This document shows positions 1 to 64,000 of a stretch of DNA of 64,000 bases, piece after piece. The position numbers were made by a program, and so were the translations under genes. Numbering within the stretch: the first letter of the stretch is position 1; every line of letters starts with the position of its first letter. The DNA is taken from the NCBI GenBank assembly GCA_016215445.1, contig JACRJL010000001.1, positions 62,001-126,000 of the forward strand, written 5' to 3'. A model generated the notes under the pieces. It was not told where the DNA came from, did no database searches, and worked only from the letters and a program-made list of their open reading frames with translations. Source of the DNA: Candidatus Roizmanbacteria bacterium. GTDB lineage: Bacteria > Patescibacteriota > Microgenomatia > UBA1406 > GWC2-37-13.

Positions 1-1285
1 CATTAATGGAAATGGCATTGTAGGCCAGCGCTGCACTCAACATCTCGGTGAAGTTACTGTTATAGAGCTTAGTTACCTGATTGGCAGCTGAGGCTGTGAA
101 AGTCCATCTGGAGTGGGCGACACCGGCAACGCCATCAGTACGAGCTGTTCCTGAAACGTTACCAGATCCCCTTATTGTACATCCGTTAGAAGTTAGATTA
201 GTAGCAGGGTTATACGATCCAAGCTGGAAAGTCGTCTCTTGGCCGCTGGCACCAACAACTTTCCACTCGTAATGACTACTTGATACCGGGAAGTCTTGCC
301 AAACAAAAGTTTGATTTCTATCCCAGAAAATAGTTTCGGCAGACTGGCCGGTAGTGCCAAAGTTAAGTTTACCTGCTAGAAAATAAATTCCTTCCTGTTG
401 GACAACAATACCCCAGGCTCGAGCATTGGCATTATCAAAGGCAACATAGTCTGCCATAGTGACAGGAGCTCGACCGGTTCCGTCATTGATGGTTGAACCT
501 GTGCCGTAACGGCTAACGTCATAGACGACAGTTCCGACTTTGTTTGAAATTGTACCTGAGGCTCGGGCAGTAACTCCGAGCCTGTCAACACTGGTCAAAA
601 CAGGGCTTTGAGTAGTAAGATCTGGTGTTCCATTTATGTCGATGGCGTAATTTGTCCAACCTCTTATGCTTTCAGTGTCGCTACCTCCAAGAAACCAGGA
701 TTTTGAATTTGATGTTGCTTCCAGGAATAATAACGTGATCGAAGCTCCGGTGCCGGTACCTCCTGTAACAGTGTTAGGTGTAGTGGGTTTGGCAGTGTAA
801 AGACCTTGGGTTATAACAGAGACGGCCGTAATGACACCACCGGAAACGGTATCGACCCTGATCGTCGCGGCTGTACCAGTACCGCCGGCGACCGTCAAGG
901 TATCGCCAACTGTGTAACCTGTGCCACCGGCAGAAACAGAGACAGTATCAACTCGGCTTACAAGAGTTGGGGACGAATCTGACGAGACTACATACCCAAC
1001 GCCTTGTTTTGCCTTGGTTTGGTGGGATGGCCAGGCAATATTTTTAATCCAGACAAAGACGTGAGTAGTCGAGGCGGAAAGGTCAAGGTTGGCGGAGGCG
1101 GTGGCGGCGAGCATCATGGCAGTATTGGGAGATGTCGCGCTAAAATATGTTGCGTTAGTTCCTTCTACTTTAAGATCGTCATTAAGCGCTGCTTTGTAGA
1201 CAAAAGAACCAAGGCTGGTATAGTCAGTAGTAGTCGCCTCGGCGGCTTTTATAAGGGTGAGATCGGTGGTAAATGAACCTGGCAT
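1..1285 (-). CDS. Phage-tail/adhesin-like structural protein, partial (C-terminus off the window)
   Basis: Uninterrupted minus-strand frame from ATG at 1285 (MPGSFTTDLTLIKAAEATTTDYTSLGSFVYKAAL...) to position 1. Contains VSVSAGGTGYTVGDTLTVAGGTGTAATIRVDTVSGGVITAVSVITQG...GGTGTGASITL, a repeat style typical of phage tail/fibre proteins. Missed by the ORF track because it runs off the edge. Confidence 0.8.
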   Translation of the reverse strand, partial: MPGSFTTDLTLIKAAEATTTDYTSLGSFVYKAALNDDLKVEGTNATYFSATSPNTAMMLAATASANLDLSASTTHVFVWIKNIAWPSHQTKAKQGVGYVVSSDSSPTLVSRVDTVSVSAGGTGYTVGDTLTVAGGTGTAATIRVDTVSGGVITAVSVITQGLYTAKPTTPNTVTGGTGTGASITLLFLEATSNSKSWFLGGSDTESIRGWTNYAIDINGTPDLTTQSPVLTSVDRLGVTARASGTISNKVGTVVYDVSRYGTGSTINDGTGRAPVTMADYVAFDNANARAWGIVVQQEGIYFLAGKLNFGTTGQSAETIFWDRNQTFVWQDFPVSSSHYEWKVVGASGQETTFQLGSYNPATNLTSNGCTIRGSGNVSGTARTDGVAGVAHSRWTFTASAANQVTKLYNSNFTEMLSAALAYNAISIN

Positions 1286-1309
1286 ATATTTAGATTATTA
1301 AAAAACCTT

Positions 1310-3013
1310 TCAAAGCGCAAGTGCTGACTCAGCCTGTTTTAGGGATTCTTTCTCGGCTTCGGAAAGTGTTTTTAACTTTCGTCCGATATTGATCAGGTCT
1401 TTTAAAGTTTTTTTGGCGGCTTTGTGGCGTAAAAGTTTTTCCTGGGCCGCCGCAATTGAAACCATACTTCTTAAATAATCCCCGCGTCTAGTATCTTTAA
1501 GGTAGTTTTTGATGGTCTTGATATAGTCAAGGTAGCGTTTTTGCTGCCAGTAAAGTTCTCCCAGGTAGGCGTTAGCCAAAAAGCTTTTTTGGTCAGCTGC
1601 TTTTTTAAAAAATTTCTCGGCCTCTTCTAACTTTCCTTTTTCCTGTGCAGCTTTTCCTTTAATTAAATAGTAATAAATCCCCACCGTGTGTCCGTACTTT
1701 TCGAGAAGCAAGTTAACATAAAGAGCAGCATCTTGAAAAAAATTGGCTTGAAGCAAAAAAAGAGCGAGATTATTGATTAATAGATAGTCGTTTTTTACTT
1801 TTTTGGCTAAAGAGTGGTAAAGTTTGTTTATTTTTTCGGACTTTTGTTCTTGCCCCTCGGAACTTTTGAAAAGAATTGTTTTTACAATTTCCAGAAAGCT
1901 TGTGACGCGTTCTTGTAAATCGCCAACAGATTCTTTCTTAAATAGACTCTCCATCTGGGTATCATTGCCGAAACTATCAATTAACATTTCTTGTGGATAT
2001 CCAGGAGGATTTGAGGTGAGATAGTAAACTTTCTCTGCCATTTCAGCGACTTGAACAATAGTTGGGAAGTCCACGCTAAATGCCATCACCAGACCAAATT
2101 CCAGATACAAGCGTTTTTCTGATCTTCCTAATATGATGCCGAAGTCCGAGAAAAAGATAAAGCCACCCTCTTCCAGCTCTTGGATGATTTTCTTAATCAT
2201 TGTTCGTACATGGTAACTATAGTTAAAGACAAGAGGTTGGTATTTACCTCGGGATTCGACTAATTTTTTCAGATCTTCTTTTTCTTCATTACTGATGTTT
2301 AATATATCAGCGATCGGTACTATTTCAAATCTTTCTTCCAATAGTGGAAGAATTTGAGGAGTGAGGATCAACCGACGTTTGCTGTTGGGGGATAAAATAA
2401 GTTGATAAATGTCTTTTTCTTCCAAAATTTTGGGCGGGTATGAGGTAGTGTCTATTATTTGGGCGTCTTTTTTTAAAGAAGTTTGGATTAGAAATTCAAA
2501 AATTTGCCCGTCTTTAATTAAAATCTGACGTTGGTAAGAAATAGCATCGATCAGATTTGTAAAATAAACAAGCAAGGGTTTATGAGTAAATTTAGGTTTG
2601 GTGGCATCGATAACTTCAAACGTAATATGTCCTTTATGATTTTTGAAAACGCCAGATGATTTCAACTGTGAAATCATTGGTTTGGAAAAGTCGGAGAGAT
2701 GTAAAACTATCAGTTTATAAATGTTTTTATGTTCACTTTTGAGTAGATTAAGGATTCTTTTTGCCAGAATGCCAGTACCTGCCCCCAGTTCATAGATATG
2801 AATTCCATCTGGAAAGGATCGGCCCAACTTTTGTAAGTTTTTAATTCGGGCGATTAGTAACTCGGTCAAATTTTCGGCAAATTCAGGATCGGTTCGATTG
2901 GCAAAAGGGATTTTTTCAGTACTAAAAATCTCAATGCCAAAATTTTCATAGGCTTCCCGACTAATCTGAACCCGGGGAGTTTCAAATCTGCTGACAAATT
3001 TATTCAAGATCAT
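1310..3013 (-). CDS. SAM-dependent methyltransferase-like domain (MidA/COG1565-like) fused to C-terminal TPR-like repeats
   Basis: IYELGAGTGILAKRIL SAM-binding motif; C-terminal helical repeats such as GKLEEAEKFFKKAADQKSFLANAYLGELYWQ. Confidence 0.65.
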   Translation of the reverse strand: MILNKFVSRFETPRVQISREAYENFGIEIFSTEKIPFANRTDPEFAENLTELLIARIKNLQKLGRSFPDGIHIYELGAGTGILAKRILNLLKSEHKNIYKLIVLHLSDFSKPMISQLKSSGVFKNHKGHITFEVIDATKPKFTHKPLLVYFTNLIDAISYQRQILIKDGQIFEFLIQTSLKKDAQIIDTTSYPPKILEEKDIYQLILSPNSKRRLILTPQILPLLEERFEIVPIADILNISNEEKEDLKKLVESRGKYQPLVFNYSYHVRTMIKKIIQELEEGGFIFFSDFGIILGRSEKRLYLEFGLVMAFSVDFPTIVQVAEMAEKVYYLTSNPPGYPQEMLIDSFGNDTQMESLFKKESVGDLQERVTSFLEIVKTILFKSSEGQEQKSEKINKLYHSLAKKVKNDYLLINNLALFLLQANFFQDAALYVNLLLEKYGHTVGIYYYLIKGKAAQEKGKLEEAEKFFKKAADQKSFLANAYLGELYWQQKRYLDYIKTIKNYLKDTRRGDYLRSMVSIAAAQEKLLRHKAAKKTLKDLINIGRKLKTLSEAEKESLKQAESALAL

Positions 3014-3016
3014 AGT

Positions 3017-4135
3017 TTAAATAAACATTTTAGTTAAGAATTTGTTCCATCCTTGTGCTTTTTTTGTCCAGGTGCAATTACGGTTGACGAATTTAGTTTG
3101 TTCAAAAAGTTTTTCTCCGATTTTTCCCCTATCTTTACCCAAAAATTGCTCAAGGAAAGCAATAGTTTCCCGAATAAAGTTTTCAGAATATTTATGCCAA
3201 TTTTCCTTTACGGGTATTAGTCGGGCAAATCCAGCTGTAGTTTCCGGCAAGGCACCTAAATTACTGGTTATAACTTGGCAGCCGGCGGCCATTGCTTCCA
3301 TAACCGAGATACAGGATGTTTCGGCAAAGCTGTTGGGATATGCCAAAACCGATACCTCTCCCAATTCTTTAGCCAGCTTTGGCTGGGGGATCGATCCTAT
3401 GTACTTCACCCCTTCTGTCTCCCGGCAAAGTCGGTAAAGATTGCCGTATTTTTCTTCCTCAATTTTGCCAGAGAGTTGGTAGACAGCCATACTCGAATAA
3501 ACACGAAGAACAGTTCCGGGAACAGCCCTACGGATTGCCGGGAACAGCCGAATCAAAAGATCCAGACCTCTGAATGGTGTGCTGGTATAAGTTAAGACAG
3601 GAGGTTGACTTTTTTTGGAGATAAGATTTTCTTTACCGGAAAAAAGATTTTCAAAACTCGGGGCAATGGCATTTCCGATTATCACACATTTACTTTTGTC
3701 GAGTCCGAAGGAAAAAAGGTAAGAGTCCATTTGCCACCGGCTTATTAAAACAAAGGCGTCAAAAGTTTTTTTGATTTTAGGATTTAAAAGAGACGAAACC
3801 GCCGGTTGATCGTGAGCATGTTGGGTCCACAAAACTAATTTTGCTTTTTCGTTCAAATATTTTTTCATTTCAGAACCGTGCGAAGGGGTATTCTGTACCA
3901 CTAAAACATCCAAGGACGCCAAAATGTCGTTCGGTACCTTATCAAAAGGAAGACAAAAAACCCCGCGCTTTAATGATTTTTTGGAAAAACGAGTAAATAA
4001 GATTACTTTGTGTCCGAGTTTGGCTAGATGCTCTGCCAAATAACAGATGGCTGACTCCGAACCACCTAAGGGCTTTTGATATGGAGTATCAACATCATAG
4101 ACTAGAGGGTTAAAGTTTATAAAGGCGATGTTCAT
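3017..4135 (-). CDS. GT4-family glycosyltransferase
   Basis: N-terminal GGSESAICYLAEHLAKLGHKV; C-terminal EAMAAGCQVITSNLGALPETT. Confidence 0.85.
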   Translation of the reverse strand: MNIAFINFNPLVYDVDTPYQKPLGGSESAICYLAEHLAKLGHKVILFTRFSKKSLKRGVFCLPFDKVPNDILASLDVLVVQNTPSHGSEMKKYLNEKAKLVLWTQHAHDQPAVSSLLNPKIKKTFDAFVLISRWQMDSYLFSFGLDKSKCVIIGNAIAPSFENLFSGKENLISKKSQPPVLTYTSTPFRGLDLLIRLFPAIRRAVPGTVLRVYSSMAVYQLSGKIEEEKYGNLYRLCRETEGVKYIGSIPQPKLAKELGEVSVLAYPNSFAETSCISVMEAMAAGCQVITSNLGALPETTAGFARLIPVKENWHKYSENFIRETIAFLEQFLGKDRGKIGEKLFEQTKFVNRNCTWTKKAQGWNKFLTKMFI

Positions 4136-5922
4136 ATTTTTAAATAATCATTCCATATTTTCTCATACAATTTTTCTAAATTTTTAATAAATTTCTCGGC
4201 GTTAAACAGACTACTGGTGAGTCGATTTTTGGCGAGCTTGTTTTTCAGTTTTTTTAACTCTTTCGGTTGAGAAGCCAACTTGATCGCCAGACTTTTATAA
4301 TCATCTTTTGATTGGGTAATTAGCTCGGGAAGGCCAACAGTAGAAAGTAAACTGGCAGAAACCCTAGAGGCAAAATGATTACCCTTTAAAGTAATAACTG
4401 GCACTCCGGCCCACAAGCAGTCGCTGGTGGTGGTATGACCGTTGTAAGTAAAAGTATCAAGTCCTAAATCTGCCAAGGTCAGTCTTTCCAGGTGTTCCTC
4501 TCTTGGTATTCTTGCTGCAAAAATAATCCGACTCGGATTGATGCCTTTTTTTTTGGCTTCTTTTTTGAGATTTTCCTTGGCTAAAGAGTTTGTTTCCAGT
4601 TGCCAAAGAATGCTCCCCGGAATGGCTTTTAATATTTCCATCCAGATCGAAAACAGATCTTTTTCAATCTTGTAGGTTTGGTTAAACGAGGTAAAAACAA
4701 TTGATTTTTCCGGCAAACCAAAATCAGATTTTTTAATCTTATTTTTCGGAGTTTTTCCAGTCGTAGAGTACATTTGGTAGCAGGGTAAATACAAAGGTTT
4801 TTCTGAGTAAAATGGAATGTCTTTTTCTGGCAAAACTATTTTGTCGGCAATAATATAGTCCATGAAGTCCGCGCCGGTGGTACCGGGAAAACCTAACCAG
4901 GAAACTTGGACGGGAGAAGGGCCAAGGGCTAAAATAGCAATTTTAGAATTTTTAATATAGCCCATTAAATCAACCAAAATATCAACCTTATCTTTATAAA
5001 TTAACTTAGCCATTTCGAAGTCGCTTTTCTTTTTGATATCTCGAAAAACGTCGCTGTTTTTTTCGATATACTTTCTCCAGACACTTTTGTCATCCGGCCC
5101 AGACGAGTAAGTAAAAATATTAAATCTTTCTCGATTATGTAGTCGGAAAAGACTAAATATCAGGTGGGAAGTGGGGTGGTTGCGAAAGTCATAGGATAAA
5201 TAACCAATATTAATTTTTCGTTTGACTTTTTTTCTATCTTCAAAAGAGAAGTTTGTTTTTAAATCAGCCAGAGAATCTTTAATGGTTTTGCTCCAGTACT
5301 TGGCGACTTTAAAATTCTCTTCTGGGTCAGACTTTCGGGCAATACTGGGAAAAGGTGTTTCCAACGTCCCCTCACCAGTTTTTAGGGCTTGGGCGGTTAA
5401 CCGATTTAGTACCGCTGTCCATTTATCAACTCTTGAAAAGTCAACAATTATTTGGGAAATGTAGAGTACAAATCCGATTGCATAGGTATTATTAGGGTTA
5501 ATCTGCAAAGCCTTTTCCAGTTGCTTGATCGCCTGAGGATAGAATTCAGTCAGCATATACAACGACCCCAAGTCCACCAGCGCTGGTTCGTAATCAGGGT
5601 TTATTTGTAATGCTTTTTGGTAGTTCATTTCTGCTTGGTGAACGTTTCCTTTCCTAAAGAAGGAGTAAGCGAGTTTGTAGTATGAGACTGGATCTTGATT
5701 ATTAAGATGGATAAGTTGGCGAAAATGTTTAATTGCTCTATTGTATTTCCCAACTCTAATTTCTAAACTGCCAAGGTTATATAGTGATTTTTCATAGTTT
5801 GGGTAAAATGTCAGTGCTTTTCGAAAGGAGGATATGGCTTTTGTTAAGTTGTTATTTTTGGCTTCTATAACGCCTAAGTTGTTAAGATAAGCGGCTTTTT
5901 CAAAATTCGGTTTAATATCCAT
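4132..5922 (-). CDS. TPR plus O-GlcNAc transferase-like (GT41/SPINDLY-type) glycosyltransferase
   Basis: N-terminal TPRs (ALQINPDYEPALVDLGSLY); catalytic region IGYLSYDFRNHPTSHL, DLMGYIKNSKIAILALGPSPVQVSWLGFPGTTGADFMDYIIAD, FNQTYKIEKDLFSIWMEIL. Confidence 0.9.
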   Translation of the reverse strand: MDIKPNFEKAAYLNNLGVIEAKNNNLTKAISSFRKALTFYPNYEKSLYNLGSLEIRVGKYNRAIKHFRQLIHLNNQDPVSYYKLAYSFFRKGNVHQAEMNYQKALQINPDYEPALVDLGSLYMLTEFYPQAIKQLEKALQINPNNTYAIGFVLYISQIIVDFSRVDKWTAVLNRLTAQALKTGEGTLETPFPSIARKSDPEENFKVAKYWSKTIKDSLADLKTNFSFEDRKKVKRKINIGYLSYDFRNHPTSHLIFSLFRLHNRERFNIFTYSSGPDDKSVWRKYIEKNSDVFRDIKKKSDFEMAKLIYKDKVDILVDLMGYIKNSKIAILALGPSPVQVSWLGFPGTTGADFMDYIIADKIVLPEKDIPFYSEKPLYLPCYQMYSTTGKTPKNKIKKSDFGLPEKSIVFTSFNQTYKIEKDLFSIWMEILKAIPGSILWQLETNSLAKENLKKEAKKKGINPSRIIFAARIPREEHLERLTLADLGLDTFTYNGHTTTSDCLWAGVPVITLKGNHFASRVSASLLSTVGLPELITQSKDDYKSLAIKLASQPKELKKLKNKLAKNRLTSSLFNAEKFIKNLEKLYEKIWNDYLKI

Positions 5923-5954
5923 TTTGATCTTATTATATAATGTACAATGAAGAA

Positions 5955-8117
5955 ATGAGATTCTTCCAGATAGTTTTGCTCTTTTTTTTAGCTTTTTTTT
6001 TAGCCCAACCAGCTATCTCTACTTTAGAATCGTGTAGCGCTTCCGTCTCTCCAAATTCTGTCCCAACTTCCACTAATCAAAATTTTAGTTTTACATTGAC
6101 TAACAGCGGATCTAATCCAATTTTATTTTTTAAAGTATCTGTTCCTTCGGAAAATTTTACTCTTCAAGGACATACTATTTCCGGATGGAATGTCAATCGG
6201 AGTGAATCATATGCCATTTTTTCTGATGGAAACTTAACATCGGGTAATCAACTGAGTTTTTCTCTACAAGCGGCTATTGGTAATAGTGAGGCAGTATCAT
6301 CAAATTGGCATGTTGAGGCTAATGATGTACTATCAGGAAATGGGACAACAAATTGCGGAGGATCTTTAGGTACGGCGATTTCAGGGATTACTGACGTTAC
6401 ACCACCAACAATATCAGAGACAATTACTGTTTCTGGTGTCAATTCATCGTCAGCAACAGTTAATTGGATCACCGATGAAGAGACAACTTCCATTGTCCAT
6501 TATGGATTGACTACAGACTATGGAAGTAATGCTTCAGGTACAGGTTTGACAACTTCACATAGTGTAACTTTGTCTGGTTTAACAGTTAATACCACTTATT
6601 ATTTTTATCTTGAAAGCGCAGACAGTTCAGGTAATGCGACTACTTCGGAAGAACTATCCTTTGTTACGGCAGAAACAACAACAACCGCAGAAGTGACGCC
6701 AATTGTTATCCAAACGACAACGACAAAGACCGAGACAAAAACCGAGACAAAAACGAGCACAAAAATTATTGAAATCAGAGATACGTTGCCGCCGACAGTA
6801 ACAGTTTCGACTGATTTTGAAAAACCATTTGAACAGGCGCCAGAAATAAGCGGGCGGGCCGCCGACAAATCAAGGATAGTGGTTGTTGAGTACTCAATCG
6901 ACAACGGTGAAAACTGGTTACCGGTTGATGAAGTTCTTTCGCCCGGCCAAACTTCAACCGAATTCAGGTTTGTTCCCTCCATTTTTGACGACGGCAACTA
7001 TGAAATTAAAGTTAGGGCTCTGGACGGAGCCGGTAACTATGGCACATCAAAAGTACAGACGTTAATAATTGATCGACTTCCACCCCTAATCGGCGCCAGT
7101 TTATTTTCCTTGGGGCCTCTGATTTTGCAACCTGACAAAAACGGGACAATAGTTACCTCAACAGGAGTTGAACAAAAAATCACCCTTTCCGCGGCTGGAG
7201 GCCCAACGACAATTGATCTTTTTATAAACGACTCGATGAGTTCCCTTTCGAAATCAGTAGCGACGGGTCTCTGGTCGGGAAATGTCAAATTCACCAAATC
7301 CGGAGTTTACACGATTAAATATAAGGCTGTTGACGGTGGGGGAAATGTCACAGAAGATAATTTGGCTCGCATTATTGTCGTTCAACCTGGACAGGTATTG
7401 AATAAAAACAGCCAAAAACCAATCAAAAACGCCTCGGTCAGACTTTTTCAAAAAGACGAACTGACGCAGATCTGGTATCCATGGGACGGGTCTGCTTTCA
7501 ACCAAAATTCACCGCAGACTACAAGCGATCGCGGAATCTATAGTTATTTCTTGCCACCGGGACAGTATTATTTTAAGGTCGAAGCCCAGGGATACGACGG
7601 TGTTATGAGTCAAATCTTTAACGTTAGTTTTCCCACTCCAATTAATTCGGTTTTTCATTTAACTCCGAAAAAATTCCCGATTCAGTTTAACTGGGAAAAA
7701 GTCGACGTCGTTATCAATATTCCGGAAACGTCAGCAACAAACAGTATTAATAATTTAATTGGCAAAACTACCCAAGAATTTTCCGGCCTACGCGGTCGGC
7801 CAACCTTAATTACTTTTTTAAATACTTGGTTTCCTCTTTCTATTGAACAGATTAATCAACTGGACAGATTAAAAGATGAAAGCGGGGAGAGAATCAATAT
7901 AAATGGCATCGCCGTCCAGGAAAAGCCCGCCAAGATAGACGTTTTTTCTAAAAGAGGCGGCTATAATATTACTTTTTTAGCTGACCAGGACGGCACTTTG
8001 GCCAAACAATTTTCCGTCACCACTTTGCCGACCCATTTATTTTTGGATAGAAGAGGAACAATAATAAATATTATTACCGGTGTATTAACCGAGGCAGAGA
8101 TACTAAGTAACTTCTAA
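5955..8117 (+). CDS. Secreted multidomain protein: FnIII-like, Ig-like, carboxypeptidase-regulatory-like and a C-terminal thioredoxin-like (TlpA/AhpC-type) domain without the CxxC
   Basis: Signal peptide MRFFQIVLLFFLAFFLAQPAIS; TPPTISETITVSGVNSSSATVNWITDEETTSIVHYG; C-terminal GRPTLITFLNTWFPLSIEQINQL...TTLPTHLFLDRRG. ORF track begins at 5940; MRFF at 5955 is the likelier start. Confidence 0.75.
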   Translation: MRFFQIVLLFFLAFFLAQPAISTLESCSASVSPNSVPTSTNQNFSFTLTNSGSNPILFFKVSVPSENFTLQGHTISGWNVNRSESYAIFSDGNLTSGNQLSFSLQAAIGNSEAVSSNWHVEANDVLSGNGTTNCGGSLGTAISGITDVTPPTISETITVSGVNSSSATVNWITDEETTSIVHYGLTTDYGSNASGTGLTTSHSVTLSGLTVNTTYYFYLESADSSGNATTSEELSFVTAETTTTAEVTPIVIQTTTTKTETKTETKTSTKIIEIRDTLPPTVTVSTDFEKPFEQAPEISGRAADKSRIVVVEYSIDNGENWLPVDEVLSPGQTSTEFRFVPSIFDDGNYEIKVRALDGAGNYGTSKVQTLIIDRLPPLIGASLFSLGPLILQPDKNGTIVTSTGVEQKITLSAAGGPTTIDLFINDSMSSLSKSVATGLWSGNVKFTKSGVYTIKYKAVDGGGNVTEDNLARIIVVQPGQVLNKNSQKPIKNASVRLFQKDELTQIWYPWDGSAFNQNSPQTTSDRGIYSYFLPPGQYYFKVEAQGYDGVMSQIFNVSFPTPINSVFHLTPKKFPIQFNWEKVDVVINIPETSATNSINNLIGKTTQEFSGLRGRPTLITFLNTWFPLSIEQINQLDRLKDESGERININGIAVQEKPAKIDVFSKRGGYNITFLADQDGTLAKQFSVTTLPTHLFLDRRGTIINIITGVLTEAEILSNF

Positions 8118-8150
8118 TACTAAACACTATATACTCGATTTTGAAGTAGG

Positions 8151-8549
8151 TTATTTGGACCCTGGAACAGAGTCGCGTGTGTATCCGGCGATGATTTCCT
8201 TGACCATTTTGACGACATCTTTTGGTTCGTATTCGCTTTTAACAATGTATTTGACCGCTCCTTTGGCCAGGGCAGTTTCCGCATCCTGACTTCCGGCCAG
8301 ATTAGTCAACATTATTACGGGAATTTTTTTTGTGTCGTCGTTGGCCTTGAGTTTTTCCAAGACCTGGAGGCCGTTCATCTTCGGCATCATGATATCAAGT
8401 AGTACCACATTTGGAGAAAAACTTTTTACTTTTTCTAAACCTTCTTCACCGTTTCCAGCAACTTCAACCGTATATCCTTCAAACGTAAAAACCTTCTGAT
8501 AAAGCCTGATCATCAAAGGATCATCTTCTATAATCAAAATTTTTACCAT
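8151..8549 (-). CDS. Stand-alone response regulator receiver protein
   Basis: KILIIEDDPLMIRLYQ, VVLLDIMMPKMNGLQVLEKL, PVIMLTN, KYIVKSE. Confidence 0.93.
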   Translation of the reverse strand: MVKILIIEDDPLMIRLYQKVFTFEGYTVEVAGNGEEGLEKVKSFSPNVVLLDIMMPKMNGLQVLEKLKANDDTKKIPVIMLTNLAGSQDAETALAKGAVKYIVKSEYEPKDVVKMVKEIIAGYTRDSVPGSK

Positions 8550-8564
8550 AAAATGATCTTAACA

Positions 8565-10139
8565 TTATCTAATCTGTTTTTCAATGTATTTTGAAATGAA
8601 ATAAGAAGGAATTATCGACAGTATTAGCAAAATAATAGTCGTTATGAAGGTTAGTTCGATTGACCGGCTGGCCGTCTGTAAGATCGATACTTCCGGTCTG
8701 CCCACGTACAACATTCCGACCGGATTATTTTCCGAATTGATAAGAGGAGCAAAAGCTGAAAAGTAGGGGATATTTAGAATATTCGTCGAACCGACATAGG
8801 TTTGCGATTTTTCCAAAACGGTTTTCTTGACGGCTTCCGAACTTTCTTTGATGCCGATATAACGATTTTTGCCGTCCTGGGAAACCAAAGTGGTGGCACT
8901 TCTGACATCATCGGCATAGACACTAGTGTCTAGTCCGGTGGCTTTTTTGACTCCGTCGACATAGGCGTTATCAATGTCCGATCCCATTAAAATGACTCCG
9001 GCAACCTTGTTGGCTTCAAGAATCGGAACGGCAGCCTGAACGCTGACTATCGGCGCAATCACGCCTTCCCGGGTGACAACCGAAGAAATTTTTTTCCCGG
9101 CAAGGGCGACTTTGACCAATGGATCGTTAGACAGAGAACCACCCCGGCTTTCCGAATCTTCAGCCCGTAAAATTATTTCACCAGTTTTGGAAATGACAAT
9201 AAGTTCCGAGGCTTTTTTAGTGACAAGAACAGGAACCGTGATATCGGCTAAAATCTTTCGGTTCTCGGCAACGACCTGACTAATAAGTTCAGAATTTTGA
9301 GCGAGAGTTTCCGCATCTGACGTTACTTCGGTTTTTTTGCTTTCAATCGTGTAGCCTAAAACGCCGACATCTGTTTTCAGAGTTGACAAGAGATCGTTTT
9401 TGACGTTGTTGAGGGTGGCAAAAGTAAAGAAAATTGTCGTCACCAAAAAAATCAACAGTATAGAGCTTGTAAAAATTATAAAAAGTTGGGAACTGAATCT
9501 TTTTAATAAATAACTCCAGGCCCATTTGCCAAAGATGACAATCGCCAGAACCAAAACCAACCTCTGGACGATCCATAAAACGCCGAAAGCCGAAGTCAAA
9601 CTGGCGAGCAAAACGTTATCCGAACCTTTAAAAAACGTTGAAAGTGCAATTAGTTCCGATAGAGCCAGTATGAAAAAAGCCGATGAGATCGGTTTTAAAT
9701 GGTTTTCCAATCCTTTAGTTGCCCGGCGTAAATACAGAAGACCCGTCAAGGCAGCCAAAAAAGGAAAGAAAAAAATACCCACGGAAAAAATCATTATTCC
9801 TGTGGCTCTTTTTCTGTATTCGGGAAGGGGTTGAAGGGGAAGGCTGATTTGGGAAATGATCAAAACCAAATAACCGGCCGTCCTTGTGAAAAACCTGATT
9901 GTTTCAAGAATCTGACCACCTAAAATTGACTGGTCAAGAAGTGCCTGGTCTATGACCGCGGACTGAGCAACATAGGAAACGGAAAGAAGAAGAAAGCCAA
10001 AAAAGGTTAGGCTCTCTAAAAGTCCTTTTTTAATAAGCCAGGCGTCAAAATAAAGCCAAAATATGGAAAATAAAACCAGGGCGGTTCCCAGACAGAGGAC
10101 AAAATTGGCATTGACGAGCAAAAATTGAGTCAGCAGCAT
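8565..10139 (-). CDS. Polytopic membrane sensor with extracytoplasmic Cache-like domain and no recognisable cytoplasmic output domain
   Basis: N-terminal multi-TM region, TM then ~250-aa extracytoplasmic region (TLNNVKNDLLSTLKTDVGVLGYTIESK...VGMLYVGRPEVSILQTA), final TM, then stops at SKYIEKQIR. Confidence 0.7.
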   Translation of the reverse strand: MLLTQFLLVNANFVLCLGTALVLFSIFWLYFDAWLIKKGLLESLTFFGFLLLSVSYVAQSAVIDQALLDQSILGGQILETIRFFTRTAGYLVLIISQISLPLQPLPEYRKRATGIMIFSVGIFFFPFLAALTGLLYLRRATKGLENHLKPISSAFFILALSELIALSTFFKGSDNVLLASLTSAFGVLWIVQRLVLVLAIVIFGKWAWSYLLKRFSSQLFIIFTSSILLIFLVTTIFFTFATLNNVKNDLLSTLKTDVGVLGYTIESKKTEVTSDAETLAQNSELISQVVAENRKILADITVPVLVTKKASELIVISKTGEIILRAEDSESRGGSLSNDPLVKVALAGKKISSVVTREGVIAPIVSVQAAVPILEANKVAGVILMGSDIDNAYVDGVKKATGLDTSVYADDVRSATTLVSQDGKNRYIGIKESSEAVKKTVLEKSQTYVGSTNILNIPYFSAFAPLINSENNPVGMLYVGRPEVSILQTASRSIELTFITTIILLILSIIPSYFISKYIEKQIR

Positions 10140-10167
10140 CTTGTATTAAGATTATATTTTTAGTAGC

Positions 10168-10722
10168 ATGATTTCAATGGCTAATAATGTTCCGGAAGTT
10201 GCAAAAGAACAAAATTTGAACGAAAAAACCGAGGAAGTTTTTGTTGAAAAACCAGCGAGCGAGGATGTGCCTTTGGAAAAAACGAACAGGAAGCTATTGG
10301 TTGTTGGCACTATTATATTCATTATTATTTCTCTTCTTTCTACTGGGGTTTATTATTTTACGACAAGAGTCAAATCGACTAAAGAAATTGTCAGCAAGGT
10401 TGAGCCCGTAAAAGAATCGGTCAAAGAAATAGTCCAACTTAGAAGAGAGGAAATTACTCTGGAGGTTTTGAACGGATCTGGGATAAGCGGATTGGCCGGA
10501 AAAACCGCCGACAAATTTAAGACTTTAGGATATCAGATAATAAAAACTGGCAATACCGAAGATTCTTTAGTCAATCATTTATTGGTTAACGACAGTGTCA
10601 AAGATAAAGTTAATATACTTCTCCAGGACCTTCTAAGCGAGTTAAAAATCAGCAGTATTTCCGGTCCATTAACCGATTCGACTGCAGCAGCTCGGATTGT
10701 TCTTGGAAAGGATAATCAATGA
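10168..10722 (+). CDS. Membrane protein with LytR C-terminal-like domain
   Basis: Single TM; EEITLEVLNGSGISGLAGKTADKFKTLGYQIIKTGNTEDS matches the LytR_C pattern. Confidence 0.75.
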   Translation: MISMANNVPEVAKEQNLNEKTEEVFVEKPASEDVPLEKTNRKLLVVGTIIFIIISLLSTGVYYFTTRVKSTKEIVSKVEPVKESVKEIVQLRREEITLEVLNGSGISGLAGKTADKFKTLGYQIIKTGNTEDSLVNHLLVNDSVKDKVNILLQDLLSELKISSISGPLTDSTAAARIVLGKDNQ

Positions 10723-11558
10723 AATTATTACTAAGACTTATTTTATTGCTCATTTCTTTTACGGTTTTTTTGACGATTTCCTTTCTTTTTTATCCTGTTT
10801 TCGGCGACGTCATCTTTCTTTTTTCAGGAATAATAGCTGTCGCGGGAGGACTTATTTTTGGACCGTTGGGAGGATTGATTGGTGGACTTTTGAGCTCTCC
10901 TTCTGTGAGTTTAGTACTGTTATTTTTTGGCCAGTTCAACTTCCAGAAACAGTTGATGATCGCCATTCCTTCGACTCTGGGTTTTTCTTTTATAGGAATT
11001 CTCGTTGGCCGGATGAAAAAAGTCCAAGATAGCCTTCAAGGAGAAAAAACTATCGAACTAAAACTTTTAGAGGCGGAACAGAGATTCACGGCTTTTATGG
11101 ACAATATCCCAAATATTGCTTGGATCAAAGATCCGACCACTTGGGAGCATATCTATGTCAATAAGTCATTTGAGAATTTTTTCAAAAAAACCCTCAAAGA
11201 AATGGAAGGAAAGACAGATTTTGACATCTGGACGAAAGAGATTGCCGGAGATCTAAGAAAGCACGATAAAGAAGTTCTTGAAAATAAAACTTCTATAAAA
11301 GTCTATGAGCAAGTGCCAGATTCCAAAGGCGTTATCCATCATTGGCTTGTCTATAAATTTCCCTTGATTTTAAAGACAAAAATATTGATTGCCGGGATAG
11401 CCACCGATATAACCGACCAAAAAAAATATGAGAACGATCTGGTTCAAAAAACCCTCGAGCTTGAAAAGATGAATAAACTCATGGTTGGTCGGGAACTAAA
11501 AATGTCCGAGTTAAAAAAAGAAATAGAAAGATTGAGGGGGGGTGAAAATAATGAATAA
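10719..11558 (+). CDS. Membrane protein with PAS domain
   Basis: N-terminal TMs followed by FTAFMDNIPNIAWIKDPTTWEHIYVNKSFENFF and C-terminal coiled coil; start overlaps upstream stop (ATGA). Confidence 0.75.
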   Translation: MKLLLRLILLLISFTVFLTISFLFYPVFGDVIFLFSGIIAVAGGLIFGPLGGLIGGLLSSPSVSLVLLFFGQFNFQKQLMIAIPSTLGFSFIGILVGRMKKVQDSLQGEKTIELKLLEAEQRFTAFMDNIPNIAWIKDPTTWEHIYVNKSFENFFKKTLKEMEGKTDFDIWTKEIAGDLRKHDKEVLENKTSIKVYEQVPDSKGVIHHWLVYKFPLILKTKILIAGIATDITDQKKYENDLVQKTLELEKMNKLMVGRELKMSELKKEIERLRGGENNE

Positions 11559-12336
11559 AATATTAATTGTAGTGGTTTTATTGATATTGGTTTTAAGCGG
11601 TTATTTTTATTTTACTAAAGGATCTTTGCCTCTATTTCAAAAGCCTGTATCTAAGGAAGTCATGGCGATAAAAGAAAAAGGTTCATTGGTCGTAGGTTCT
11701 GACGCTACCTATCCTCCTTTGGAATTCGAACAAGAAGGAAAAATCGTCGGTTTTGACGTTGATTTGGCTAATGAAATTGCCAAAAATATCGGTGTTGCCG
11801 TTGAAATCAAAAACATCTCTTTTGACAAAATATTTATGGCTTTGGCGAATAATGAAGTCGATCTGGTAATTTCATCAGTAACCATAAATGAAGAAAGACA
11901 GAAGACAATGGATTTCTCAACTCCTTATCTTAACGCCGGCCAGGTGATTGTCGTTGACAAGAATAATACGCAGATTCTGGCGGTCGAAGATTTAAAAAAT
12001 AAGACAGTTGGAGTCCAGACAGACACAACCAGTAAAGTTGAGGCTGAAAAGTATACTGCTAAAGTAAAAGATTATCCTGATTATGATAAGGCCAAGAATG
12101 ATCTGCTGCAGGGAAAAATCGACGCCATTATCATTGACTATCCGGCTGGGATTTCTATGTCTCAATCGAGCGCCGGACAACTAAAAGCAGTTGGCAATCC
12201 GTTTACGTCCGAATTCTACGGAGTGGCAGTCAATAAAGGAAAAGAGGGTTTATTGTTACAGGTTAACGACACTTTGGCAAAAATAAAAAAATCAGGCAGA
12301 CTCAATGAGTTGGAGGCTCTCTGGTTCAAGAGATAA
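11542..12336 (+). CDS. Amino-acid-type extracellular solute-binding protein (SBP_bac_3)
   Basis: GSLVVGSDATYPPLEFEQEGKIVGFDVDLANEIAKNIG...DLVISSVTINEERQKTMDFSTPY. Confidence 0.9.
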   Translation: MKIMNKILIVVVLLILVLSGYFYFTKGSLPLFQKPVSKEVMAIKEKGSLVVGSDATYPPLEFEQEGKIVGFDVDLANEIAKNIGVAVEIKNISFDKIFMALANNEVDLVISSVTINEERQKTMDFSTPYLNAGQVIVVDKNNTQILAVEDLKNKTVGVQTDTTSKVEAEKYTAKVKDYPDYDKAKNDLLQGKIDAIIIDYPAGISMSQSSAGQLKAVGNPFTSEFYGVAVNKGKEGLLLQVNDTLAKIKKSGRLNELEALWFKR

Positions 12337-12342
12337 ACGACG

Positions 12343-14364
12343 ATGAGAATCAATATTTTCAGTAAATTTATGGCAGTCATTGGTTTGACTGCTTTGTTAA
12401 TGGGTTTAGTTGGCGCCTGGGTTTCTGTAAATAACCAGCAAAAATTTTTCGAAAACCTTTACTTTGAAAAAGGCCAATCAATAGCCCGTTCCATAGATGC
12501 CGCAATAAGTGATAAAGACTTGAAAGACACTACGAATTTACGTTCTTCGCTTTATAAATTTTTGCTTTTAAATCCGGATTTGCTTGAAATAACTATTTAT
12601 ATCGAAAAATCCGGACAACTAATTCCTTTAGTTAGTACTTCAATAAGCCAAGAAAGCTCAAAGGACAAAATAAGTAATCGTGATGCGTTTGAAAAAAACA
12701 GCACAATTTCACATAAAGAATTCGAACAATCTTACGATAGGACAGTCCTTGAGATTTTTGTTCCATTGCATATAACGGGTCGTATCATAGGTACTTATAA
12801 TATAGTTATTTCCCTAGAAAGTTTTGACGAAGCAGTCAAAACTCAGACATATAATTTAATCAATCTGGCAATAATAGCCGTTTTTATTTTTGTTTTTGGA
12901 ACAGCCTTATTAGTCAGACAGATTGTTTCCAAGCGTTTAAACCGACTTATTATTTCGACAAAGGAAATTGAGTCTGGAAACTTTACAATTAAAAAACGCG
13001 CCTGGGCTAACGATGAAATAGGTGATCTGGCAGAGGCTTTTTATAAAATGGCCGACAAACTCAAGTATTCTTATGCAGAATTGGAAAAGAGAGTTGAAGA
13101 AAAAACTAAAAGTCTGAGTCAGGCATTGAATATTACACGAGAACAAAACAAGGTTCTTGAAGAAAATAAATCAGCCATGTTAAATCTTCTTGAGGACGCC
13201 AAAAATCTGGAGGACGAACTCGAAAAAGAAAAGAAGGGCGTTGAAGCAAAAGTCGAGGAAAGGACAAGAGAGTTAAAAAATGCAAAAAATAAAATCAGCG
13301 AAGGTTGGTTCATGCTCCATCAGGAAAAAGCCAGACTGTCATCCTCAATAAATAATCTCTCTCTCGGTTTCATTATGATTGATATGGAGAATAGGATTAT
13401 CCTTACTAATCCTTCCGTGAAAAACCTCCTTGGAGAAGAGCTTATAGGAAAAACTGTCGTTGATTTTCAAAAAATCATCGGTGAAAACATTGACCTGATC
13501 GATCTTTTGAAAAAATGCCAAGAAGAGAAAAAAGCCATTAAAATCAATAATGTCGCTTTTAATCTGAAATACTTTAAGATAATTATTACTCCAATAATCT
13601 CCGAAGAGAAAACTCATATTGGTTCGATCTTTCTTATTGAAGATATTACCGAAGCAAAAATCATCGAAAGATCGCGTGACGAATTCTTTTCAATTGCTTC
13701 CCATGAGTTAAGAACTCCGTTGACTGCCATACGCGGTAATTCGGATTTGATCGAACAGTATTTTGGAGATCAGATAAAAGATCCTCAGTTTAAGGAAATG
13801 ATTGGCGATATTCATGAGTCAACGATCAGATTGATAAACATTGTCAATGACTTTTTAGAAACGAGCCGCCTCGAACTGGGTAAAATTGACTTTAAAAAAG
13901 AAAAAGTTGACCTTGTGCAATTAATCAGCAAGACAATCCAAGAATTCCAGGTGACTGGTTCAAGAAAAAAACTTTACCTCGAATTTGAGAAACCAACTAA
14001 ATCGATTCCTGAAGTTGACGCCGATGTGGCTCGAACCAAAGAAGTCTTTATCAATCTGGTTGGTAACAGTCTAAAGTATACGGAAACAGGAGGCGTCAAA
14101 GTGACGGTCAACCAAGAAGACGGATTTGTCAAAGTTTCGGTAATTGATACGGGGCGTGGTATTTCTCCCGAGGGCCAGAAGCTCCTTTTCAGAAAATTCC
14201 AGCAGACGGGTGACAGTTTATTTACCCGCGATACAACCAAGGGTACTGGTTTGGGTCTTTATATTAGCAAACTGATGATTAAAGGCATGGGAGGAAAAAT
14301 TTGGTTGGAAAAATCAGAGGAGAAAAAAGGATCGATATTTTCCTTTACATTACCAATAGCTTAG
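12343..14364 (+). CDS. Sensor histidine kinase (HAMP, PAS-like, HisKA, HATPase_c)
   Basis: SIASHELRTPLTAIRGN H-box; VGNSLKYTETGGVKV N-box; DTGRGISPEGQ; KGTGLGLYISK. Confidence 0.95.
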   Translation: MRINIFSKFMAVIGLTALLMGLVGAWVSVNNQQKFFENLYFEKGQSIARSIDAAISDKDLKDTTNLRSSLYKFLLLNPDLLEITIYIEKSGQLIPLVSTSISQESSKDKISNRDAFEKNSTISHKEFEQSYDRTVLEIFVPLHITGRIIGTYNIVISLESFDEAVKTQTYNLINLAIIAVFIFVFGTALLVRQIVSKRLNRLIISTKEIESGNFTIKKRAWANDEIGDLAEAFYKMADKLKYSYAELEKRVEEKTKSLSQALNITREQNKVLEENKSAMLNLLEDAKNLEDELEKEKKGVEAKVEERTRELKNAKNKISEGWFMLHQEKARLSSSINNLSLGFIMIDMENRIILTNPSVKNLLGEELIGKTVVDFQKIIGENIDLIDLLKKCQEEKKAIKINNVAFNLKYFKIIITPIISEEKTHIGSIFLIEDITEAKIIERSRDEFFSIASHELRTPLTAIRGNSDLIEQYFGDQIKDPQFKEMIGDIHESTIRLINIVNDFLETSRLELGKIDFKKEKVDLVQLISKTIQEFQVTGSRKKLYLEFEKPTKSIPEVDADVARTKEVFINLVGNSLKYTETGGVKVTVNQEDGFVKVSVIDTGRGISPEGQKLLFRKFQQTGDSLFTRDTTKGTGLGLYISKLMIKGMGGKIWLEKSEEKKGSIFSFTLPIA

Positions 14365-14370
14365 AACATA

Positions 14371-14820
14371 TTAAACATCTTCATCTTCGCCAGCAGGCTT
14401 CAAGGTTCTATCAATAGCTACGTAGATCAAACCGAGAAAAATAAATATAAACGAAGGAATAACAAGTAGTAATCCCGTCCAGGTCAAGGCCATAGTCCAC
14501 TGGATTGGGATAAACTCTAATCCCGTTGCCAGCTCTTGGATCGCATAAAGAACAAACATGGCAGCGATGAAAAAAATTATCAGGCCTTTAGTAAGAAGTT
14601 TTTTTTGAAAAAAGGAAAAAATTAAAAGGACAGATGAAAATAGTGCGACTGTCCTAATCATAATTGATACCGTAGTGAAAGGGTATCTTGACAACAGGTC
14701 TGGATTAACATAGTCAAAAGGTGATTTAAGAAGGATTGTCACAGGTCCGGCAACCGAATCAAATACATAAGCCAGGATAAATAAACCAAGGATTGCTACG
14801 GCAGAATATTCTTTCTTCAT
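14371..14820 (-). CDS. Small multi-TM membrane protein, unknown function
   Basis: Four predicted hydrophobic segments. Confidence 0.6.
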   Translation of the reverse strand: MKKEYSAVAILGLFILAYVFDSVAGPVTILLKSPFDYVNPDLLSRYPFTTVSIMIRTVALFSSVLLIFSFFQKKLLTKGLIIFFIAAMFVLYAIQELATGLEFIPIQWTMALTWTGLLLVIPSFIFIFLGLIYVAIDRTLKPAGEDEDV

Positions 14821-14856
14821 TTTTGTTTTTATTATATAAACTGTCTTAATAAAAAA

Positions 14857-15528
14857 TCAACTGAAAATTACGTCAAAATAATCATAGCCCAATGTTCCTT
14901 TTATAAGCCATTTAGCAGCAAAAGTATCACCGGGGAGACCCGTTCCTTTGACGTAACTATAATTTGGAGTGGCTGTCGAGTCCTCCTTCATGATAAACCA
15001 GGCACCGTCTTTATTGACAAAACCGTAATAAGCAGGAGAGGTAGTGTCGGCGATTTCGGTTATTTTATAGCCGTCGGTCGGCGTTTTTATCGCCGGGTCA
15101 ATCACGGCTCCGGTTGAATCTTTGACACTAATCGTTCCTGGGCCAGGGACGCTGCCAAAAAATGCGGCGTGGGTTTTCTTGGTAAAAATTGACATCATAA
15201 AAAGTCCTGCCCCGGCTGAAGCAATGATTTTAAGGAATACCCTCCGGTCATTATCGACTCCTTCATTTACAACCTCTCCTTCTTCAGTCTTACCTTTTTT
15301 TGCCACAGTCTTGGCAGTGACAGATGTTTTTTCAAGCTCTTTTTTGACTGGTAAGATAATTGCTATTGCTTTTCGTCTTCTTGGAATTACCAGTTCAATA
15401 AAATAAGCAAACAAGGGAAAGAAAATTATGGCGCTGATAAGATGGGCGCTTGATTGAGCTTTTAAAAAAGAAACGAGCGTCATTACACTTACGATGACAA
15501 AACTATAATAAATAAGAAATTTTTTCAT
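14857..15528 (-). CDS. Membrane protein with internal Tat-like motif and putative extracytoplasmic domain
   Basis: Two N-terminal TMs, then NDRRVFLKIIASAGAGLFMMSIFTKKTHAAFF. Confidence 0.6.
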   Translation of the reverse strand: MKKFLIYYSFVIVSVMTLVSFLKAQSSAHLISAIIFFPLFAYFIELVIPRRRKAIAIILPVKKELEKTSVTAKTVAKKGKTEEGEVVNEGVDNDRRVFLKIIASAGAGLFMMSIFTKKTHAAFFGSVPGPGTISVKDSTGAVIDPAIKTPTDGYKITEIADTTSPAYYGFVNKDGAWFIMKEDSTATPNYSYVKGTGLPGDTFAAKWLIKGTLGYDYFDVIFS

Positions 15529-16070
15529 TGTTTTATTTCGACAAATTTTTCATTGACAAATCCATTAATTTTGTTATCAAAAATTATTTCAAACCAAGAA
15601 GTTTTTTTGGCGACCATGAGATATGGTTTATTTTCCAAAGTACCGATTATTTTTGCATTTGTGGAAGAAGAGTCACGGACGTTTATTTTATCTTTCTCAA
15701 ATTCTTTTTTTAAGACAATATAAGAAGAAGGTGTTGGTTTTGGACTGTAAGTTTTTGATATTTTTTTAATTGAATCATTTTTCTTTGTCGGATTATTGAC
15801 GATATTAATAGTTCTTGAGACGAGTAAGAATAGAAATAATACGACCGTAACTATAAGAGCAGACATATTAACTTTATTATCCTTAATAGGGGATTCTTTT
15901 TTGTCGATTAACTGGACCAAGATTGAGTAACTGAAATACAAAGTCACTGGTAGAAATATAAGTTGGGATAAAAGTTGAAGAGTATTTTGACTGGAGAGTA
16001 TGCCAGAGATGGAAATAAATAAAGCTGTCAAAAAACAGTAGTAAAATAGAACTTTTTTATAAATTTTCAT
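15525..16070 (-). CDS. Membrane protein with C-terminal bacterial SH3-like domain
   Basis: KDKINVRDSSSTNAKIIGTLENKPYLMVAKKTSWFEIIFDNKINGFVNEKFVEIK. Confidence 0.7.
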   Translation of the reverse strand: MKIYKKVLFYYCFLTALFISISGILSSQNTLQLLSQLIFLPVTLYFSYSILVQLIDKKESPIKDNKVNMSALIVTVVLFLFLLVSRTINIVNNPTKKNDSIKKISKTYSPKPTPSSYIVLKKEFEKDKINVRDSSSTNAKIIGTLENKPYLMVAKKTSWFEIIFDNKINGFVNEKFVEIKQ

Positions 16071-16172
16071 ATCTTTAACTATTATTCATGATATATAAAT
16101 TTAATAACAAAGTCAAAATACGAAATAACTACTTGCAAATTGTAAGAGTTAGAAGTATTCTGAATTTTAGAC

Positions 16173-16553
16173 ATGATTAAAATACTTATTGTGGATGATG
16201 ACTTGGTGTTGTCTGAGATGTATAAGAACATTTTTAAAGAAAAAGGCTACGAGACCTATGTTGCTTTTGACGGTTATGACGGCTTAATAAAGGCTAATTC
16301 AATCTTACCAGACATAATACTTATGGATATGATGATGCCTAAATTGAATGGCCTTGATGTTCTTGATAAACTCAAAAAGAATCCGTTGACTAGCGCAATA
16401 CCGGTAGTCATCTTAACCAATATAGAAAAAGTAGCCGAGGAAAAAGTCATCGCCAAGGGAGCGGCAAAATATATAACAAAAAGCGAATACAATCCTCCCC
16501 AGTTGGTCGCCTTGGTAGAAACGATTCTTGATGGTAAAATAGACAAAGAATGA
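16173..16553 (+). CDS. Stand-alone response regulator receiver protein
   Basis: KILIVDDDLVLSEMYKNIF, IILMDMMMPKLNGLDVL, AAKYITKSE. Confidence 0.93.
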   Translation: MIKILIVDDDLVLSEMYKNIFKEKGYETYVAFDGYDGLIKANSILPDIILMDMMMPKLNGLDVLDKLKKNPLTSAIPVVILTNIEKVAEEKVIAKGAAKYITKSEYNPPQLVALVETILDGKIDKE

Positions 16554-17146
16554 AGAAAAAATACATAGTCTACGTTGGCGTTGTCGGCCAGATTGCAGTT
16601 GGAAAAGGAATATTGGTTAAATACTTAACTGATAAACTGGAATTTGTTTCTTTTTCTTTGTCATCGATTCTTCATGACGAGCTTAAGAAAAAAGGCATAA
16701 AAAAATTCACCAGGAAAACCCTTCAGGATATTGGCGATAAATTACGAAATAGATATGGTGACGATGTTTTGGCCCGCCGGGCGGTCGAATTTCTCAAAAA
16801 ACAAGGAGAGAGGCATGTTGTTATTGAAGGAATCCGCAATCCAGGCGAGATAGAGTTCTTGAAAAAAAATCCAAGTTTTATATTAATTGGCGTTAAAGCT
16901 GACAGGGAAATTCGTTTCAAGAGATTGTTGGAAAGGGGAAAGCCCTGGGATCCAAAAACCTGGAATGATTTTGTCAATGTTGACAGACGTGATCTTGGTA
17001 TCGGTCAACAAAAATCCGGGCAACAAGTAGGAAAATGTTTAGCTTACTGTGATTATGTATTAACAAACAACAAAGATCTAAAAGATTTTGAGAGGAAAGT
17101 AAAGGATCTGATGAAAAAAATCTTCAAGCTCAATGGGACTTCGTGA
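16550..17146 (+). CDS. P-loop nucleotide/dephospho-CoA kinase-like protein
   Basis: VGQIAVGKGILVKYL; VVIEGIRNPGEIEFLKK; VDRRDLGIGQQKSGQQVGKCLAYCDYVLTNN. Confidence 0.7.
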   Translation: MKKKYIVYVGVVGQIAVGKGILVKYLTDKLEFVSFSLSSILHDELKKKGIKKFTRKTLQDIGDKLRNRYGDDVLARRAVEFLKKQGERHVVIEGIRNPGEIEFLKKNPSFILIGVKADREIRFKRLLERGKPWDPKTWNDFVNVDRRDLGIGQQKSGQQVGKCLAYCDYVLTNNKDLKDFERKVKDLMKKIFKLNGTS

Positions 17147-17152
17147 AAATTA

Positions 17153-17740
17153 TTATAAAGAGTACATGAATTTTTCCGAAGCCAGTTCGTAGGAGAAAAG
17201 TTCGTCTTCATTAAACCAAACCTTAATTTCTTTTTCTCCGTCCTCGATCGTATCTGAAGCATGAATGAGATTACGAAGCGGTCTGTTTTGTTCATTAGCC
17301 AAGTCAATCGTATCATGGGAAAAATCGCCGCGTATTGTTCCTGGAGCAGCCAGGACAGGGATGGTATTACCAGATAGCTTTCTTACAATTTCTATGGCAT
17401 CGTAGCCTTCAACAACTGCCATAAAAACAGGGGACTCTTTAAAATAAGTGACGAGCCAGCTCTTGACGATTTTACCGATCGAAACCGCGTCATCTGTTTT
17501 AAAAATTTTTCTCGCATCCAAACCTTTCTTCTTGTAATTTGTTAACGTTCGTTCTCCTACTTTTTTAAACCAAGCCTCGGTTTCCGGATAGTGGGCGATT
17601 ACTTTTTCTTCAGTGGCCCATTCGAATTTGAGGCCGATTATTTTTAATCCGACGGTTTCGAAACGGCTTAATATCTTTCCGATGATGTCTCGTTGGACGC
17701 CGTCTGGTTTTATTATTAGTAAAGCTCTTTGTTTTTTCAT
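17153..17740 (-). CDS. ndk: Nucleoside-diphosphate kinase (copy 1)
   Basis: RALLIIKPDGVQRDIIGKI; RNLIHASDTIEDGEKEIKVWF with active-site His. Confidence 0.9.
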   Translation of the reverse strand: MKKQRALLIIKPDGVQRDIIGKILSRFETVGLKIIGLKFEWATEEKVIAHYPETEAWFKKVGERTLTNYKKKGLDARKIFKTDDAVSIGKIVKSWLVTYFKESPVFMAVVEGYDAIEIVRKLSGNTIPVLAAPGTIRGDFSHDTIDLANEQNRPLRNLIHASDTIEDGEKEIKVWFNEDELFSYELASEKFMYSL

Positions 17741-18321
17741 TATTTTAAATAAAGAGCGTCAATTTCACGCTCATAATTTTTAAACTCCGTTTTTGGAAAC
17801 CAATATTTTATCTCCCTTTCTGCTTCCTCGCGGTTTCCCGAGGCATGAACAAAAGTTTTTACAACGCGGTCCAAAGATGACGAAAGAGTAGAGGAATCAA
17901 ATGAATAGTCACTATGCAATGTACCGGTTTGAGCCAGTAATGGTATAGTATGACCTCTTAGTTTTCTGGCGATTTGGATTGCATCAGGCCCCTCCCAGAC
18001 CATGGCAACTATCGGTCCCTCCATCCAGTATTTAATTAATCTTTCGTAAACAAAAGTCCCAAGTTTTTCCGGATCATCAGTTCCCAAATTTTGTTTGACA
18101 TCAGCCCCACTTTGTTTGAACGAAGAAAGGGTTTTTTCTCCCATTTCCTTAATCCATTCAGGCGTTCCAGGATAGTGGTTTTTGATGACTTGGGCGTCAG
18201 GACGAAGCATTTTAGCTACCATTAATTTGAGGCCGACGTTTTCAAAAGTAGTGATAATTGTTCCTATAAGGCCGCGTTTAACGGCATCGGGTTTAATTAT
18301 TATTAAAGTTTTTTCAATCAT
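17740..18321 (-). CDS. Nucleoside-diphosphate kinase-like (copy 2, diverged)
   Basis: KTLIIIKPDAVKRGLIGTI; KTFVHASGNREEAEREIKYWF. Confidence 0.85.
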   Translation of the reverse strand: MIEKTLIIIKPDAVKRGLIGTIITTFENVGLKLMVAKMLRPDAQVIKNHYPGTPEWIKEMGEKTLSSFKQSGADVKQNLGTDDPEKLGTFVYERLIKYWMEGPIVAMVWEGPDAIQIARKLRGHTIPLLAQTGTLHSDYSFDSSTLSSSLDRVVKTFVHASGNREEAEREIKYWFPKTEFKNYEREIDALYLK

Positions 18322-18905
18322 GGTAATATATTATAGATGTCTTTTGTAATCTCTTCAATGCCTTGGTTGCCGTCGATATTTATCCACTTAGCCCAAATTT
18401 GATCTTGGACGAGTTTATTATATTGGTCATAAGTTTTTCTGATGAAATCAAAATCTTTTTCTCGGCGGTTTTTTTCCTTGGCTTCAGTACCTTTACGTTT
18501 TATGGCAATATCCGGGTCGACGTTCAAATAATATACAGCATCAGGAAGCTCTATATTAAAGTTTTGGGCGAAGTCTAAAGCCATCGGAAAAGGAATCCCT
18601 TCAAGCGTCTGGTAACAAAGAGTAGTTGTAAAATAACGGTCGGCAATAATAATTTCGTTTTTTCTTTTTTCCGCAATCATAGTCGCATCCATAATAAACT
18701 GTAAAGTGTAAAGTAGAAATTGTTGTTGGGCTGTTAGATTCTTGTTTTGATAGAGAAATTCCTTAATTAATCGTCCGACGTTTCTTTCGTAGTCAGGATA
18801 TTTTATTAGACTGGCCTTTTTTCCATTGTCTTGAATCATTTTAAGAAGGTTTTTAGCCTGAGTTTCACACCCGGCACCGTCAATTCCCTCTATTACTATG
18901 AACAT
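18318..18905 (-). CDS. tmk: Thymidylate kinase-like protein
   Basis: MFIVIEGIDGAGCETQAKNLL start; IIADRYFTTTLCYQ DR motif. The ORF track extends to 19178, but 18906-19178 overlaps a tRNA on the opposite strand and is unlikely coding. Confidence 0.8.
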   Translation of the reverse strand: MFIVIEGIDGAGCETQAKNLLKMIQDNGKKASLIKYPDYERNVGRLIKEFLYQNKNLTAQQQFLLYTLQFIMDATMIAEKRKNEIIIADRYFTTTLCYQTLEGIPFPMALDFAQNFNIELPDAVYYLNVDPDIAIKRKGTEAKEKNRREKDFDFIRKTYDQYNKLVQDQIWAKWINIDGNQGIEEITKDIYNILP

Positions 18906-18946
18906 GAATAAAGTATAGAAAGTCAAAAGGCAAAAGTCAAAAGGCA

Positions 18947-18968
18947 AAAGCGAAGATATCAAATTTTT
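18947..18968 (+). repeat. 22-nt direct repeat AAAGCGAAGATATCAAATTTTT, copy 1
   Basis: Identical to 20013-20034; start of an imperfect inverted-repeat structure extending to about 19073. Confidence 0.85.
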
Positions 18969-19088
18969 ATAGGTGTCACGAATGAAAAGTGTCTTCGAGA
19001 AGCGGATTGCGGCGTAGGCCGCAGAGCCTCGCAGAAGAAAAGGTTCATGAGTGACAGAATCTATAAATCTGTTAAAATATAGATTATA

Positions 19089-19160
19089 GCTCCCATAGTT
19101 CAACGGATAGAACAAGCCCGTCCTAAGGGTTAGATGGTGGTCCAATTCCGCCTGGGAGCA
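19089..19160 (+). tRNA. tRNA-Arg(CCU)
   Basis: Acceptor GCTCCCA/TGGGAGC; D-arm GTTC-AACGGATA-GAAC; anticodon loop GTCCTAA; T-arm GGTGG-TCCAATT-CCGCC; CCA not encoded. Confidence 0.92.
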
Positions 19161-19162
19161 CA

Positions 19163-19912
19163 ATGAAAAACGCAACAAAACTTTCTCATAAACATATAAT
19201 TCGTCATCACATTCACAGGGTGACTTCTAGTGAGTATTTTAGAGTCTTGGTTTTACGCACCCTCGGTAATTTTTTGCTTTTTTCTTCGCTTTTTTTGATT
19301 GGAAAAACTTTATATTCTCCCGTTCGTGAAGAAATTAAATATTTTATTAATGCAAAGCTCCAAAAAAAATATGTAGTAGCTGAAAAGATTGATAGTATTG
19401 AGCTTCCCGAACCGGGAAATAAAGGGCTTTTGGCTAAAGCGTTTAACTTCAAACCGATTGAAGTTTTAGCACCGCAAGACCCCCAGTTCAGCATTGTTAT
19501 TCCCAAAATCGGCGCCAACGCGAAGATTTTTGGGAATACGAATGCCGCCGACGAAAAGGAATATTTGAATGTTTTAGAAAAAGGAGTCGCCCATGCCGCG
19601 GGAACGGCTTATCCCGGAGAAGGTGGGCACATATTTCTTTTTGCCCACTCGACAGACTATTTTTGGAATGTGGGTAATTATAATGCTGTTTTTTACCTTC
19701 TTTACAAGTTGGAAAAAAACGACGAAGTCGACCTTTTCTATGATGGTCAGCGTCACGTCTACAGGGTAATAGGGACAGAGATAGTCGATCCTTCTCAAGT
19801 TCAGTATCTGACGAGAAAAACCAACCGGGAATTTTTGACTTTACAAACTTGCTGGCCGCCAGGCACAACCCTAAAGCGTCTTCTTGTGTTTGCCGTTCGC
19901 GTTGCTGAATAG
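19163..19912 (+). CDS. Sortase family transpeptidase
   Basis: N-terminal TM; IPKIGANAKIFGN; GHIFLFAHST; REFLTLQTCWPPGTTLKRLLVFA (catalytic H, C, R). Confidence 0.92.
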   Translation: MKNATKLSHKHIIRHHIHRVTSSEYFRVLVLRTLGNFLLFSSLFLIGKTLYSPVREEIKYFINAKLQKKYVVAEKIDSIELPEPGNKGLLAKAFNFKPIEVLAPQDPQFSIVIPKIGANAKIFGNTNAADEKEYLNVLEKGVAHAAGTAYPGEGGHIFLFAHSTDYFWNVGNYNAVFYLLYKLEKNDEVDLFYDGQRHVYRVIGTEIVDPSQVQYLTRKTNREFLTLQTCWPPGTTLKRLLVFAVRVAE

Positions 19913-20012
19913 GTAAAGACTCGGTGGTATCAATTTTTATCACACGAGAGTCTCACCACTTCGTGGTCCCCTCGAAAGTGAAAAAATTGTTCCCACCTCG
20001 TCTTCAGAGTAG

Positions 20013-20034
20013 AAAGCGAAGATATCAAATTTTT
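20013..20034 (+). repeat. 22-nt direct repeat AAAGCGAAGATATCAAATTTTT, copy 2
   Basis: Identical to 18947-18968, between convergent genes. Confidence 0.85.
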
Positions 20035-20090
20035 TTCACTTTTGGGGTGTAGGGGTCCCCACTGTGACAAAAAATTTCGGTATCAAGCTT

Positions 20091-21275
20091 TTAACGAATT
20101 CCAACTAGGTAGAGATCGGGGAGCTTGTTGGCTTCGGGGTTAAGGTTGGCGAGAACTATAATTTTTCCGTCCGACGTCGGTGTAAAAAAATTAGCTTCGA
20201 AAGGGCCAGAATAGACTGTTTGTCTATTGGCATTGTCATAATCGGCGATTGATATCTTCTTTTCCTCGTCAATCACGAGATGTTTTGAATCAGAGTACCA
20301 TTGAACCGATTGGTCAGTCAGCGAATTAAGCGCCGACGGATTTGTAACTTCGTAATTTTTGTCTTCTTTTTTGTCATAGACATACAAGCTATTTCTTTTT
20401 AAACTTCTCGTTTCTGCGGTTTGGTTTGTGGCAATTAAAGGAGGAGTAATCATTGGCGGTAGGGTGATATTATCCAAGGCACGATATAAAACCTTGATTT
20501 CGTTAGGAGAAAAAGAAATCACCTTAAATGAGTCTGAAGCCACTTTGGCAAATTCTAAAGGATAGGTTTCCAGTATTTTTAGGAAATCATCTTTTTTTTG
20601 TTTTTCCCACGCTGCGATAAGAGTCTGTTTTGAGGTTAAGGGTAGACTCAAGACTTCCTGATTCTCTTCTTCAAGAGACAGAAGATAAGCGAGGCTTTCA
20701 CTCTCTGTGCCAAATTCAAAGATGGCTTGTTTGAGGTCGGGTGAGACAGAAACAAGAACCTGGGAAAAATCAACTGACTCTGGTAAAAGGCTTTTTTTAA
20801 CAATAGTTTTTAAAGGGGCAAAGAATGGTAGTTGGCCTCTGGCCGCTTCAAAAAGATAGACACCTTCTTGGGCAAGAATGATCATTTTGTCATTATCCTG
20901 CATAGGGACTGCTTTTATAACACCCAAATTAGTAAGGGGGGAAAGGCTTGGATTAATCGGAAACAAAACCGCATCAAGGTTTATGACAAGTTCACCTTTA
21001 AGATTGACTTTTCTACTCCAACTTGTATATCCGTCTTTTTTAATATCGACTTGATAGTCTCCCGGTGACAAAGTTAGGTTGGCATCTGTAACGCCTTTAA
21101 GAAGGTCATTCAGATATATTTTGGCGGTTTTCGGAGAAGAGGTAATAGCAATAATTCCAGTTGAAGAAAAGGTTCTACTTCTATAATCCAACCGGTATCC
21201 CCGGGCATAAGCAATGACTAGACCTAATATAGTTACAAATAGGATAAAAAATATCAATCTGGATAATAGTCTCAT
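20091..21275 (-). CDS. PEGA-domain membrane-anchored protein
   Basis: N-terminal TM; ITSSPKTAKIYLNDLLKGVTDANLTLSPGDYQVDIKKDGYTSWSRKV. Confidence 0.85.
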   Translation of the reverse strand: MRLLSRLIFFILFVTILGLVIAYARGYRLDYRSRTFSSTGIIAITSSPKTAKIYLNDLLKGVTDANLTLSPGDYQVDIKKDGYTSWSRKVNLKGELVINLDAVLFPINPSLSPLTNLGVIKAVPMQDNDKMIILAQEGVYLFEAARGQLPFFAPLKTIVKKSLLPESVDFSQVLVSVSPDLKQAIFEFGTESESLAYLLSLEEENQEVLSLPLTSKQTLIAAWEKQKKDDFLKILETYPLEFAKVASDSFKVISFSPNEIKVLYRALDNITLPPMITPPLIATNQTAETRSLKRNSLYVYDKKEDKNYEVTNPSALNSLTDQSVQWYSDSKHLVIDEEKKISIADYDNANRQTVYSGPFEANFFTPTSDGKIIVLANLNPEANKLPDLYLVGIR

Positions 21276-21306
21276 ATTTTGCCCTACATATTATACAATA
21301 ATTGAT

Positions 21307-22335
21307 ATGTTCTTTCGTAGCAAAATTGGTATTGATCTTGGGACTGCTAATACTCTTGTTTACATCAAAGGAGAAGGGATTGTTTTGAATGAACCGACTG
21401 TCGTGGCGTATTCGATTGAAGATCTATCTATGGCTAGGCAGGGTAAAAAAATCTTAGCTGTCGGCGACGATGCCCGGGAAATGTTGGGTCGGACTCCAGG
21501 TTCAATTATTGTTTCCAGGCCGATGAAAGAAGGCGTTATTGCCGATTATACAACCACTTCGGCCATGATAACTTATTTTTTAAAAAAAGCCTTAAAAGGC
21601 AGCGTACTTTGGCCGGAGGTAATGATTTCCATTCCAGGCGGATCGTCTCAAGTGGAGAAGCGAGCCGTCGTAGCAGCCTGTAAACAGGCGGGAGCAAGTA
21701 ATGTCTATTTAATTGAAGAACCGTTGGCCGCGGCAATCGGTGCCAAAATCCCTATTTCTCAGGCATCAGGCCACATGATTATTAACATAGGTGGTGGTAC
21801 AACAGAGGTGGCGGTAATTTCCCTAGGCCAACTAGTGGTTTACAAAACCATTCGCGTTGCCGGGACAAAGCTAGACGAGGCCATCATTCACCATCTGCGT
21901 AAAAAACACAATATTATTATCGGAGAAAGGACGGCAGAGGACATCAAAATAAAGATAGGCAATGCTTTCATCGAGTCGAGTGGAATTGAAGGGAGAAAGA
22001 TGGAAGTGAAAGGCCGTGATTTTCAATCTGGATTGCCCAAGATTTTTGACATTGACGAGGTTTCTGTCAACGAAGCTATGGTTAAATCTTTAAAACTAAT
22101 TTTAGAAGGAGTCAAAGAAGTCCTGTCTCAAACACCGCCTGAACTGGCGGCCGACATTGTCGATAAAGGGATTGTCTTGTCAGGAGGCACTAGTCTTTTA
22201 ACAAATATTGACAGGTATGTTACTTACTATACAGGTGTTTCCTCTTTTGTCGTTGACGAACCGTTGTTTTGCGTTATTAGAGGAGTAGGGATGGCGATTG
22301 AGAATTTAGACAGTTTTAAACAATCTATCCGATAG
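21307..22335 (+). CDS. mreB: Rod shape-determining protein MreB
   Basis: MFFRSKIGIDLGTANTLVYIKGEGIVLNEPTVVAY; INIGGGTTEVAVISLGQ; true start inside the ORF-track call. Confidence 0.95.
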   Translation: MFFRSKIGIDLGTANTLVYIKGEGIVLNEPTVVAYSIEDLSMARQGKKILAVGDDAREMLGRTPGSIIVSRPMKEGVIADYTTTSAMITYFLKKALKGSVLWPEVMISIPGGSSQVEKRAVVAACKQAGASNVYLIEEPLAAAIGAKIPISQASGHMIINIGGGTTEVAVISLGQLVVYKTIRVAGTKLDEAIIHHLRKKHNIIIGERTAEDIKIKIGNAFIESSGIEGRKMEVKGRDFQSGLPKIFDIDEVSVNEAMVKSLKLILEGVKEVLSQTPPELAADIVDKGIVLSGGTSLLTNIDRYVTYYTGVSSFVVDEPLFCVIRGVGMAIENLDSFKQSIR

Positions 22336-22561
22336 TATTAGATGAAATATAAAATTTCAAATATCAAATTTCAAATAGGAATCCAAAAATAATAAATTAA
22401 AATACTTATAGTATTATTTATTATTATAATGTTAGTTTTGCTTTAAAATCAAGATTTAGTTTGATAAAATAGTCAACAAACACAATAAAAATTTTGAACA
22501 AAAGTGCTTTTATATTTAACATTTAAAATTTAATATTTAGCTTATAATAAATATCAAATAA

Positions 22562-23305
22562 ATGAAATCAAACAAGCTCTTAGGAATCACTATTTTGTCT
22601 GATAACAAAACCATTATCCTAGAGAAAATTATAAAATACATAGGTTCACCTAAGGGTTTTTTTCATATTGTCTCTCTCAACCCGGAAAATTTAGTTATTA
22701 CTCAAGAGAATGAGGAATTTAAAAAGGTTGTTGAGACAGCCCAAATTAAGATAGTTGATGGTATAGGGACTGTCCTGGCAGGCCGATTACTAAATTTGAG
22801 CCTTGAAAGGTTAACCGGTGTTGACCTAATGGATAATCTAATAAATTTAGTTGCCAATATGCGCTTAAGAGTGATGTTAATCGGTGGAAAACCAAATTTA
22901 GCACTGGATCTATCTAAGTGCTACGAGGACAAATATCCTGAAGCTAAATTTTTAGGCCTTGAGGGAATAAAAGATATTAAAAGCCCCAAGATAGAGGAAG
23001 AAAAAGCGATATTTTCAATAGTGACCGACTATAAGCCCCATGTGGTATTCATCTCTTTTGGTTCTCCTGACCAGGAACTATGGTTGGCCCGTCATAGCAG
23101 TAAATTTTCCGGAATTGTCGTTATGGGTGTTGGAGGAGCATTTGATTATTTGTCGGGAAGAATAAGTCGAGCACCAAGATTATTTCAAAAAATCGGAATA
23201 GAATGGTTTTATCGCCTTATTAGTCAGCCTTGGCGTTGGAAAAGACAGCTACGTCTTCTCAAATTTATAAAACTAGTTTTAGAGCAAAAATGGACAAAGA
23301 ATTAG
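22562..23305 (+). CDS. tagA: WecG/TagA/CpsF-family (GT26) glycosyltransferase
   Basis: FHIVSLNPENLVITQEN, IVDGIGTVLAGRLL, LTGVDLMDNL, VFISFGSPDQELWLARH. Confidence 0.9.
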   Translation: MKSNKLLGITILSDNKTIILEKIIKYIGSPKGFFHIVSLNPENLVITQENEEFKKVVETAQIKIVDGIGTVLAGRLLNLSLERLTGVDLMDNLINLVANMRLRVMLIGGKPNLALDLSKCYEDKYPEAKFLGLEGIKDIKSPKIEEEKAIFSIVTDYKPHVVFISFGSPDQELWLARHSSKFSGIVVMGVGGAFDYLSGRISRAPRLFQKIGIEWFYRLISQPWRWKRQLRLLKFIKLVLEQKWTKN

Positions 23306-24108
23306 CTTCAGTAATCAAGTATTTCGCCTTTTTTGACTACTTTCCCGAATTTGTCGACGTTTATACCTTTTTTCCGAGGAAAATTTCCAAAAAACAGCTA
23401 AAAAACTTGATTGAAGCTAATAAATATACTGTAGGGGAGTATAGTAAAAACAAGGTTAAAAGTCAAAAATCTAAAGTCAAAATTTCGCGAAAAAAACTGG
23501 ACAATTGGAGATTTAGAACATATATTTGGCTAATTTCTTTATTCCCGCAAATAAAATTAGTGGGTCTATCTGGATCAATATCCATGATGAACGCCGATTT
23601 AGACGATGATATAGATTTATTTATAATTACGAAAAAGCAACGTTTATTTACGGGGAGATTTTTAGCCACGATAATAGCTTTTATTATAGGTTTAAAAAGA
23701 CCATTAGGGCTGAAAAAAGCCTCGAATAAAGTTTGCTTAAATCTTTTCTTTGACGAAGGTAATCTGAAAATCCCCAAGTTCAAACAGAGTAAATTTGTCG
23801 GTCACGAAGTACTTCAAATGAAGCCGATTATTAATAAAGATTATACTTATGAAAGGTTTTTATACGAAAATAGATGGGTAGTGCGATTTTTTCCGAATAC
23901 GAGTTGGATTATGTTAAAAGTCAAAATCCAAAAGTCAAGAGTACAAGTTAAAAGTCAAAACTTTTCACTTCTATCTTTTAATTTTATAGAATTAATCTTT
24001 AAGAAGGCACAGTTATTTATGATTAATCGTCATCGTACGACTGAGCTAATTTCAAACACCCAGCTCTGGTTTCATCCTGATGATTTTGAGAAGAAGATTA
24101 AATTTTAA
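23290..24108 (+). CDS. Nucleotidyltransferase-like protein
   Basis: GLSGSISMMNADLDDDIDLFIITKKQRL (GS...DxD); likely start MDKELASVIKYF at 23290. Confidence 0.65.
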   Translation: MDKELASVIKYFAFFDYFPEFVDVYTFFPRKISKKQLKNLIEANKYTVGEYSKNKVKSQKSKVKISRKKLDNWRFRTYIWLISLFPQIKLVGLSGSISMMNADLDDDIDLFIITKKQRLFTGRFLATIIAFIIGLKRPLGLKKASNKVCLNLFFDEGNLKIPKFKQSKFVGHEVLQMKPIINKDYTYERFLYENRWVVRFFPNTSWIMLKVKIQKSRVQVKSQNFSLLSFNFIELIFKKAQLFMINRHRTTELISNTQLWFHPDDFEKKIKF

Positions 24109-24392
24109 GCCTCTTTCATGTAGCAAGTACCTAGGCCAGCCGCCTCGAGTTGATCCATGATAGTTTCCGCCCGTTTTACGTCGATTTTTAAGGACTCTGA
24201 CAACTGTTTTGAGGAAATTTCATCTGCTTTGTCCATAACTTCAACGGCTTTGGAAAATAAAGGATCCCTTTCGACTTTTACAGTTTTGGTTTCAGACATT
24301 TTTGGACCGTCTGAATGAGGAGATTCCAAATTTTTCAAACGAGAATCAATGTCATCGAGTTTTTTCAAAATTACTTTTACAGATTCGTCCAT
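24105..24392 (-). CDS. Small protein with FtsK gamma-like winged-helix domain
   Basis: DPLFSKAVEVMDKADEISSKQLSESLKIDVKRAETIMDQLEAAGLG resembles DPLY-EAV...LLQRRLRIGYNRAARLMDQLEEEGI. Confidence 0.6.
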   Translation of the reverse strand: MDESVKVILKKLDDIDSRLKNLESPHSDGPKMSETKTVKVERDPLFSKAVEVMDKADEISSKQLSESLKIDVKRAETIMDQLEAAGLGTCYMKEA

Positions 24393-24406
24393 AGGAAAAT
24401 ATTATA

Positions 24407-25729
24407 CTATAAAAGCTTGGCAACTGTTTGCCAAAAGCTAGCTACTCCGTTGGAATTTAATTCATGGCGTTGTTCGTCTTCATTTAACGGCCTTATTTTG
24501 CAGTTCATCATTGAAGTGAAAATTCCTTGTTCGAGACACCAATAAATAAAATTTGCCGCTTTGATAGAGCCTTTTGGAAGTGAGATACCACGCCAAAATT
24601 GAGCCTTGGTCTGCATATTAGGTATTTTTTCCATCTGCCAAAGAGTTTTTTCTTCTGATTTTGAAGGAATCAACTTATGTCTTCTCAAAAAATCAAGATT
24701 GTCATATTCCTGACGCCCGACCGGTTCTGTAAAAAGAAGGAGCGAGGCGCTGTGTTTATTGCAGTCGAAAAGGGCTTTGAATGACTGTTCGCTTGGTTTG
24801 GTTATTTCCAAAGAAACGACATTCTGCTCATAGACATAGTCATAATTTGTGATGATTTTGCGGTCATCGGCTGCCGTATATAAATGAACAAAAGAAAGAT
24901 CAGAGATTTTTCCGACAAAATTTTTGGTAAAAGGAGCATCTTTGGCGACAACGTGAAAAACAAACCTATCTGACTTTTCATGAAGTAAGGGGATTAATTT
25001 TGTAAAAAAATAAGTACCTACGGCGGCGCCTGATATCGGAATAAGAACTTGGATCCTCGTATTTTTACTTGGGTCAACTTGGAAAAACTTCTCCTCGATT
25101 TGATTTTCAGTCAGGGTTTTATTGAGTCTGGGGCTGAGAGGGTATGGGTTGACTTCGATTTTGACGTTGCTACCTATGTCTTTTCCATACTCGAGCAGGC
25201 CGGCTTTTGTTTTATTGCTTGGAACGACAATCAGGTCGGCTCCCGGCACATACCAGATGTGATGAGGGGAGTCGTCGGTGACTTGGACAACCAGAATCAT
25301 TTTTATATTGGTATCTTTTTCCAACTTGTCTTTTAAAGAGGCTAATTGATGAGCTAAACCAAAATGAGTGGCAATGACTAATACTTTGGTTGGCGGCGTA
25401 TAGATTTCATTAATAAGTGTCAACATTTGTTTATACAAAACTTCCGTCCGTGTTCTCAAAAAATAACGATAAATAACCGTGGTAACGTCTTCAGCCAAAC
25501 CTGTTTCAAGCCAAACTGTCAAATGACGGATGATCGGATTTATACTCATAAATCTATGGAGATAGGTGATTGTTGTATCTTGACTGCCTAATAAAAGTGG
25601 CGTTCCGACTTCTTTGGGTAAACCATGATAAAGAGCGTCTGTGACTCTAAGATGCCCTAGGCCGGCCGGCGCATAGGCGAAAATAATCAATAAAGATTTG
25701 TCTTTGAGAGGCGAAAGTAGTTTGTCCAT
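24407..25729 (-). CDS. GT-B (GT28/MGDG-synthase-like) glycosyltransferase-like protein
   Basis: YAPAGLGHLRVTDALYHGL; PISGAAVGTYFFTKLIPLL. Confidence 0.5.
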   Translation of the reverse strand: MDKLLSPLKDKSLLIIFAYAPAGLGHLRVTDALYHGLPKEVGTPLLLGSQDTTITYLHRFMSINPIIRHLTVWLETGLAEDVTTVIYRYFLRTRTEVLYKQMLTLINEIYTPPTKVLVIATHFGLAHQLASLKDKLEKDTNIKMILVVQVTDDSPHHIWYVPGADLIVVPSNKTKAGLLEYGKDIGSNVKIEVNPYPLSPRLNKTLTENQIEEKFFQVDPSKNTRIQVLIPISGAAVGTYFFTKLIPLLHEKSDRFVFHVVAKDAPFTKNFVGKISDLSFVHLYTAADDRKIITNYDYVYEQNVVSLEITKPSEQSFKALFDCNKHSASLLLFTEPVGRQEYDNLDFLRRHKLIPSKSEEKTLWQMEKIPNMQTKAQFWRGISLPKGSIKAANFIYWCLEQGIFTSMMNCKIRPLNEDEQRHELNSNGVASFWQTVAKLL

Positions 25730-25745
25730 GAAAAAATTATATCAG

Positions 25746-26567
25746 TTAATATAGTTCGTATTGGGCGTTATAAGAGGCCGTGATTTTTACAGTTTGTTCA
25801 CTATAGAAAACGTTACCAGTGTTTTGTTGACTCATACTACTTTTTTCAATAGGTTGAGATTGGTCTTCAATATTTGTTACTCCGCTTCCGCTATCAAAGG
25901 CTTTTAAAGGCATTGGGTAAGGCTTCGGATTATTAGCGTCTTCAAGAGTCACGAGTTTTCCGACACGGAGTCTGTTTATTTTGGCAACTGACTCTATTTG
26001 ATTTCTGGCGTCTTTAAGGGCTTCTTCTTTAGCCTTGGTTTCCCATTGTTTTCGATTTTTCAACGAGTAATAAGAGTTTGTTATCTGGGCATTGGTGTTT
26101 TTTGAGACTATATCATAGACTTTTTCGATATTTTTTATCGGGTCAAGAACTAACGTTAAATTTGTGGTAACGGCTGGGTTAGTCTCAGGTCTGTATGTAG
26201 GCATCATTTTATTTACTGATCCTTCCTGATAATTAATATCAGGGATGTTTCTTATGATTGGTGGAGAATAACTGGATTGGGTGATTCTGCTTTCGGGGAT
26301 GCCAAGTTTTATAAGTTCTGATTTGAGGGCTTCGACATCTTTTTTATTTTCTTCCTGGGCTTTTTCATAAGTGTCGGCTGTGTTGATTACCTGAATTGTA
26401 ATAGTGGCTTGGTCTGTGACGGCATCTACTTCACCGGCTCCGACGACACTAACTGTCTGTTTGGGAGCTTTGAAACGGTCAATTGCTTTTATGCTGAAGA
26501 TTCCAATGGCAACTCCTAAAGCAATAAGAGATAGAACGCTGAAGATTTTTTTAAAATCAAGATACAT
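25746..26567 (-). CDS. SIMPL (DUF541) domain protein
   Basis: TVSVVGAGEVDAVTDQATITIQVINTADTYEKAQEENKKDVEALKSELIKLGIPESRITQSSY. Confidence 0.9.
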   Translation of the reverse strand: MYLDFKKIFSVLSLIALGVAIGIFSIKAIDRFKAPKQTVSVVGAGEVDAVTDQATITIQVINTADTYEKAQEENKKDVEALKSELIKLGIPESRITQSSYSPPIIRNIPDINYQEGSVNKMMPTYRPETNPAVTTNLTLVLDPIKNIEKVYDIVSKNTNAQITNSYYSLKNRKQWETKAKEEALKDARNQIESVAKINRLRVGKLVTLEDANNPKPYPMPLKAFDSGSGVTNIEDQSQPIEKSSMSQQNTGNVFYSEQTVKITASYNAQYELY

Positions 26568-26616
26568 AGTATGATTTACTCATATTAAAGAAATAAAATC
26601 AAGTATATCGGACGGG

Positions 26617-27087
26617 TTAGTTTAGCTTCCAGAGAAAATAGTTGAGTAGTGAAGCGTAGGCGACCCAAAGAAGATAAGGAACGAGAAGAAGAGAGGAAAT
26701 TCTGCTGACTTTCCAAAATTTATCAATCATAACTATAATCATCGCCCACAAGAAAATAATTATTTCCAAAGCCAGAAAAATGTCTTTCAGTCCGAAAAAA
26801 ACCGGAGCCCAGATTAAATTAAAAAAAAGGTGAATAAAGAATAGTTGGACGTTAAATTTGGCTTGTTTCGTGTTTTTTGACCAGTTCAAGTAAAGGGCAA
26901 TACCCATCAGCAGATATAAAATAACCCAGATCGGTCCGAAAAGCCAGTTGGGAGGGGAAAAAGAAGGTTTGTTAAGTGACATATACCAAGTTGGAATGGC
27001 TTGAACTGTAAAATAAGAACCGACAAATCCGGAAAGTTGGGGTAGTAAAATTGATGCAAGAAACCTCATATAAATAAGGAATAGCAA
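26617..27087 (-). CDS. TspO/MBR family protein
   Basis: WYMSLNKPSFSPPNWLFGPIWVILYLLMGIALYL; HLFFNLIWAPVFFGLKDIFLAL; VPYLLWVAYASLLNYFLWKLN. Confidence 0.92.
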   Translation of the reverse strand: MLFLIYMRFLASILLPQLSGFVGSYFTVQAIPTWYMSLNKPSFSPPNWLFGPIWVILYLLMGIALYLNWSKNTKQAKFNVQLFFIHLFFNLIWAPVFFGLKDIFLALEIIIFLWAMIIVMIDKFWKVSRISSLLLVPYLLWVAYASLLNYFLWKLN

Positions 27088-27189
27088 ATTATCAATAATA
27101 AATCAATAACAAGTAGCGGTTTATGGTATAAATGAATAAGAGATAAAGAGATTGCGTATCATTAAAAATTTTAAACACCAAAAAATAAT

Positions 27190-27996
27190 ATGGAACTCAT
27201 ATCTGGAAATAAGCTTTTGGATTTAACTGGAAAAACCGCCATAGTCACAGGAGCGGTTGGCATCGGTTATGGAATCTCCTACCGGCTGGCTGAAGCCGGA
27301 GCGAAAGTATTAGTTACAGGTCGGAATCAGGAGGAGATTGATAAAACCGTTGCCGATTTAACGGACAAAGGTTTTAAAGCAAAGGGAATTAAAGCTGATG
27401 TTTCAATTGAGGCGGACGTGAAAAAAATGGTAGAGACAGCTGTCTCTGATTTCGGCGGACTAGATATCTTGGTTAATAACGCCGGCATCTATCCGTCGAT
27501 TCCGGTTCACCTTATGACTCTTGAGGATTTTGACAAGGTATTGACGATAAATTTGAAAGGGGTATTTCTTTGTTCAAAATATGCATCTGAACAGATGATA
27601 AAACAGGGAAAAGGAGGAAAGATCGTCAACATTACTTCGATCGATGCTCTCCATCCGTCGATGGTTGGATTGGCTCATTATGATGCTTCAAAACACGGTG
27701 TTTGGGGATTCACGAAAAACCTGGCTCTTGAATTAGCTCCCCATAAAATATGGGTCAATGCGGTTGCTCCGGGTGGAATCGCGACTCCGGGTGTGCAAAA
27801 AATGCAGTCTGGAATGAAGATGCCGGCAGGAGTCGATATGGCTAAAGTCCTCGAAGCATTCATGGGGAAAATACCTATGCATAGAATGGGAGAACCTGAC
27901 GATATAGGAAAAGTTGTCTTGTTCTTGGCAAGCGATATGTCATCCTATATGACTGGTAGCCAGATTGTCGTTGATGGAGGAGTTCTTTTGTCTTAA
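27190..27996 (+). CDS. SDR-family oxidoreductase
   Basis: KTAIVTGAVGIGYGISYRLAEAGAKV; LVNNAGIYPSIP; YDASKHGVWGFTKNLALELAP. Confidence 0.95.
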   Translation: MELISGNKLLDLTGKTAIVTGAVGIGYGISYRLAEAGAKVLVTGRNQEEIDKTVADLTDKGFKAKGIKADVSIEADVKKMVETAVSDFGGLDILVNNAGIYPSIPVHLMTLEDFDKVLTINLKGVFLCSKYASEQMIKQGKGGKIVNITSIDALHPSMVGLAHYDASKHGVWGFTKNLALELAPHKIWVNAVAPGGIATPGVQKMQSGMKMPAGVDMAKVLEAFMGKIPMHRMGEPDDIGKVVLFLASDMSSYMTGSQIVVDGGVLLS

Positions 27997-28487
27997 ATTT
28001 CTCCGCCAAAAAAACTCGAAGTAAGTAAAATAAGACTGACGAGAATTAAAGCGTAATAATACAACCAGGATTGTTTAGTGCGTTTGAAAAAATACAGAAA
28101 CCCCAAGAAAAAATAGGCGCTTAATAAAAAGGCAACGATTGGCAGGCGATAAAAAAATATTCCTATCGTTACATAAATAACTGAAAGAGGAACTGTAAAG
28201 TAAATTACCTTAAAGATTGTTTTTAATTTTGACTTGAATACTAATCGAGACAGAATAGCAATAATTAAAACAAAACTTAGGTGCAAGACAGGTGGAAACC
28301 ACTTGAAATTGCCTTGGAAATCAACAGTAGTAAAAAGTCTGATAAGGGTAATAACTGTGTATTGAAATAAAAAATCAAGTATAAAGGTTAGATTTAAAAT
28401 AATGAAGCCGCTTCCGGCAACAAAGACTGCCGATAAGATATTTTTGACTACTTTATTTTTGAGAAAACTTTTTTTTGCTAATCCCAT
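27993..28487 (-). CDS. Multi-TM membrane protein, unknown function
   Basis: Four or five hydrophobic segments. Confidence 0.65.
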   Translation of the reverse strand: MGLAKKSFLKNKVVKNILSAVFVAGSGFIILNLTFILDFLFQYTVITLIRLFTTVDFQGNFKWFPPVLHLSFVLIIAILSRLVFKSKLKTIFKVIYFTVPLSVIYVTIGIFFYRLPIVAFLLSAYFFLGFLYFFKRTKQSWLYYYALILVSLILLTSSFFGGEI

Positions 28488-28491
28488 TTTG

Positions 28492-28577
28492 CGGAGAGGG
28501 TGGGATTTGAACCCACGCGAGTCTTGCGACTCAAGGGGTTAGCAACCCCTCGCTTTGGACCGCTCAGCCACCTCTCC
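28492..28577 (-). tRNA. tRNA-Ser(GCU)
   Basis: Acceptor GGAGAGG/CCTCTCC; anticodon arm AGGGG-TTGCTAA-CCCCT; long variable arm; T-arm GTTCAAATC. Confidence 0.93.
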
Positions 28578-28604
28578 TAAAGTATCTTAATTTTACATTA
28601 TTTG

Positions 28605-28807
28605 TGCCGCAGAGAGGAGTTGAACCTCTACCTCTTGCGAGACACGGTTCTGAACCGTGCGCGCCCGCCTGCCAAAGCCTGTGCCGGAGGGGAGAGTTGA
28701 ACTCCCACGCCCTTGCGAGCACATGGTTCTGAACCATGCTTGTCTGCCATTCCAACACTCCGGCTTTAGGCATTGGCGGGCAGATATGCCAGTTCCGCCA
28801 CTGCGGC
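28605..28807 (-). tRNA. Interrupted tRNA-Leu(CAG): 5' part 28785-28807, 3' part 28605-28663, D-loop insert 28664-28784
   Basis: Acceptor GCCGCAG (28801-28807) pairs perfectly with CTGCGGC (28606-28612); D-arm GCG-GAACTGGCATA-[insert]-CGC; anticodon arm CACGG-TTCAGAA-CCGTG; long variable arm; T-arm AGAGG-TTCAACT-CCTCT. Confidence 0.7.
28682..28764 (-). tRNA. tRNA-Leu(CAG), complete, nested in the D-loop of the outer tRNA-Leu
   Basis: Acceptor GCCGGAG/CTCCGGC; D-arm TTG-GAATGGCAGA-CAA; anticodon arm CATGG-TTCAGAA-CCATG; variable arm; T-arm GGGAG-TTCAACT-CTCCC. Confidence 0.93.
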
Positions 28808-28865
28808 AGCTCCTAATATTATACTATTAAATTTTTGAGTTCTTGTCGTCTGCTATAATCTTTCT

Positions 28866-29549
28866 ATGATTTACGCTCTTTTTGATATTGATGACACAAT
28901 GACTTCGATGCCGGATGGAACAGATAGAAAGACATCGGTTGCTATGTTCAGGCAAGTTTTCGGCGTTGACGCCGATGAAAGCATCGCCAATCCTATCGGA
29001 AAAACCGAGATGATGATAATAAAAGAAGCTATGGAAAAAGTCGGAAAGCCAATAGACAAAGTACCAGATGAAGCGTATAAAGTTTGGGGAGAAAATGTCG
29101 CCAAGGAGCTTCAAAAAAACCCTGGTCGCGTCCTGCCCGGCGTAGTTGAATTATTGGAAGCTTTATCAAAAAACCCGAAAGTAAAACTTGAACTTTTAAC
29201 CGGAAATGCACCAGAGCGAGCCCGAGCAAAGTTAGAATCGACAAAGCTCGATAAATTTTTTATCGACCCAAGTTCCAATGAACTGGTTGGTGCTTTAGGA
29301 AATATGGCATATAAAAGGGAAGAACTAATTGAAGTGATCAAAAAAAAACTCCAACCGGATGACAAATTTATTATTATAGATGATTCATTAATCGGTGCCA
29401 ATATGGTAAAAAAATATCAAGTTTCGTCTATTTTGGTGGCGACAGGAAATGTCAGCGAAGATCGGCTCAAAGAGTTTTCAACTAATGTTTTTCCGGATTT
29501 TGGAGACAACCGCTGGCAAAAAGCCGTTTCAATAATCGAATCCATTTAA
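28866..29549 (+). CDS. HAD-superfamily hydrolase
   Basis: YALFDIDDTMTSMPDG; ELLTGNAPERARAKL; DDKFIIIDDSLIGANM. Confidence 0.85.
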   Translation: MIYALFDIDDTMTSMPDGTDRKTSVAMFRQVFGVDADESIANPIGKTEMMIIKEAMEKVGKPIDKVPDEAYKVWGENVAKELQKNPGRVLPGVVELLEALSKNPKVKLELLTGNAPERARAKLESTKLDKFFIDPSSNELVGALGNMAYKREELIEVIKKKLQPDDKFIIIDDSLIGANMVKKYQVSSILVATGNVSEDRLKEFSTNVFPDFGDNRWQKAVSIIESI

Positions 29550-29558
29550 TCTAAAAAA

Positions 29559-30161
29559 ATGAAAACAAACTGCATTTTATATTTAGTACGCCATGGACAG
29601 ACAGAGTGGAACGTAAGAAAGCTAATCCAAGGTCACAGAGATATTCCCTTGAATGAAAAAGGAAAAGAACAGGCGAGAAAACTGGCTGATGAGTTAAAAG
29701 CAATTAAGTTTGATGCGATATATTCTTCCGACTTGAAAAGGGCGAGCGAAACAGCCGGTTTGATTGCTTCAACTAAAGGGTTAGACGTTCATATTTCTGA
29801 AGACTTACGGGAAAGGGACTTTGGCAAATTTGCCGGACAGTCTTTTGAAGGAAACAGAAATCTGGCTAAATTCATAGATGATCTCGAGAAAAAATCCGGA
29901 AACAAAGAAATAGAGAGCGACGAAAAATTAATGAATCGGTTCGTTGGTTATCTGAAAAAAATAACTCTCGATAACTTTGGCAAAATCATTCTCGTTGTCA
30001 GCCATGCCGGCCCGATGAGGACTTTTTTGATCGAGTTGGGGTGGGGAACCTATGAAAATTTAAATGAAGGTTGCATAAGCAATCTCGCCTATATTAAACT
30101 TCAAAGTAACGGAGAAAAATTTATAGTCAGGGAGACTTTTGGGATAATAAAGACTTTATAA
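29559..30161 (+). CDS. Histidine phosphatase (phosphoglycerate mutase-like) family protein
   Basis: LYLVRHGQTEWNVRKLIQGHRDIPLNEKG; IYSSDLKRASETA; LVVSHAGPMRTF. Confidence 0.95.
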   Translation: MKTNCILYLVRHGQTEWNVRKLIQGHRDIPLNEKGKEQARKLADELKAIKFDAIYSSDLKRASETAGLIASTKGLDVHISEDLRERDFGKFAGQSFEGNRNLAKFIDDLEKKSGNKEIESDEKLMNRFVGYLKKITLDNFGKIILVVSHAGPMRTFLIELGWGTYENLNEGCISNLAYIKLQSNGEKFIVRETFGIIKTL

Positions 30162-30753
30162 TTTCTTCGGCTTCTTTTAGATAGTCGTTTTTTGCTTTAT
30201 AAGAGTTTTCGATTGATATTTTTGGAAAAGGTACTTTCTTGTAACAATCAAACCAAAACGGATAGATTGCTTCCATGATTTTTTTATACTCATTAAGGTG
30301 TTTATCAATGATAGTTTTATCGTTGACACCTTTTTCGAGAATTCTTTTTAAATACATTGATTTTCTTCTTTCAAAGCAAACTTCAAGATCGGTTTTAATA
30401 AAGAATACATAAGGTTTTAAACCCTGATGAGCCTGCAGATATTCTCCAAAATAGCGATCAGCTAGTTTTTTATAAAGAAAGTAACGGGCGTAAACATAAT
30501 GAAAAATGCCGCTTTCAAGAATAACGGTGTCTTTTTTTCTATCGATTTTTTCAATGTTGTCGATGTCCCCGTTAAGAATTCTTTCTTCGAGGTCAGCATT
30601 AGTATTGACGGCGCCAAAGTTTTTTTTCCCTGTAATAGTCCTCGGATTAACTTCATCGACAAAATACCAATCTTTATGTTTTTTCTTTAAATAATTTAGG
30701 GTAGTGGTTTTTCCAGAAGATTGTGGACCGGCAATGATAATCAATTTCGACAT
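30127..30753 (-). CDS. P-loop AAA-type ATPase/kinase-like protein
   Basis: LIIIAGPQSSGKTTTLNYLKKK; FIKTDLEVCFERRKSMYLKRIL. Confidence 0.75.
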   Translation of the reverse strand: MSKLIIIAGPQSSGKTTTLNYLKKKHKDWYFVDEVNPRTITGKKNFGAVNTNADLEERILNGDIDNIEKIDRKKDTVILESGIFHYVYARYFLYKKLADRYFGEYLQAHQGLKPYVFFIKTDLEVCFERRKSMYLKRILEKGVNDKTIIDKHLNEYKKIMEAIYPFWFDCYKKVPFPKISIENSYKAKNDYLKEAEEIIKSLLSQKSP

Positions 30754-30771
30754 CTTGTATAATTATAACTG

Positions 30772-31776
30772 ATGAAATACTATCCGCAATCAGATCAAAT
30801 TTTGCAAGAGATCAAAAAAGCCAATAGCATATTGTTAAATGCACACCGTAATCCTGATCTTGATTCGATCGGCTCGTCAACCGTGATGTATAAAGTTTTG
30901 AAAGACATGGGTAAAAAAGTAAAAATAGTCTGCACCCACCAGGTTCCAAAAGAGTTTTTTTTCATAAGAAATGCCTCTCAAATCGAAAAGATCGATTTTA
31001 AATCATATGATTTTAAATCATATGATTTGTTTATTGTTCTTGATTCTGGGAGCTACGATATAGTTACAGGCAGTAAAGAAGTTTTATTGCCAAAAATGGA
31101 AAAGATTGTTATTGATCATCACCGAAGCAATTTATTTACTGACGTGAATATAAGACTCTTTGAAGAAAGAGCCAGCGCCACTTGCGAAATGGTTTATAAG
31201 TTATTATCGGACTGGAATATAAATATCGATCAAGATATGGCAACAGCACTTTTTTCCGGGATTGCCGGCGATACAGTATTTCTTCGTTATACAGAAAATA
31301 CCAAAGAAACTTACAGAATTATCGGAGACCTGATCGAAAAAGGAGCCGACAAAAATCTTTTGGTGGAAAAAATGTTTAATAACTATCAATTTCTTTCGGT
31401 AAAACTGGTGGGTGAGTTTTTGAGGAATATGACAAGGGAAGAAAATTTTGTCTGGTCGGCTGTTGATTATGAAACTTTTGAAAAATACGGCAAACCAAAA
31501 GGAATCAGAGAATTGACAGCAGATTTATTTTTTCAAAGCGTCAATGGCGCTAAATTTGGATTAGCTCTTCTTGAGGAAGAAAAAGGAAAAATCTTTATGA
31601 GTTTTCGCTCTATAAAAGATACGGACGTTTCTAAAATTGCAAGGACAGTTGGAGGTGGAGGGCACAAAAACGCCGCCGGAGGAAAAATGAACGGTGAATT
31701 CAGAAAAATCGTCAAAGAAATTGTTGACAAGGTTAGCCGTTTGCCTGCAGTCTACTTTTCGGCAAAATCAATCTAG
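30772..31776 (+). CDS. DHH/DHHA1 family phosphoesterase (NrnA-like)
   Basis: LNAHRNPDLDSIGSS; KIVIDHHRSN; IARTVGGGGHKNAAGGKM. Confidence 0.93.
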   Translation: MKYYPQSDQILQEIKKANSILLNAHRNPDLDSIGSSTVMYKVLKDMGKKVKIVCTHQVPKEFFFIRNASQIEKIDFKSYDFKSYDLFIVLDSGSYDIVTGSKEVLLPKMEKIVIDHHRSNLFTDVNIRLFEERASATCEMVYKLLSDWNINIDQDMATALFSGIAGDTVFLRYTENTKETYRIIGDLIEKGADKNLLVEKMFNNYQFLSVKLVGEFLRNMTREENFVWSAVDYETFEKYGKPKGIRELTADLFFQSVNGAKFGLALLEEEKGKIFMSFRSIKDTDVSKIARTVGGGGHKNAAGGKMNGEFRKIVKEIVDKVSRLPAVYFSAKSI

Positions 31777-32002
31777 ATTTACATAAACCGCATTGGCCAT
31801 AATATGCCGTTGCCTTTGATAAGTTTCTTTCGTCGAACCTATCAATAATAAATCGCACACCTAATTTGACTTGGTTACCTTTAGGTCGACATATTTTGCC
31901 GTCTGGTGTTTGATGAGGTGAAAATACATACATATTACCGATGCAGTCAAGAAAAGCCGCCACTTCCTGCTCGATTTGATATGGGTTAGCTTTATGCTCC
32001 AT
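31733..32002 (-). CDS. Small hypothetical protein with CxxC; tentative
   Basis: 89-aa ORF with YYGQCGLCKSRLIL; overlaps the 3' end of the convergent DHH gene by 44 nt. Confidence 0.35.
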   Translation of the reverse strand: MEHKANPYQIEQEVAAFLDCIGNMYVFSPHQTPDGKICRPKGNQVKLGVRFIIDRFDERNLSKATAYYGQCGLCKSRLILPKSRLQANG

Positions 32003-32137
32003 CTTGGTATTTTATCACTTTAAATCTTAATTTAAAATATATAAGTTGCGGACGTAAAATTTTCGCCTATTTAAATACTATTGAAATAAAAGATTTTTTC
32101 AGCAATAATTAAGAAAGTTATAATTTTTATTATATAA

Positions 32138-32554
32138 ATGGCTAAAAGATCAAGCAGAAATTTGGATATACATCACCCTAAAATGGTGAAGACAGTTTTC
32201 ATTCTTACCTCGTTAGCAATTTTGGCTTTTCTTGCTCTCATTGTCAAAACTACCAGTTTCAAAAGCGAACCAAAAGCTTCAGAATCAAGTAGTAATATAG
32301 TTTTTGAAAGTAACGGGGTATCATGTTGGAAACTCTATAAAGGTAGAGACTATATTGGTTGTGATAGTGTATGTGGTTCTAAGAAGTTAAGTTTTAAGTT
32401 TAAATTTGTAAGTACCTATTTTGCAGGTCCGGTTTGCGGATACGATAAATTTAGAAAACCTTTGTATCCTAATTATTCACCTTTAGATATAAAAGGTATT
32501 TTGAATAGGCCAGTTATTATTAAAACGAGATATTGTTGTGTTTCGTCAAACTAA
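32138..32554 (+). CDS. Small secreted/membrane-anchored Cys-containing protein
   Basis: N-terminal TM and six or more cysteines in the extracytoplasmic part. Confidence 0.55.
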   Translation: MAKRSSRNLDIHHPKMVKTVFILTSLAILAFLALIVKTTSFKSEPKASESSSNIVFESNGVSCWKLYKGRDYIGCDSVCGSKKLSFKFKFVSTYFAGPVCGYDKFRKPLYPNYSPLDIKGILNRPVIIKTRYCCVSSN

Positions 32555-32914
32555 CCTTTTAACAACTTTTTCCACTTCTCTGTCGTTGATTTCGTGATGC
32601 GGGCCGCGGTGTGAGAGTAAAGCTCCGGAAAATGTCTTTGGTATGTGCATCAGCTCATGGATCAACGTCTTCAACCTTTCCCGTTCTGGTAATTTATCGA
32701 ATTTCTTGGCATTAACCTCGATGATATAATGCGGTTCGAGGCCGGCGACTTCGCTAAAAAGTTTTGCCATTCCCCATATCCTTGCATAAGCTCTGGTTTT
32801 GGCATCAAAGCTACGGATACAGTGAATATTATTAATTTTTATGTGACTATAGTTTAGTTCTTTAACCAAAATTCTTATCTGTCTTTTTATTTCCGGAGCG
32901 CTTTTATAATTCAT
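32546..32914 (-). CDS. Putative zinc metallopeptidase
   Basis: TLIHELMHIPKTFSGALLSHRGPHHEI (HExxH plus downstream His). Confidence 0.7.
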   Translation of the reverse strand: MNYKSAPEIKRQIRILVKELNYSHIKINNIHCIRSFDAKTRAYARIWGMAKLFSEVAGLEPHYIIEVNAKKFDKLPERERLKTLIHELMHIPKTFSGALLSHRGPHHEINDREVEKVVKRLV

Positions 32915-33440
32915 AGACTAGTTTTTTGTCAAAACCATATTTAACAAGCATTTTTTTTGCCGTTGATTTGCTTTTAAAGACTTTTAGAAATGCCAGATAG
33001 GTCTCTTTTAATTCGTAAGGATAGATGATCCAGTCGTCTATAATTTTTAGGTAAAAATCAGGTTTCGGATCACTGAAAGATCTGATAATTGGGGCAAGAG
33101 TGAAGTATTTTTTTATATTTAACGAACGTAAATAATTCTTTATAATCTTGAGGGTTTTTCCCGTATCATCAATCTCATCAACGACCAAAAGTCTCTCGTT
33201 TTTCAGTTTAGCCGGCGTCTCCGTAATTTTAACTTCCTTTTGTTGTTTCAAGTCTTGGTAGGAGACGACTGTTAAATGTGAGACGGGTAAATTTCCCAAA
33301 AGGTCGGAAAACATCCGCGCCCAGACAAGCCCTCCGCGGGAGATACAAAGGATCCTGTCGAATTTATACTTATTTATTTTTTTTGCCAGTTTAAAGCAGT
33401 CTTGTTCAAGTTCTTCCCAGGAGACTTTGTAGAATTTCAT
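32904..33440 (-). CDS. Phosphoribosyltransferase-family protein
   Basis: FDRILCISRGGLVWARMFSDLL; LLVVDEIDDTGKTLKIIKNYL PRPP-binding motif. Confidence 0.9.
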   Translation of the reverse strand: MKFYKVSWEELEQDCFKLAKKINKYKFDRILCISRGGLVWARMFSDLLGNLPVSHLTVVSYQDLKQQKEVKITETPAKLKNERLLVVDEIDDTGKTLKIIKNYLRSLNIKKYFTLAPIIRSFSDPKPDFYLKIIDDWIIYPYELKETYLAFLKVFKSKSTAKKMLVKYGFDKKLVYEL

Positions 33441-33463
33441 TGAAATATGATACTATATTATCA

Positions 33464-35122
33464 ATGAAAAAAGCCATCATAGGTCTTCTTTTATTTTTTT
33501 TATTTGTTTTTAACGTCAACGCCGAGGAAATCAAAGATTTTGATTCACAAATTAACATCAATAAAGACGGGACAGTCGATATCAAAGAAACCATAACTTA
33601 TGATTTTGGTAATTTATTCAAACATGGTATTTTCCGGACAATACCGTACATAAAAACTAATAAAGATGGTAAAAAATTCCAATTGGTATTCGATAATTTT
33701 TCAGTGACTGACGAGTCGGGGATGCCATATCAATACAGCCAAACTACTGAAAATAATGACTTAAGATTAAAAATCGGCGACCCAAATCGCACAATCAGCG
33801 GATCTCACACTTACATCATAGACTACAAAGTTTCCGGCGCTTTGACTTATTTTTCCGACCACGACGAGCTTTATTGGAATATTACCGGCAATGATTGGGA
33901 AGTTCCGATCGTCAGAGCGACAAGTAAGATCATCTTACCGCCGCAAATAAAAGAGGATGAAATAAACGGAAAATGTTACATCGGGGAGTCCGGTTCGACA
34001 GAAACGGACTGTGAAATCCAAAAAAATAAAAATAGTATAAAGTTTGATACAGTAAATGAGTTATCTATTACAGAAGGTTTGACTGTTGTTGTAGGTTTTC
34101 CGATAGACGTTATTAACGTGTTGGAACCTAAACCGTATACGGAGTTTAAGGACAGTCTGATGGGGAAGTTCGTGATGTTATTGATGAGTCTCATTGGACT
34201 TATTTGGTATGGTCTACTCCCGTTTTATATCATCTATAGATGGTTTAAAACCGGCCGGGATCCCAAAGGAACTGTTGGAGTGACAACTGCCTGGTTTGAT
34301 CCGCCAAAAACCCCTGATAATAAAAGATCCTTAACTCCTGGCGAGGTTGGTACTTTGGGTGACGAAACAGTCGATTTGAAGGACATTTCGGCAACAATTA
34401 TAGATTTGGCCAGGCGAGGTTATCTGAAAATTGAGGAAAGGAAAAAAAACGATTTTTATCTTATTAATCTTGGAAACAGTAAACCACTTTTTTCTTTTGA
34501 ACGGTTATTGATTGACAAATTTTTTAAGAACAAAACTGAAATTAGATTAAAAGATGAACATCTATATGAGGAAGTCGAGGAAATTAAAAAGAATCTTTAT
34601 CAGATCGTGGTTGATGAGAAACTATTTTCCCAAAACCCGGAAACAACCAGGACAATCTATTATGTAATCGCCTTGGTAGCGCTATTTACAGGTAATCTTC
34701 CTCTGGCTTTTGTTTCTTTTATTTTCGGTCGGGCGATGCCGAAGAAAACAGTCGAAGGAGTCAATGCTTTTAATATATCAAAGTCCTTAAAAAACTTCTT
34801 GACTTCGCAGGAAAGACAAATGAAATTTCAAGCAGACAAACAAATGATGTTTGAAAAATTGTTGCCATATGCAGTGGTTTTCGGCGTTGAAAAAGTCTGG
34901 GCAAAGCGGTTTGAAAATTTGAATTTAAGACAACCTGATTGGTACCAGGGATATTTGAGCGGGCATTTCAACAGCTATATATTTGTGAACAGCCTTTCTT
35001 CTTCAATGGGTAGTTTCCGGTCTGCTGCGACTCCAACTCGCAGCTCCTCTGGTTTTTCTTCCGGCTTCAGTGGTGGATCCTCAGGTGGAGGTGGAGGTGG
35101 TGGAGGCGGAGGATCGTGGTGA
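33464..35122 (+). CDS. DUF2207-like membrane protein with Gly-rich C-terminus
   Basis: Signal peptide; SQININKDGTVDIKETITYDFGNLFKHGIFRTIPY; ends SGGSSGGGGGGGGGGSW. Confidence 0.85.
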   Translation: MKKAIIGLLLFFLFVFNVNAEEIKDFDSQININKDGTVDIKETITYDFGNLFKHGIFRTIPYIKTNKDGKKFQLVFDNFSVTDESGMPYQYSQTTENNDLRLKIGDPNRTISGSHTYIIDYKVSGALTYFSDHDELYWNITGNDWEVPIVRATSKIILPPQIKEDEINGKCYIGESGSTETDCEIQKNKNSIKFDTVNELSITEGLTVVVGFPIDVINVLEPKPYTEFKDSLMGKFVMLLMSLIGLIWYGLLPFYIIYRWFKTGRDPKGTVGVTTAWFDPPKTPDNKRSLTPGEVGTLGDETVDLKDISATIIDLARRGYLKIEERKKNDFYLINLGNSKPLFSFERLLIDKFFKNKTEIRLKDEHLYEEVEEIKKNLYQIVVDEKLFSQNPETTRTIYYVIALVALFTGNLPLAFVSFIFGRAMPKKTVEGVNAFNISKSLKNFLTSQERQMKFQADKQMMFEKLLPYAVVFGVEKVWAKRFENLNLRQPDWYQGYLSGHFNSYIFVNSLSSSMGSFRSAATPTRSSSGFSSGFSGGSSGGGGGGGGGGSW

Positions 35123-35189
35123 AGAGATTCTTCTACGAGTAAAAAATTGACTATAGGACTAAATTTAGGTATAATTTATAGATATTTTA

Positions 35190-37106
35190 ATGAAAAATAT
35201 GCCTGAAAATCTATTGCTTGCCAACTATATTCCGTCCTTAATGAATAGAGTAGTTAAAGATTCAACTGCTGCTTTCAGGAAACTCTACTTTCCAAATGGA
35301 CCAAAAACAATAGACCAAGATTTCTTGAGATATCTTACAGAAGATTTGTTTCCGATATTAAGTAGGGAAAGGGGTTATGATGAGAAGGGAGTGACGAATT
35401 TGGTTCTTTATGCCGGCCCTAGGCTTCCTCAAGAAGTTTTTTCTAGCAAGCATGATGTTATCTTAAAATTTGAGGACGACCCGAGTTTTTTTGTTGACGA
35501 AAAAGGTCTCAAACCAGGCGTAAAAACTGCCCCGTCACGAAGTCGTTGGTACAAGGCTGAAACAGTACAAGACGAAGAACACCCCGAATTAAAAAAAACC
35601 CAGATAACTATTCACGCCCAAAGTCAAACAGCTGTTCTTGAAACACTTGTTCACTTATCAGTGGTTGAGAGGGTAAGAGACGAAGTCAAAAAGCTTATTA
35701 TGCAGAATCGTTTAACAGATCAATCAATGACTTTTCTTTGGAATATACTTGGTTTATTGATTAAAGATAAAAGTGATAGAGTCCCTAAAACAAATGTTTG
35801 GGCGGCGAGGAAAATAGAAGTTGCACCACTTGAAAAACCGATCAACTGGGAGGATCTCGTTTCCATTGGTGAGAGGTCTTCAAAAACAGCTTTAGCTTTT
35901 GCCGAACAGGCTCATTCATTTTTAGAAGAAAATAAAAATTTCCCCACAATGTTACTTTTTTCCAATGACTACTCCTTACCGAATATACTTTCTCACCATC
36001 TACTCAATAAAAAATCTGGCGAAATTTCAGTCAGAGAGCACATAATAAATAGAGCTCTTTTAGCCTGGAATAATTATAAAGATGAAATTAAAGTTATTAG
36101 AGGAAGGAAAAAAAATAAAATCAGAGTCAAGACAACGCTTGAAGCTTTGGGTGAGTCTTTAAGTTGTCTCAAGATGTATAAAAAAGAAAGTGATGTGAAA
36201 GAAATTAGCCCTGAATTTCAATTTATTATTGATAATATGATTATTTTTGATTTAACTAGGAAGGACAATGGTGATTTCGGGGATAAGGTAATTGACACTT
36301 TTGTTAGGGATTTTAGAGATCCAAGGAAGATGGAGGACTTGGGGATAGAAACTGCTGTTGAAAAAAATAAGTCACCGACGGCCGATCCACTTTATTATAT
36401 TGATTTTTCAAAAACGAAAGACGAGGTTATAGACGGCTTAAATCCTATATTGAAAAACGCTATAAGAAAGCTCAAGGAAAAAAGGTTAGCGGCCTTTTTT
36501 TTAGCTTATGCTCCTGGTGATTTGACCTACTCAATAATTAAGGAAATGACAAAAAAAATTAGATCGATTACTTCAATAGGCGAGGTAGGTAAGGTTGCTC
36601 AACTTGTTTTTGGTACGGATCAAAGGGAAATAAATGAAATTGGTCAGTTAGTTCTACCTAAAAAAACTTTTTCTTCAACCGGGCCGGTTAAAGTTGAAAT
36701 CTACCAAAACAGGGTAGAAGATCGTCATATACACCCTTTTGAAAAACGTAGGAGAGTAAGGAAAACAACTTTGATGCAAGTTCCAACCGTTATTCTGCAA
36801 GATAGGTTTGAGATGATAGATTTGGTTAGAAAACTGTTTCATGAAAATTTAAGTAGACAAAATATCACTTTGAATATGGAGGTAGAATCTTTCAAAAATG
36901 CCAGAAGTCTGGGTCTAGATATTTTTGAAGCTGACTATCTTTCCGACCACGCTATCCCATCCCATTTAATTAAAGAATTCGCTGGTACGGGCAAAGAAAA
37001 ACTTTTTCAACAGATCACCAGGTCTCTTGACCGCAAGGGTAGGCACGGTGTCCATGCGGCAACTGCGGCAGTCATTCTCGCTTTTGCTGATTCAATAAAA
37101 AACTAA
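35190..37106 (+). CDS. Large hypothetical protein (638 aa), no recognised domain
   Basis: Long intact ORF, sensible codon use, no motif identified by eye. Confidence 0.75.
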   Translation: MKNMPENLLLANYIPSLMNRVVKDSTAAFRKLYFPNGPKTIDQDFLRYLTEDLFPILSRERGYDEKGVTNLVLYAGPRLPQEVFSSKHDVILKFEDDPSFFVDEKGLKPGVKTAPSRSRWYKAETVQDEEHPELKKTQITIHAQSQTAVLETLVHLSVVERVRDEVKKLIMQNRLTDQSMTFLWNILGLLIKDKSDRVPKTNVWAARKIEVAPLEKPINWEDLVSIGERSSKTALAFAEQAHSFLEENKNFPTMLLFSNDYSLPNILSHHLLNKKSGEISVREHIINRALLAWNNYKDEIKVIRGRKKNKIRVKTTLEALGESLSCLKMYKKESDVKEISPEFQFIIDNMIIFDLTRKDNGDFGDKVIDTFVRDFRDPRKMEDLGIETAVEKNKSPTADPLYYIDFSKTKDEVIDGLNPILKNAIRKLKEKRLAAFFLAYAPGDLTYSIIKEMTKKIRSITSIGEVGKVAQLVFGTDQREINEIGQLVLPKKTFSSTGPVKVEIYQNRVEDRHIHPFEKRRRVRKTTLMQVPTVILQDRFEMIDLVRKLFHENLSRQNITLNMEVESFKNARSLGLDIFEADYLSDHAIPSHLIKEFAGTGKEKLFQQITRSLDRKGRHGVHAATAAVILAFADSIKN

Positions 37107-37120
37107 TCTTTAAAGGATTT

Positions 37121-37194
37121 TGGCAGGGGTGGAGAGAATCGAACTCCCATCAAAGGTTTTGGAGACCTCTATTCTACCATTGAACTACACCCCC
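37121..37194 (-). tRNA. tRNA-Trp(CCA)
   Basis: Acceptor GGGGGTG/CACCCCT; anticodon loop CTCCAAA; T-arm GGGAG-TTCGATT-CTCTC-like; 3' CCA encoded. Confidence 0.9.
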
Positions 37195-37195
37195 T

Positions 37196-37270
37196 TGGTG
37201 TTCTCGGGCAGAATTGAACTGCCATCTAAGGTTCCGCAAACCTTCATTCTATCCGTTGAACTACGAGAAC
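37196..37270 (-). tRNA. tRNA-Arg(GCG)
   Basis: Acceptor GTTCTCG/CGAGAAC; anticodon arm AAGGT-TTGCGGA-ACCTT; T-arm GGCAG-TTCAATT-CTGCC; 3' CCA encoded. Confidence 0.92.
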
Positions 37271-37306
37271 TTAAGTATATTTTATCACAAAGACGACTGT
37301 TAGGTT

Positions 37307-37879
37307 TTAAGCAGTGGTTTTGGCGGCGGCAGCAGGGAAATCAGGGATGGAAGGAGCATTAGTCGGAGGAGTTTCCGTTGGTATTGTTGGTGAAACGACT
37401 TCGGTTGGCGCTGGAGGAGTTTCGACGGGTGGCGTTGCTTCTGGCGTAGTTTTTTCTTCAAGTTTATCTAAGACTGAATTAAGTTTTTCATCTGACAGTG
37501 GGGTTTGAGAAGCTGGTGCAGTTGGTGTTGCTTCCATTGGCTTAACTTCACCTGGCGTCGGTTCGACAGGTTTGGTTTCTTCTGTTTTTGGAGCTTCATT
37601 TGCTACCGGAGGAGGAGTTGCAGGAGTAGCTGTTAATCCGAAAGTAGCGTCAAATTCTTCTTTGGTAAACCCCTTCAAAACGGCGATTGTACCATCGTCT
37701 TTTTCGACTCTTGTCACCGGCGTTCCGGCAAAATTGTTGGAAACCGCCAGCATCTCTGTCAAAAAATCCTTGTTGGTTTCCAGATTTTTTTCTTCAAATT
37801 GAAGCGTATGAGAAGTTAGATATTCTTTCTCTGCTTTAGAGAATTGACAATCAGTAGTAGTATAGATTGTAATCTTCAT
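37307..37879 (-). CDS. Glutaredoxin-like domain (CxxS) with long Pro/Thr/Glu-rich tail
   Basis: MKITIYTTTDCQFSKAEKEYL...FAGTPVTRVEKDDGTIAVLKGF; C-terminal PTPGEVKPMEATPTAPAS... Confidence 0.75.
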   Translation of the reverse strand: MKITIYTTTDCQFSKAEKEYLTSHTLQFEEKNLETNKDFLTEMLAVSNNFAGTPVTRVEKDDGTIAVLKGFTKEEFDATFGLTATPATPPPVANEAPKTEETKPVEPTPGEVKPMEATPTAPASQTPLSDEKLNSVLDKLEEKTTPEATPPVETPPAPTEVVSPTIPTETPPTNAPSIPDFPAAAAKTTA

Positions 37880-37936
37880 ACTAAAATTCAGAATAGGGGA
37901 TTAAAAAAGAAAAGTCAATAACCATTTAAGAAATAT

Positions 37937-38218
37937 TTAATCTTTAAGATTTTTTGATTTAACTTCGAAAGCCTTGAGTTCCTTAAGCTTCCACATGAAA
38001 AGAGCAGCTCTATTTCTAGCGTTGGCATCTATCACATAGCGGAGGGCTTGTTCCAAAACCGGTCGTGGGATAGTTTTGGAAAACTTGATGTAGAGTGCCT
38101 TTCTTTTTTCGTCCTGAAGCTTTTTTGCCAGGTATACGCCAAACGCCTGAAATTCCCGTGAGACATAACGGTCTTCAAGCGGATTGAATTTTTTTAGAAT
38201 GTCTTTGACAGATTGCAT
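37937..38218 (-). CDS. Small conserved-looking hypothetical protein
   Basis: 93-aa ORF in operon-like position with downstream GT genes. Confidence 0.55.
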   Translation of the reverse strand: MQSVKDILKKFNPLEDRYVSREFQAFGVYLAKKLQDEKRKALYIKFSKTIPRPVLEQALRYVIDANARNRAALFMWKLKELKAFEVKSKNLKD

Positions 38219-38225
38219 TAGTGTT

Positions 38226-39461
38226 TTATTTTTCGATTAAGGGAATGAATTTTTCGGTAAGAATTGTCTTTAATTCAAACTGGCTCCGGCTGCGGTAGTT
38301 CATCTGAACCCGCCGGCTATTTTTCAAAAAAGTCATTACTTCCGTACCAGCTTTTTCTGGGGTAAGTTTTTTGTAGTCCAGGTATTTGACAAAATCGCCA
38401 CCTACTTCCCGGAAAACCTTCAAATCAGAGACAAAAATAGGTGTTTTTGTCAGCGAAGATTCCAAAAGCGGTAGGCCGAAATTTTCGCTCTTTGACAGGA
38501 AAAATACCAAGTCGGCGATCTGGTAAAGGTCGTGGATCTCTGTTTTCATCAAAGCTCGATTGAGAAAGTCGCTGAAAAAGATAACGTTGTCTTTCAATCC
38601 TAGAACCTCGACTTTCTTTTTTAACAGGTTAAAATATTCCATGGTCGATCGGTGTTTCGAAGGTTTTCCTGTAATGATATACTTGATTTGCGGATAGGTT
38701 TTCTTTAAAAAAGAGACAGTTTCAATGCAGTAATCAAGATTTTTTCTTTCCAATATATTGACCGGGGAAAGAATAAGGGGAAAACCTTTAAGAAGCTTAT
38801 ATTTTTCTATAATTTCCCAGATCAAATCGTCAATTTCCAAAAAATGTTTAATATCTATACCATTTGGAATAACGACAGTTTCGCCGTTATTAAGCCCCAT
38901 GAGTCGAGAGAATGGTTCTCTGAAGCTTTCCGATATCAAAACATAGGTTACGTTTTTGATGGGGATAGTTAGAAGTTCTTTCTCCAGTTTTGAGTTGATA
39001 ATTTTATCGAGATCCTTAATCTGAAACTCATTTATATATGAGTGGTCGTGGATCCAACCAATATATTTTTTCTTTGGAAATTGTTTGACAAAATTTTTGA
39101 AAGCGTAAACAAAAGGAAGATTTCTAACTATCGTAATCATGTTGTGAACGACGACTATATCAATTTTTTCCAGAGTTTTTTCCAGTTGATTATTTATTTG
39201 TTCCGCCAGTTTGTAGAATTCTTCGTCTATGATGCCTTTGCTCAAGATTTTCTCTTGCAAAAAAGGGTTAAAGCTAACGACCGATTGGAGTTCAGGAATT
39301 ATCGCTAATTTGATGCGTGGATTGGTTTCTTCGCCAGATCCTGTCACTACTGTGACTTCATAATCAAGATTAGTCAACACTTCAGCGTGTTCTTTAATCA
39401 TGCTTTCTACGCCTCCTATATTGGGTGGATAAGCAAAATGTAAAATGGCAATTTTTTTCAT
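38226..39461 (-). CDS. GT4-family glycosyltransferase
   Basis: HFAYPPNIGGVESMIKEHAEVLTNLDYEVTVVTG; ENFGLPLLESSLTKTPIFVSDLKVFREVGG. Confidence 0.92.
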   Translation of the reverse strand: MKKIAILHFAYPPNIGGVESMIKEHAEVLTNLDYEVTVVTGSGEETNPRIKLAIIPELQSVVSFNPFLQEKILSKGIIDEEFYKLAEQINNQLEKTLEKIDIVVVHNMITIVRNLPFVYAFKNFVKQFPKKKYIGWIHDHSYINEFQIKDLDKIINSKLEKELLTIPIKNVTYVLISESFREPFSRLMGLNNGETVVIPNGIDIKHFLEIDDLIWEIIEKYKLLKGFPLILSPVNILERKNLDYCIETVSFLKKTYPQIKYIITGKPSKHRSTMEYFNLLKKKVEVLGLKDNVIFFSDFLNRALMKTEIHDLYQIADLVFFLSKSENFGLPLLESSLTKTPIFVSDLKVFREVGGDFVKYLDYKKLTPEKAGTEVMTFLKNSRRVQMNYRSRSQFELKTILTEKFIPLIEK

Positions 39462-40561
39462 GAATTGTTTTTCAAATTAATAATTTCTTGATAAGTTTTT
39501 TCGTAGTTGTCGACCATTGTTTGGGTACTGAAGTTGGTTGTGACGTGGTCGCGACAGTCTTGAGGTTTGATAGAGCTAATTTTATTTAAAGCTTCCTTTA
39601 ATCCTGCGACGCCTTTATCGGGTGAAACGACAAAGCCTGTTTTGCCTTCGACTACCAATTCAGAGACGGCTCCACGATCAAAACCTATAACAGGGGTTCC
39701 GCAGCTCATGGCTTCGGCCATAACCAAACCGAATGGCTCATACCAATTGATTGTCATTAAAAAAGCACGGGCTTTCTGCATTAGTTTAGCGACTTCTGGT
39801 TTTGTCAAGCTTAACTCGGCCGAAACTGGACCGATCCATTTAATTTTGTCACTTAAATACGGGTTAACATCCTTCTCATAAAAATCCATATCTTCGACAT
39901 TGCCGCTCAACATTAGTTTAGAACCGCTTTCTTGGGCTAGTTTGATTGCCCATTTAATTCCTTTTGGATCCATAAAACTCCCGTCCGGATTTTTTGCCTT
40001 AGATAACCGACCCAACCAAAGCAAATAGTCGTCTTTTTTTTCCTGAAAAGAATAAACATCAGTATCAATGCCGTTATAAACGACTTTAAATATTTTTGCC
40101 TTTTTGAATAGCTTTTTGTGGGCTTGGGAAATGGAAACGAGATATGTGTTAGGAAATAGGCTGAGAACATCGTCGAATTCTGAAAAATATTGAGCGTGAA
40201 TGGTAGAGACGATCGGCGTTTTGACATTTTTTGAAATCAAAAGATTGATAAATTCTGGATAGGTATGATTATGGATAATGTCAAAATTATTACCTATTTC
40301 CTCAATTTTTTTAGCTAGTTTTACAAGATAAGCTGTTTCCGCATAAAAGGGATTTTCATAAGGTGGTTGAGAAACAAAATCTTTTTCTATCATCGGAATG
40401 AGTTCCGCTCCTGGAATTTGACTGTCTCCGGTTCCCAAAACTGTGACTTGATGGCCTTTTTTGACCAAGCCGCTTATTATTTCGTAGACGATGCGCGGTC
40501 TGGAAGCGAGTATCTCGGGGGTGATCTTTCTTTTTAAAAGAGAAACGACCAGGATCTTCAT
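39458..40561 (-). CDS. GT4-family glycosyltransferase
   Basis: GLVKKGHQVTVLGTG; WYEPFGLVMAEAMSCGTPVIGFDRGAVSELVVEGKTGFVV. Confidence 0.95.
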   Translation of the reverse strand: MKILVVSLLKRKITPEILASRPRIVYEIISGLVKKGHQVTVLGTGDSQIPGAELIPMIEKDFVSQPPYENPFYAETAYLVKLAKKIEEIGNNFDIIHNHTYPEFINLLISKNVKTPIVSTIHAQYFSEFDDVLSLFPNTYLVSISQAHKKLFKKAKIFKVVYNGIDTDVYSFQEKKDDYLLWLGRLSKAKNPDGSFMDPKGIKWAIKLAQESGSKLMLSGNVEDMDFYEKDVNPYLSDKIKWIGPVSAELSLTKPEVAKLMQKARAFLMTINWYEPFGLVMAEAMSCGTPVIGFDRGAVSELVVEGKTGFVVSPDKGVAGLKEALNKISSIKPQDCRDHVTTNFSTQTMVDNYEKTYQEIINLKNNS

Positions 40562-40565
40562 AAAA

Positions 40566-41768
40566 TCATTTTACATGATTTTTTCCGTTGGGTTTGGGTT
40601 TTTGAAGGGACTTTTCATAAAGGCGGTAAAATTTGGCGGCGATTCTTGTCCAGTTGAATTTTTCCATGACTGTTTTATAAGCCTTATCTCCCATTTTCCA
40701 TCTTAGCTTATCGTCGTTGAGGAGTAAGTTGACTTTTTCAGAGATAAGAGCAGGCGAGCGGGGTCTGATTAAAAAACCGTTAACGCCGTCTTTGACAATG
40801 GTGGCGACGCCGCCTTTCCGGCTGACAACAACGGGTGTTTTGTGAGACATGGCCTCAAGGATCACCAAGCCCAATGGTTCGTTCCAGACTGATGGCGCAA
40901 CGTAGACGTCAGCACGAAGATAAAAATCATTAATTGTATCAAGTTTGCTTGAGAAGTAACCGACCATATGAACATTAAGGAGTTTGTATTTGATAATTAG
41001 ACTTTCCAGGTATCTTTTTTCCGGGCCGTCGCCAGCAATAACTATTTCTGCCTTAATCTGTTTAGCCGCTTTAATAAGATATTCAACGCCTTTATGTTCT
41101 GTCAGCCTTCCTGTAAAAAGGACCATTTTGTCGTGTTTAAAATGATATCTTTTATCAATCCAAGAAACATCCTTTGAAAAGTTAGTTTTATAACCTACTC
41201 CGGCCGGAATAGTTTTGGTTTTTTTTGCTAAGTCATGACCAAACATATCAAGATACCACTCGCGGCTAAAATTGCTATTAGCGGTTATATATTTGGCTCT
41301 TAATGAAGCGTCGCGGACATTCGCTTTCCAGCGGCCGTCTTCTTTAAAATAATAAAGATCGCTGCCGTGGGTGGTAATTATAAAAGGGATTTTATAAATG
41401 TTGGCGAGGGAACGGGCGACTGGAGGCAGAAAGGCAGTGTGGAAGACATGAATTAAATTAGGTTTGAATTTATCGATTACCTTGGCGGTTTGAAGAAGAT
41501 AGTAATTGAAAATTCTGACATGATCCAAGTTTGACATTTTCGAATATTTTTTTTCACTGGGGAGTTCAGGATTTCCGACAAAAACTCCCATCAACGGAGG
41601 TTTGAGGGTTCTAATTTTTGCTCCTGGGATTTTTCTTCTTTCCGGAGCGACAATCATGGCTTCAAAGGCATCGCCATAATGTTCTTCGAGGCGATAAACC
41701 AATCTTCTCAGCCAGTTTCCGCTTCCGTTGCCCCAAAGCGGAAACATATAAAGATAAAGTACTTTCAT
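40566..41768 (-). CDS. GT4-family glycosyltransferase
   Basis: LFTGRLTEHKGVEYLIKAAKQI; NEPLGLVILEAMSHKTPVVVSRKGGVATIVKDGVNGFLI. Confidence 0.95.
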   Translation of the reverse strand: MKVLYLYMFPLWGNGSGNWLRRLVYRLEEHYGDAFEAMIVAPERRKIPGAKIRTLKPPLMGVFVGNPELPSEKKYSKMSNLDHVRIFNYYLLQTAKVIDKFKPNLIHVFHTAFLPPVARSLANIYKIPFIITTHGSDLYYFKEDGRWKANVRDASLRAKYITANSNFSREWYLDMFGHDLAKKTKTIPAGVGYKTNFSKDVSWIDKRYHFKHDKMVLFTGRLTEHKGVEYLIKAAKQIKAEIVIAGDGPEKRYLESLIIKYKLLNVHMVGYFSSKLDTINDFYLRADVYVAPSVWNEPLGLVILEAMSHKTPVVVSRKGGVATIVKDGVNGFLIRPRSPALISEKVNLLLNDDKLRWKMGDKAYKTVMEKFNWTRIAAKFYRLYEKSLQKPKPNGKNHVK

Positions 41769-41830
41769 AAGTTTAAATGAATTATATCATTATCTTATTA
41801 AAGATAAGTAAATAAACGCGGCCCAAGAGC

Positions 41831-41849
41831 TTAACCTCCGGGGTTGTAT
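41831..41849 (+). repeat. REP-like imperfect palindrome, left copy
   Basis: TTAACCTCCGGGGTTGTAT; approximate inverted copy of 42623-42641. Confidence 0.7.
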
Positions 41850-41945
41850 ATTGGGTTTATATAGATTGCTAAACCAAGCCATATTTTATATTTTGTAGAT
41901 TATAGTCCATGGACAAAATAACAGCGGTAAGAAACAATATTTTTA

Positions 41946-42596
41946 ATGAGAAGAAAAGAAATTTTTAAAGACGGTGAACTATATCATATTTTAAATAGAA
42001 GCATATCTGGTTTTAATATTCTTAAAGATATTAATAACTGCTGGAGGTTTTTAGAACTATTAGACTACTACAATAATAGATTAGTTGACTGTAGTTTTTC
42101 TCGTTTTCTTAAAGAAAATAATAAATATCAATATGAAAATCTTTTAATACCGAAAGAATTTCCATTTGTTAAGTTTATCTGTTTTAGTTTAATGCCGACA
42201 CATTATCATTTATTGCTTAAAATACTTGATGAGAATAATTTTTCTTATTACATTTCTAATGTAGAGAATAGTTTCAGTCGTTTTTTTAATATAAAATTCA
42301 AAAGAAAGGGTCCTTTATGGGAATCAAGGTTTAGAGCAGTGAGAATAAAATCTGAAGAACAACTTTTACACGTTTCTCGTTATATTCATCTCAATCCAGT
42401 AACTGATTATTTAATTGAAAAGGCCGAAGATTGGAAATTTTCTTCTTATAGAGATTTCATTAATAAGAAGGGATTTCTAAATGAAATAATTAGCGAAGTA
42501 TCGATTAAAAACCCAAAGACCTATCAACAATTTGTTGAAAATCAGAAGGATTACCAACGAAAACTAAAAATGATTAAAAAAACGATTTTAGAATAG
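41946..42596 (+). mobile_element. REP-associated tyrosine transposase (RAYT; IS200-like Y1 transposase)
   Basis: GELYHILNRSISGFNIL; FSLMPTHYHLLLKI (HxH); SRFFNIKFKRKGPLWESRFRAVRI; LLHVSRYIHLNPV. Confidence 0.92.
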
Positions 42597-42622
42597 TATA
42601 TAGGCTTTCATATTAGGCCGAA

Positions 42623-42643
42623 ATACAACCTCCGGGGTTAATA
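42623..42643 (+). repeat. REP-like imperfect palindrome, right copy
   Basis: ATACAACCTCCGGGGTTAATA. Confidence 0.7.
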
Positions 42644-42779
42644 AGTGTGGTTTTAAGAATGATGGATATAACCAATGTGCTACTTTAAAAGAAATATCCT
42701 TTTATAAAGGGCTAAAATGATTTTTTGTAGGTTATAACCGACTGAATTGCCAAAATAATTTCAATAAGATACCTCATAT

Positions 42780-42998
42780 ATGAGAGGTAATTTCTATTAC
42801 AAAAGACTTGGCGAAAGTTTGGTTAAAGCTCGAAATCGCAGAAAACTTTCGCAACATCAACTGGCAATTTTATCAGATACAGATAGAAGCTATTTGGCGG
42901 AAGTTGAAGAAGGGAAAGCCAATCCTTCGGTAAAATTTCTACACAGATTATCCAAAATACTAAAAATTAAAGTCAACGAGATACTGAAGGATCTTTGA
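42780..42998 (+). CDS. XRE-family HTH transcriptional regulator
   Basis: LVKARNRRKLSQHQLAILSDTDRSYLAEVEEGKANPSVKFLHRLSKIL. Confidence 0.92.
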   Translation: MRGNFYYKRLGESLVKARNRRKLSQHQLAILSDTDRSYLAEVEEGKANPSVKFLHRLSKILKIKVNEILKDL

Positions 42999-43500
42999 GT
43001 TGTTCAATTAACTGGGGATAGATTTTCGGAAAAACTTCCATTTCAAGAATATTTTTTTCTTCATTAAGAAAATTATCAAGGACATAAGTCTCACCATTTA
43101 TCCAGCGTTCTTTATTCCTGGCGTCAACGCCGATTCTAATACGCCAAAAATCTTTTGATTTTAGATTTTGTTCGATCGATTCTAGACCGTTATGGAGTTG
43201 TGGACCGACGCCTTTTTGGATATGGAATTTTCCGAGGGGAATATCTAGGTCGTCGTGGACGACGATTAAATCGTGTAACGTGTAATGTGTAACGTGTAAC
43301 GTTTTTTTGAAAAATGACCCGGACTGATTCATATAACAATCAGTTTTTAAAAATTTAAAATTTGGATTTTGAAATTCATTTGTTATTTGTGATTTATCAT
43401 TTGGATTCTTTAACAAATAGTCAATAAACATATGCCCGACGTTGTGTCGGTTATTCTGGTACTTCTTTCCCGGGTTGCCGAGACCAACGATTAAAATCAT
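42973..43500 (-). CDS. pth: Peptidyl-tRNA hydrolase
   Basis: MILIVGLGNPGKKYQNNRHNVGHMFIDYL; YMNQSG; IVVHDDLDIPLGK; LHNGLESI. Confidence 0.93.
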   Translation of the reverse strand: MILIVGLGNPGKKYQNNRHNVGHMFIDYLLKNPNDKSQITNEFQNPNFKFLKTDCYMNQSGSFFKKTLHVTHYTLHDLIVVHDDLDIPLGKFHIQKGVGPQLHNGLESIEQNLKSKDFWRIRIGVDARNKERWINGETYVLDNFLNEEKNILEMEVFPKIYPQLIEQLKDPSVSR

Positions 43501-43562
43501 AGTATTCAGTATAGAGTATTCAGTATAGAGTATTCAGTATAGAGTATTCAGTATAGAGTATA
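43501..43562 (+). repeat. Tandem repeat, four copies of 14-nt AGTATTCAGTATAG plus partial
   Basis: Direct reading; downstream 43579-43610 carries an inverted partner (TACTGGATACTGGATACTCAATACTCTATACT). Confidence 0.95.
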
Positions 43563-43616
43563 AAGAAGAAACAAAAAATACTGGATACTGGATACTCAAT
43601 ACTCTATACTTAAAAC

Positions 43617-44438
43617 ATGGCCGATTTCATTTCAGACTCTACAAAAACCCATTGGATGGTAAGTAATCCTAAGCGCTTGATTCGTACAGGTATGGACGGC
43701 AAGCCGTTCCGCTGCCCTTTTTGCGAAGGAAATGAGGCTGACACACCGCCTGAAGTCTACCGCGTTGGTGGAGGGGAAGTCAACAAACCAGGTTGGCAGA
43801 TTCGCGTTGTTCCAAATCTTTTTCCAATCACAGATGTCCATGAAGTTATTATTCATTCGTCTGAACATGAAAAAGATATCGAAGATTTTTCTTTAAATCA
43901 GGTCGAGAATATTGTCAAAACTTATATTAACCGCTTTAACATTCTTAAAGAAAAAGGTAAGGTTTTTATTTTTTCCAACCATAGTTTGACAAGCGGGGCT
44001 TCATTGATTCATCCTCATTCGCAGATTTCCGTCATCCCAAACAACATTCCCACCAATACTATAACAATGCAACCGGTGGTAAACATAGTTGAACAGAATA
44101 GCAGTTTTGAATCTTATTGTCCTCAATATTCAGAGTGGAGTTATGAAGTTTGGGTTAAGGCTCTAGGACAGATAAAGTTTGGAGAGTTAAAAGTTAACGA
44201 GTTAACGAGTTTGGCAAATATTTTACAATCTTCTATTAAAAAATTAAAAAAAATCCACTCTGGAAATTCTCATTATGCAAAAAAACCATTTGGTTATAAC
44301 TTTTACATCTATCCATACGATTCTTGGTATTTGCGGATTATTCCCCGATTCATGGAGCGAGCCGGATTTGAACTTTCAACCGGGATCATGGTAAACTCCG
44401 TAGAACCGAAAAAAGCCTCAGAAGATCTGAAAAACTAA
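43617..44438 (+). CDS. galT: Galactose-1-phosphate uridylyltransferase-like (HIT superfamily)
   Basis: CPFCEGNEADTPPEVYR; VRVVPNLFP-like RVVPNLFPIT; SGASLIHPHSQISVIP. Confidence 0.85.
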   Translation: MADFISDSTKTHWMVSNPKRLIRTGMDGKPFRCPFCEGNEADTPPEVYRVGGGEVNKPGWQIRVVPNLFPITDVHEVIIHSSEHEKDIEDFSLNQVENIVKTYINRFNILKEKGKVFIFSNHSLTSGASLIHPHSQISVIPNNIPTNTITMQPVVNIVEQNSSFESYCPQYSEWSYEVWVKALGQIKFGELKVNELTSLANILQSSIKKLKKIHSGNSHYAKKPFGYNFYIYPYDSWYLRIIPRFMERAGFELSTGIMVNSVEPKKASEDLKN

Positions 44439-44516
44439 AAATAAGACGTTCGTGAAATTTTTTCTTACGATTGCCCTTGATTTTGCTTTGTCAATATTGT
44501 TATAGTGAAAGATAGA

Positions 44517-44825
44517 ATGGCAAATTCTCAAGTCTTTGATGAAAAATTAAAAAACAAAGTAAAAGCCGATCTTCTGCAAGTAATAATTTTAGGATTAGAA
44601 TCAAAAAATCTTACTTTAGCTGGAATGAAAGCTTCAGCTAACTATATTCTTGACCATATCGAAAAAATAAATAATTATTCACAATTTTTAGTCTTTATGA
44701 ACCTTCTTAAAACGAAATGGAAGGTATTTGAAAACGTTTATAAAATCTATAATCATATATCAGATCAAGATAAAGAGAAAGAAGTAATAAATAAATTACA
44801 GAGTTTTATTAAAAGTCAAAACTAA
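44517..44825 (+). CDS. Small helical hypothetical protein, first gene of the surface cluster
   Basis: Intact ORF; starts at 44505 (MKDR) or 44517 (MANSQ). Confidence 0.55.
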   Translation: MANSQVFDEKLKNKVKADLLQVIILGLESKNLTLAGMKASANYILDHIEKINNYSQFLVFMNLLKTKWKVFENVYKIYNHISDQDKEKEVINKLQSFIKSQN

Positions 44826-44830
44826 ATAAT

Positions 44831-46708
44831 ATGGCAGATGGCGCACCTACACCAGAGATGATTAAAGCCGGGCAGGAGGCTGTCGCAAGACCAGCTGGAC
44901 TAGCAGCAGGATCTGTAGAACAGCAAATAATTAAAGATGTCAAAAATGCAAATATGGCCGAGGCATATAATTTAATGGCAGGTAAACAGCCAGATTATGC
45001 GGCGATAGATAGATTGATACCAAATAATTTTGGTTATAAAGATCATACAGGCGTAGCCCAACTGACACCTACTGAAGGAGCTTTGTTAACTGAAGCCCAA
45101 CAGATTAAAAACTATCTTCAGGAATATGCTACCAAAGGTTTAAATGCCGGATTAAGCGCCAACGCCCGTGATTATGTAGTAAACAATTATGCTCAAGTTA
45201 TTTTAACTAGTCCGCAGTTAGCCGATCGGTTTGTCGGTATGTCTCCAGGATTGGCTATAACCGAAGCAAGGAGAATTGCGGCAGAACACTTGAAGGATCC
45301 GCGATTACAAAGACAAGTAGCAGAACAAATCGCTCAAATAGCCGATATTGCCAAACCTATAGAGGACAAGGTGACTCCGGTTGAAGAAGAACTCCATAGA
45401 TTGAGGCAGGAAGAACAACGACTGAAAGACCTCTATGATGGGACCGATGGAGCAAAAGGAAAACACGATAAAAAAGAAACACAGGTAAAAGAATATATCC
45501 AAACAGAACAGCCATCTGGATCAGGAACTTTTGTCGACGGCGTAAAGTTAGCTAGGATTAAAGCATTAGAAAGTTCTAAAGCAGCTGCGGAAGCCCAAAG
45601 AACAAATCTTGAAAACACAATAATACCAGGTCTAACTGATGATTTGGCAAATCTTCAATCAGAATTAAGAGCTTCACTTGATGCGATAGGTTCTGCGCCA
45701 ACTGGAACTGCAAACATGACTGCTTACTTGACTAGCCTCGGGTTGAGGGCGACTACTACCATTCAAACCGAAATAACAGCAAAACAAGGAGAATTAAGGG
45801 GCAAAAGAACCGATCTTAGTGTGAAAGTAAGAGAATCAAAGGAAGCTGAAACAGAGGCGAATCAATTAAGAGAAGAGAAACAAAGATATGAAGCAGAACT
45901 AAAGGAATTAGAGACAAAAATGGAAAAGGCAAAAGAAGCTTGGGAAAAGGCAAAAGACACCGGTGATAAAAAAGAGACGGAAAGAAATAGACTTTGGACT
46001 CAAAAAGAAACGGCAGAAACTCAATGGGTTGATCAACTTAGGAAAATTATTCCTGAAATAAGCGCAGGTGAACTTCAAAAAGCGATGCAAACGGGTGTAA
46101 ATAAAGCCAAAGAAATAATGGATAAAAGGACCGAGGAGGAAAAAGACTCTGGAAAGAAAAGATTTTGGGAATTTGAAAAACAACAGTATATTGGACCAGA
46201 TGGTAAACCAATTAAAGGAACGATTAATACTGATAGACTCAGCTTGATGAGAGCGGGAACAGATTATCAGTTCACTCTTTCAAACGGAAACGTAGAGAGA
46301 ATATTTTTGAACGGGGCAGAGCAAACCTTGGTTGACGTTATGGTTAGAGGTGGAATGACAAATGACGCAATTTACAATCTCGTCAAAGATCCAACAACAC
46401 GTGCTGAAATGTCCGTTACCTTAGCTCAAGATATTTTGACTACTTTCTTATGGTCAGGTGGGAGACTTAGTAATCAGGGCGAAGTGATTGCTATCCAAAG
46501 GTCGGATTGGGGTAAGGGGATGGTCGCAAAAGCAATGGCTGGAAGAACTGATTTACAGGCTCAAGTTGATGCAGTAATTGGCAAAGATGTTCTTAAATGG
46601 GACAAAGATATTTTGGCCCAGCTCGGAAAAATTGATTGGACTAAGTTCGCCGCTATTCTCTTTTTGATTGTTGGAGGTTTTACTCTCTTTAGTATTCTTA
46701 AAAAATAA
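44831..46708 (+). CDS. Coiled-coil protein with C-terminal TM anchor
   Basis: Long heptad-rich region (ESKEAETEANQLREEKQRYEAELKELETKMEKAKEAWEKAKD); C-terminal FAAILFLIVGGFTLFSILKK. Confidence 0.75.
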   Translation: MADGAPTPEMIKAGQEAVARPAGLAAGSVEQQIIKDVKNANMAEAYNLMAGKQPDYAAIDRLIPNNFGYKDHTGVAQLTPTEGALLTEAQQIKNYLQEYATKGLNAGLSANARDYVVNNYAQVILTSPQLADRFVGMSPGLAITEARRIAAEHLKDPRLQRQVAEQIAQIADIAKPIEDKVTPVEEELHRLRQEEQRLKDLYDGTDGAKGKHDKKETQVKEYIQTEQPSGSGTFVDGVKLARIKALESSKAAAEAQRTNLENTIIPGLTDDLANLQSELRASLDAIGSAPTGTANMTAYLTSLGLRATTTIQTEITAKQGELRGKRTDLSVKVRESKEAETEANQLREEKQRYEAELKELETKMEKAKEAWEKAKDTGDKKETERNRLWTQKETAETQWVDQLRKIIPEISAGELQKAMQTGVNKAKEIMDKRTEEEKDSGKKRFWEFEKQQYIGPDGKPIKGTINTDRLSLMRAGTDYQFTLSNGNVERIFLNGAEQTLVDVMVRGGMTNDAIYNLVKDPTTRAEMSVTLAQDILTTFLWSGGRLSNQGEVIAIQRSDWGKGMVAKAMAGRTDLQAQVDAVIGKDVLKWDKDILAQLGKIDWTKFAAILFLIVGGFTLFSILKK

Positions 46709-46717
46709 TTTTACAAT

Positions 46718-47128
46718 ATGACAGATCAGCCACAGGTTGATAATCTTCAAGGGGCTAATAAAACACCTGTAGTTGAACAATTGCCTTCTTCTTTGCAATT
46801 AGATTATAAACAACCAGGCCCTGAAACAGGGTCGACGGCAATCGATTTGAGAAAATTCGCGGATCAACAAAAGGCAGCCGAGGATCCTTTGATTCAAGCT
46901 TTAATGCAGGGTATGAAAAAAAATGTGTCTCCTCAAATCGATAATCAGTCTGCGCCAATAGTTAAAGAGGAACCAAAAGTTCAGATCCAGGAAGCAAAAC
47001 CTGTCAAAGAGCAACAAGGATTTTTAACTCCTTTTGTCAGCGGATTCAATAATTTGTTGGCAGGAATTTGGAACGCTTTGAAATCTTTAGTTCCGATGAA
47101 GCCTCAGACAGGAGCTGGACCGGCTTAA
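46718..47128 (+). CDS. Hypothetical protein of the surface cluster
   Basis: Intact ORF directly downstream of the coiled-coil gene. Confidence 0.55.
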   Translation: MTDQPQVDNLQGANKTPVVEQLPSSLQLDYKQPGPETGSTAIDLRKFADQQKAAEDPLIQALMQGMKKNVSPQIDNQSAPIVKEEPKVQIQEAKPVKEQQGFLTPFVSGFNNLLAGIWNALKSLVPMKPQTGAGPA

Positions 47129-47129
47129 T

Positions 47130-47351
47130 TTATTTTTCTTCTTCTACGCCAAGTAAACGGAGAACAACCTCTTTTCGATAACGTCTATCTCCGCGGGAAT
47201 TAATTCGAATGGCCGGAAGTTTGCCTTTTTTACCCCAACGTTTTATTGTTAAGGGAGAAATTCTTAAAAGTTCGGCGACTTCTCTTATTGTCATTAAATC
47301 TGGAAGATCTGCGAGTGATACTTTGTTAGATGTTTTGGTAGAGACTGACAT
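47130..47351 (-). CDS. MerR-like/excisionase-type helix-turn-helix protein
   Basis: LPDLMTIREVAELLRISPLTIKRWGKKGKLPAIRINSRGDRRYRKEVVLRLL. Confidence 0.85.
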   Translation of the reverse strand: MSVSTKTSNKVSLADLPDLMTIREVAELLRISPLTIKRWGKKGKLPAIRINSRGDRRYRKEVVLRLLGVEEEK

Positions 47352-47402
47352 GGTTTGAATTATAAAAGGCGGTTTTTAGTTTGTCAAGTAATGATGGAGT
47401 TA

Positions 47403-48392
47403 TTAATACTGTTTATAGTAGTTGAGAACTTTATTACAATAATTATCTCCGCAAGTACCATAGTGTTTTTCAGCAGCAGTTTTTATGGCGTCTGCTGGCC
47501 AGTCCGAGCAGTTTTTTGGCGGGGATCCGAGTCGATTTTTAGTGATAATCGCAAATATGATAGCATTATCAAAAATTACTCGTCTATCAATGTTACCCTT
47601 TATAATTTTTGTCATATATTTCTTTGCAACATCTTCTTCGTATTTTGATATCTGCCAGAGACCCATGATGGCTTGATCTGCTCCGCTTGGAATCGGATTT
47701 TGACAGACTGTCCCTGCGTCTACTGCATCGCTTGGGACAATTCCAGTTTGTGTATGATAGCCCATTCCAGTACAAGAACTACCACTTCCATCTATCCACC
47801 AACCATATTTATTATATGTTTTTACTTTTGATGAGGCACTATTTACCGGCCACCAAGCTCCAGTTTCTGCCTGTTGAAACGCATAAAGTAAAGCTGCCGG
47901 CACACACATTCTATCTTGAACATCTTCGTATATTTCTTTTAATGTTGATCCGGGTCTTATTGATGATGTTATGGCTGGGGCCAGAGGAGTCGGCGTGGGT
48001 TTAGGAGGCTTGGTTGGTTTTGGCGTCGGGGTAGATTGAGGAGCTGAAGTTGCACTGGGTCTTATACTTGGGTTGATAGTTGGATATCTTAGACCAGTTG
48101 GAGTCAGACTCGCCTTCGTCAAAACTGCGACGGGCAAAGTTGGAGTCGGTTGGACAGTCGGAAGATAAAAAGAACCGGAATTATTTTTAAAATTATCGTT
48201 CTCTTGATTGAATTTGAGGGTAAAAAGTTTGGATAGGTTGAAAGAAGGAAATTTTATTTTAGAAAGAAGGTTTTTTGTCTCTGCCATGATGTTTTTTTTG
48301 ATAAAAGGAGTGGTTGATAAACGTCCGTAAATATTAACAATAATAAAAGCAATGGCAATGGAGACAATGATACGAAAACGATGATTAAACAT
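47403..48392 (-). CDS. Secreted lysozyme/SLT-like protein with Pro/Thr-rich linker
   Basis: N-terminal TM; PTPTPLAPA linker; VPAALLYAFQQAETGAWWPVNSAS...AIMGLWQISKYEEDVAKKYM; multiple cysteines. Confidence 0.65.
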   Translation of the reverse strand: MFNHRFRIIVSIAIAFIIVNIYGRLSTTPFIKKNIMAETKNLLSKIKFPSFNLSKLFTLKFNQENDNFKNNSGSFYLPTVQPTPTLPVAVLTKASLTPTGLRYPTINPSIRPSATSAPQSTPTPKPTKPPKPTPTPLAPAITSSIRPGSTLKEIYEDVQDRMCVPAALLYAFQQAETGAWWPVNSASSKVKTYNKYGWWIDGSGSSCTGMGYHTQTGIVPSDAVDAGTVCQNPIPSGADQAIMGLWQISKYEEDVAKKYMTKIIKGNIDRRVIFDNAIIFAIITKNRLGSPPKNCSDWPADAIKTAAEKHYGTCGDNYCNKVLNYYKQY

Positions 48393-48464
48393 ATTGACTT
48401 GATCTTACTATTAATATACATTATATATAACGAGAATTTTCAATTTAATTTTCAATCTAAAATA

Positions 48465-50477
48465 ATGAATAAAAAAGGCGAAGTAGCAACTCTTCTTACC
48501 TTGGGTTTGGTATTGATTGGTGGTTTAATGACTCTGGGACTTTCCTTTCTTTCAAACAACCAGAAAATTGCGATTAATTCAAGAGCTGCTAATTCTCCAA
48601 TATCTTGTACCACAGTTAAACCAACCTATACGAAAGGTAATTATTATTCATGTAACGGAAAGTTTTATAAACTTTCCACTTGTGTGAACGAGATTATAGA
48701 AGGAGTTGGTAATTATTGTAAAGTATTAAATCCCACTACACCAGTTAGTGAAGTCGTCCCAGATTCTAATTTGGGTGGAACATTGTCTGCTTGTTATTTT
48801 ACAAGTTCTTCTGAAGCTAAGTCTAATTGTGATCCTGTTGGTTTTACATCAACTGGTTGTAAAGCTGGAACTTATAAATGTAAAACTGGTTCAGCTCCGC
48901 CCGTTCAACAGTCGGGAGGTCAAGCATACAATTGTAGTGAACACGGTGGGGGTACCGCCTACCAAGGTGTTGGTTGTTATAATCTTTGCGCGGGCAAAGG
49001 TTCAAGCTACATTCCTAATTCTCAAGGGCCAGGAACAGACGGTAAAAATTATTGTTGCTGTGGAGGAGGGTTGCCTGGTGTAGACGGTTATCCGGCAGAT
49101 GATTCTTGTTGGATAATAAAATGCATCGGTGGCCAATCAACAAAAGTTCAATATTCTGACTCTTTGAGCAAATATGATATGCCTTTGAGTAGTTGTCAAG
49201 GCGGCAGTCCTTATAGCGGCGGGGGAGTTATGGCAATAGGATCCGTAGACGCAGAAAAACAATTAGCCACACTAAGTTGCGATAGTGGTAATAATGAAAC
49301 ATTTGCTCCGCCGGAAGAGGTTGAAGAAGAAGTCCAGGAAACTCCGCCAAATGCCAACTGTCGTGATTTTGGCACAGCAACAGGGTGCAATACCCAATGT
49401 ACAGCTTTTGAAGGATCCGAATATACTTGTGAAGCCGGAACGGACTCAACTATAAAAAAATGGTGTTGTCCAACAAGTAATCAGCAGACTAATTGTAAAC
49501 AAAAAACTGCGAATTGTAGTCAAGCCCAAGGCGGCAAACAATTCACATATTATCAATCAATATCCACAAATTGCGGTAACGGTAATTCACCGGTGCCTGA
49601 TGATTCTAAAAAATGTTTTGGAAACGGCATAAATAGTTGCACTTCAAGTACATGGTCTGAAATAGCCAGTCTCAAATGCGGAGCAGTGACAACTAATTCT
49701 TGTATAGCTAAAAGCTGTAAAACGCTTGATACCCGTTATGAAAATAAAAACTTTCATGAAATGAATGGTAAATTTTACGAGGATGCACCTTGTTTGGAAA
49801 ATAAAAGAATCACCGATGCTAATAGTCTGGCTTTGTTTTGTGCAAAACAGTCTCCAGGATTAGATTTTGGTGGAGCACTTGATAATGCTTGTGTACAAAA
49901 AACAGGCAATCCTCTTGCTTATTGTAATAGCGCTAGCGTGGGTCCTGCTATAGCTCCATTTAAAAACTTACCTTGTAAAAGTGGTTATCAATATTCTGGA
50001 GACACTTGTAACAATTATGGTATGAAATGCTGCATTCCTGTACCAGCAGCTCAATCGTGCGTCAAGAAAAACTGTCACGACATAAATAGCAATTATGCTG
50101 TTAGTAAAGGAGTCTATGAAAAAAATTCTGCCTACTATACAAATTTAAACGACTGCTCAAATGGTAGTAATGCCATTGGTGATATAGTCATGTACTGTAG
50201 TCAGGGAATCGGTATTCAAGCCTCTGCTGATAATAGTTGTAAGCAAGATACAGGAGATCCTTTGGCTTATTGTAACAATGTTGCACCCTTTGGCTTGAAT
50301 ACTATTTACACTCGAAATTTACCATGTAAAAGTGGTTTTCAACATGCTTCTGCAAGATGCGGTTTTCCTTCAACTGTTTGCTGCGTGCAAAAAAGACAAC
50401 AGACTGAAGCTGAAACGACAGTTGAATGTGCTAGTATAAGTTATGACTCGTCAGGAAATATAATTTGCGAACAATAA
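48465..50477 (+). CDS. Cys-rich secreted repeat protein with N-terminal TM
   Basis: MNKKGEVATLLTLGLVLIGGLMTLGLSFL; repeated blocks ending GNPLAYCN...NLPCKSGYQYSGDTC...KCC and GDPLAYCN...NLPCKSGFQHASARC...VCC. Confidence 0.75.
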   Translation: MNKKGEVATLLTLGLVLIGGLMTLGLSFLSNNQKIAINSRAANSPISCTTVKPTYTKGNYYSCNGKFYKLSTCVNEIIEGVGNYCKVLNPTTPVSEVVPDSNLGGTLSACYFTSSSEAKSNCDPVGFTSTGCKAGTYKCKTGSAPPVQQSGGQAYNCSEHGGGTAYQGVGCYNLCAGKGSSYIPNSQGPGTDGKNYCCCGGGLPGVDGYPADDSCWIIKCIGGQSTKVQYSDSLSKYDMPLSSCQGGSPYSGGGVMAIGSVDAEKQLATLSCDSGNNETFAPPEEVEEEVQETPPNANCRDFGTATGCNTQCTAFEGSEYTCEAGTDSTIKKWCCPTSNQQTNCKQKTANCSQAQGGKQFTYYQSISTNCGNGNSPVPDDSKKCFGNGINSCTSSTWSEIASLKCGAVTTNSCIAKSCKTLDTRYENKNFHEMNGKFYEDAPCLENKRITDANSLALFCAKQSPGLDFGGALDNACVQKTGNPLAYCNSASVGPAIAPFKNLPCKSGYQYSGDTCNNYGMKCCIPVPAAQSCVKKNCHDINSNYAVSKGVYEKNSAYYTNLNDCSNGSNAIGDIVMYCSQGIGIQASADNSCKQDTGDPLAYCNNVAPFGLNTIYTRNLPCKSGFQHASARCGFPSTVCCVQKRQQTEAETTVECASISYDSSGNIICEQ

Positions 50478-50478
50478 T

Positions 50479-50883
50479 ATGAATATTTTTACATCTCAAA
50501 GAGTAAAATTGGTTTTAGTTTTGCTAATCTCCTTTACCGCTATCAAATTTGTAGCGCCGCAGATCTTTTTAGCGGATTCTCCTAAAATTAATCCCATGTT
50601 TATAACTAATTTAAAGAAAACACCTTCTTACATCGCCTCGATTCCTAAAGTGATAGGACAGTATATTAATTTTGGAAATAAAACTGCTTCAATCAATCAA
50701 GTGGCGGTAAAGAGTCCTCCATCAGGACTAATTTTTAATAGTATTTCCAAGAATGTTTCCGCAGCTGAAGACAAAAAAAATGATAAGGTTTATTTAAAAA
50801 TTCAGCCAGGAACGGCATATAGTGTTGAAGAAATAGAAGTCGATGGAGTAAAAAAGAAAGTTCTAAAAATATATAAAGAATAA
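50479..50883 (+). CDS. Membrane-anchored small protein
   Basis: N-terminal TM; intact ORF 2 nt from upstream gene. Confidence 0.6.
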   Translation: MNIFTSQRVKLVLVLLISFTAIKFVAPQIFLADSPKINPMFITNLKKTPSYIASIPKVIGQYINFGNKTASINQVAVKSPPSGLIFNSISKNVSAAEDKKNDKVYLKIQPGTAYSVEEIEVDGVKKKVLKIYKE

Positions 50884-50919
50884 GTTGACTATCTCTTTAT
50901 AAATTCCTAATATTAAAAT

Positions 50920-51216
50920 ATGTATATTGGACCATTTTACCTGGATACAAAAGAGATTTTTCTTGTCTTGGCGGCGATTTTACTGGGTTTGGCCTGGGGA
51001 TTGGGTTGGAGTCTATGGTGGTTTGATAAAAGAGCCTTATTGACATTGGTTATTCTGATGCTGATGACAAAAGGATTACTCCCTTCAATTCACAATGAAG
51101 CCTTTTTTATACTCGCTATTGTGACAATATTTTTGTCACTTTATTTGCCGATTTTTCAGGTTGTACTTTTTTATTTTGTTTCATTTTTAATGTTTAGACT
51201 ATTAAAAGTTATATGA
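50920..51216 (+). CDS. Small multi-TM membrane protein
   Basis: Three hydrophobic segments. Confidence 0.65.
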   Translation: MYIGPFYLDTKEIFLVLAAILLGLAWGLGWSLWWFDKRALLTLVILMLMTKGLLPSIHNEAFFILAIVTIFLSLYLPIFQVVLFYFVSFLMFRLLKVI

Positions 51217-52310
51217 AAAATATTTTTAAATATCCAGTATTTTTTTTAGTAATTTTGTTAGTTTTGTTTACTGGAGGAAGGATTATATTTGGTCAAACTC
51301 GTTTAGGAGGAGGAATTCGAAGCGCTAGTGTGAGCACTTCCTCAATTAGACGTATAGGAGAGGTAGCATCACATTTAGTAAGAGAAGTTACTGTGAGAAG
51401 GAGAGATAGAGATGATGACGATGGTGGCGGAGGAGGTGGTGGTGGCGGAGGAGGTGGAGCAGTAACAACAACAACGACAGCTACGACAACAACAACAGTC
51501 AATGAAACTACAACAACTACACCTTTAACAACAGGTAACGACGATCTTTGTCAGTCTCTTGAAATCTCAATTAACAAAAATTCATCTTTACAGCCAGGAC
51601 AAGATATTGAATTTTCAGCAAAAGCGAAAATAGAAGATATTACTAATTTTGGTTTTTGGTTTTACAATCTCGATAATCTAGACGCCCAAAACAAACCAAA
51701 ACCAATAAGATTTGTAGCTAATATTGATTATAATGCTGTTAATAATTTAACAGTTACTGCTGGTACACTTACATTTCCTTTAAATTTTGCTGATTTTGAT
51801 AGACCAGATCTAAACTGGAGTTGGTATATGCCACGACCAAAACATATTCAAGTTGATGCTTATTTTAAAAAAGTTGGCTCAACAACCTGGTCAAAAGAAG
51901 ACAATAAATGTCGTGCAAGTTTTACAGTTAATTCGATTGATCCGACACCGACTCCAAATCCTGCCTGTGTTTGTGCGGCAGCCGGAACCTGCGCTACTGC
52001 CTGTTTTTTTGACAAGCAAGTTACCCAAGGCAATAATATAAGTTACACTGATCCGATCAAATGTAATCTTGGAAACGATTTATATAAATCAGTTCCATCA
52101 GCGACCGATAAAAACAACTGGTGTCGTTATTATCTCAAGACCAAAGGTGACGCCAACGGCGACGGCAAAGCTAATAGAATAGACTATTTTTATTATGTAT
52201 CTGTCAGAAACGGAGGGAAATTACCACCTTCAGTTAACATTGATTTTAATGGTGACGGTTTTATAAGCAATGATGACAGAAAAATTTTGATTAAGGCACT
52301 CAAACCATGA
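51213..52310 (+). CDS. Secreted protein with poly-Gly/poly-Thr linker and C-terminal dockerin-like domain
   Basis: DRDDDDGGGGGGGGGGGGAVTTTTTATTTTT; C-terminal KGDANGDGKANRIDYFYYVS...NIDFNGDGFISNDDRKILIKAL. Confidence 0.8.
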   Translation: MKNIFKYPVFFLVILLVLFTGGRIIFGQTRLGGGIRSASVSTSSIRRIGEVASHLVREVTVRRRDRDDDDGGGGGGGGGGGGAVTTTTTATTTTTVNETTTTTPLTTGNDDLCQSLEISINKNSSLQPGQDIEFSAKAKIEDITNFGFWFYNLDNLDAQNKPKPIRFVANIDYNAVNNLTVTAGTLTFPLNFADFDRPDLNWSWYMPRPKHIQVDAYFKKVGSTTWSKEDNKCRASFTVNSIDPTPTPNPACVCAAAGTCATACFFDKQVTQGNNISYTDPIKCNLGNDLYKSVPSATDKNNWCRYYLKTKGDANGDGKANRIDYFYYVSVRNGGKLPPSVNIDFNGDGFISNDDRKILIKALKP

Positions 52311-54112
52311 AAAAAATAATAGAAGCAATAGTCATACTTGTCGTTGTCGTCGTGGCAATATATTGGGCGGCTAATTTTTTATTTTTAAATAAATTAGGTC
52401 CTCGATCTAAGGCAGCTGGTGAAACTGTAGATATTATCTATGATCCAACTTCAGCTGCACCTACAGCAAATCAAGACTTTACTATAACTGCTAAAATCAA
52501 ACCAAGCGTTGATGTAACTCTTCGAGGTTATTATATAGCCATTCCATTTAACAAATCCATAATCAAGGTCAAAAGTATTGCTTATAAAGTAGGCGTTACA
52601 AGCGCTGATTTGGGTAATACTACGGCTGATATTTCAACTATAAACCAAAACGGGTTACTTGAGATAAATGGTGAAGTTGCCAACGGCATAGGTCAAATAA
52701 TACCTGTAACTACAACAGGAACAGATTTAGTAACTATTACTTTTACTGCACTAGCAACAACAGGAACGAGCTTCCAGGCAGACGCAAAGATGTATCTAAT
52801 TTCATCAGACGGTACAATCACGGAAACAGGTATAACAGCCGTACCCAAGTTTGATATTAACGGAGGAGGTACTTTGGTAACGGCAATAAACTGTATTCCA
52901 TTTACTGATACTTTTTCAGTTGCTGGTCTAAATAATTTTTGGTCACCAGCTTCAACAGATGCTTCTAGTAGTTCAATGATAGTAGCTACTGGTTCAGCTA
53001 ATCTCATGTTGAAAGGAAAACAAGGAAGTGTAAACACCTTTTATTTAACAGATACTAAAACTGTAAAAGGTGACTTTATTGTCGAAGTATTATTAAAAAA
53101 CTTAATTGCATCATCCGACGCCAATTTACAGTTGAACTTAACACCGGTTGCGCCAAGCGCGAGTAATAATAGCATTAGAATAGTAAGAATTGCAGGGAAT
53201 CAGGTCATATCAGCATTCAATAATCTTGGCACTGGTACTGCAGTTGCTCAAGCTTCATCTGGCAATTTAGGCATTTCACAGACAACTCCTATCAAAGTAA
53301 AAATTGAAAGAACTGGAACTAAAGTAAACACTTACTATGATATGCAGACAGGGCAAGGTTATACGTTATTAAAGACATTCGATAATGTTCCAGATGTTGA
53401 AAGTAAAGTATCTATATCCACGAGTTCTTTTGAATCAACTTATCCAAATGTAACATCTGTAATTGATGATTTTGCCTTAAATTGTACTACTGCGACTACA
53501 ACAACTACAAACACAAATACTAATACCAACACTAACACAAATACCGCAGTGACAGGCAATGTCAAAGTAACATTGAAGCTCAAATTTCAAGGAATTGGCA
53601 AAAAACCAGCTGATAGCCAGAATTCTATGGTTGTCAAAGTGAGTTTAAAAAAAGAAGGAACAACAACAAAAGTAGACTCACAAGGTACATTTACGGCTGA
53701 TGTATCAGGCGTTTGGACAGGTACAGTAGGGTTTAATATTGCCGATATTTCAGGAAAATGGTTGGCCTATGTTAAAGGTCCCCAGCATTTACAAAAAAAA
53801 GCCTGCGATAGTGCTCCAACGGAAACTAAAGCCGGCACATATAGTTGTGCAAATGGAAATATAACTTTGGCAATAGGGGATCACACAACAGTTGAACATT
53901 CGTTTAACTTTACTGGAATAACTCTTTTGGTAGGAGATCTTGACCAAAGTGGCGTTGTCGATTCAGTTGATTTGGGCTTAGTGAAAAACAATTTGGGTAA
54001 AAAAGACGCCGCGATTTTAGCAAAATCCGATCTTAATCGTGATGGCGTAGTTGATACGCAAGATTTTTCACTAATATTGGCCGCATTATCAGTGAGGACA
54101 GATGAACAATAA
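52307..54112 (+). CDS. Secreted protein with cohesin-like N-terminal domain, central beta domain, Asn/Thr linker and C-terminal dockerin-like domain
   Basis: TITAKIKPSVDVTLRGYYIAIPFNKSIIKVKSI...; TNTNTNTNTNTNTAVTG; GDLDQSGVVDSVDLGLVKNNLGKKDAAILAKSDLNRDGVVDTQDFSLILAAL. Confidence 0.8.
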   Translation: MKKIIEAIVILVVVVVAIYWAANFLFLNKLGPRSKAAGETVDIIYDPTSAAPTANQDFTITAKIKPSVDVTLRGYYIAIPFNKSIIKVKSIAYKVGVTSADLGNTTADISTINQNGLLEINGEVANGIGQIIPVTTTGTDLVTITFTALATTGTSFQADAKMYLISSDGTITETGITAVPKFDINGGGTLVTAINCIPFTDTFSVAGLNNFWSPASTDASSSSMIVATGSANLMLKGKQGSVNTFYLTDTKTVKGDFIVEVLLKNLIASSDANLQLNLTPVAPSASNNSIRIVRIAGNQVISAFNNLGTGTAVAQASSGNLGISQTTPIKVKIERTGTKVNTYYDMQTGQGYTLLKTFDNVPDVESKVSISTSSFESTYPNVTSVIDDFALNCTTATTTTTNTNTNTNTNTNTAVTGNVKVTLKLKFQGIGKKPADSQNSMVVKVSLKKEGTTTKVDSQGTFTADVSGVWTGTVGFNIADISGKWLAYVKGPQHLQKKACDSAPTETKAGTYSCANGNITLAIGDHTTVEHSFNFTGITLLVGDLDQSGVVDSVDLGLVKNNLGKKDAAILAKSDLNRDGVVDTQDFSLILAALSVRTDEQ

Positions 54113-54717
54113 TGGAAAATACACAACCCAATAATAAAATTTTTGTCTATCTCATGGCTATATTTTTTGTCGTCTTTATTGGTTCGGGAATTTTTCTGTT
54201 GATAAGTAACAAACCAACGACAAATGAAAATGCGCCAACAACAACCGCCACAATCAAACAGGAGAATATGGTATTTCCGACGTCAGCACCGACACGAGGG
54301 TATTTAAAGCTCGAGGGAGAAGCTGAAGTTTTGTCATTAAAAGAAAATAAAGATTTTGTTCTTAATGTAGTTGCCGATTCAAACAAGGAAAACATTACAG
54401 CATTTGATATTTTAGTGGGTTTTGATCCTCTAGCTTTTGATTTTATTGAGGCAGTTTCTCTTGATCCGGCATTTCAAGTCTATTCTTTCCGTAAGGATAA
54501 ACGCTTGACCTTAACAGTCGTAAAAACCAGTCAGGATCAAAATCTTTCAGTTTTTTCCGGAAAAGCAGTGGTAAAATTAAGTTACAAACCAAAAAAAACC
54601 GGGGACTTTATTTTTGCTATACTATCTACATCTGATAAAGAAACGACAAAATTTGTCAATGAAAAAACCGAAGTAATTAATCCAAAAGTCAATGAGATTA
54701 AAGTCACGGTAAACTAA
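54112..54717 (+). CDS. Membrane-anchored cohesin-like protein
   Basis: N-terminal TM; DFVLNVVADSNKENITAFDILVGFDPLAFDFIEAVSLDPAF...FSGKAVVKLSYKPKKTGDFIFAILS. Confidence 0.7.
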   Translation: MENTQPNNKIFVYLMAIFFVVFIGSGIFLLISNKPTTNENAPTTTATIKQENMVFPTSAPTRGYLKLEGEAEVLSLKENKDFVLNVVADSNKENITAFDILVGFDPLAFDFIEAVSLDPAFQVYSFRKDKRLTLTVVKTSQDQNLSVFSGKAVVKLSYKPKKTGDFIFAILSTSDKETTKFVNEKTEVINPKVNEIKVTVN

Positions 54718-54726
54718 TATTTATAT

Positions 54727-55356
54727 ATGAAAAAAACACTATTATTGATTCTACTGCCGATAATTTTTTTCTTTGTCAGTCCTTATTTCAAACTGTCTTG
54801 GGCAGCTTCTTTGAACTTTGACAAATCTACCGTTACTGTCGGCAACGGCGGGACTTTCCAGATTGCCGTGACAGTTGACCCGACTGGCGAAAATGTCAGT
54901 TCGGCTGATGTCTATGTTAGTTATGATGCCACTGCCCTTAAAGCAACTGCAGTCGCCGCCGGGAGTATTTTTCCAACTGTCAGCAATGACATTTCAACGT
55001 CTGGCAAGGTCTATATCGCCGGAATGGTTAATGATGCTGCCTCTTCTGTTTCAACCGCCGGAACGATTGCGACAATTACCTTTCAGGCTTTAAAAGAAGC
55101 GACTGCCACTCTTTCTTTTGACTGTACGACGTCGAAAGTAGTCAAAAATGACATCAATGCTACAAATGTTTTAAACTGTTCCCAAAATGGAAGTAGTACA
55201 GTAACTATAGGTGCCGGAGGAAGCAACAACACGATACCGACTCCGACAACTGTCGAAACGCTTCCTCAAAGCGGTGTCTTTGACAATGTGGTAAAATTTG
55301 CCATACCTGGTATGATATTGTTATTATTAGGTAGCGCTTTAAGATTTGTCCTATGA
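54727..55356 (+). CDS. Cohesin-like surface protein with LPxSG plus C-terminal TM
   Basis: TVTVGNGGTFQIAVTVDPTGENVSSADVYVSYDATALKATAVAAGSIFP...GTIATITFQAL; C-terminal ETLPQSGVFDNVVKFAIPGMILLLLGSALRFVL. Confidence 0.82.
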   Translation: MKKTLLLILLPIIFFFVSPYFKLSWAASLNFDKSTVTVGNGGTFQIAVTVDPTGENVSSADVYVSYDATALKATAVAAGSIFPTVSNDISTSGKVYIAGMVNDAASSVSTAGTIATITFQALKEATATLSFDCTTSKVVKNDINATNVLNCSQNGSSTVTIGAGGSNNTIPTPTTVETLPQSGVFDNVVKFAIPGMILLLLGSALRFVL

Positions 55357-55940
55357 TGAATAATCCGAAAGTAACCAAGATTGCCGCGATTGTCGTCGGG
55401 GTAATTGTTTTTATACTCCTGGTTTTTTTCGCCTTTAGGATTTTTGGTACAAGGGCTGCTGACGTTGAACCTCAAGACGTAGTTGTTTCCACGATTGAAA
55501 AAAACTCCGCCAAACTATCTTGGGCAACAGGAGTAGAAACTCAGGCAGTAGTCGAATACGGAACTTCTCCTACAGCTTTGAACTTCTTTGCTCCCGAAGC
55601 AACCAAAGATAAAGTTCATTCCCTTGACCTGACTTTACTTTCCCCGTCAACAACATACTATTTTGATATAAGGATTGGTGATAAGAAGTATGACAATGGC
55701 GGCGTTCCTTGGACTTTTACGACAAAGGGAGTAGAGAAGTCTGTGACTACAGCACCAACACCGAGCCCGACTACGACAACGACATCAACCACTTCGCCGA
55801 CGCCAGTGCAAAGACTGCAGATCTCCGACGGTACGGCCTGTAATGAGACAGACTGTGCAAAGATTAAAGAAAAACTGGGCAAGGGTTGTTCTACGCAAGA
55901 TTATTTTGTCTGCCTGAAGAAACTTACTCCGACTCCTTAA
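55353..55940 (+). CDS. Membrane-anchored FnIII-like surface protein
   Basis: N-terminal TM; STIEKNSAKLSWATGVETQAVVEYGTSPTALN...LLSPSTTYYFDIRIGD; Thr/Pro linker; C-terminal Cys module. Confidence 0.75.
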   Translation: MMNNPKVTKIAAIVVGVIVFILLVFFAFRIFGTRAADVEPQDVVVSTIEKNSAKLSWATGVETQAVVEYGTSPTALNFFAPEATKDKVHSLDLTLLSPSTTYYFDIRIGDKKYDNGGVPWTFTTKGVEKSVTTAPTPSPTTTTTSTTSPTPVQRLQISDGTACNETDCAKIKEKLGKGCSTQDYFVCLKKLTPTP

Positions 55941-56593
55941 ATAGATCCGGTTGACAGATTAATTGGAACCAATAGTTTAAACAGGAAAGTTACGACAGGC
56001 CTTAATATTCCGTCAAGCATCGATGAACCACCAAGCGGAATTATCAAAAGTAAAAGAAATAACATTCCGAATCTTTGTAATCCATACCATTCATGAGCTT
56101 TATCTTTTGGCAGAATTCCGCCGACAATATTAAAACCGTCCAAAGGATGGATTGGCAATAAGTTAAAAACTCCCAAAACCAAGTTCATCTGCATCATCGG
56201 GAGAATTATAAACATACCTATAGTAGTTAAAATACTTAGTTTAAATAATATTAACAATCTTAGGGTTATAGAAAGTATTATAGCCAAGATAAAGTTTGAT
56301 GTTGGGCCGGCGATTGAGATCAAAGCGGCGTCTTTACGGGGGTTTTTCAGGTTGTATGGATCAAATTCAACCGGTTTACCCCAGCCAAAACCGAAAAGAA
56401 GCAAAAAGAATATTCCCATAGGATCAATATGAGCTCGCGGATCTAGTTTTAGCCGCCCTTGAAGCCTTGGAGTTGGATCACCGAGATAGTCGGCCAGGAA
56501 AGCATGAGAAAATTCATGGACGGCAATGGCGAAAAGAAGAGAAATGATATAAACGGCAAAAAGAAGAGGATTCGTAAATAAATAAGATAACAT
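55937..56593 (-). CDS. Site-2 protease (M50) family protein
   Basis: AIAVHEFSHAFLADYLGDPTPRLQGRLKLDPRAHIDPMG; AGPTSNFILA. Confidence 0.95.
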   Translation of the reverse strand: MLSYLFTNPLLFAVYIISLLFAIAVHEFSHAFLADYLGDPTPRLQGRLKLDPRAHIDPMGIFFLLLFGFGWGKPVEFDPYNLKNPRKDAALISIAGPTSNFILAIILSITLRLLILFKLSILTTIGMFIILPMMQMNLVLGVFNLLPIHPLDGFNIVGGILPKDKAHEWYGLQRFGMLFLLLLIIPLGGSSMLDGILRPVVTFLFKLLVPINLSTGSI

Positions 56594-56635
56594 ATTATTG
56601 TTTTTGTAACTTTAATATGATATCATAAAACTCTT

Positions 56636-56923
56636 ATGAACGCTTGTTATCACTGCGGAAAAACAGTTCTTTACGGTAGATCACATACTCACCATCGAGG
56701 TGTTGCCGGTGGTCGTTGGAAAAAACGAGCACCCAAAACTCAAAGAATTTTTAAAGTCAATTTTATCCGCCTGGCTATTTTGGAAAGTGGCAAGGAAAAA
56801 CAAGTGAAACTTTGTGCTAAGTGTTTGAAGAGAGTCAGAAAAGACATGATTGATGGGGTTGAGCCGTTTCTTACCTTGGCAAATACAGGTACAAAAGCAA
56901 AAGCTCCTGCCGTAGTAAACTAA
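56636..56923 (+). CDS. rpmB: 50S ribosomal protein bL28
   Basis: CYHCGKTVLYGRSHTHHRGVAGGRWKKRAPKTQRIFKVN...LCAKCLKR. Confidence 0.93.
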   Translation: MNACYHCGKTVLYGRSHTHHRGVAGGRWKKRAPKTQRIFKVNFIRLAILESGKEKQVKLCAKCLKRVRKDMIDGVEPFLTLANTGTKAKAPAVVN

Positions 56924-57489
56924 ATTTCGTAGGGTTTGAGTTCGTCTCCAACTTCTTTATAAATAGGCTGATTTTGTTCCATTGACCTTTGAGTAAAAAC
57001 CTTTCCTTGCAGATGGTCTATTTCGTGTTGGATTATAGTTGCTTCAAAACCGGAAAACCATTTTTTGTGGCTTTTTCCATTGACATCAATATATTCCAGA
57101 TAAATCTTTTTTGCTCGTTTTACCGATCCCCAGATACGGGGAATAGAGAGACAGCCTTCTAATTTTACAGGTTGACGTCGTGATTTTTTTGTAGGGGCGT
57201 GATTCATCACGCCCTTTTTTTCGGGCGCAATAAATTGCTCCCCTACAGTCTTTATTATTTTCGGATTGATAAATACGTTTGTTTTGGCTTTTTCAGATGA
57301 TTTAATAATGAATAGAGACAGGTTTTGCCCGATTTGATTTGCCGCCAACCCGACTCCTTTCGGATCTTTTTGGGAGGAGAGGGTTTTTTCCATTTCAATG
57401 AGAAGATTTTTGATTTTTCCGTCAAGTTTGACAACAGGTTTGGTGGGCGAGGAAAGAATACTGTTTGGGACAGTTATGATTTTAAGCAT
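56920..57489 (-). CDS. def: Peptide deformylase
   Basis: GVGLAANQIGQNLSLFII; EGCLSIPRIWGSV; IIQHEIDHLQGKVF. Confidence 0.95.
   Translation of the reverse strand: MLKIITVPNSILSSPTKPVVKLDGKIKNLLIEMEKTLSSQKDPKGVGLAANQIGQNLSLFIIKSSEKAKTNVFINPKIIKTVGEQFIAPEKKGVMNHAPTKKSRRQPVKLEGCLSIPRIWGSVKRAKKIYLEYIDVNGKSHKKWFSGFEATIIQHEIDHLQGKVFTQRSMEQNQPIYKEVGDELKPYEI
57191..57246. repeat. REP-like composite palindrome inside def
   Basis: GTAGGGGCGTGATTCATCACGCCCTTTTTTTCGGGCGCAATAAATTGCTCCCCTAC: outer arms GTAGGGG/CCCCTAC with two inner hairpins. Confidence 0.85.
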
Positions 57490-57514
57490 AAGATATTATA
57501 CAATAAGACTTAGT

Positions 57515-58273
57515 ATGAAGTTATCCCTTTGTATTGCCACTTTTAACGAAGAAAAGAACATCCATTACCCGTTGGATTCGGCCTACGATCTTGTTGACGA
57601 GGTCGTCATAGTTGACGGTGGATCAACCGATAAAACAGTAGAAATCGCCAAATCCTACGGAAAAAAAGTTAAAGTAATTAGCACTGATAACCCGAAAATG
57701 TTTCATGAAAACAAGCAAAAGGCAATTGAAGCGGCCAAGGGAGAGTGGATCTTGCAACTTGATGCGGATGAAGAGTTGAGTCCAGAATTAAAGGAAGAGA
57801 TTAGGTCGCTGACGGGGCCTGTCTCGGATGGGAAAATTGCTTATTGGTTACCTCGAAAGAACTGGTTTTTAACAGGATTTTTGATGAAAGGTGGTCAGTA
57901 TCCGGATTACACGATCCGCTTATACAAAAACGGTGTTGCCAAATTTCCCTGCCGAGATGTCCATGAGAACGTTGAGGTTAAAGGAGAAGTAGGTTATCTC
58001 ACAAACCCACTTTTGCACTACGCTGACCCTGATTTTTCGCGTTATTTAATGCGTTGGGATAGATATACGAGTCTTGAAGTAGAGAAGATGGGTAAAGAAG
58101 CGAGGTTGGGATTTTTTAACTATGTTATTTGGAAGCCAAAGATTACTTTTCTCATGATGTATTTTAGACACAAAGGTTTTCTGGATGGATTCCCGGGATT
58201 TGTTTTTGCTCTTTTTTCTTCTTTGCGATTTATTGTGATCTATGTCAAATGGAGAACTAAAAATAAAAAATGA
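57515..58273 (+). CDS. GT2-family glycosyltransferase
   Basis: MKLSLCIATFNEEKNIHYPLDSAYDLVDEVVIVDGGSTDKTVEIAKSYG; LQLDADEELSPELKEEI. Confidence 0.95.
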   Translation: MKLSLCIATFNEEKNIHYPLDSAYDLVDEVVIVDGGSTDKTVEIAKSYGKKVKVISTDNPKMFHENKQKAIEAAKGEWILQLDADEELSPELKEEIRSLTGPVSDGKIAYWLPRKNWFLTGFLMKGGQYPDYTIRLYKNGVAKFPCRDVHENVEVKGEVGYLTNPLLHYADPDFSRYLMRWDRYTSLEVEKMGKEARLGFFNYVIWKPKITFLMMYFRHKGFLDGFPGFVFALFSSLRFIVIYVKWRTKNKK

Positions 58274-58283
58274 AAATTGAAGA

Positions 58284-59381
58284 CTATGTATTTACCTTGA
58301 ATTCGACTACTTCTCCATCTTTCATCTCATAATCTCTTCCGACAATCGCCACCAATCCTTGTTCTCGTGCTTTAGTCCAGCCGCTACTGGCAATGAATTT
58401 TTCATATGGGATAATATCGGCTTTTATAAAACCTTTTTCAAAGTCTGTATGGATTGTACCGGCTGCTTGGGGAGCTAAAGTTCCTTTTGGTATGGTCCAA
58501 GCCCGGGCTTCGAGTGTTCCGGCAGTCAAGAAGGAAATCAATCCCAAAGTTTCGTAGGCTTTTTTGATCAGGCGGTTAAGTCCCGATTCTTCAAGGTCAA
58601 ACTGTTTTAGATATTCTTTCTGTTCTTCATTATTAAAGGCGACAATTTCCGCTTCCATCTTGGCACAAAGATAGATAAAGCCTTTTTTGTCATTCTTAAC
58701 TTGTTTTAGAATCTCTTCGATTTTCTTTTCCGTTTCCTCCTTATTTTGCAGTTGGGATTCTGAGACGTTAAAAACATAGATAACAGGTTTTGAACTTAAA
58801 AGATTCAAAGGTTTTAAAACTTCTTTTTCTTCGTCGCTTATGGTTTGCGATCTGACAGGTATTCCTTTATTGAGGTTTTCTTTGACTTTTATGAAAACTT
58901 CCCAAGCGGATCTGGCCTCTTTTGAGGCGGCGTCTCCTTTTGGTTCTCTTTGCTTACTCAAAGTCTCAAGATCGGCTAAGTTTAGTTCGGTTTCAATGGT
59001 TTGCAGATCGTCCTGGGGGTTGATCTTTTCGGAAACGTGGACGACATTTCCGTCTTCGAAAAGCCTGACAACGTGAACGATAGCGCTAACTTCGCGGATA
59101 TGGGAGAGAAACTTATTTCCGAGCCCGGCGCCGGTTGAGGCACCTTTAACCAGTCCGGCAATGTCGTAAAATTCAACCACAGCCGGTACAATTTTCGTCG
59201 TGTTGACGATTTTTGCCAGGACAGGAAGACGTTCGTCAGGCACTTCAATAATTCCGACATTCGGTTCGATGGTGCAGAAAGGATAGTTGGCGACATTCGC
59301 CACCTGTTTTTTCAACAAGGCATTAAATAGAGTTGATTTTCCGACATTCGGCAGCCCGACGATTCCGATTGAAAGCTTCAT
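58284..59381 (-). CDS. ychF: Redox-regulated ATPase YchF
   Basis: GIVGLPNVGKSTLFNALLKKQVANVANYPFCTIEPNVGIIEVPDERL; C-terminal TGS-like region. Confidence 0.97.
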   Translation of the reverse strand: MKLSIGIVGLPNVGKSTLFNALLKKQVANVANYPFCTIEPNVGIIEVPDERLPVLAKIVNTTKIVPAVVEFYDIAGLVKGASTGAGLGNKFLSHIREVSAIVHVVRLFEDGNVVHVSEKINPQDDLQTIETELNLADLETLSKQREPKGDAASKEARSAWEVFIKVKENLNKGIPVRSQTISDEEKEVLKPLNLLSSKPVIYVFNVSESQLQNKEETEKKIEEILKQVKNDKKGFIYLCAKMEAEIVAFNNEEQKEYLKQFDLEESGLNRLIKKAYETLGLISFLTAGTLEARAWTIPKGTLAPQAAGTIHTDFEKGFIKADIIPYEKFIASSGWTKAREQGLVAIVGRDYEMKDGEVVEFKVNT

Positions 59382-59423
59382 AGGTATTTATTATATCAAT
59401 AATAAGGTTATATAATTAAGCCT

Positions 59424-60320
59424 ATGATAAAGAAGTTTATAAATGTCTTGGTTTTTATTTTATTTGTTTCCCTTGTCTATTTTTTATTGACAAAAAACCC
59501 CTACTTTTTTAAAAGTATAAACGAGATAACTGAAAATATTAAGCCGAAAATAAACCAGTTGATTACTTCAGAACTGAAAGTCGGCTCGACAGGTAATGAC
59601 GTTAAGATAGTTCAGATTGCTCTTGGATTAGATAAGACTATCTATCCTTCAGGAATTGTGAGTAGTTACTACGGTGTATTGACCAAGCAGGCAGTGGAAA
59701 ATTTTCAGAAGAAGTATGGATTGGCAGTAAATGGGTCAATGGACAGACTAACAGTTGACAAATTCAATGATATATATGGGATCAAAACACGAGAATACTA
59801 TCTTGATTTAGTTCCAACTCCAGAACTAGTTCAGTTAAATTTCAATAACAATTCTATTATCCCTAATCTGGAAGAGTGGGGGAAAGCGAAACAGATTTCC
59901 GAACACAGCTGGACTATGAATATAGGCTATGACGCTAAAATGGCTACCCCAGGGGAAATATTTGAAGCTTTAAATAATTACAGAATAAAGCATGGTCGCA
60001 ATTCGTTGAACTGGGATGATAGGTTGGCCAATTATGCTTCTCAAAGAGCTCAGTACTTTACAAGTATAGATAATCTAGATGAACACGCCGGTTTCAACGA
60101 ATTTTTGAAAAGCGAAGACAATGTAAGGAGCCTTGGTTATTATTGGTTGGGTGAAAATTCCTCCTTTGGTTACCGTCTTGAAGGCGTTCACCTTATTGAA
60201 TGGATCTATGCCGGAGATCAACCCCACAATGACAATCAACTTAATCCTGACTGGACTCACGTGGGAATAGGAGTGGATGGTTACCAGACTGATCTGATTT
60301 TCGCAGCTCAGCCAATTTAA
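59424..60320 (+). CDS. Peptidoglycan-binding plus CAP (SCP/PR1)-domain protein
   Basis: GSTGNDVKIVQIALGLDKTIYPSGIVSSYYGVLTKQAVENFQKKYGL; ALNNYRIKHGRNSLNWDDRLANYASQRAQYF...DWTHVGIGVDGYQTDLIFAAQ. Confidence 0.92.
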   Translation: MIKKFINVLVFILFVSLVYFLLTKNPYFFKSINEITENIKPKINQLITSELKVGSTGNDVKIVQIALGLDKTIYPSGIVSSYYGVLTKQAVENFQKKYGLAVNGSMDRLTVDKFNDIYGIKTREYYLDLVPTPELVQLNFNNNSIIPNLEEWGKAKQISEHSWTMNIGYDAKMATPGEIFEALNNYRIKHGRNSLNWDDRLANYASQRAQYFTSIDNLDEHAGFNEFLKSEDNVRSLGYYWLGENSSFGYRLEGVHLIEWIYAGDQPHNDNQLNPDWTHVGIGVDGYQTDLIFAAQPI

Positions 60321-62482
60321 GCTTTTCTACCGTATTTTTCTTTGGAGAGCTTAATGATTTTATCGCGGTTGTCATTTTTTAGGGCGGGCAGGGGAAGAGT
60401 TGTTGCTGGAAATGGAGCTGACATCATGCCGTCAATTGACAACTTCATCACTGTTTCGTATTTTCCAAGGGAAACCAAATCGCTTTCGGTATAAATTTCT
60501 CCGTATTCTTTGCTTAGTACATAGGCGTCACGGGCGCCGACGACAAATGAGATCAAAGTGCCGATGTTACCAAAAATCGCTCGTCTTACTTCTTCATCAA
60601 GTTGTTCAATATACTGGTTGGCCAGAGTCAAGGATAGTCTGTATTTACGGGCTTCAGAGAGAATTTTGATAAAAGACTGAGTGGCAAAGTTTTGAAATTC
60701 ATCGACATACATAAAAAAGTCTTTTCTTTCTTGTTCCTTGACAAAACTGCGGTTCATGGCAGCCAGCTGAATTTGCGTAATCAACATGGCACCGAGTAAA
60801 GCCGTATTATCTTCACCAAGTTTTCCTTGCGAAAGGTTGAGGATGAGAATTTTTCCGTCGTTCATGATCTGTTCAAGGTCGATCGAGGACTTGGTTTTGC
60901 CAATTATATTTCTGATCATTTTTGAAGTAACAAACTGCCCGACTTTGTTTTGGATAGGAGAGATAGCTTCGGCCTTGAGCCGATCTGGCATCTTAGCGTA
61001 TTCTTTTTCCCAGAAATCTCTCAAAACAGGATCGGTTAATTGACGGACGACTTTTTTTCGATACTCGACATTCGACAGTAAAGCCAGTATATCAACTAGC
61101 GTAGCGCCGGGCGCTTCAAGTAATGTCAGAATGACGTTTCTCAAAATATATTCGAGTCTTGGTCCCCAGCTATCCTTATAAAGTTTGTAAAAAATTGAGA
61201 CTATTCCCGATGCCACCAAGTCTTTTTGCTGTTTATTTTTTATTTCCAAAACGTTTAAAGAGAAAGGTCTTTCCGTGTCAAATGGTTCGAGATAAACAAC
61301 GTCATTGAGTCTTCTTTTAGGAATAAAATCAAGAATAGTTTCTGATAGATCTCCGTGGGGATCAATGATACCAACACCCCTGTCTTTTCTTATGTCATCA
61401 ATCGCCATATTGGCGATAAGGGTTGATTTACCAACCCCGGTTTTGCCGATTATATAGACGTGTTTTCTTCGATCTTCGGTTTTAATACCAAATATTTGAT
61501 TTTTATTTTTAAATTCAGTCTTGGCAAAGAAATTTATATCTTTTTTATGTTCGTCGGATTTATTATCGGCAACTGGCAGGTTTTCCGGCGGTTCACCGAG
61601 TAAAGTTTTTCCCCAGGCAATATTTTTTATTCCGGCAAGCAAATATCCAGGTGGGTGCCATAAAGTGGCTAGCTCCTGGGCGTTTAATATCTGATACTGT
61701 TTTTCAAAATAAGTAATCTTTCTTTCCTTGGTTCTTTGCAAAAACCAGTCCGGGAAAAAGATTCTTCTTTTAAAAACATACTGATTACCTTCTCCAAGGG
61801 AAAATGAGCCGAAAGTTCCGGCAAGCTGTGTCAGATAGGGGTAGGGATCGACTGCCTCTGTTGTCGAACCGACAAGAAGACGGACAACTGCCTTGCCGCC
61901 CTGAAACGATGCCTTTTTCATAATGAGCATTCTCTGCGGGTTTTGGCCGTATTTGGCAGCTGTTTCGTCATAGGAAAGTTTGTGGGCGGCGGCCACGGCA
62001 TTATCTGCCCAGGGAAAATAAGCAGGCGTGATGGCGATTTGGATCGCCATTTTTAGATTGGCCGGCTGTTTTGACAGAAAGCCCAAAAGAGCAGAAAGCG
62101 GATCAACGTCTTTGAAATCAAAGTAGGTTTTAGTTGGAAGATAAGTGTAGGAATTTAGCCCGACTTCGCCAAAGCTAAGCCGTTTAGATTTAAAAACCAG
62201 ATCCATGGGGTCGCTTGTTGTTTTAGCAGTTGAGGTCGGAAACGAAGAGGAAACCAAGCTGCTGACAAAAGTTTCCGTGGTTTTCGGAACAGTAACATAA
62301 AGATAGATAGTTTGGTTTAAAAGAAAGATTTCAAAGGCATAAGTTTTTGGTTTGACGAGCCATCTTTTCCAAAGTGGGACGTAAGGTTGGGGGAGAAGTG
62401 AGGCAAAGATCTGTGTTGCCGCTTCAATCGGCGTTTCGTCGTCTTTTGGGTTACGAATTTGTAAGTGGGAAAGCTCGCTCAT
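60317..62482 (-). CDS. TraD/TraG/VirD4-like or HerA-like P-loop ATPase
   Basis: VYIIGKTGVGKSTLIANMAIDDIRKDRGVGIIDPHGDLSETIL; FFMYVDEFQNFATQSFIKILSEARKYRLSLTLANQYIEQL. Confidence 0.88.
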   Translation of the reverse strand: MSELSHLQIRNPKDDETPIEAATQIFASLLPQPYVPLWKRWLVKPKTYAFEIFLLNQTIYLYVTVPKTTETFVSSLVSSSFPTSTAKTTSDPMDLVFKSKRLSFGEVGLNSYTYLPTKTYFDFKDVDPLSALLGFLSKQPANLKMAIQIAITPAYFPWADNAVAAAHKLSYDETAAKYGQNPQRMLIMKKASFQGGKAVVRLLVGSTTEAVDPYPYLTQLAGTFGSFSLGEGNQYVFKRRIFFPDWFLQRTKERKITYFEKQYQILNAQELATLWHPPGYLLAGIKNIAWGKTLLGEPPENLPVADNKSDEHKKDINFFAKTEFKNKNQIFGIKTEDRRKHVYIIGKTGVGKSTLIANMAIDDIRKDRGVGIIDPHGDLSETILDFIPKRRLNDVVYLEPFDTERPFSLNVLEIKNKQQKDLVASGIVSIFYKLYKDSWGPRLEYILRNVILTLLEAPGATLVDILALLSNVEYRKKVVRQLTDPVLRDFWEKEYAKMPDRLKAEAISPIQNKVGQFVTSKMIRNIIGKTKSSIDLEQIMNDGKILILNLSQGKLGEDNTALLGAMLITQIQLAAMNRSFVKEQERKDFFMYVDEFQNFATQSFIKILSEARKYRLSLTLANQYIEQLDEEVRRAIFGNIGTLISFVVGARDAYVLSKEYGEIYTESDLVSLGKYETVMKLSIDGMMSAPFPATTLPLPALKNDNRDKIIKLSKEKYGRKA

Positions 62483-62523
62483 ATATAAAATGATTATATC
62501 AGAAGACTGCTATAATAATTTTA

Positions 62524-64000
62524 ATGATAGGGAAGATATTTGACTTTTTTAAAAAAAGGCCGGGATTGGCCTTTCTTATTGCGATTTTGACAATAATTAC
62601 CGCTGTCAGTCTTAAACCTGGTTTTTATCTATTGGGTTGGGATAATTATTCCTCTTACTTTAATCTAAAAACCAACATTTTCCGGACCTTTTTTTCCACC
62701 TGGAGGGAATATAGAGGATTGGGAGTTCCCTCGGATGCCGAAGTAACCGACGTGTTTAGGCAAATATTTTATTGGATTACCAATTTATTCCTGCCTGAAC
62801 AGTTACTTGACCAGGTTTATTATCTATTGTCATTGTGGGTAGGTATTTTGAGTGCTTATGCAGTTTCCGATTTGATTTTCAAAAACTTTTTTTCCAAGGA
62901 CAGGGAAAAAACTGGTCAAGGAGCGGATCTATTTGCCGTTCTGGTATCTTTGTTTTATCTTTTCAACCTTAATACGCTTTCCATATTTGCGTCACCAATA
63001 ATACCCTTCACCAACAGATTTTATTCTATGCCTTTGACTATTTATCTTCTTTTTAAATTCCTTTATTCTGGCCGAAAAAAAAGAGATTTTTTATGGCTTG
63101 CTTTGGCTATCGTTGTTACATCGGGTAGTTATGTGACACCGACGGTTTTCATCACTTCGTTCGCCGCTTTTGGGTTACTTCTTTGGTTTATGACTGGTCT
63201 CAAAAAAACGATCATCTACTCGCTTATTTTTCTGTCGCTGAATGCATTTTGGCTCTTGCCATTTTTTAACTATACGGTAAAAAAATCACCTATCATACCG
63301 CTTGCCCGGACGTTCATAGAAATCAATGAGTCGACCTTAAACCAGCCAAAGTCCAACTTCAGTTTAGGCAAACAGGCAGCTCTATTCCCAAGCTTTTTTG
63401 ATATAAAGTTTCCTTCTCTTAACGGGGCCTCGCAGAATATTCATCCATTACTGGACGAGTACAACAAACCTTTCAATCAGAAAGTGTTTTTGATGTTTCC
63501 GATAATCTACACACTTGGCGGGATTCTTCTTATTAAGGACTGGAAGAAATACCGTAAGCTTTTGTGGATGCCGGTTTGGATTGTTTTGTTTCTATTTTTG
63601 TCGACCAAGCAGTATGGTCCTCTAGGTTTTCTTTACAGTTTTATGGATAAACACATACCGTTTTTTGGGATAATCTTTAGGATAGGGGACACGAAATTTC
63701 ATGCATACATCAACTTTGCCGGCAGCTTTCTTGCAGGGTATTTTATTTTAAGGCTATTGGAGTTTGTGAGGACAAAAAAGTCATATTTGATGCTTGTGTC
63801 CGTTATCTTTATTGCCTTTATTTATTATGTATTCTTATTCAGAAGCTATTTTACCGGCAACCTTATTAATTATGTTCTTTATGTAAAAATTCCGCAGGCA
63901 TATTACGACGTTGCCGAAAAAATAAATAAAGATCCCAATAAGTCCCGCGTTCTCCATTTGCCTTTCGACAGCTGGCACCATTATTGGAGATCTTATTCAT
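62524..64000 (+). CDS. Polytopic membrane protein (GT-C/YfhO-like architecture), partial
   Basis: Open frame from ATG 62524 (MIGKIFDFFKKRPGLAFLIAILTIITAVSLKPGFYLLGWDNYSSYF...) to the window end, with many TM segments; missed by the ORF track because it is truncated. Confidence 0.8.
   Translation, partial: MIGKIFDFFKKRPGLAFLIAILTIITAVSLKPGFYLLGWDNYSSYFNLKTNIFRTFFSTWREYRGLGVPSDAEVTDVFRQIFYWITNLFLPEQLLDQVYYLLSLWVGILSAYAVSDLIFKNFFSKDREKTGQGADLFAVLVSLFYLFNLNTLSIFASPIIPFTNRFYSMPLTIYLLFKFLYSGRKKRDFLWLALAIVVTSGSYVTPTVFITSFAAFGLLLWFMTGLKKTIIYSLIFLSLNAFWLLPFFNYTVKKSPIIPLARTFIEINESTLNQPKSNFSLGKQAALFPSFFDIKFPSLNGASQNIHPLLDEYNKPFNQKVFLMFPIIYTLGGILLIKDWKKYRKLLWMPVWIVLFLFLSTKQYGPLGFLYSFMDKHIPFFGIIFRIGDTKFHAYINFAGSFLAGYFILRLLEFVRTKKSYLMLVSVIFIAFIYYVFLFRSYFTGNLINYVLYVKIPQAYYDVAEKINKDPNKSRVLHLPFDSWHHYWRSYS

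What the first reader, a model, noticed from the sequence alone, without database searches (positions are those of the whole stretch)
28605..28807. A complete tRNA-Leu(CAG) nested inside the D-loop of a second tRNA-Leu(CAG)
Seen on the minus strand. The outer tRNA has a perfect 7-bp acceptor (GCCGCAG/CTGCGGC), a Leu-like D-arm start (GCG GAACTGGCATA), a D-stem 3' strand CGC, a good anticodon arm (CACGG-TTCAGAA-CCGTG), a long variable arm and a good T-arm. A 121-nt insert (28664-28784) splits its D-loop. The insert holds an intact 83-nt tRNA-Leu with the same CAG anticodon, flanked by complementary arms: CCCGCC-AA-TGCC-T-AAAGCC against GGCTTT-GGCA-GGCGGG. If normal 5'/3' tRNA processing releases the inner tRNA, the outer tRNA becomes two fragments (43 and 77 nt) held by a GC-rich helix. 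That would resemble the trans-assembled tRNA halves of Nanoarchaeum equitans, but in a bacterium and with a tRNA as the spacer. The alternative is an outer tRNA killed by a tRNA-carrying REP-like insertion, with the inner copy rescuing decoding. I know of no described precedent for a nested tRNA.
Basis: partly seen in the sequence, partly recalled or inferred. Interest (0 to 1): 0.88.

Follow-up and report, generated by a model that had tools for sequence, protein, structure and literature searches.

The report
tRNA gene nested inside matching tRNA
A complete leucine tRNA gene, carried between two palindromic arms, sits inside the D-loop of a second leucine tRNA gene with the same anticodon; the same arrangement recurs across the candidate-phyla-radiation bacteria with many other tRNAs, the inner and outer anticodons agreeing in every case I could read, which points to small palindromic inserts that break a tRNA gene while supplying its replacement.

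Summary
The genome belongs to the candidate phyla radiation (Patescibacteria). The complementary arms belong to a palindromic element family that also occurs alone between genes. A search with the arms only, with no tRNA in the query, gave 15 distinct loci in two samples of 192 and 231 Patescibacteria genomes. All 15 hold a complete tRNA between the arms, and all 15 lie in a D-loop or anticodon loop of another tRNA gene with the same anticodon (Leu, Thr, Ile, Val, Gly, Arg). Seven cargo-free copies all lie outside tRNAs. If the outer tRNA still worked, the cargo would not need to match. Relatives show a replacement series: outer type alone, nested, outer remnant, inner type alone. No RtcB ligase was found. 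Best explanation: a palindromic, self-rescuing insert that kills a tRNA gene while bringing in its replacement. In this window the outer copy is still intact in sequence, so its death is inferred. How the matching cargo gets there is not known.

The parts
28785..28807 (-). Outer tRNA-Leu(CAG), 5' exon: acceptor 5' strand, D-stem 5' strand, D-loop up to GGCATA
   Evidence: Continuous with the 3' exon in sister G017; ARAGORN 121.1 when joined
28765..28784 (-). 5' palindromic arm TCTGCCCGCCAATGCCTAAA
   Evidence: Pairs with the 3' arm; left end CTGCCCGCCA shared with a standalone palindrome elsewhere in this genome (C2:283348-283390)
28682..28764 (-). Inner complete tRNA-Leu(CAG), 83 nt
   Evidence: ARAGORN 113.8, Rfam RF00005 50.7 bits
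28664..28681 (-). 3' palindromic arm CAGGCTTTGGCAGGCGGG
   Evidence: TTGGCAGGCGGG shared with the standalone palindrome in this genome and with other nested and standalone copies
28605..28663 (-). Outer tRNA-Leu(CAG), 3' exon: D-stem 3' strand, anticodon arm TTCAGAA, variable arm, T-arm, acceptor 3' strand
   Evidence: All stems paired
28491..28577 (-). tRNA-Ser(GCT), downstream neighbour; the Leu(CAG)-Ser(GCT) pairing recurs in the genus
41946..42596 (+). Candidate REP-associated tyrosine transposase (Y1/HUH), a possible mobiliser of palindromes; link to this insert not shown
   Evidence: PF01797 27.7 bits (cut-off 23); NCBIfam NF047646 61.7 bits, below its cut-off of 80

Best explanation
A palindromic, REP-like insert with a complete tRNA-Leu(CAG) at its apex lies in the D-loop of the resident tRNA-Leu(CAG) gene. 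The insertion splits the resident tRNA and very probably inactivates it. The inner tRNA, which keeps all its own processing signals, is cut out by normal 5' and 3' tRNA maturation and does the decoding. The nested state is a way-point in tRNA gene replacement: the outer halves later decay or are lost. Shown: the anatomy, the empty site in a sister, the arm family, recurrence across the phylum, anticodon matching, and the replacement series in relatives. Inferred: that the outer RNA is not functional here, that the arms are mobilised by a Y1 transposase, and how cargo comes to match target.
For: Empty site in G017. Arms-only query: 12 hits in 192 genomes of the class and 4 in 231 of the phylum (own locus in both), reversed-pattern control 0; 15 distinct loci, all with tRNA cargo and all nested in a tRNA with the same anticodon. 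Six hits of the same arms pattern in IMG/VR hold no tRNA. Cargo-free copies: 7 of 7 outside tRNAs. Leu-specific query found many further nests in CPR genomes, anticodons agreeing wherever readable, one on a complete chromosome (L049, CP066682.1). Window's genus: outer type alone (G017, G015, G004), inner type alone (G016, G013, G018), a 5' remnant of the other type beside a complete gene (G002), and reversed nesting with a broken outer (G006). The same series in the Peribacteria-like family: outer type alone (L223), nested (L136, L034), outer 5' remnant upstream of the inner type (L211), inner type alone (most of L202-L222). Outer decay elsewhere: anticodon arm lost (L031, L052, L068, L075, L125, L133), extra hairpins (L034, L047, L061, L062). 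No RtcB.
Against: The window's outer tRNA has no stem mismatch and only 2 changes from the sister, so decay has not begun here. No cargo-bearing copy was found between genes, so a freely moving cassette filtered only by survival is not enough: either insertion targets tRNA loops or cargo is gained in place. CUG could also be read by tRNA-Leu(TAG), so loss of CAG may not be lethal. The arms family is rare, unlike classic REPs, and no transposase has been tied to it.
Confidence: 0.73

Rival explanations
1. Both tRNAs are made: release of the inner tRNA leaves outer halves of 43 and 77 nt paired by the arms, which act as a split tRNA or are trimmed and ligated.
For: Outer cloverleaf intact here and in several others after excision (L040 122.0, L112 121.1, L082 119.3, L105 119.1, L235 119.7). 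Insertion points are the same few loop positions in many tRNAs. The outer acceptor and T stems are often perfect, and the L034 and L136 outers differ by paired changes.
Against: Arms are an element family that also occurs alone. Anticodon matching is unexplained if the outer works. Outers lacking an anticodon arm or a half are common. No RtcB. The paired changes may predate the insertions.
Confidence: 0.12
2. The inner tRNA is a local duplicate of the outer, made in place by a replication or repair error at a palindrome lodged in the loop; matching is then automatic.
For: L230 inner and outer are 92.6% identical, nearly all differences in the acceptor stem. No cargo-bearing copies between genes. 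Matching is complete.
Against: Inner and outer are usually only 69-88% identical. In the window's genus the inner type is closer to G016 (88%) than to its own outer (80%), and both nesting orders occur.
Confidence: 0.12
3. Assembly artefact of two tandem tRNAs.
For: MAG-like assembly; reads not available.
Against: Exact junctions with palindromic arms, an uninterrupted sister, dozens of independent assemblies including a complete chromosome.
Confidence: 0.02

Closest known systems
REP sequences and REP-associated tyrosine transposases (PMC3733652, PMC2817692)
   Same: Short imperfect palindromes, mostly between genes, sometimes inside genes; a REP-tyrosine-transposase-like gene is in the window.
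   Different: Low copy number here, no GTAG tag at the foot of the arms, and the tRNA-lodged copies carry a complete tRNA matched to the target. The REP survey PMC3733652, searched for 'tRNA', mentions only tRNA-related protein genes in the passages shown.
Split and trans-spliced tRNAs of Nanoarchaeum and other archaea; tri-split tRNAs; mobile archaeal tRNA introns (reviewed in PMC10714607, PMC3978253)
   Same: A tRNA gene interrupted in a loop, with complementary leader sequences flanking the break; archaeal tRNA introns can move between tRNA genes.
   Different: No splicing shown, no RtcB found, the spacer is itself a tRNA with the same anticodon, and the outer copy is often dead.
Caldiarchaeum tRNA-Thr locus, tRNA disruption by a mobile element (PMC3293823)
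   Same: A tRNA gene broken by a mobile element, leaving a tRNA fragment near another version of the same tRNA.
   Different: 1.8-kb recombinase element and introns in an archaeon, not a roughly 120-nt palindrome with a tRNA at its apex.
Integrative elements that insert in tRNA genes and restore them (general knowledge)
   Same: Target is an essential tRNA gene and the insert supplies what keeps the function alive.
   Different: Those restore part of the same gene through an attachment site and encode an integrase; here a complete second tRNA of different sequence is brought and no protein is encoded.
Rickettsia palindromic elements (cited in PMC3733652)
   Same: Palindromes inserted inside genes of small genomes.
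   Different: They lie in protein genes and are translated through; no tRNA cargo.

Membership tests
REP (repetitive extragenic palindrome) | Imperfect palindrome able to form a hairpin | tested here: met
   Arms pair; standalone copy CCTGCCCGCCATCGGCAATCGCCGAAGGCGATTGGCAGGCGGG
REP (repetitive extragenic palindrome) | High copy number in the genome | tested here: not met
   One standalone copy plus the tRNA-lodged copy in the own genome; 7 cargo-free hits in 97 class genomes, exact-match patterns only
REP (repetitive extragenic palindrome) | GTAG or CGTC tag at one end of the hairpin | tested here: not met
   Ends read CCTGCCCGCC and GGCAGGCGGG in standalone and nested copies
REP (repetitive extragenic palindrome) | Cognate REP-associated tyrosine transposase | tested here: inconclusive
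   Two Y1_Tnp genes in the genome; the one in the window is flanked by a different palindrome, AACCTCCGGGGTT
Split or trans-spliced tRNA | Halves encoded with complementary flanking sequences | tested here: met
   Arms around the inner tRNA, but explained by the palindromic element
Split or trans-spliced tRNA | Bulge-helix-bulge motif at the exon junctions | not tested
   No motif search was run; reading the arms by eye showed bulges of 2 and 1 nt on one strand only
Split or trans-spliced tRNA | Splicing endonuclease and ligase | tested here: inconclusive
   RtcB (PF01139) not found in the own genome; endonuclease and other ligases not searched
Split or trans-spliced tRNA | Mature joined tRNA in RNA data | not testable with these tools
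   No RNA data held
tRNA-targeting integrative element | Encodes an integrase, uses an att site | tested here: not met
   121-nt insert, 83 nt of which are the tRNA: no room for an integrase gene

The most novel reading that the evidence does not exclude
Both tRNAs are functional: the inner tRNA is released by ordinary tRNA processing and the outer halves, held by the palindromic arms, are matured into a working tRNA, giving a bacterial split or spliced tRNA whose spacer is itself a tRNA, with the same palindromic cassette acting as a mobile intron at fixed loop positions in many tRNAs.
Probability: 0.1. Interest if true: 0.96.

Novelty: categorically new. Interest (0 to 1): 0.87.

Why it matters
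In small genomes with one gene per anticodon, tRNA genes are thought hard to replace or disrupt. A palindromic insert that breaks a tRNA gene while delivering an isoacceptor of the same anticodon is a self-rescuing element in its smallest form, about 120 nt with no protein. It offers a concrete route for the turnover of essential tRNA genes, with all stages visible in living relatives, and raises a testable question: how cargo comes to match target. It also warns annotators, since ARAGORN and Rfam report only the inner tRNA and miss the outer one.

Tried and rejected
A high-copy REP invasion in the own genome was rejected: CTGCCYGCC has 5 matches against 3 for the reversed control, and only one other full palindrome exists. 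A viral vehicle was sought with one IMG/VR scan; the six hits are GC-rich stretches with no tRNA, so chance. A first nest pattern in the genus missed even the window because it allowed only one D-loop length. In the deletion scan neighbouring tRNAs give trivial hits, and maximising the score picks wrong outer anticodons, so outer anticodons were read from excision at the arm boundaries and by eye. Paired changes between the L034 and L136 outers were considered as evidence for a working outer, but may predate the insertions. Literature searches found no nested tRNA genes; the library holds open-licence papers only.

Full report
What is there. On the minus strand a tRNA-Leu(CAG) is split in its D-loop after GGCATA by a 121-nt insert (28664-28784) that holds a complete second tRNA-Leu(CAG) between two complementary arms. 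With the insert removed the outer tRNA scores 121.1 in ARAGORN, the same as the uninterrupted tRNA of sister species G017. The two differ at 2 of 82 positions, both unpaired. The G017 match stops and resumes exactly at the insert borders. The genome has one gene for each of the other Leu anticodons and no other tRNA-Leu(CAG).

Where it lies. Database titles of related loci are candidate-phyla-radiation bacteria; the genome is 940 kb in 3 contigs.

It is not unique. They lie mostly in CPR lineages, a few elsewhere (for example Elusimicrobia L031). Wherever the outer anticodon can be read it equals the inner one: CAA in L034, L040, L047, L061, L070, L082, L112, L136; CAG in L030, L038, L049, L062, L079, L105; GAG in L046; TAG in L119. 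Nests also occur in anticodon loops (L040; tRNA-Val(TAC) in tRNA-Val(TAC), L113). In an even draw of 384 genomes of the phylum the Leu pattern matched 7, one of them a chance hit in a coding sequence. L049 is on a complete chromosome.

The arms are an element. In the own genome a standalone palindrome, CCTGCCCGCCATCGGCAATCGCCGAAGGCGATTGGCAGGCGGG at C2:283348-283390, shares both ends with the insert's arms. I therefore searched with the arms only, CTGCCYGCC N85-115 TTGGCAGGCGG. In 192 genomes of the class there were 12 hits and no reversed-pattern hit; in 231 of the phylum, 4 hits. The own locus is in both, giving 15 distinct loci. Every one holds a complete tRNA between the arms and every one lies inside another tRNA gene: Arg(CCT) twice, Arg(TCT), Ile(TAT) twice, Ile(GAT) three times, Gly(TCC) twice, Leu(CAG), Thr(CGT) twice, Val(CAC), Val(TAC). 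The outer anticodon matches in all 15.

Caveats on the matching. ARAGORN recovers an outer tRNA of the same anticodon in 11 of the 15. L231, L237, L254 and L255 have damaged outers and were read by eye. Where the insert splits the anticodon between its second and third letter, ARAGORN scores neighbouring excisions equally, so the third letter depends on placing the border at the arm end by the same rule throughout; the first two letters do not.

Insertion points. Two sites recur. One is the D-loop just before the D-stem 3' strand, with arms reading CCTGCCCGCC...GGCAGGCGGG. The other is in the anticodon loop, usually between anticodon letters 2 and 3, mostly with arms in the other orientation (CCCGCCTGCC...GGCGGGCAGG). 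The Thr nest of L228, from a different family, has nearly the same arms as the window.

Cargo-free copies. The same ends with 4-34 nt between them gave 7 hits in 97 genomes, none in a tRNA gene. The arms pattern in IMG/VR gave 6 hits, none with a tRNA, a useful negative control.

Why I think the outer tRNA is dead or dying. First, matched anticodons: if the outer tRNA kept working, the cargo could be any tRNA. Second, outers elsewhere are in every state of damage: anticodon arm missing (L031, L052, L068, L075, L125, L133), extra hairpins in other loops (L034, L047, L061, L062, L079), or one half gone (L036, L044, L066), while inner tRNAs are complete. Third, no RtcB gene was found. Fourth, replacement series exist. 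In the window's genus the Leu(CAG) gene is of two types: GCG D-stem alone in G017, G015, G004; TTG D-stem alone in G016, G013, G018; TTG nested in GCG here; GCG nested in a broken TTG in G006; and a TTG 5' remnant beside a complete GCG gene in G002. The Peribacteria-like family repeats this for Leu(CAA): outer type alone (L223), nested (L136, L034), outer 5' remnant upstream of the inner type (L211), inner type alone (most of L202-L222). The 'alone' entries rest on the loci fetched, not on a full tRNA census of each relative.

What is not settled. The window's own outer tRNA is intact in sequence, so its inactivity is inferred. tRNA-Leu(TAG) might read CUG, so loss of CAG need not be lethal. 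The absence of arms-flanked tRNAs between genes means that survival of random insertions cannot be the whole story. Either the insert is directed to tRNA loops (single-stranded hairpin loops would suit a Y1/HUH transposase, of which the genome has two candidates, one in the window), or the cargo is gained after a palindrome lodges in a tRNA. Inner and outer are 69-93% identical, so most inner copies are not fresh local duplicates, though L230 may be. In four Peribacteria-like loci the same two insertions occupy the same two positions in both Leu(CAA) and Leu(CAG) genes, which argues for strong site preference.

Comparison with known systems. It resembles REP palindromes in its arms but fails the copy-number and tag tests. 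It resembles archaeal split and intron-bearing tRNAs in outline, but no splicing is shown. The closest precedent found is the Caldiarchaeum tRNA-Thr locus, where a recombinase element is proposed to have broken a tRNA gene (PMC3293823). I found no report of a tRNA gene nested in another in the held literature, which is open-licence papers only. I rate it categorically new for the combination of palindromic insert, complete tRNA cargo and matched tRNA target; the arms by themselves are a known kind of thing.

Noticed in passing
window 41946-42596 (+), with 41833-41845 and 42627-42639: REP-associated tyrosine transposase-like gene flanked on both sides by the palindrome AACCTCCGGGGTT, a different palindrome family from the tRNA insert's arms.
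   Followed up: partly
L119 (Gottesmanbacteria): Apparently a three-level nest: a further Leu 5' half upstream of a nested tRNA-Leu(TAG), with part of the structure repeated downstream.
   Followed up: no
L005 (G006), contig end: Leu 5' halves in series with palindromes in D-arm and T-loop; nesting order reversed relative to the window.
   Followed up: partly
L047, L061, L070 (Parcubacteria lineages): Outer tRNA-Leu(CAA) carries, besides the nested tRNA, a second hairpin between U33 and the anticodon.
   Followed up: no
L034, L062, L079, L136 (Peribacteria-like): Same second hairpin (TCCACCTTCGC...GGCGGACAGG) in the anticodon stem of outer Leu(CAA) and Leu(CAG); L079 and L103 also have T-loop inserts, L062 and L079 a hairpin between acceptor and D-arm.
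   Followed up: partly
L230: Inner and outer tRNA-Arg(TCT) are almost identical from D-arm to T-arm but have different acceptor stems, perhaps to avoid mispairing between the two.
   Followed up: no
L207 (G471): Bare palindrome CCTGCCTGCCGGCAGGCAGG at the D-loop site of a Leu gene fragment, with an intact tRNA-Leu(CAA) of the same type just downstream.
   Followed up: no
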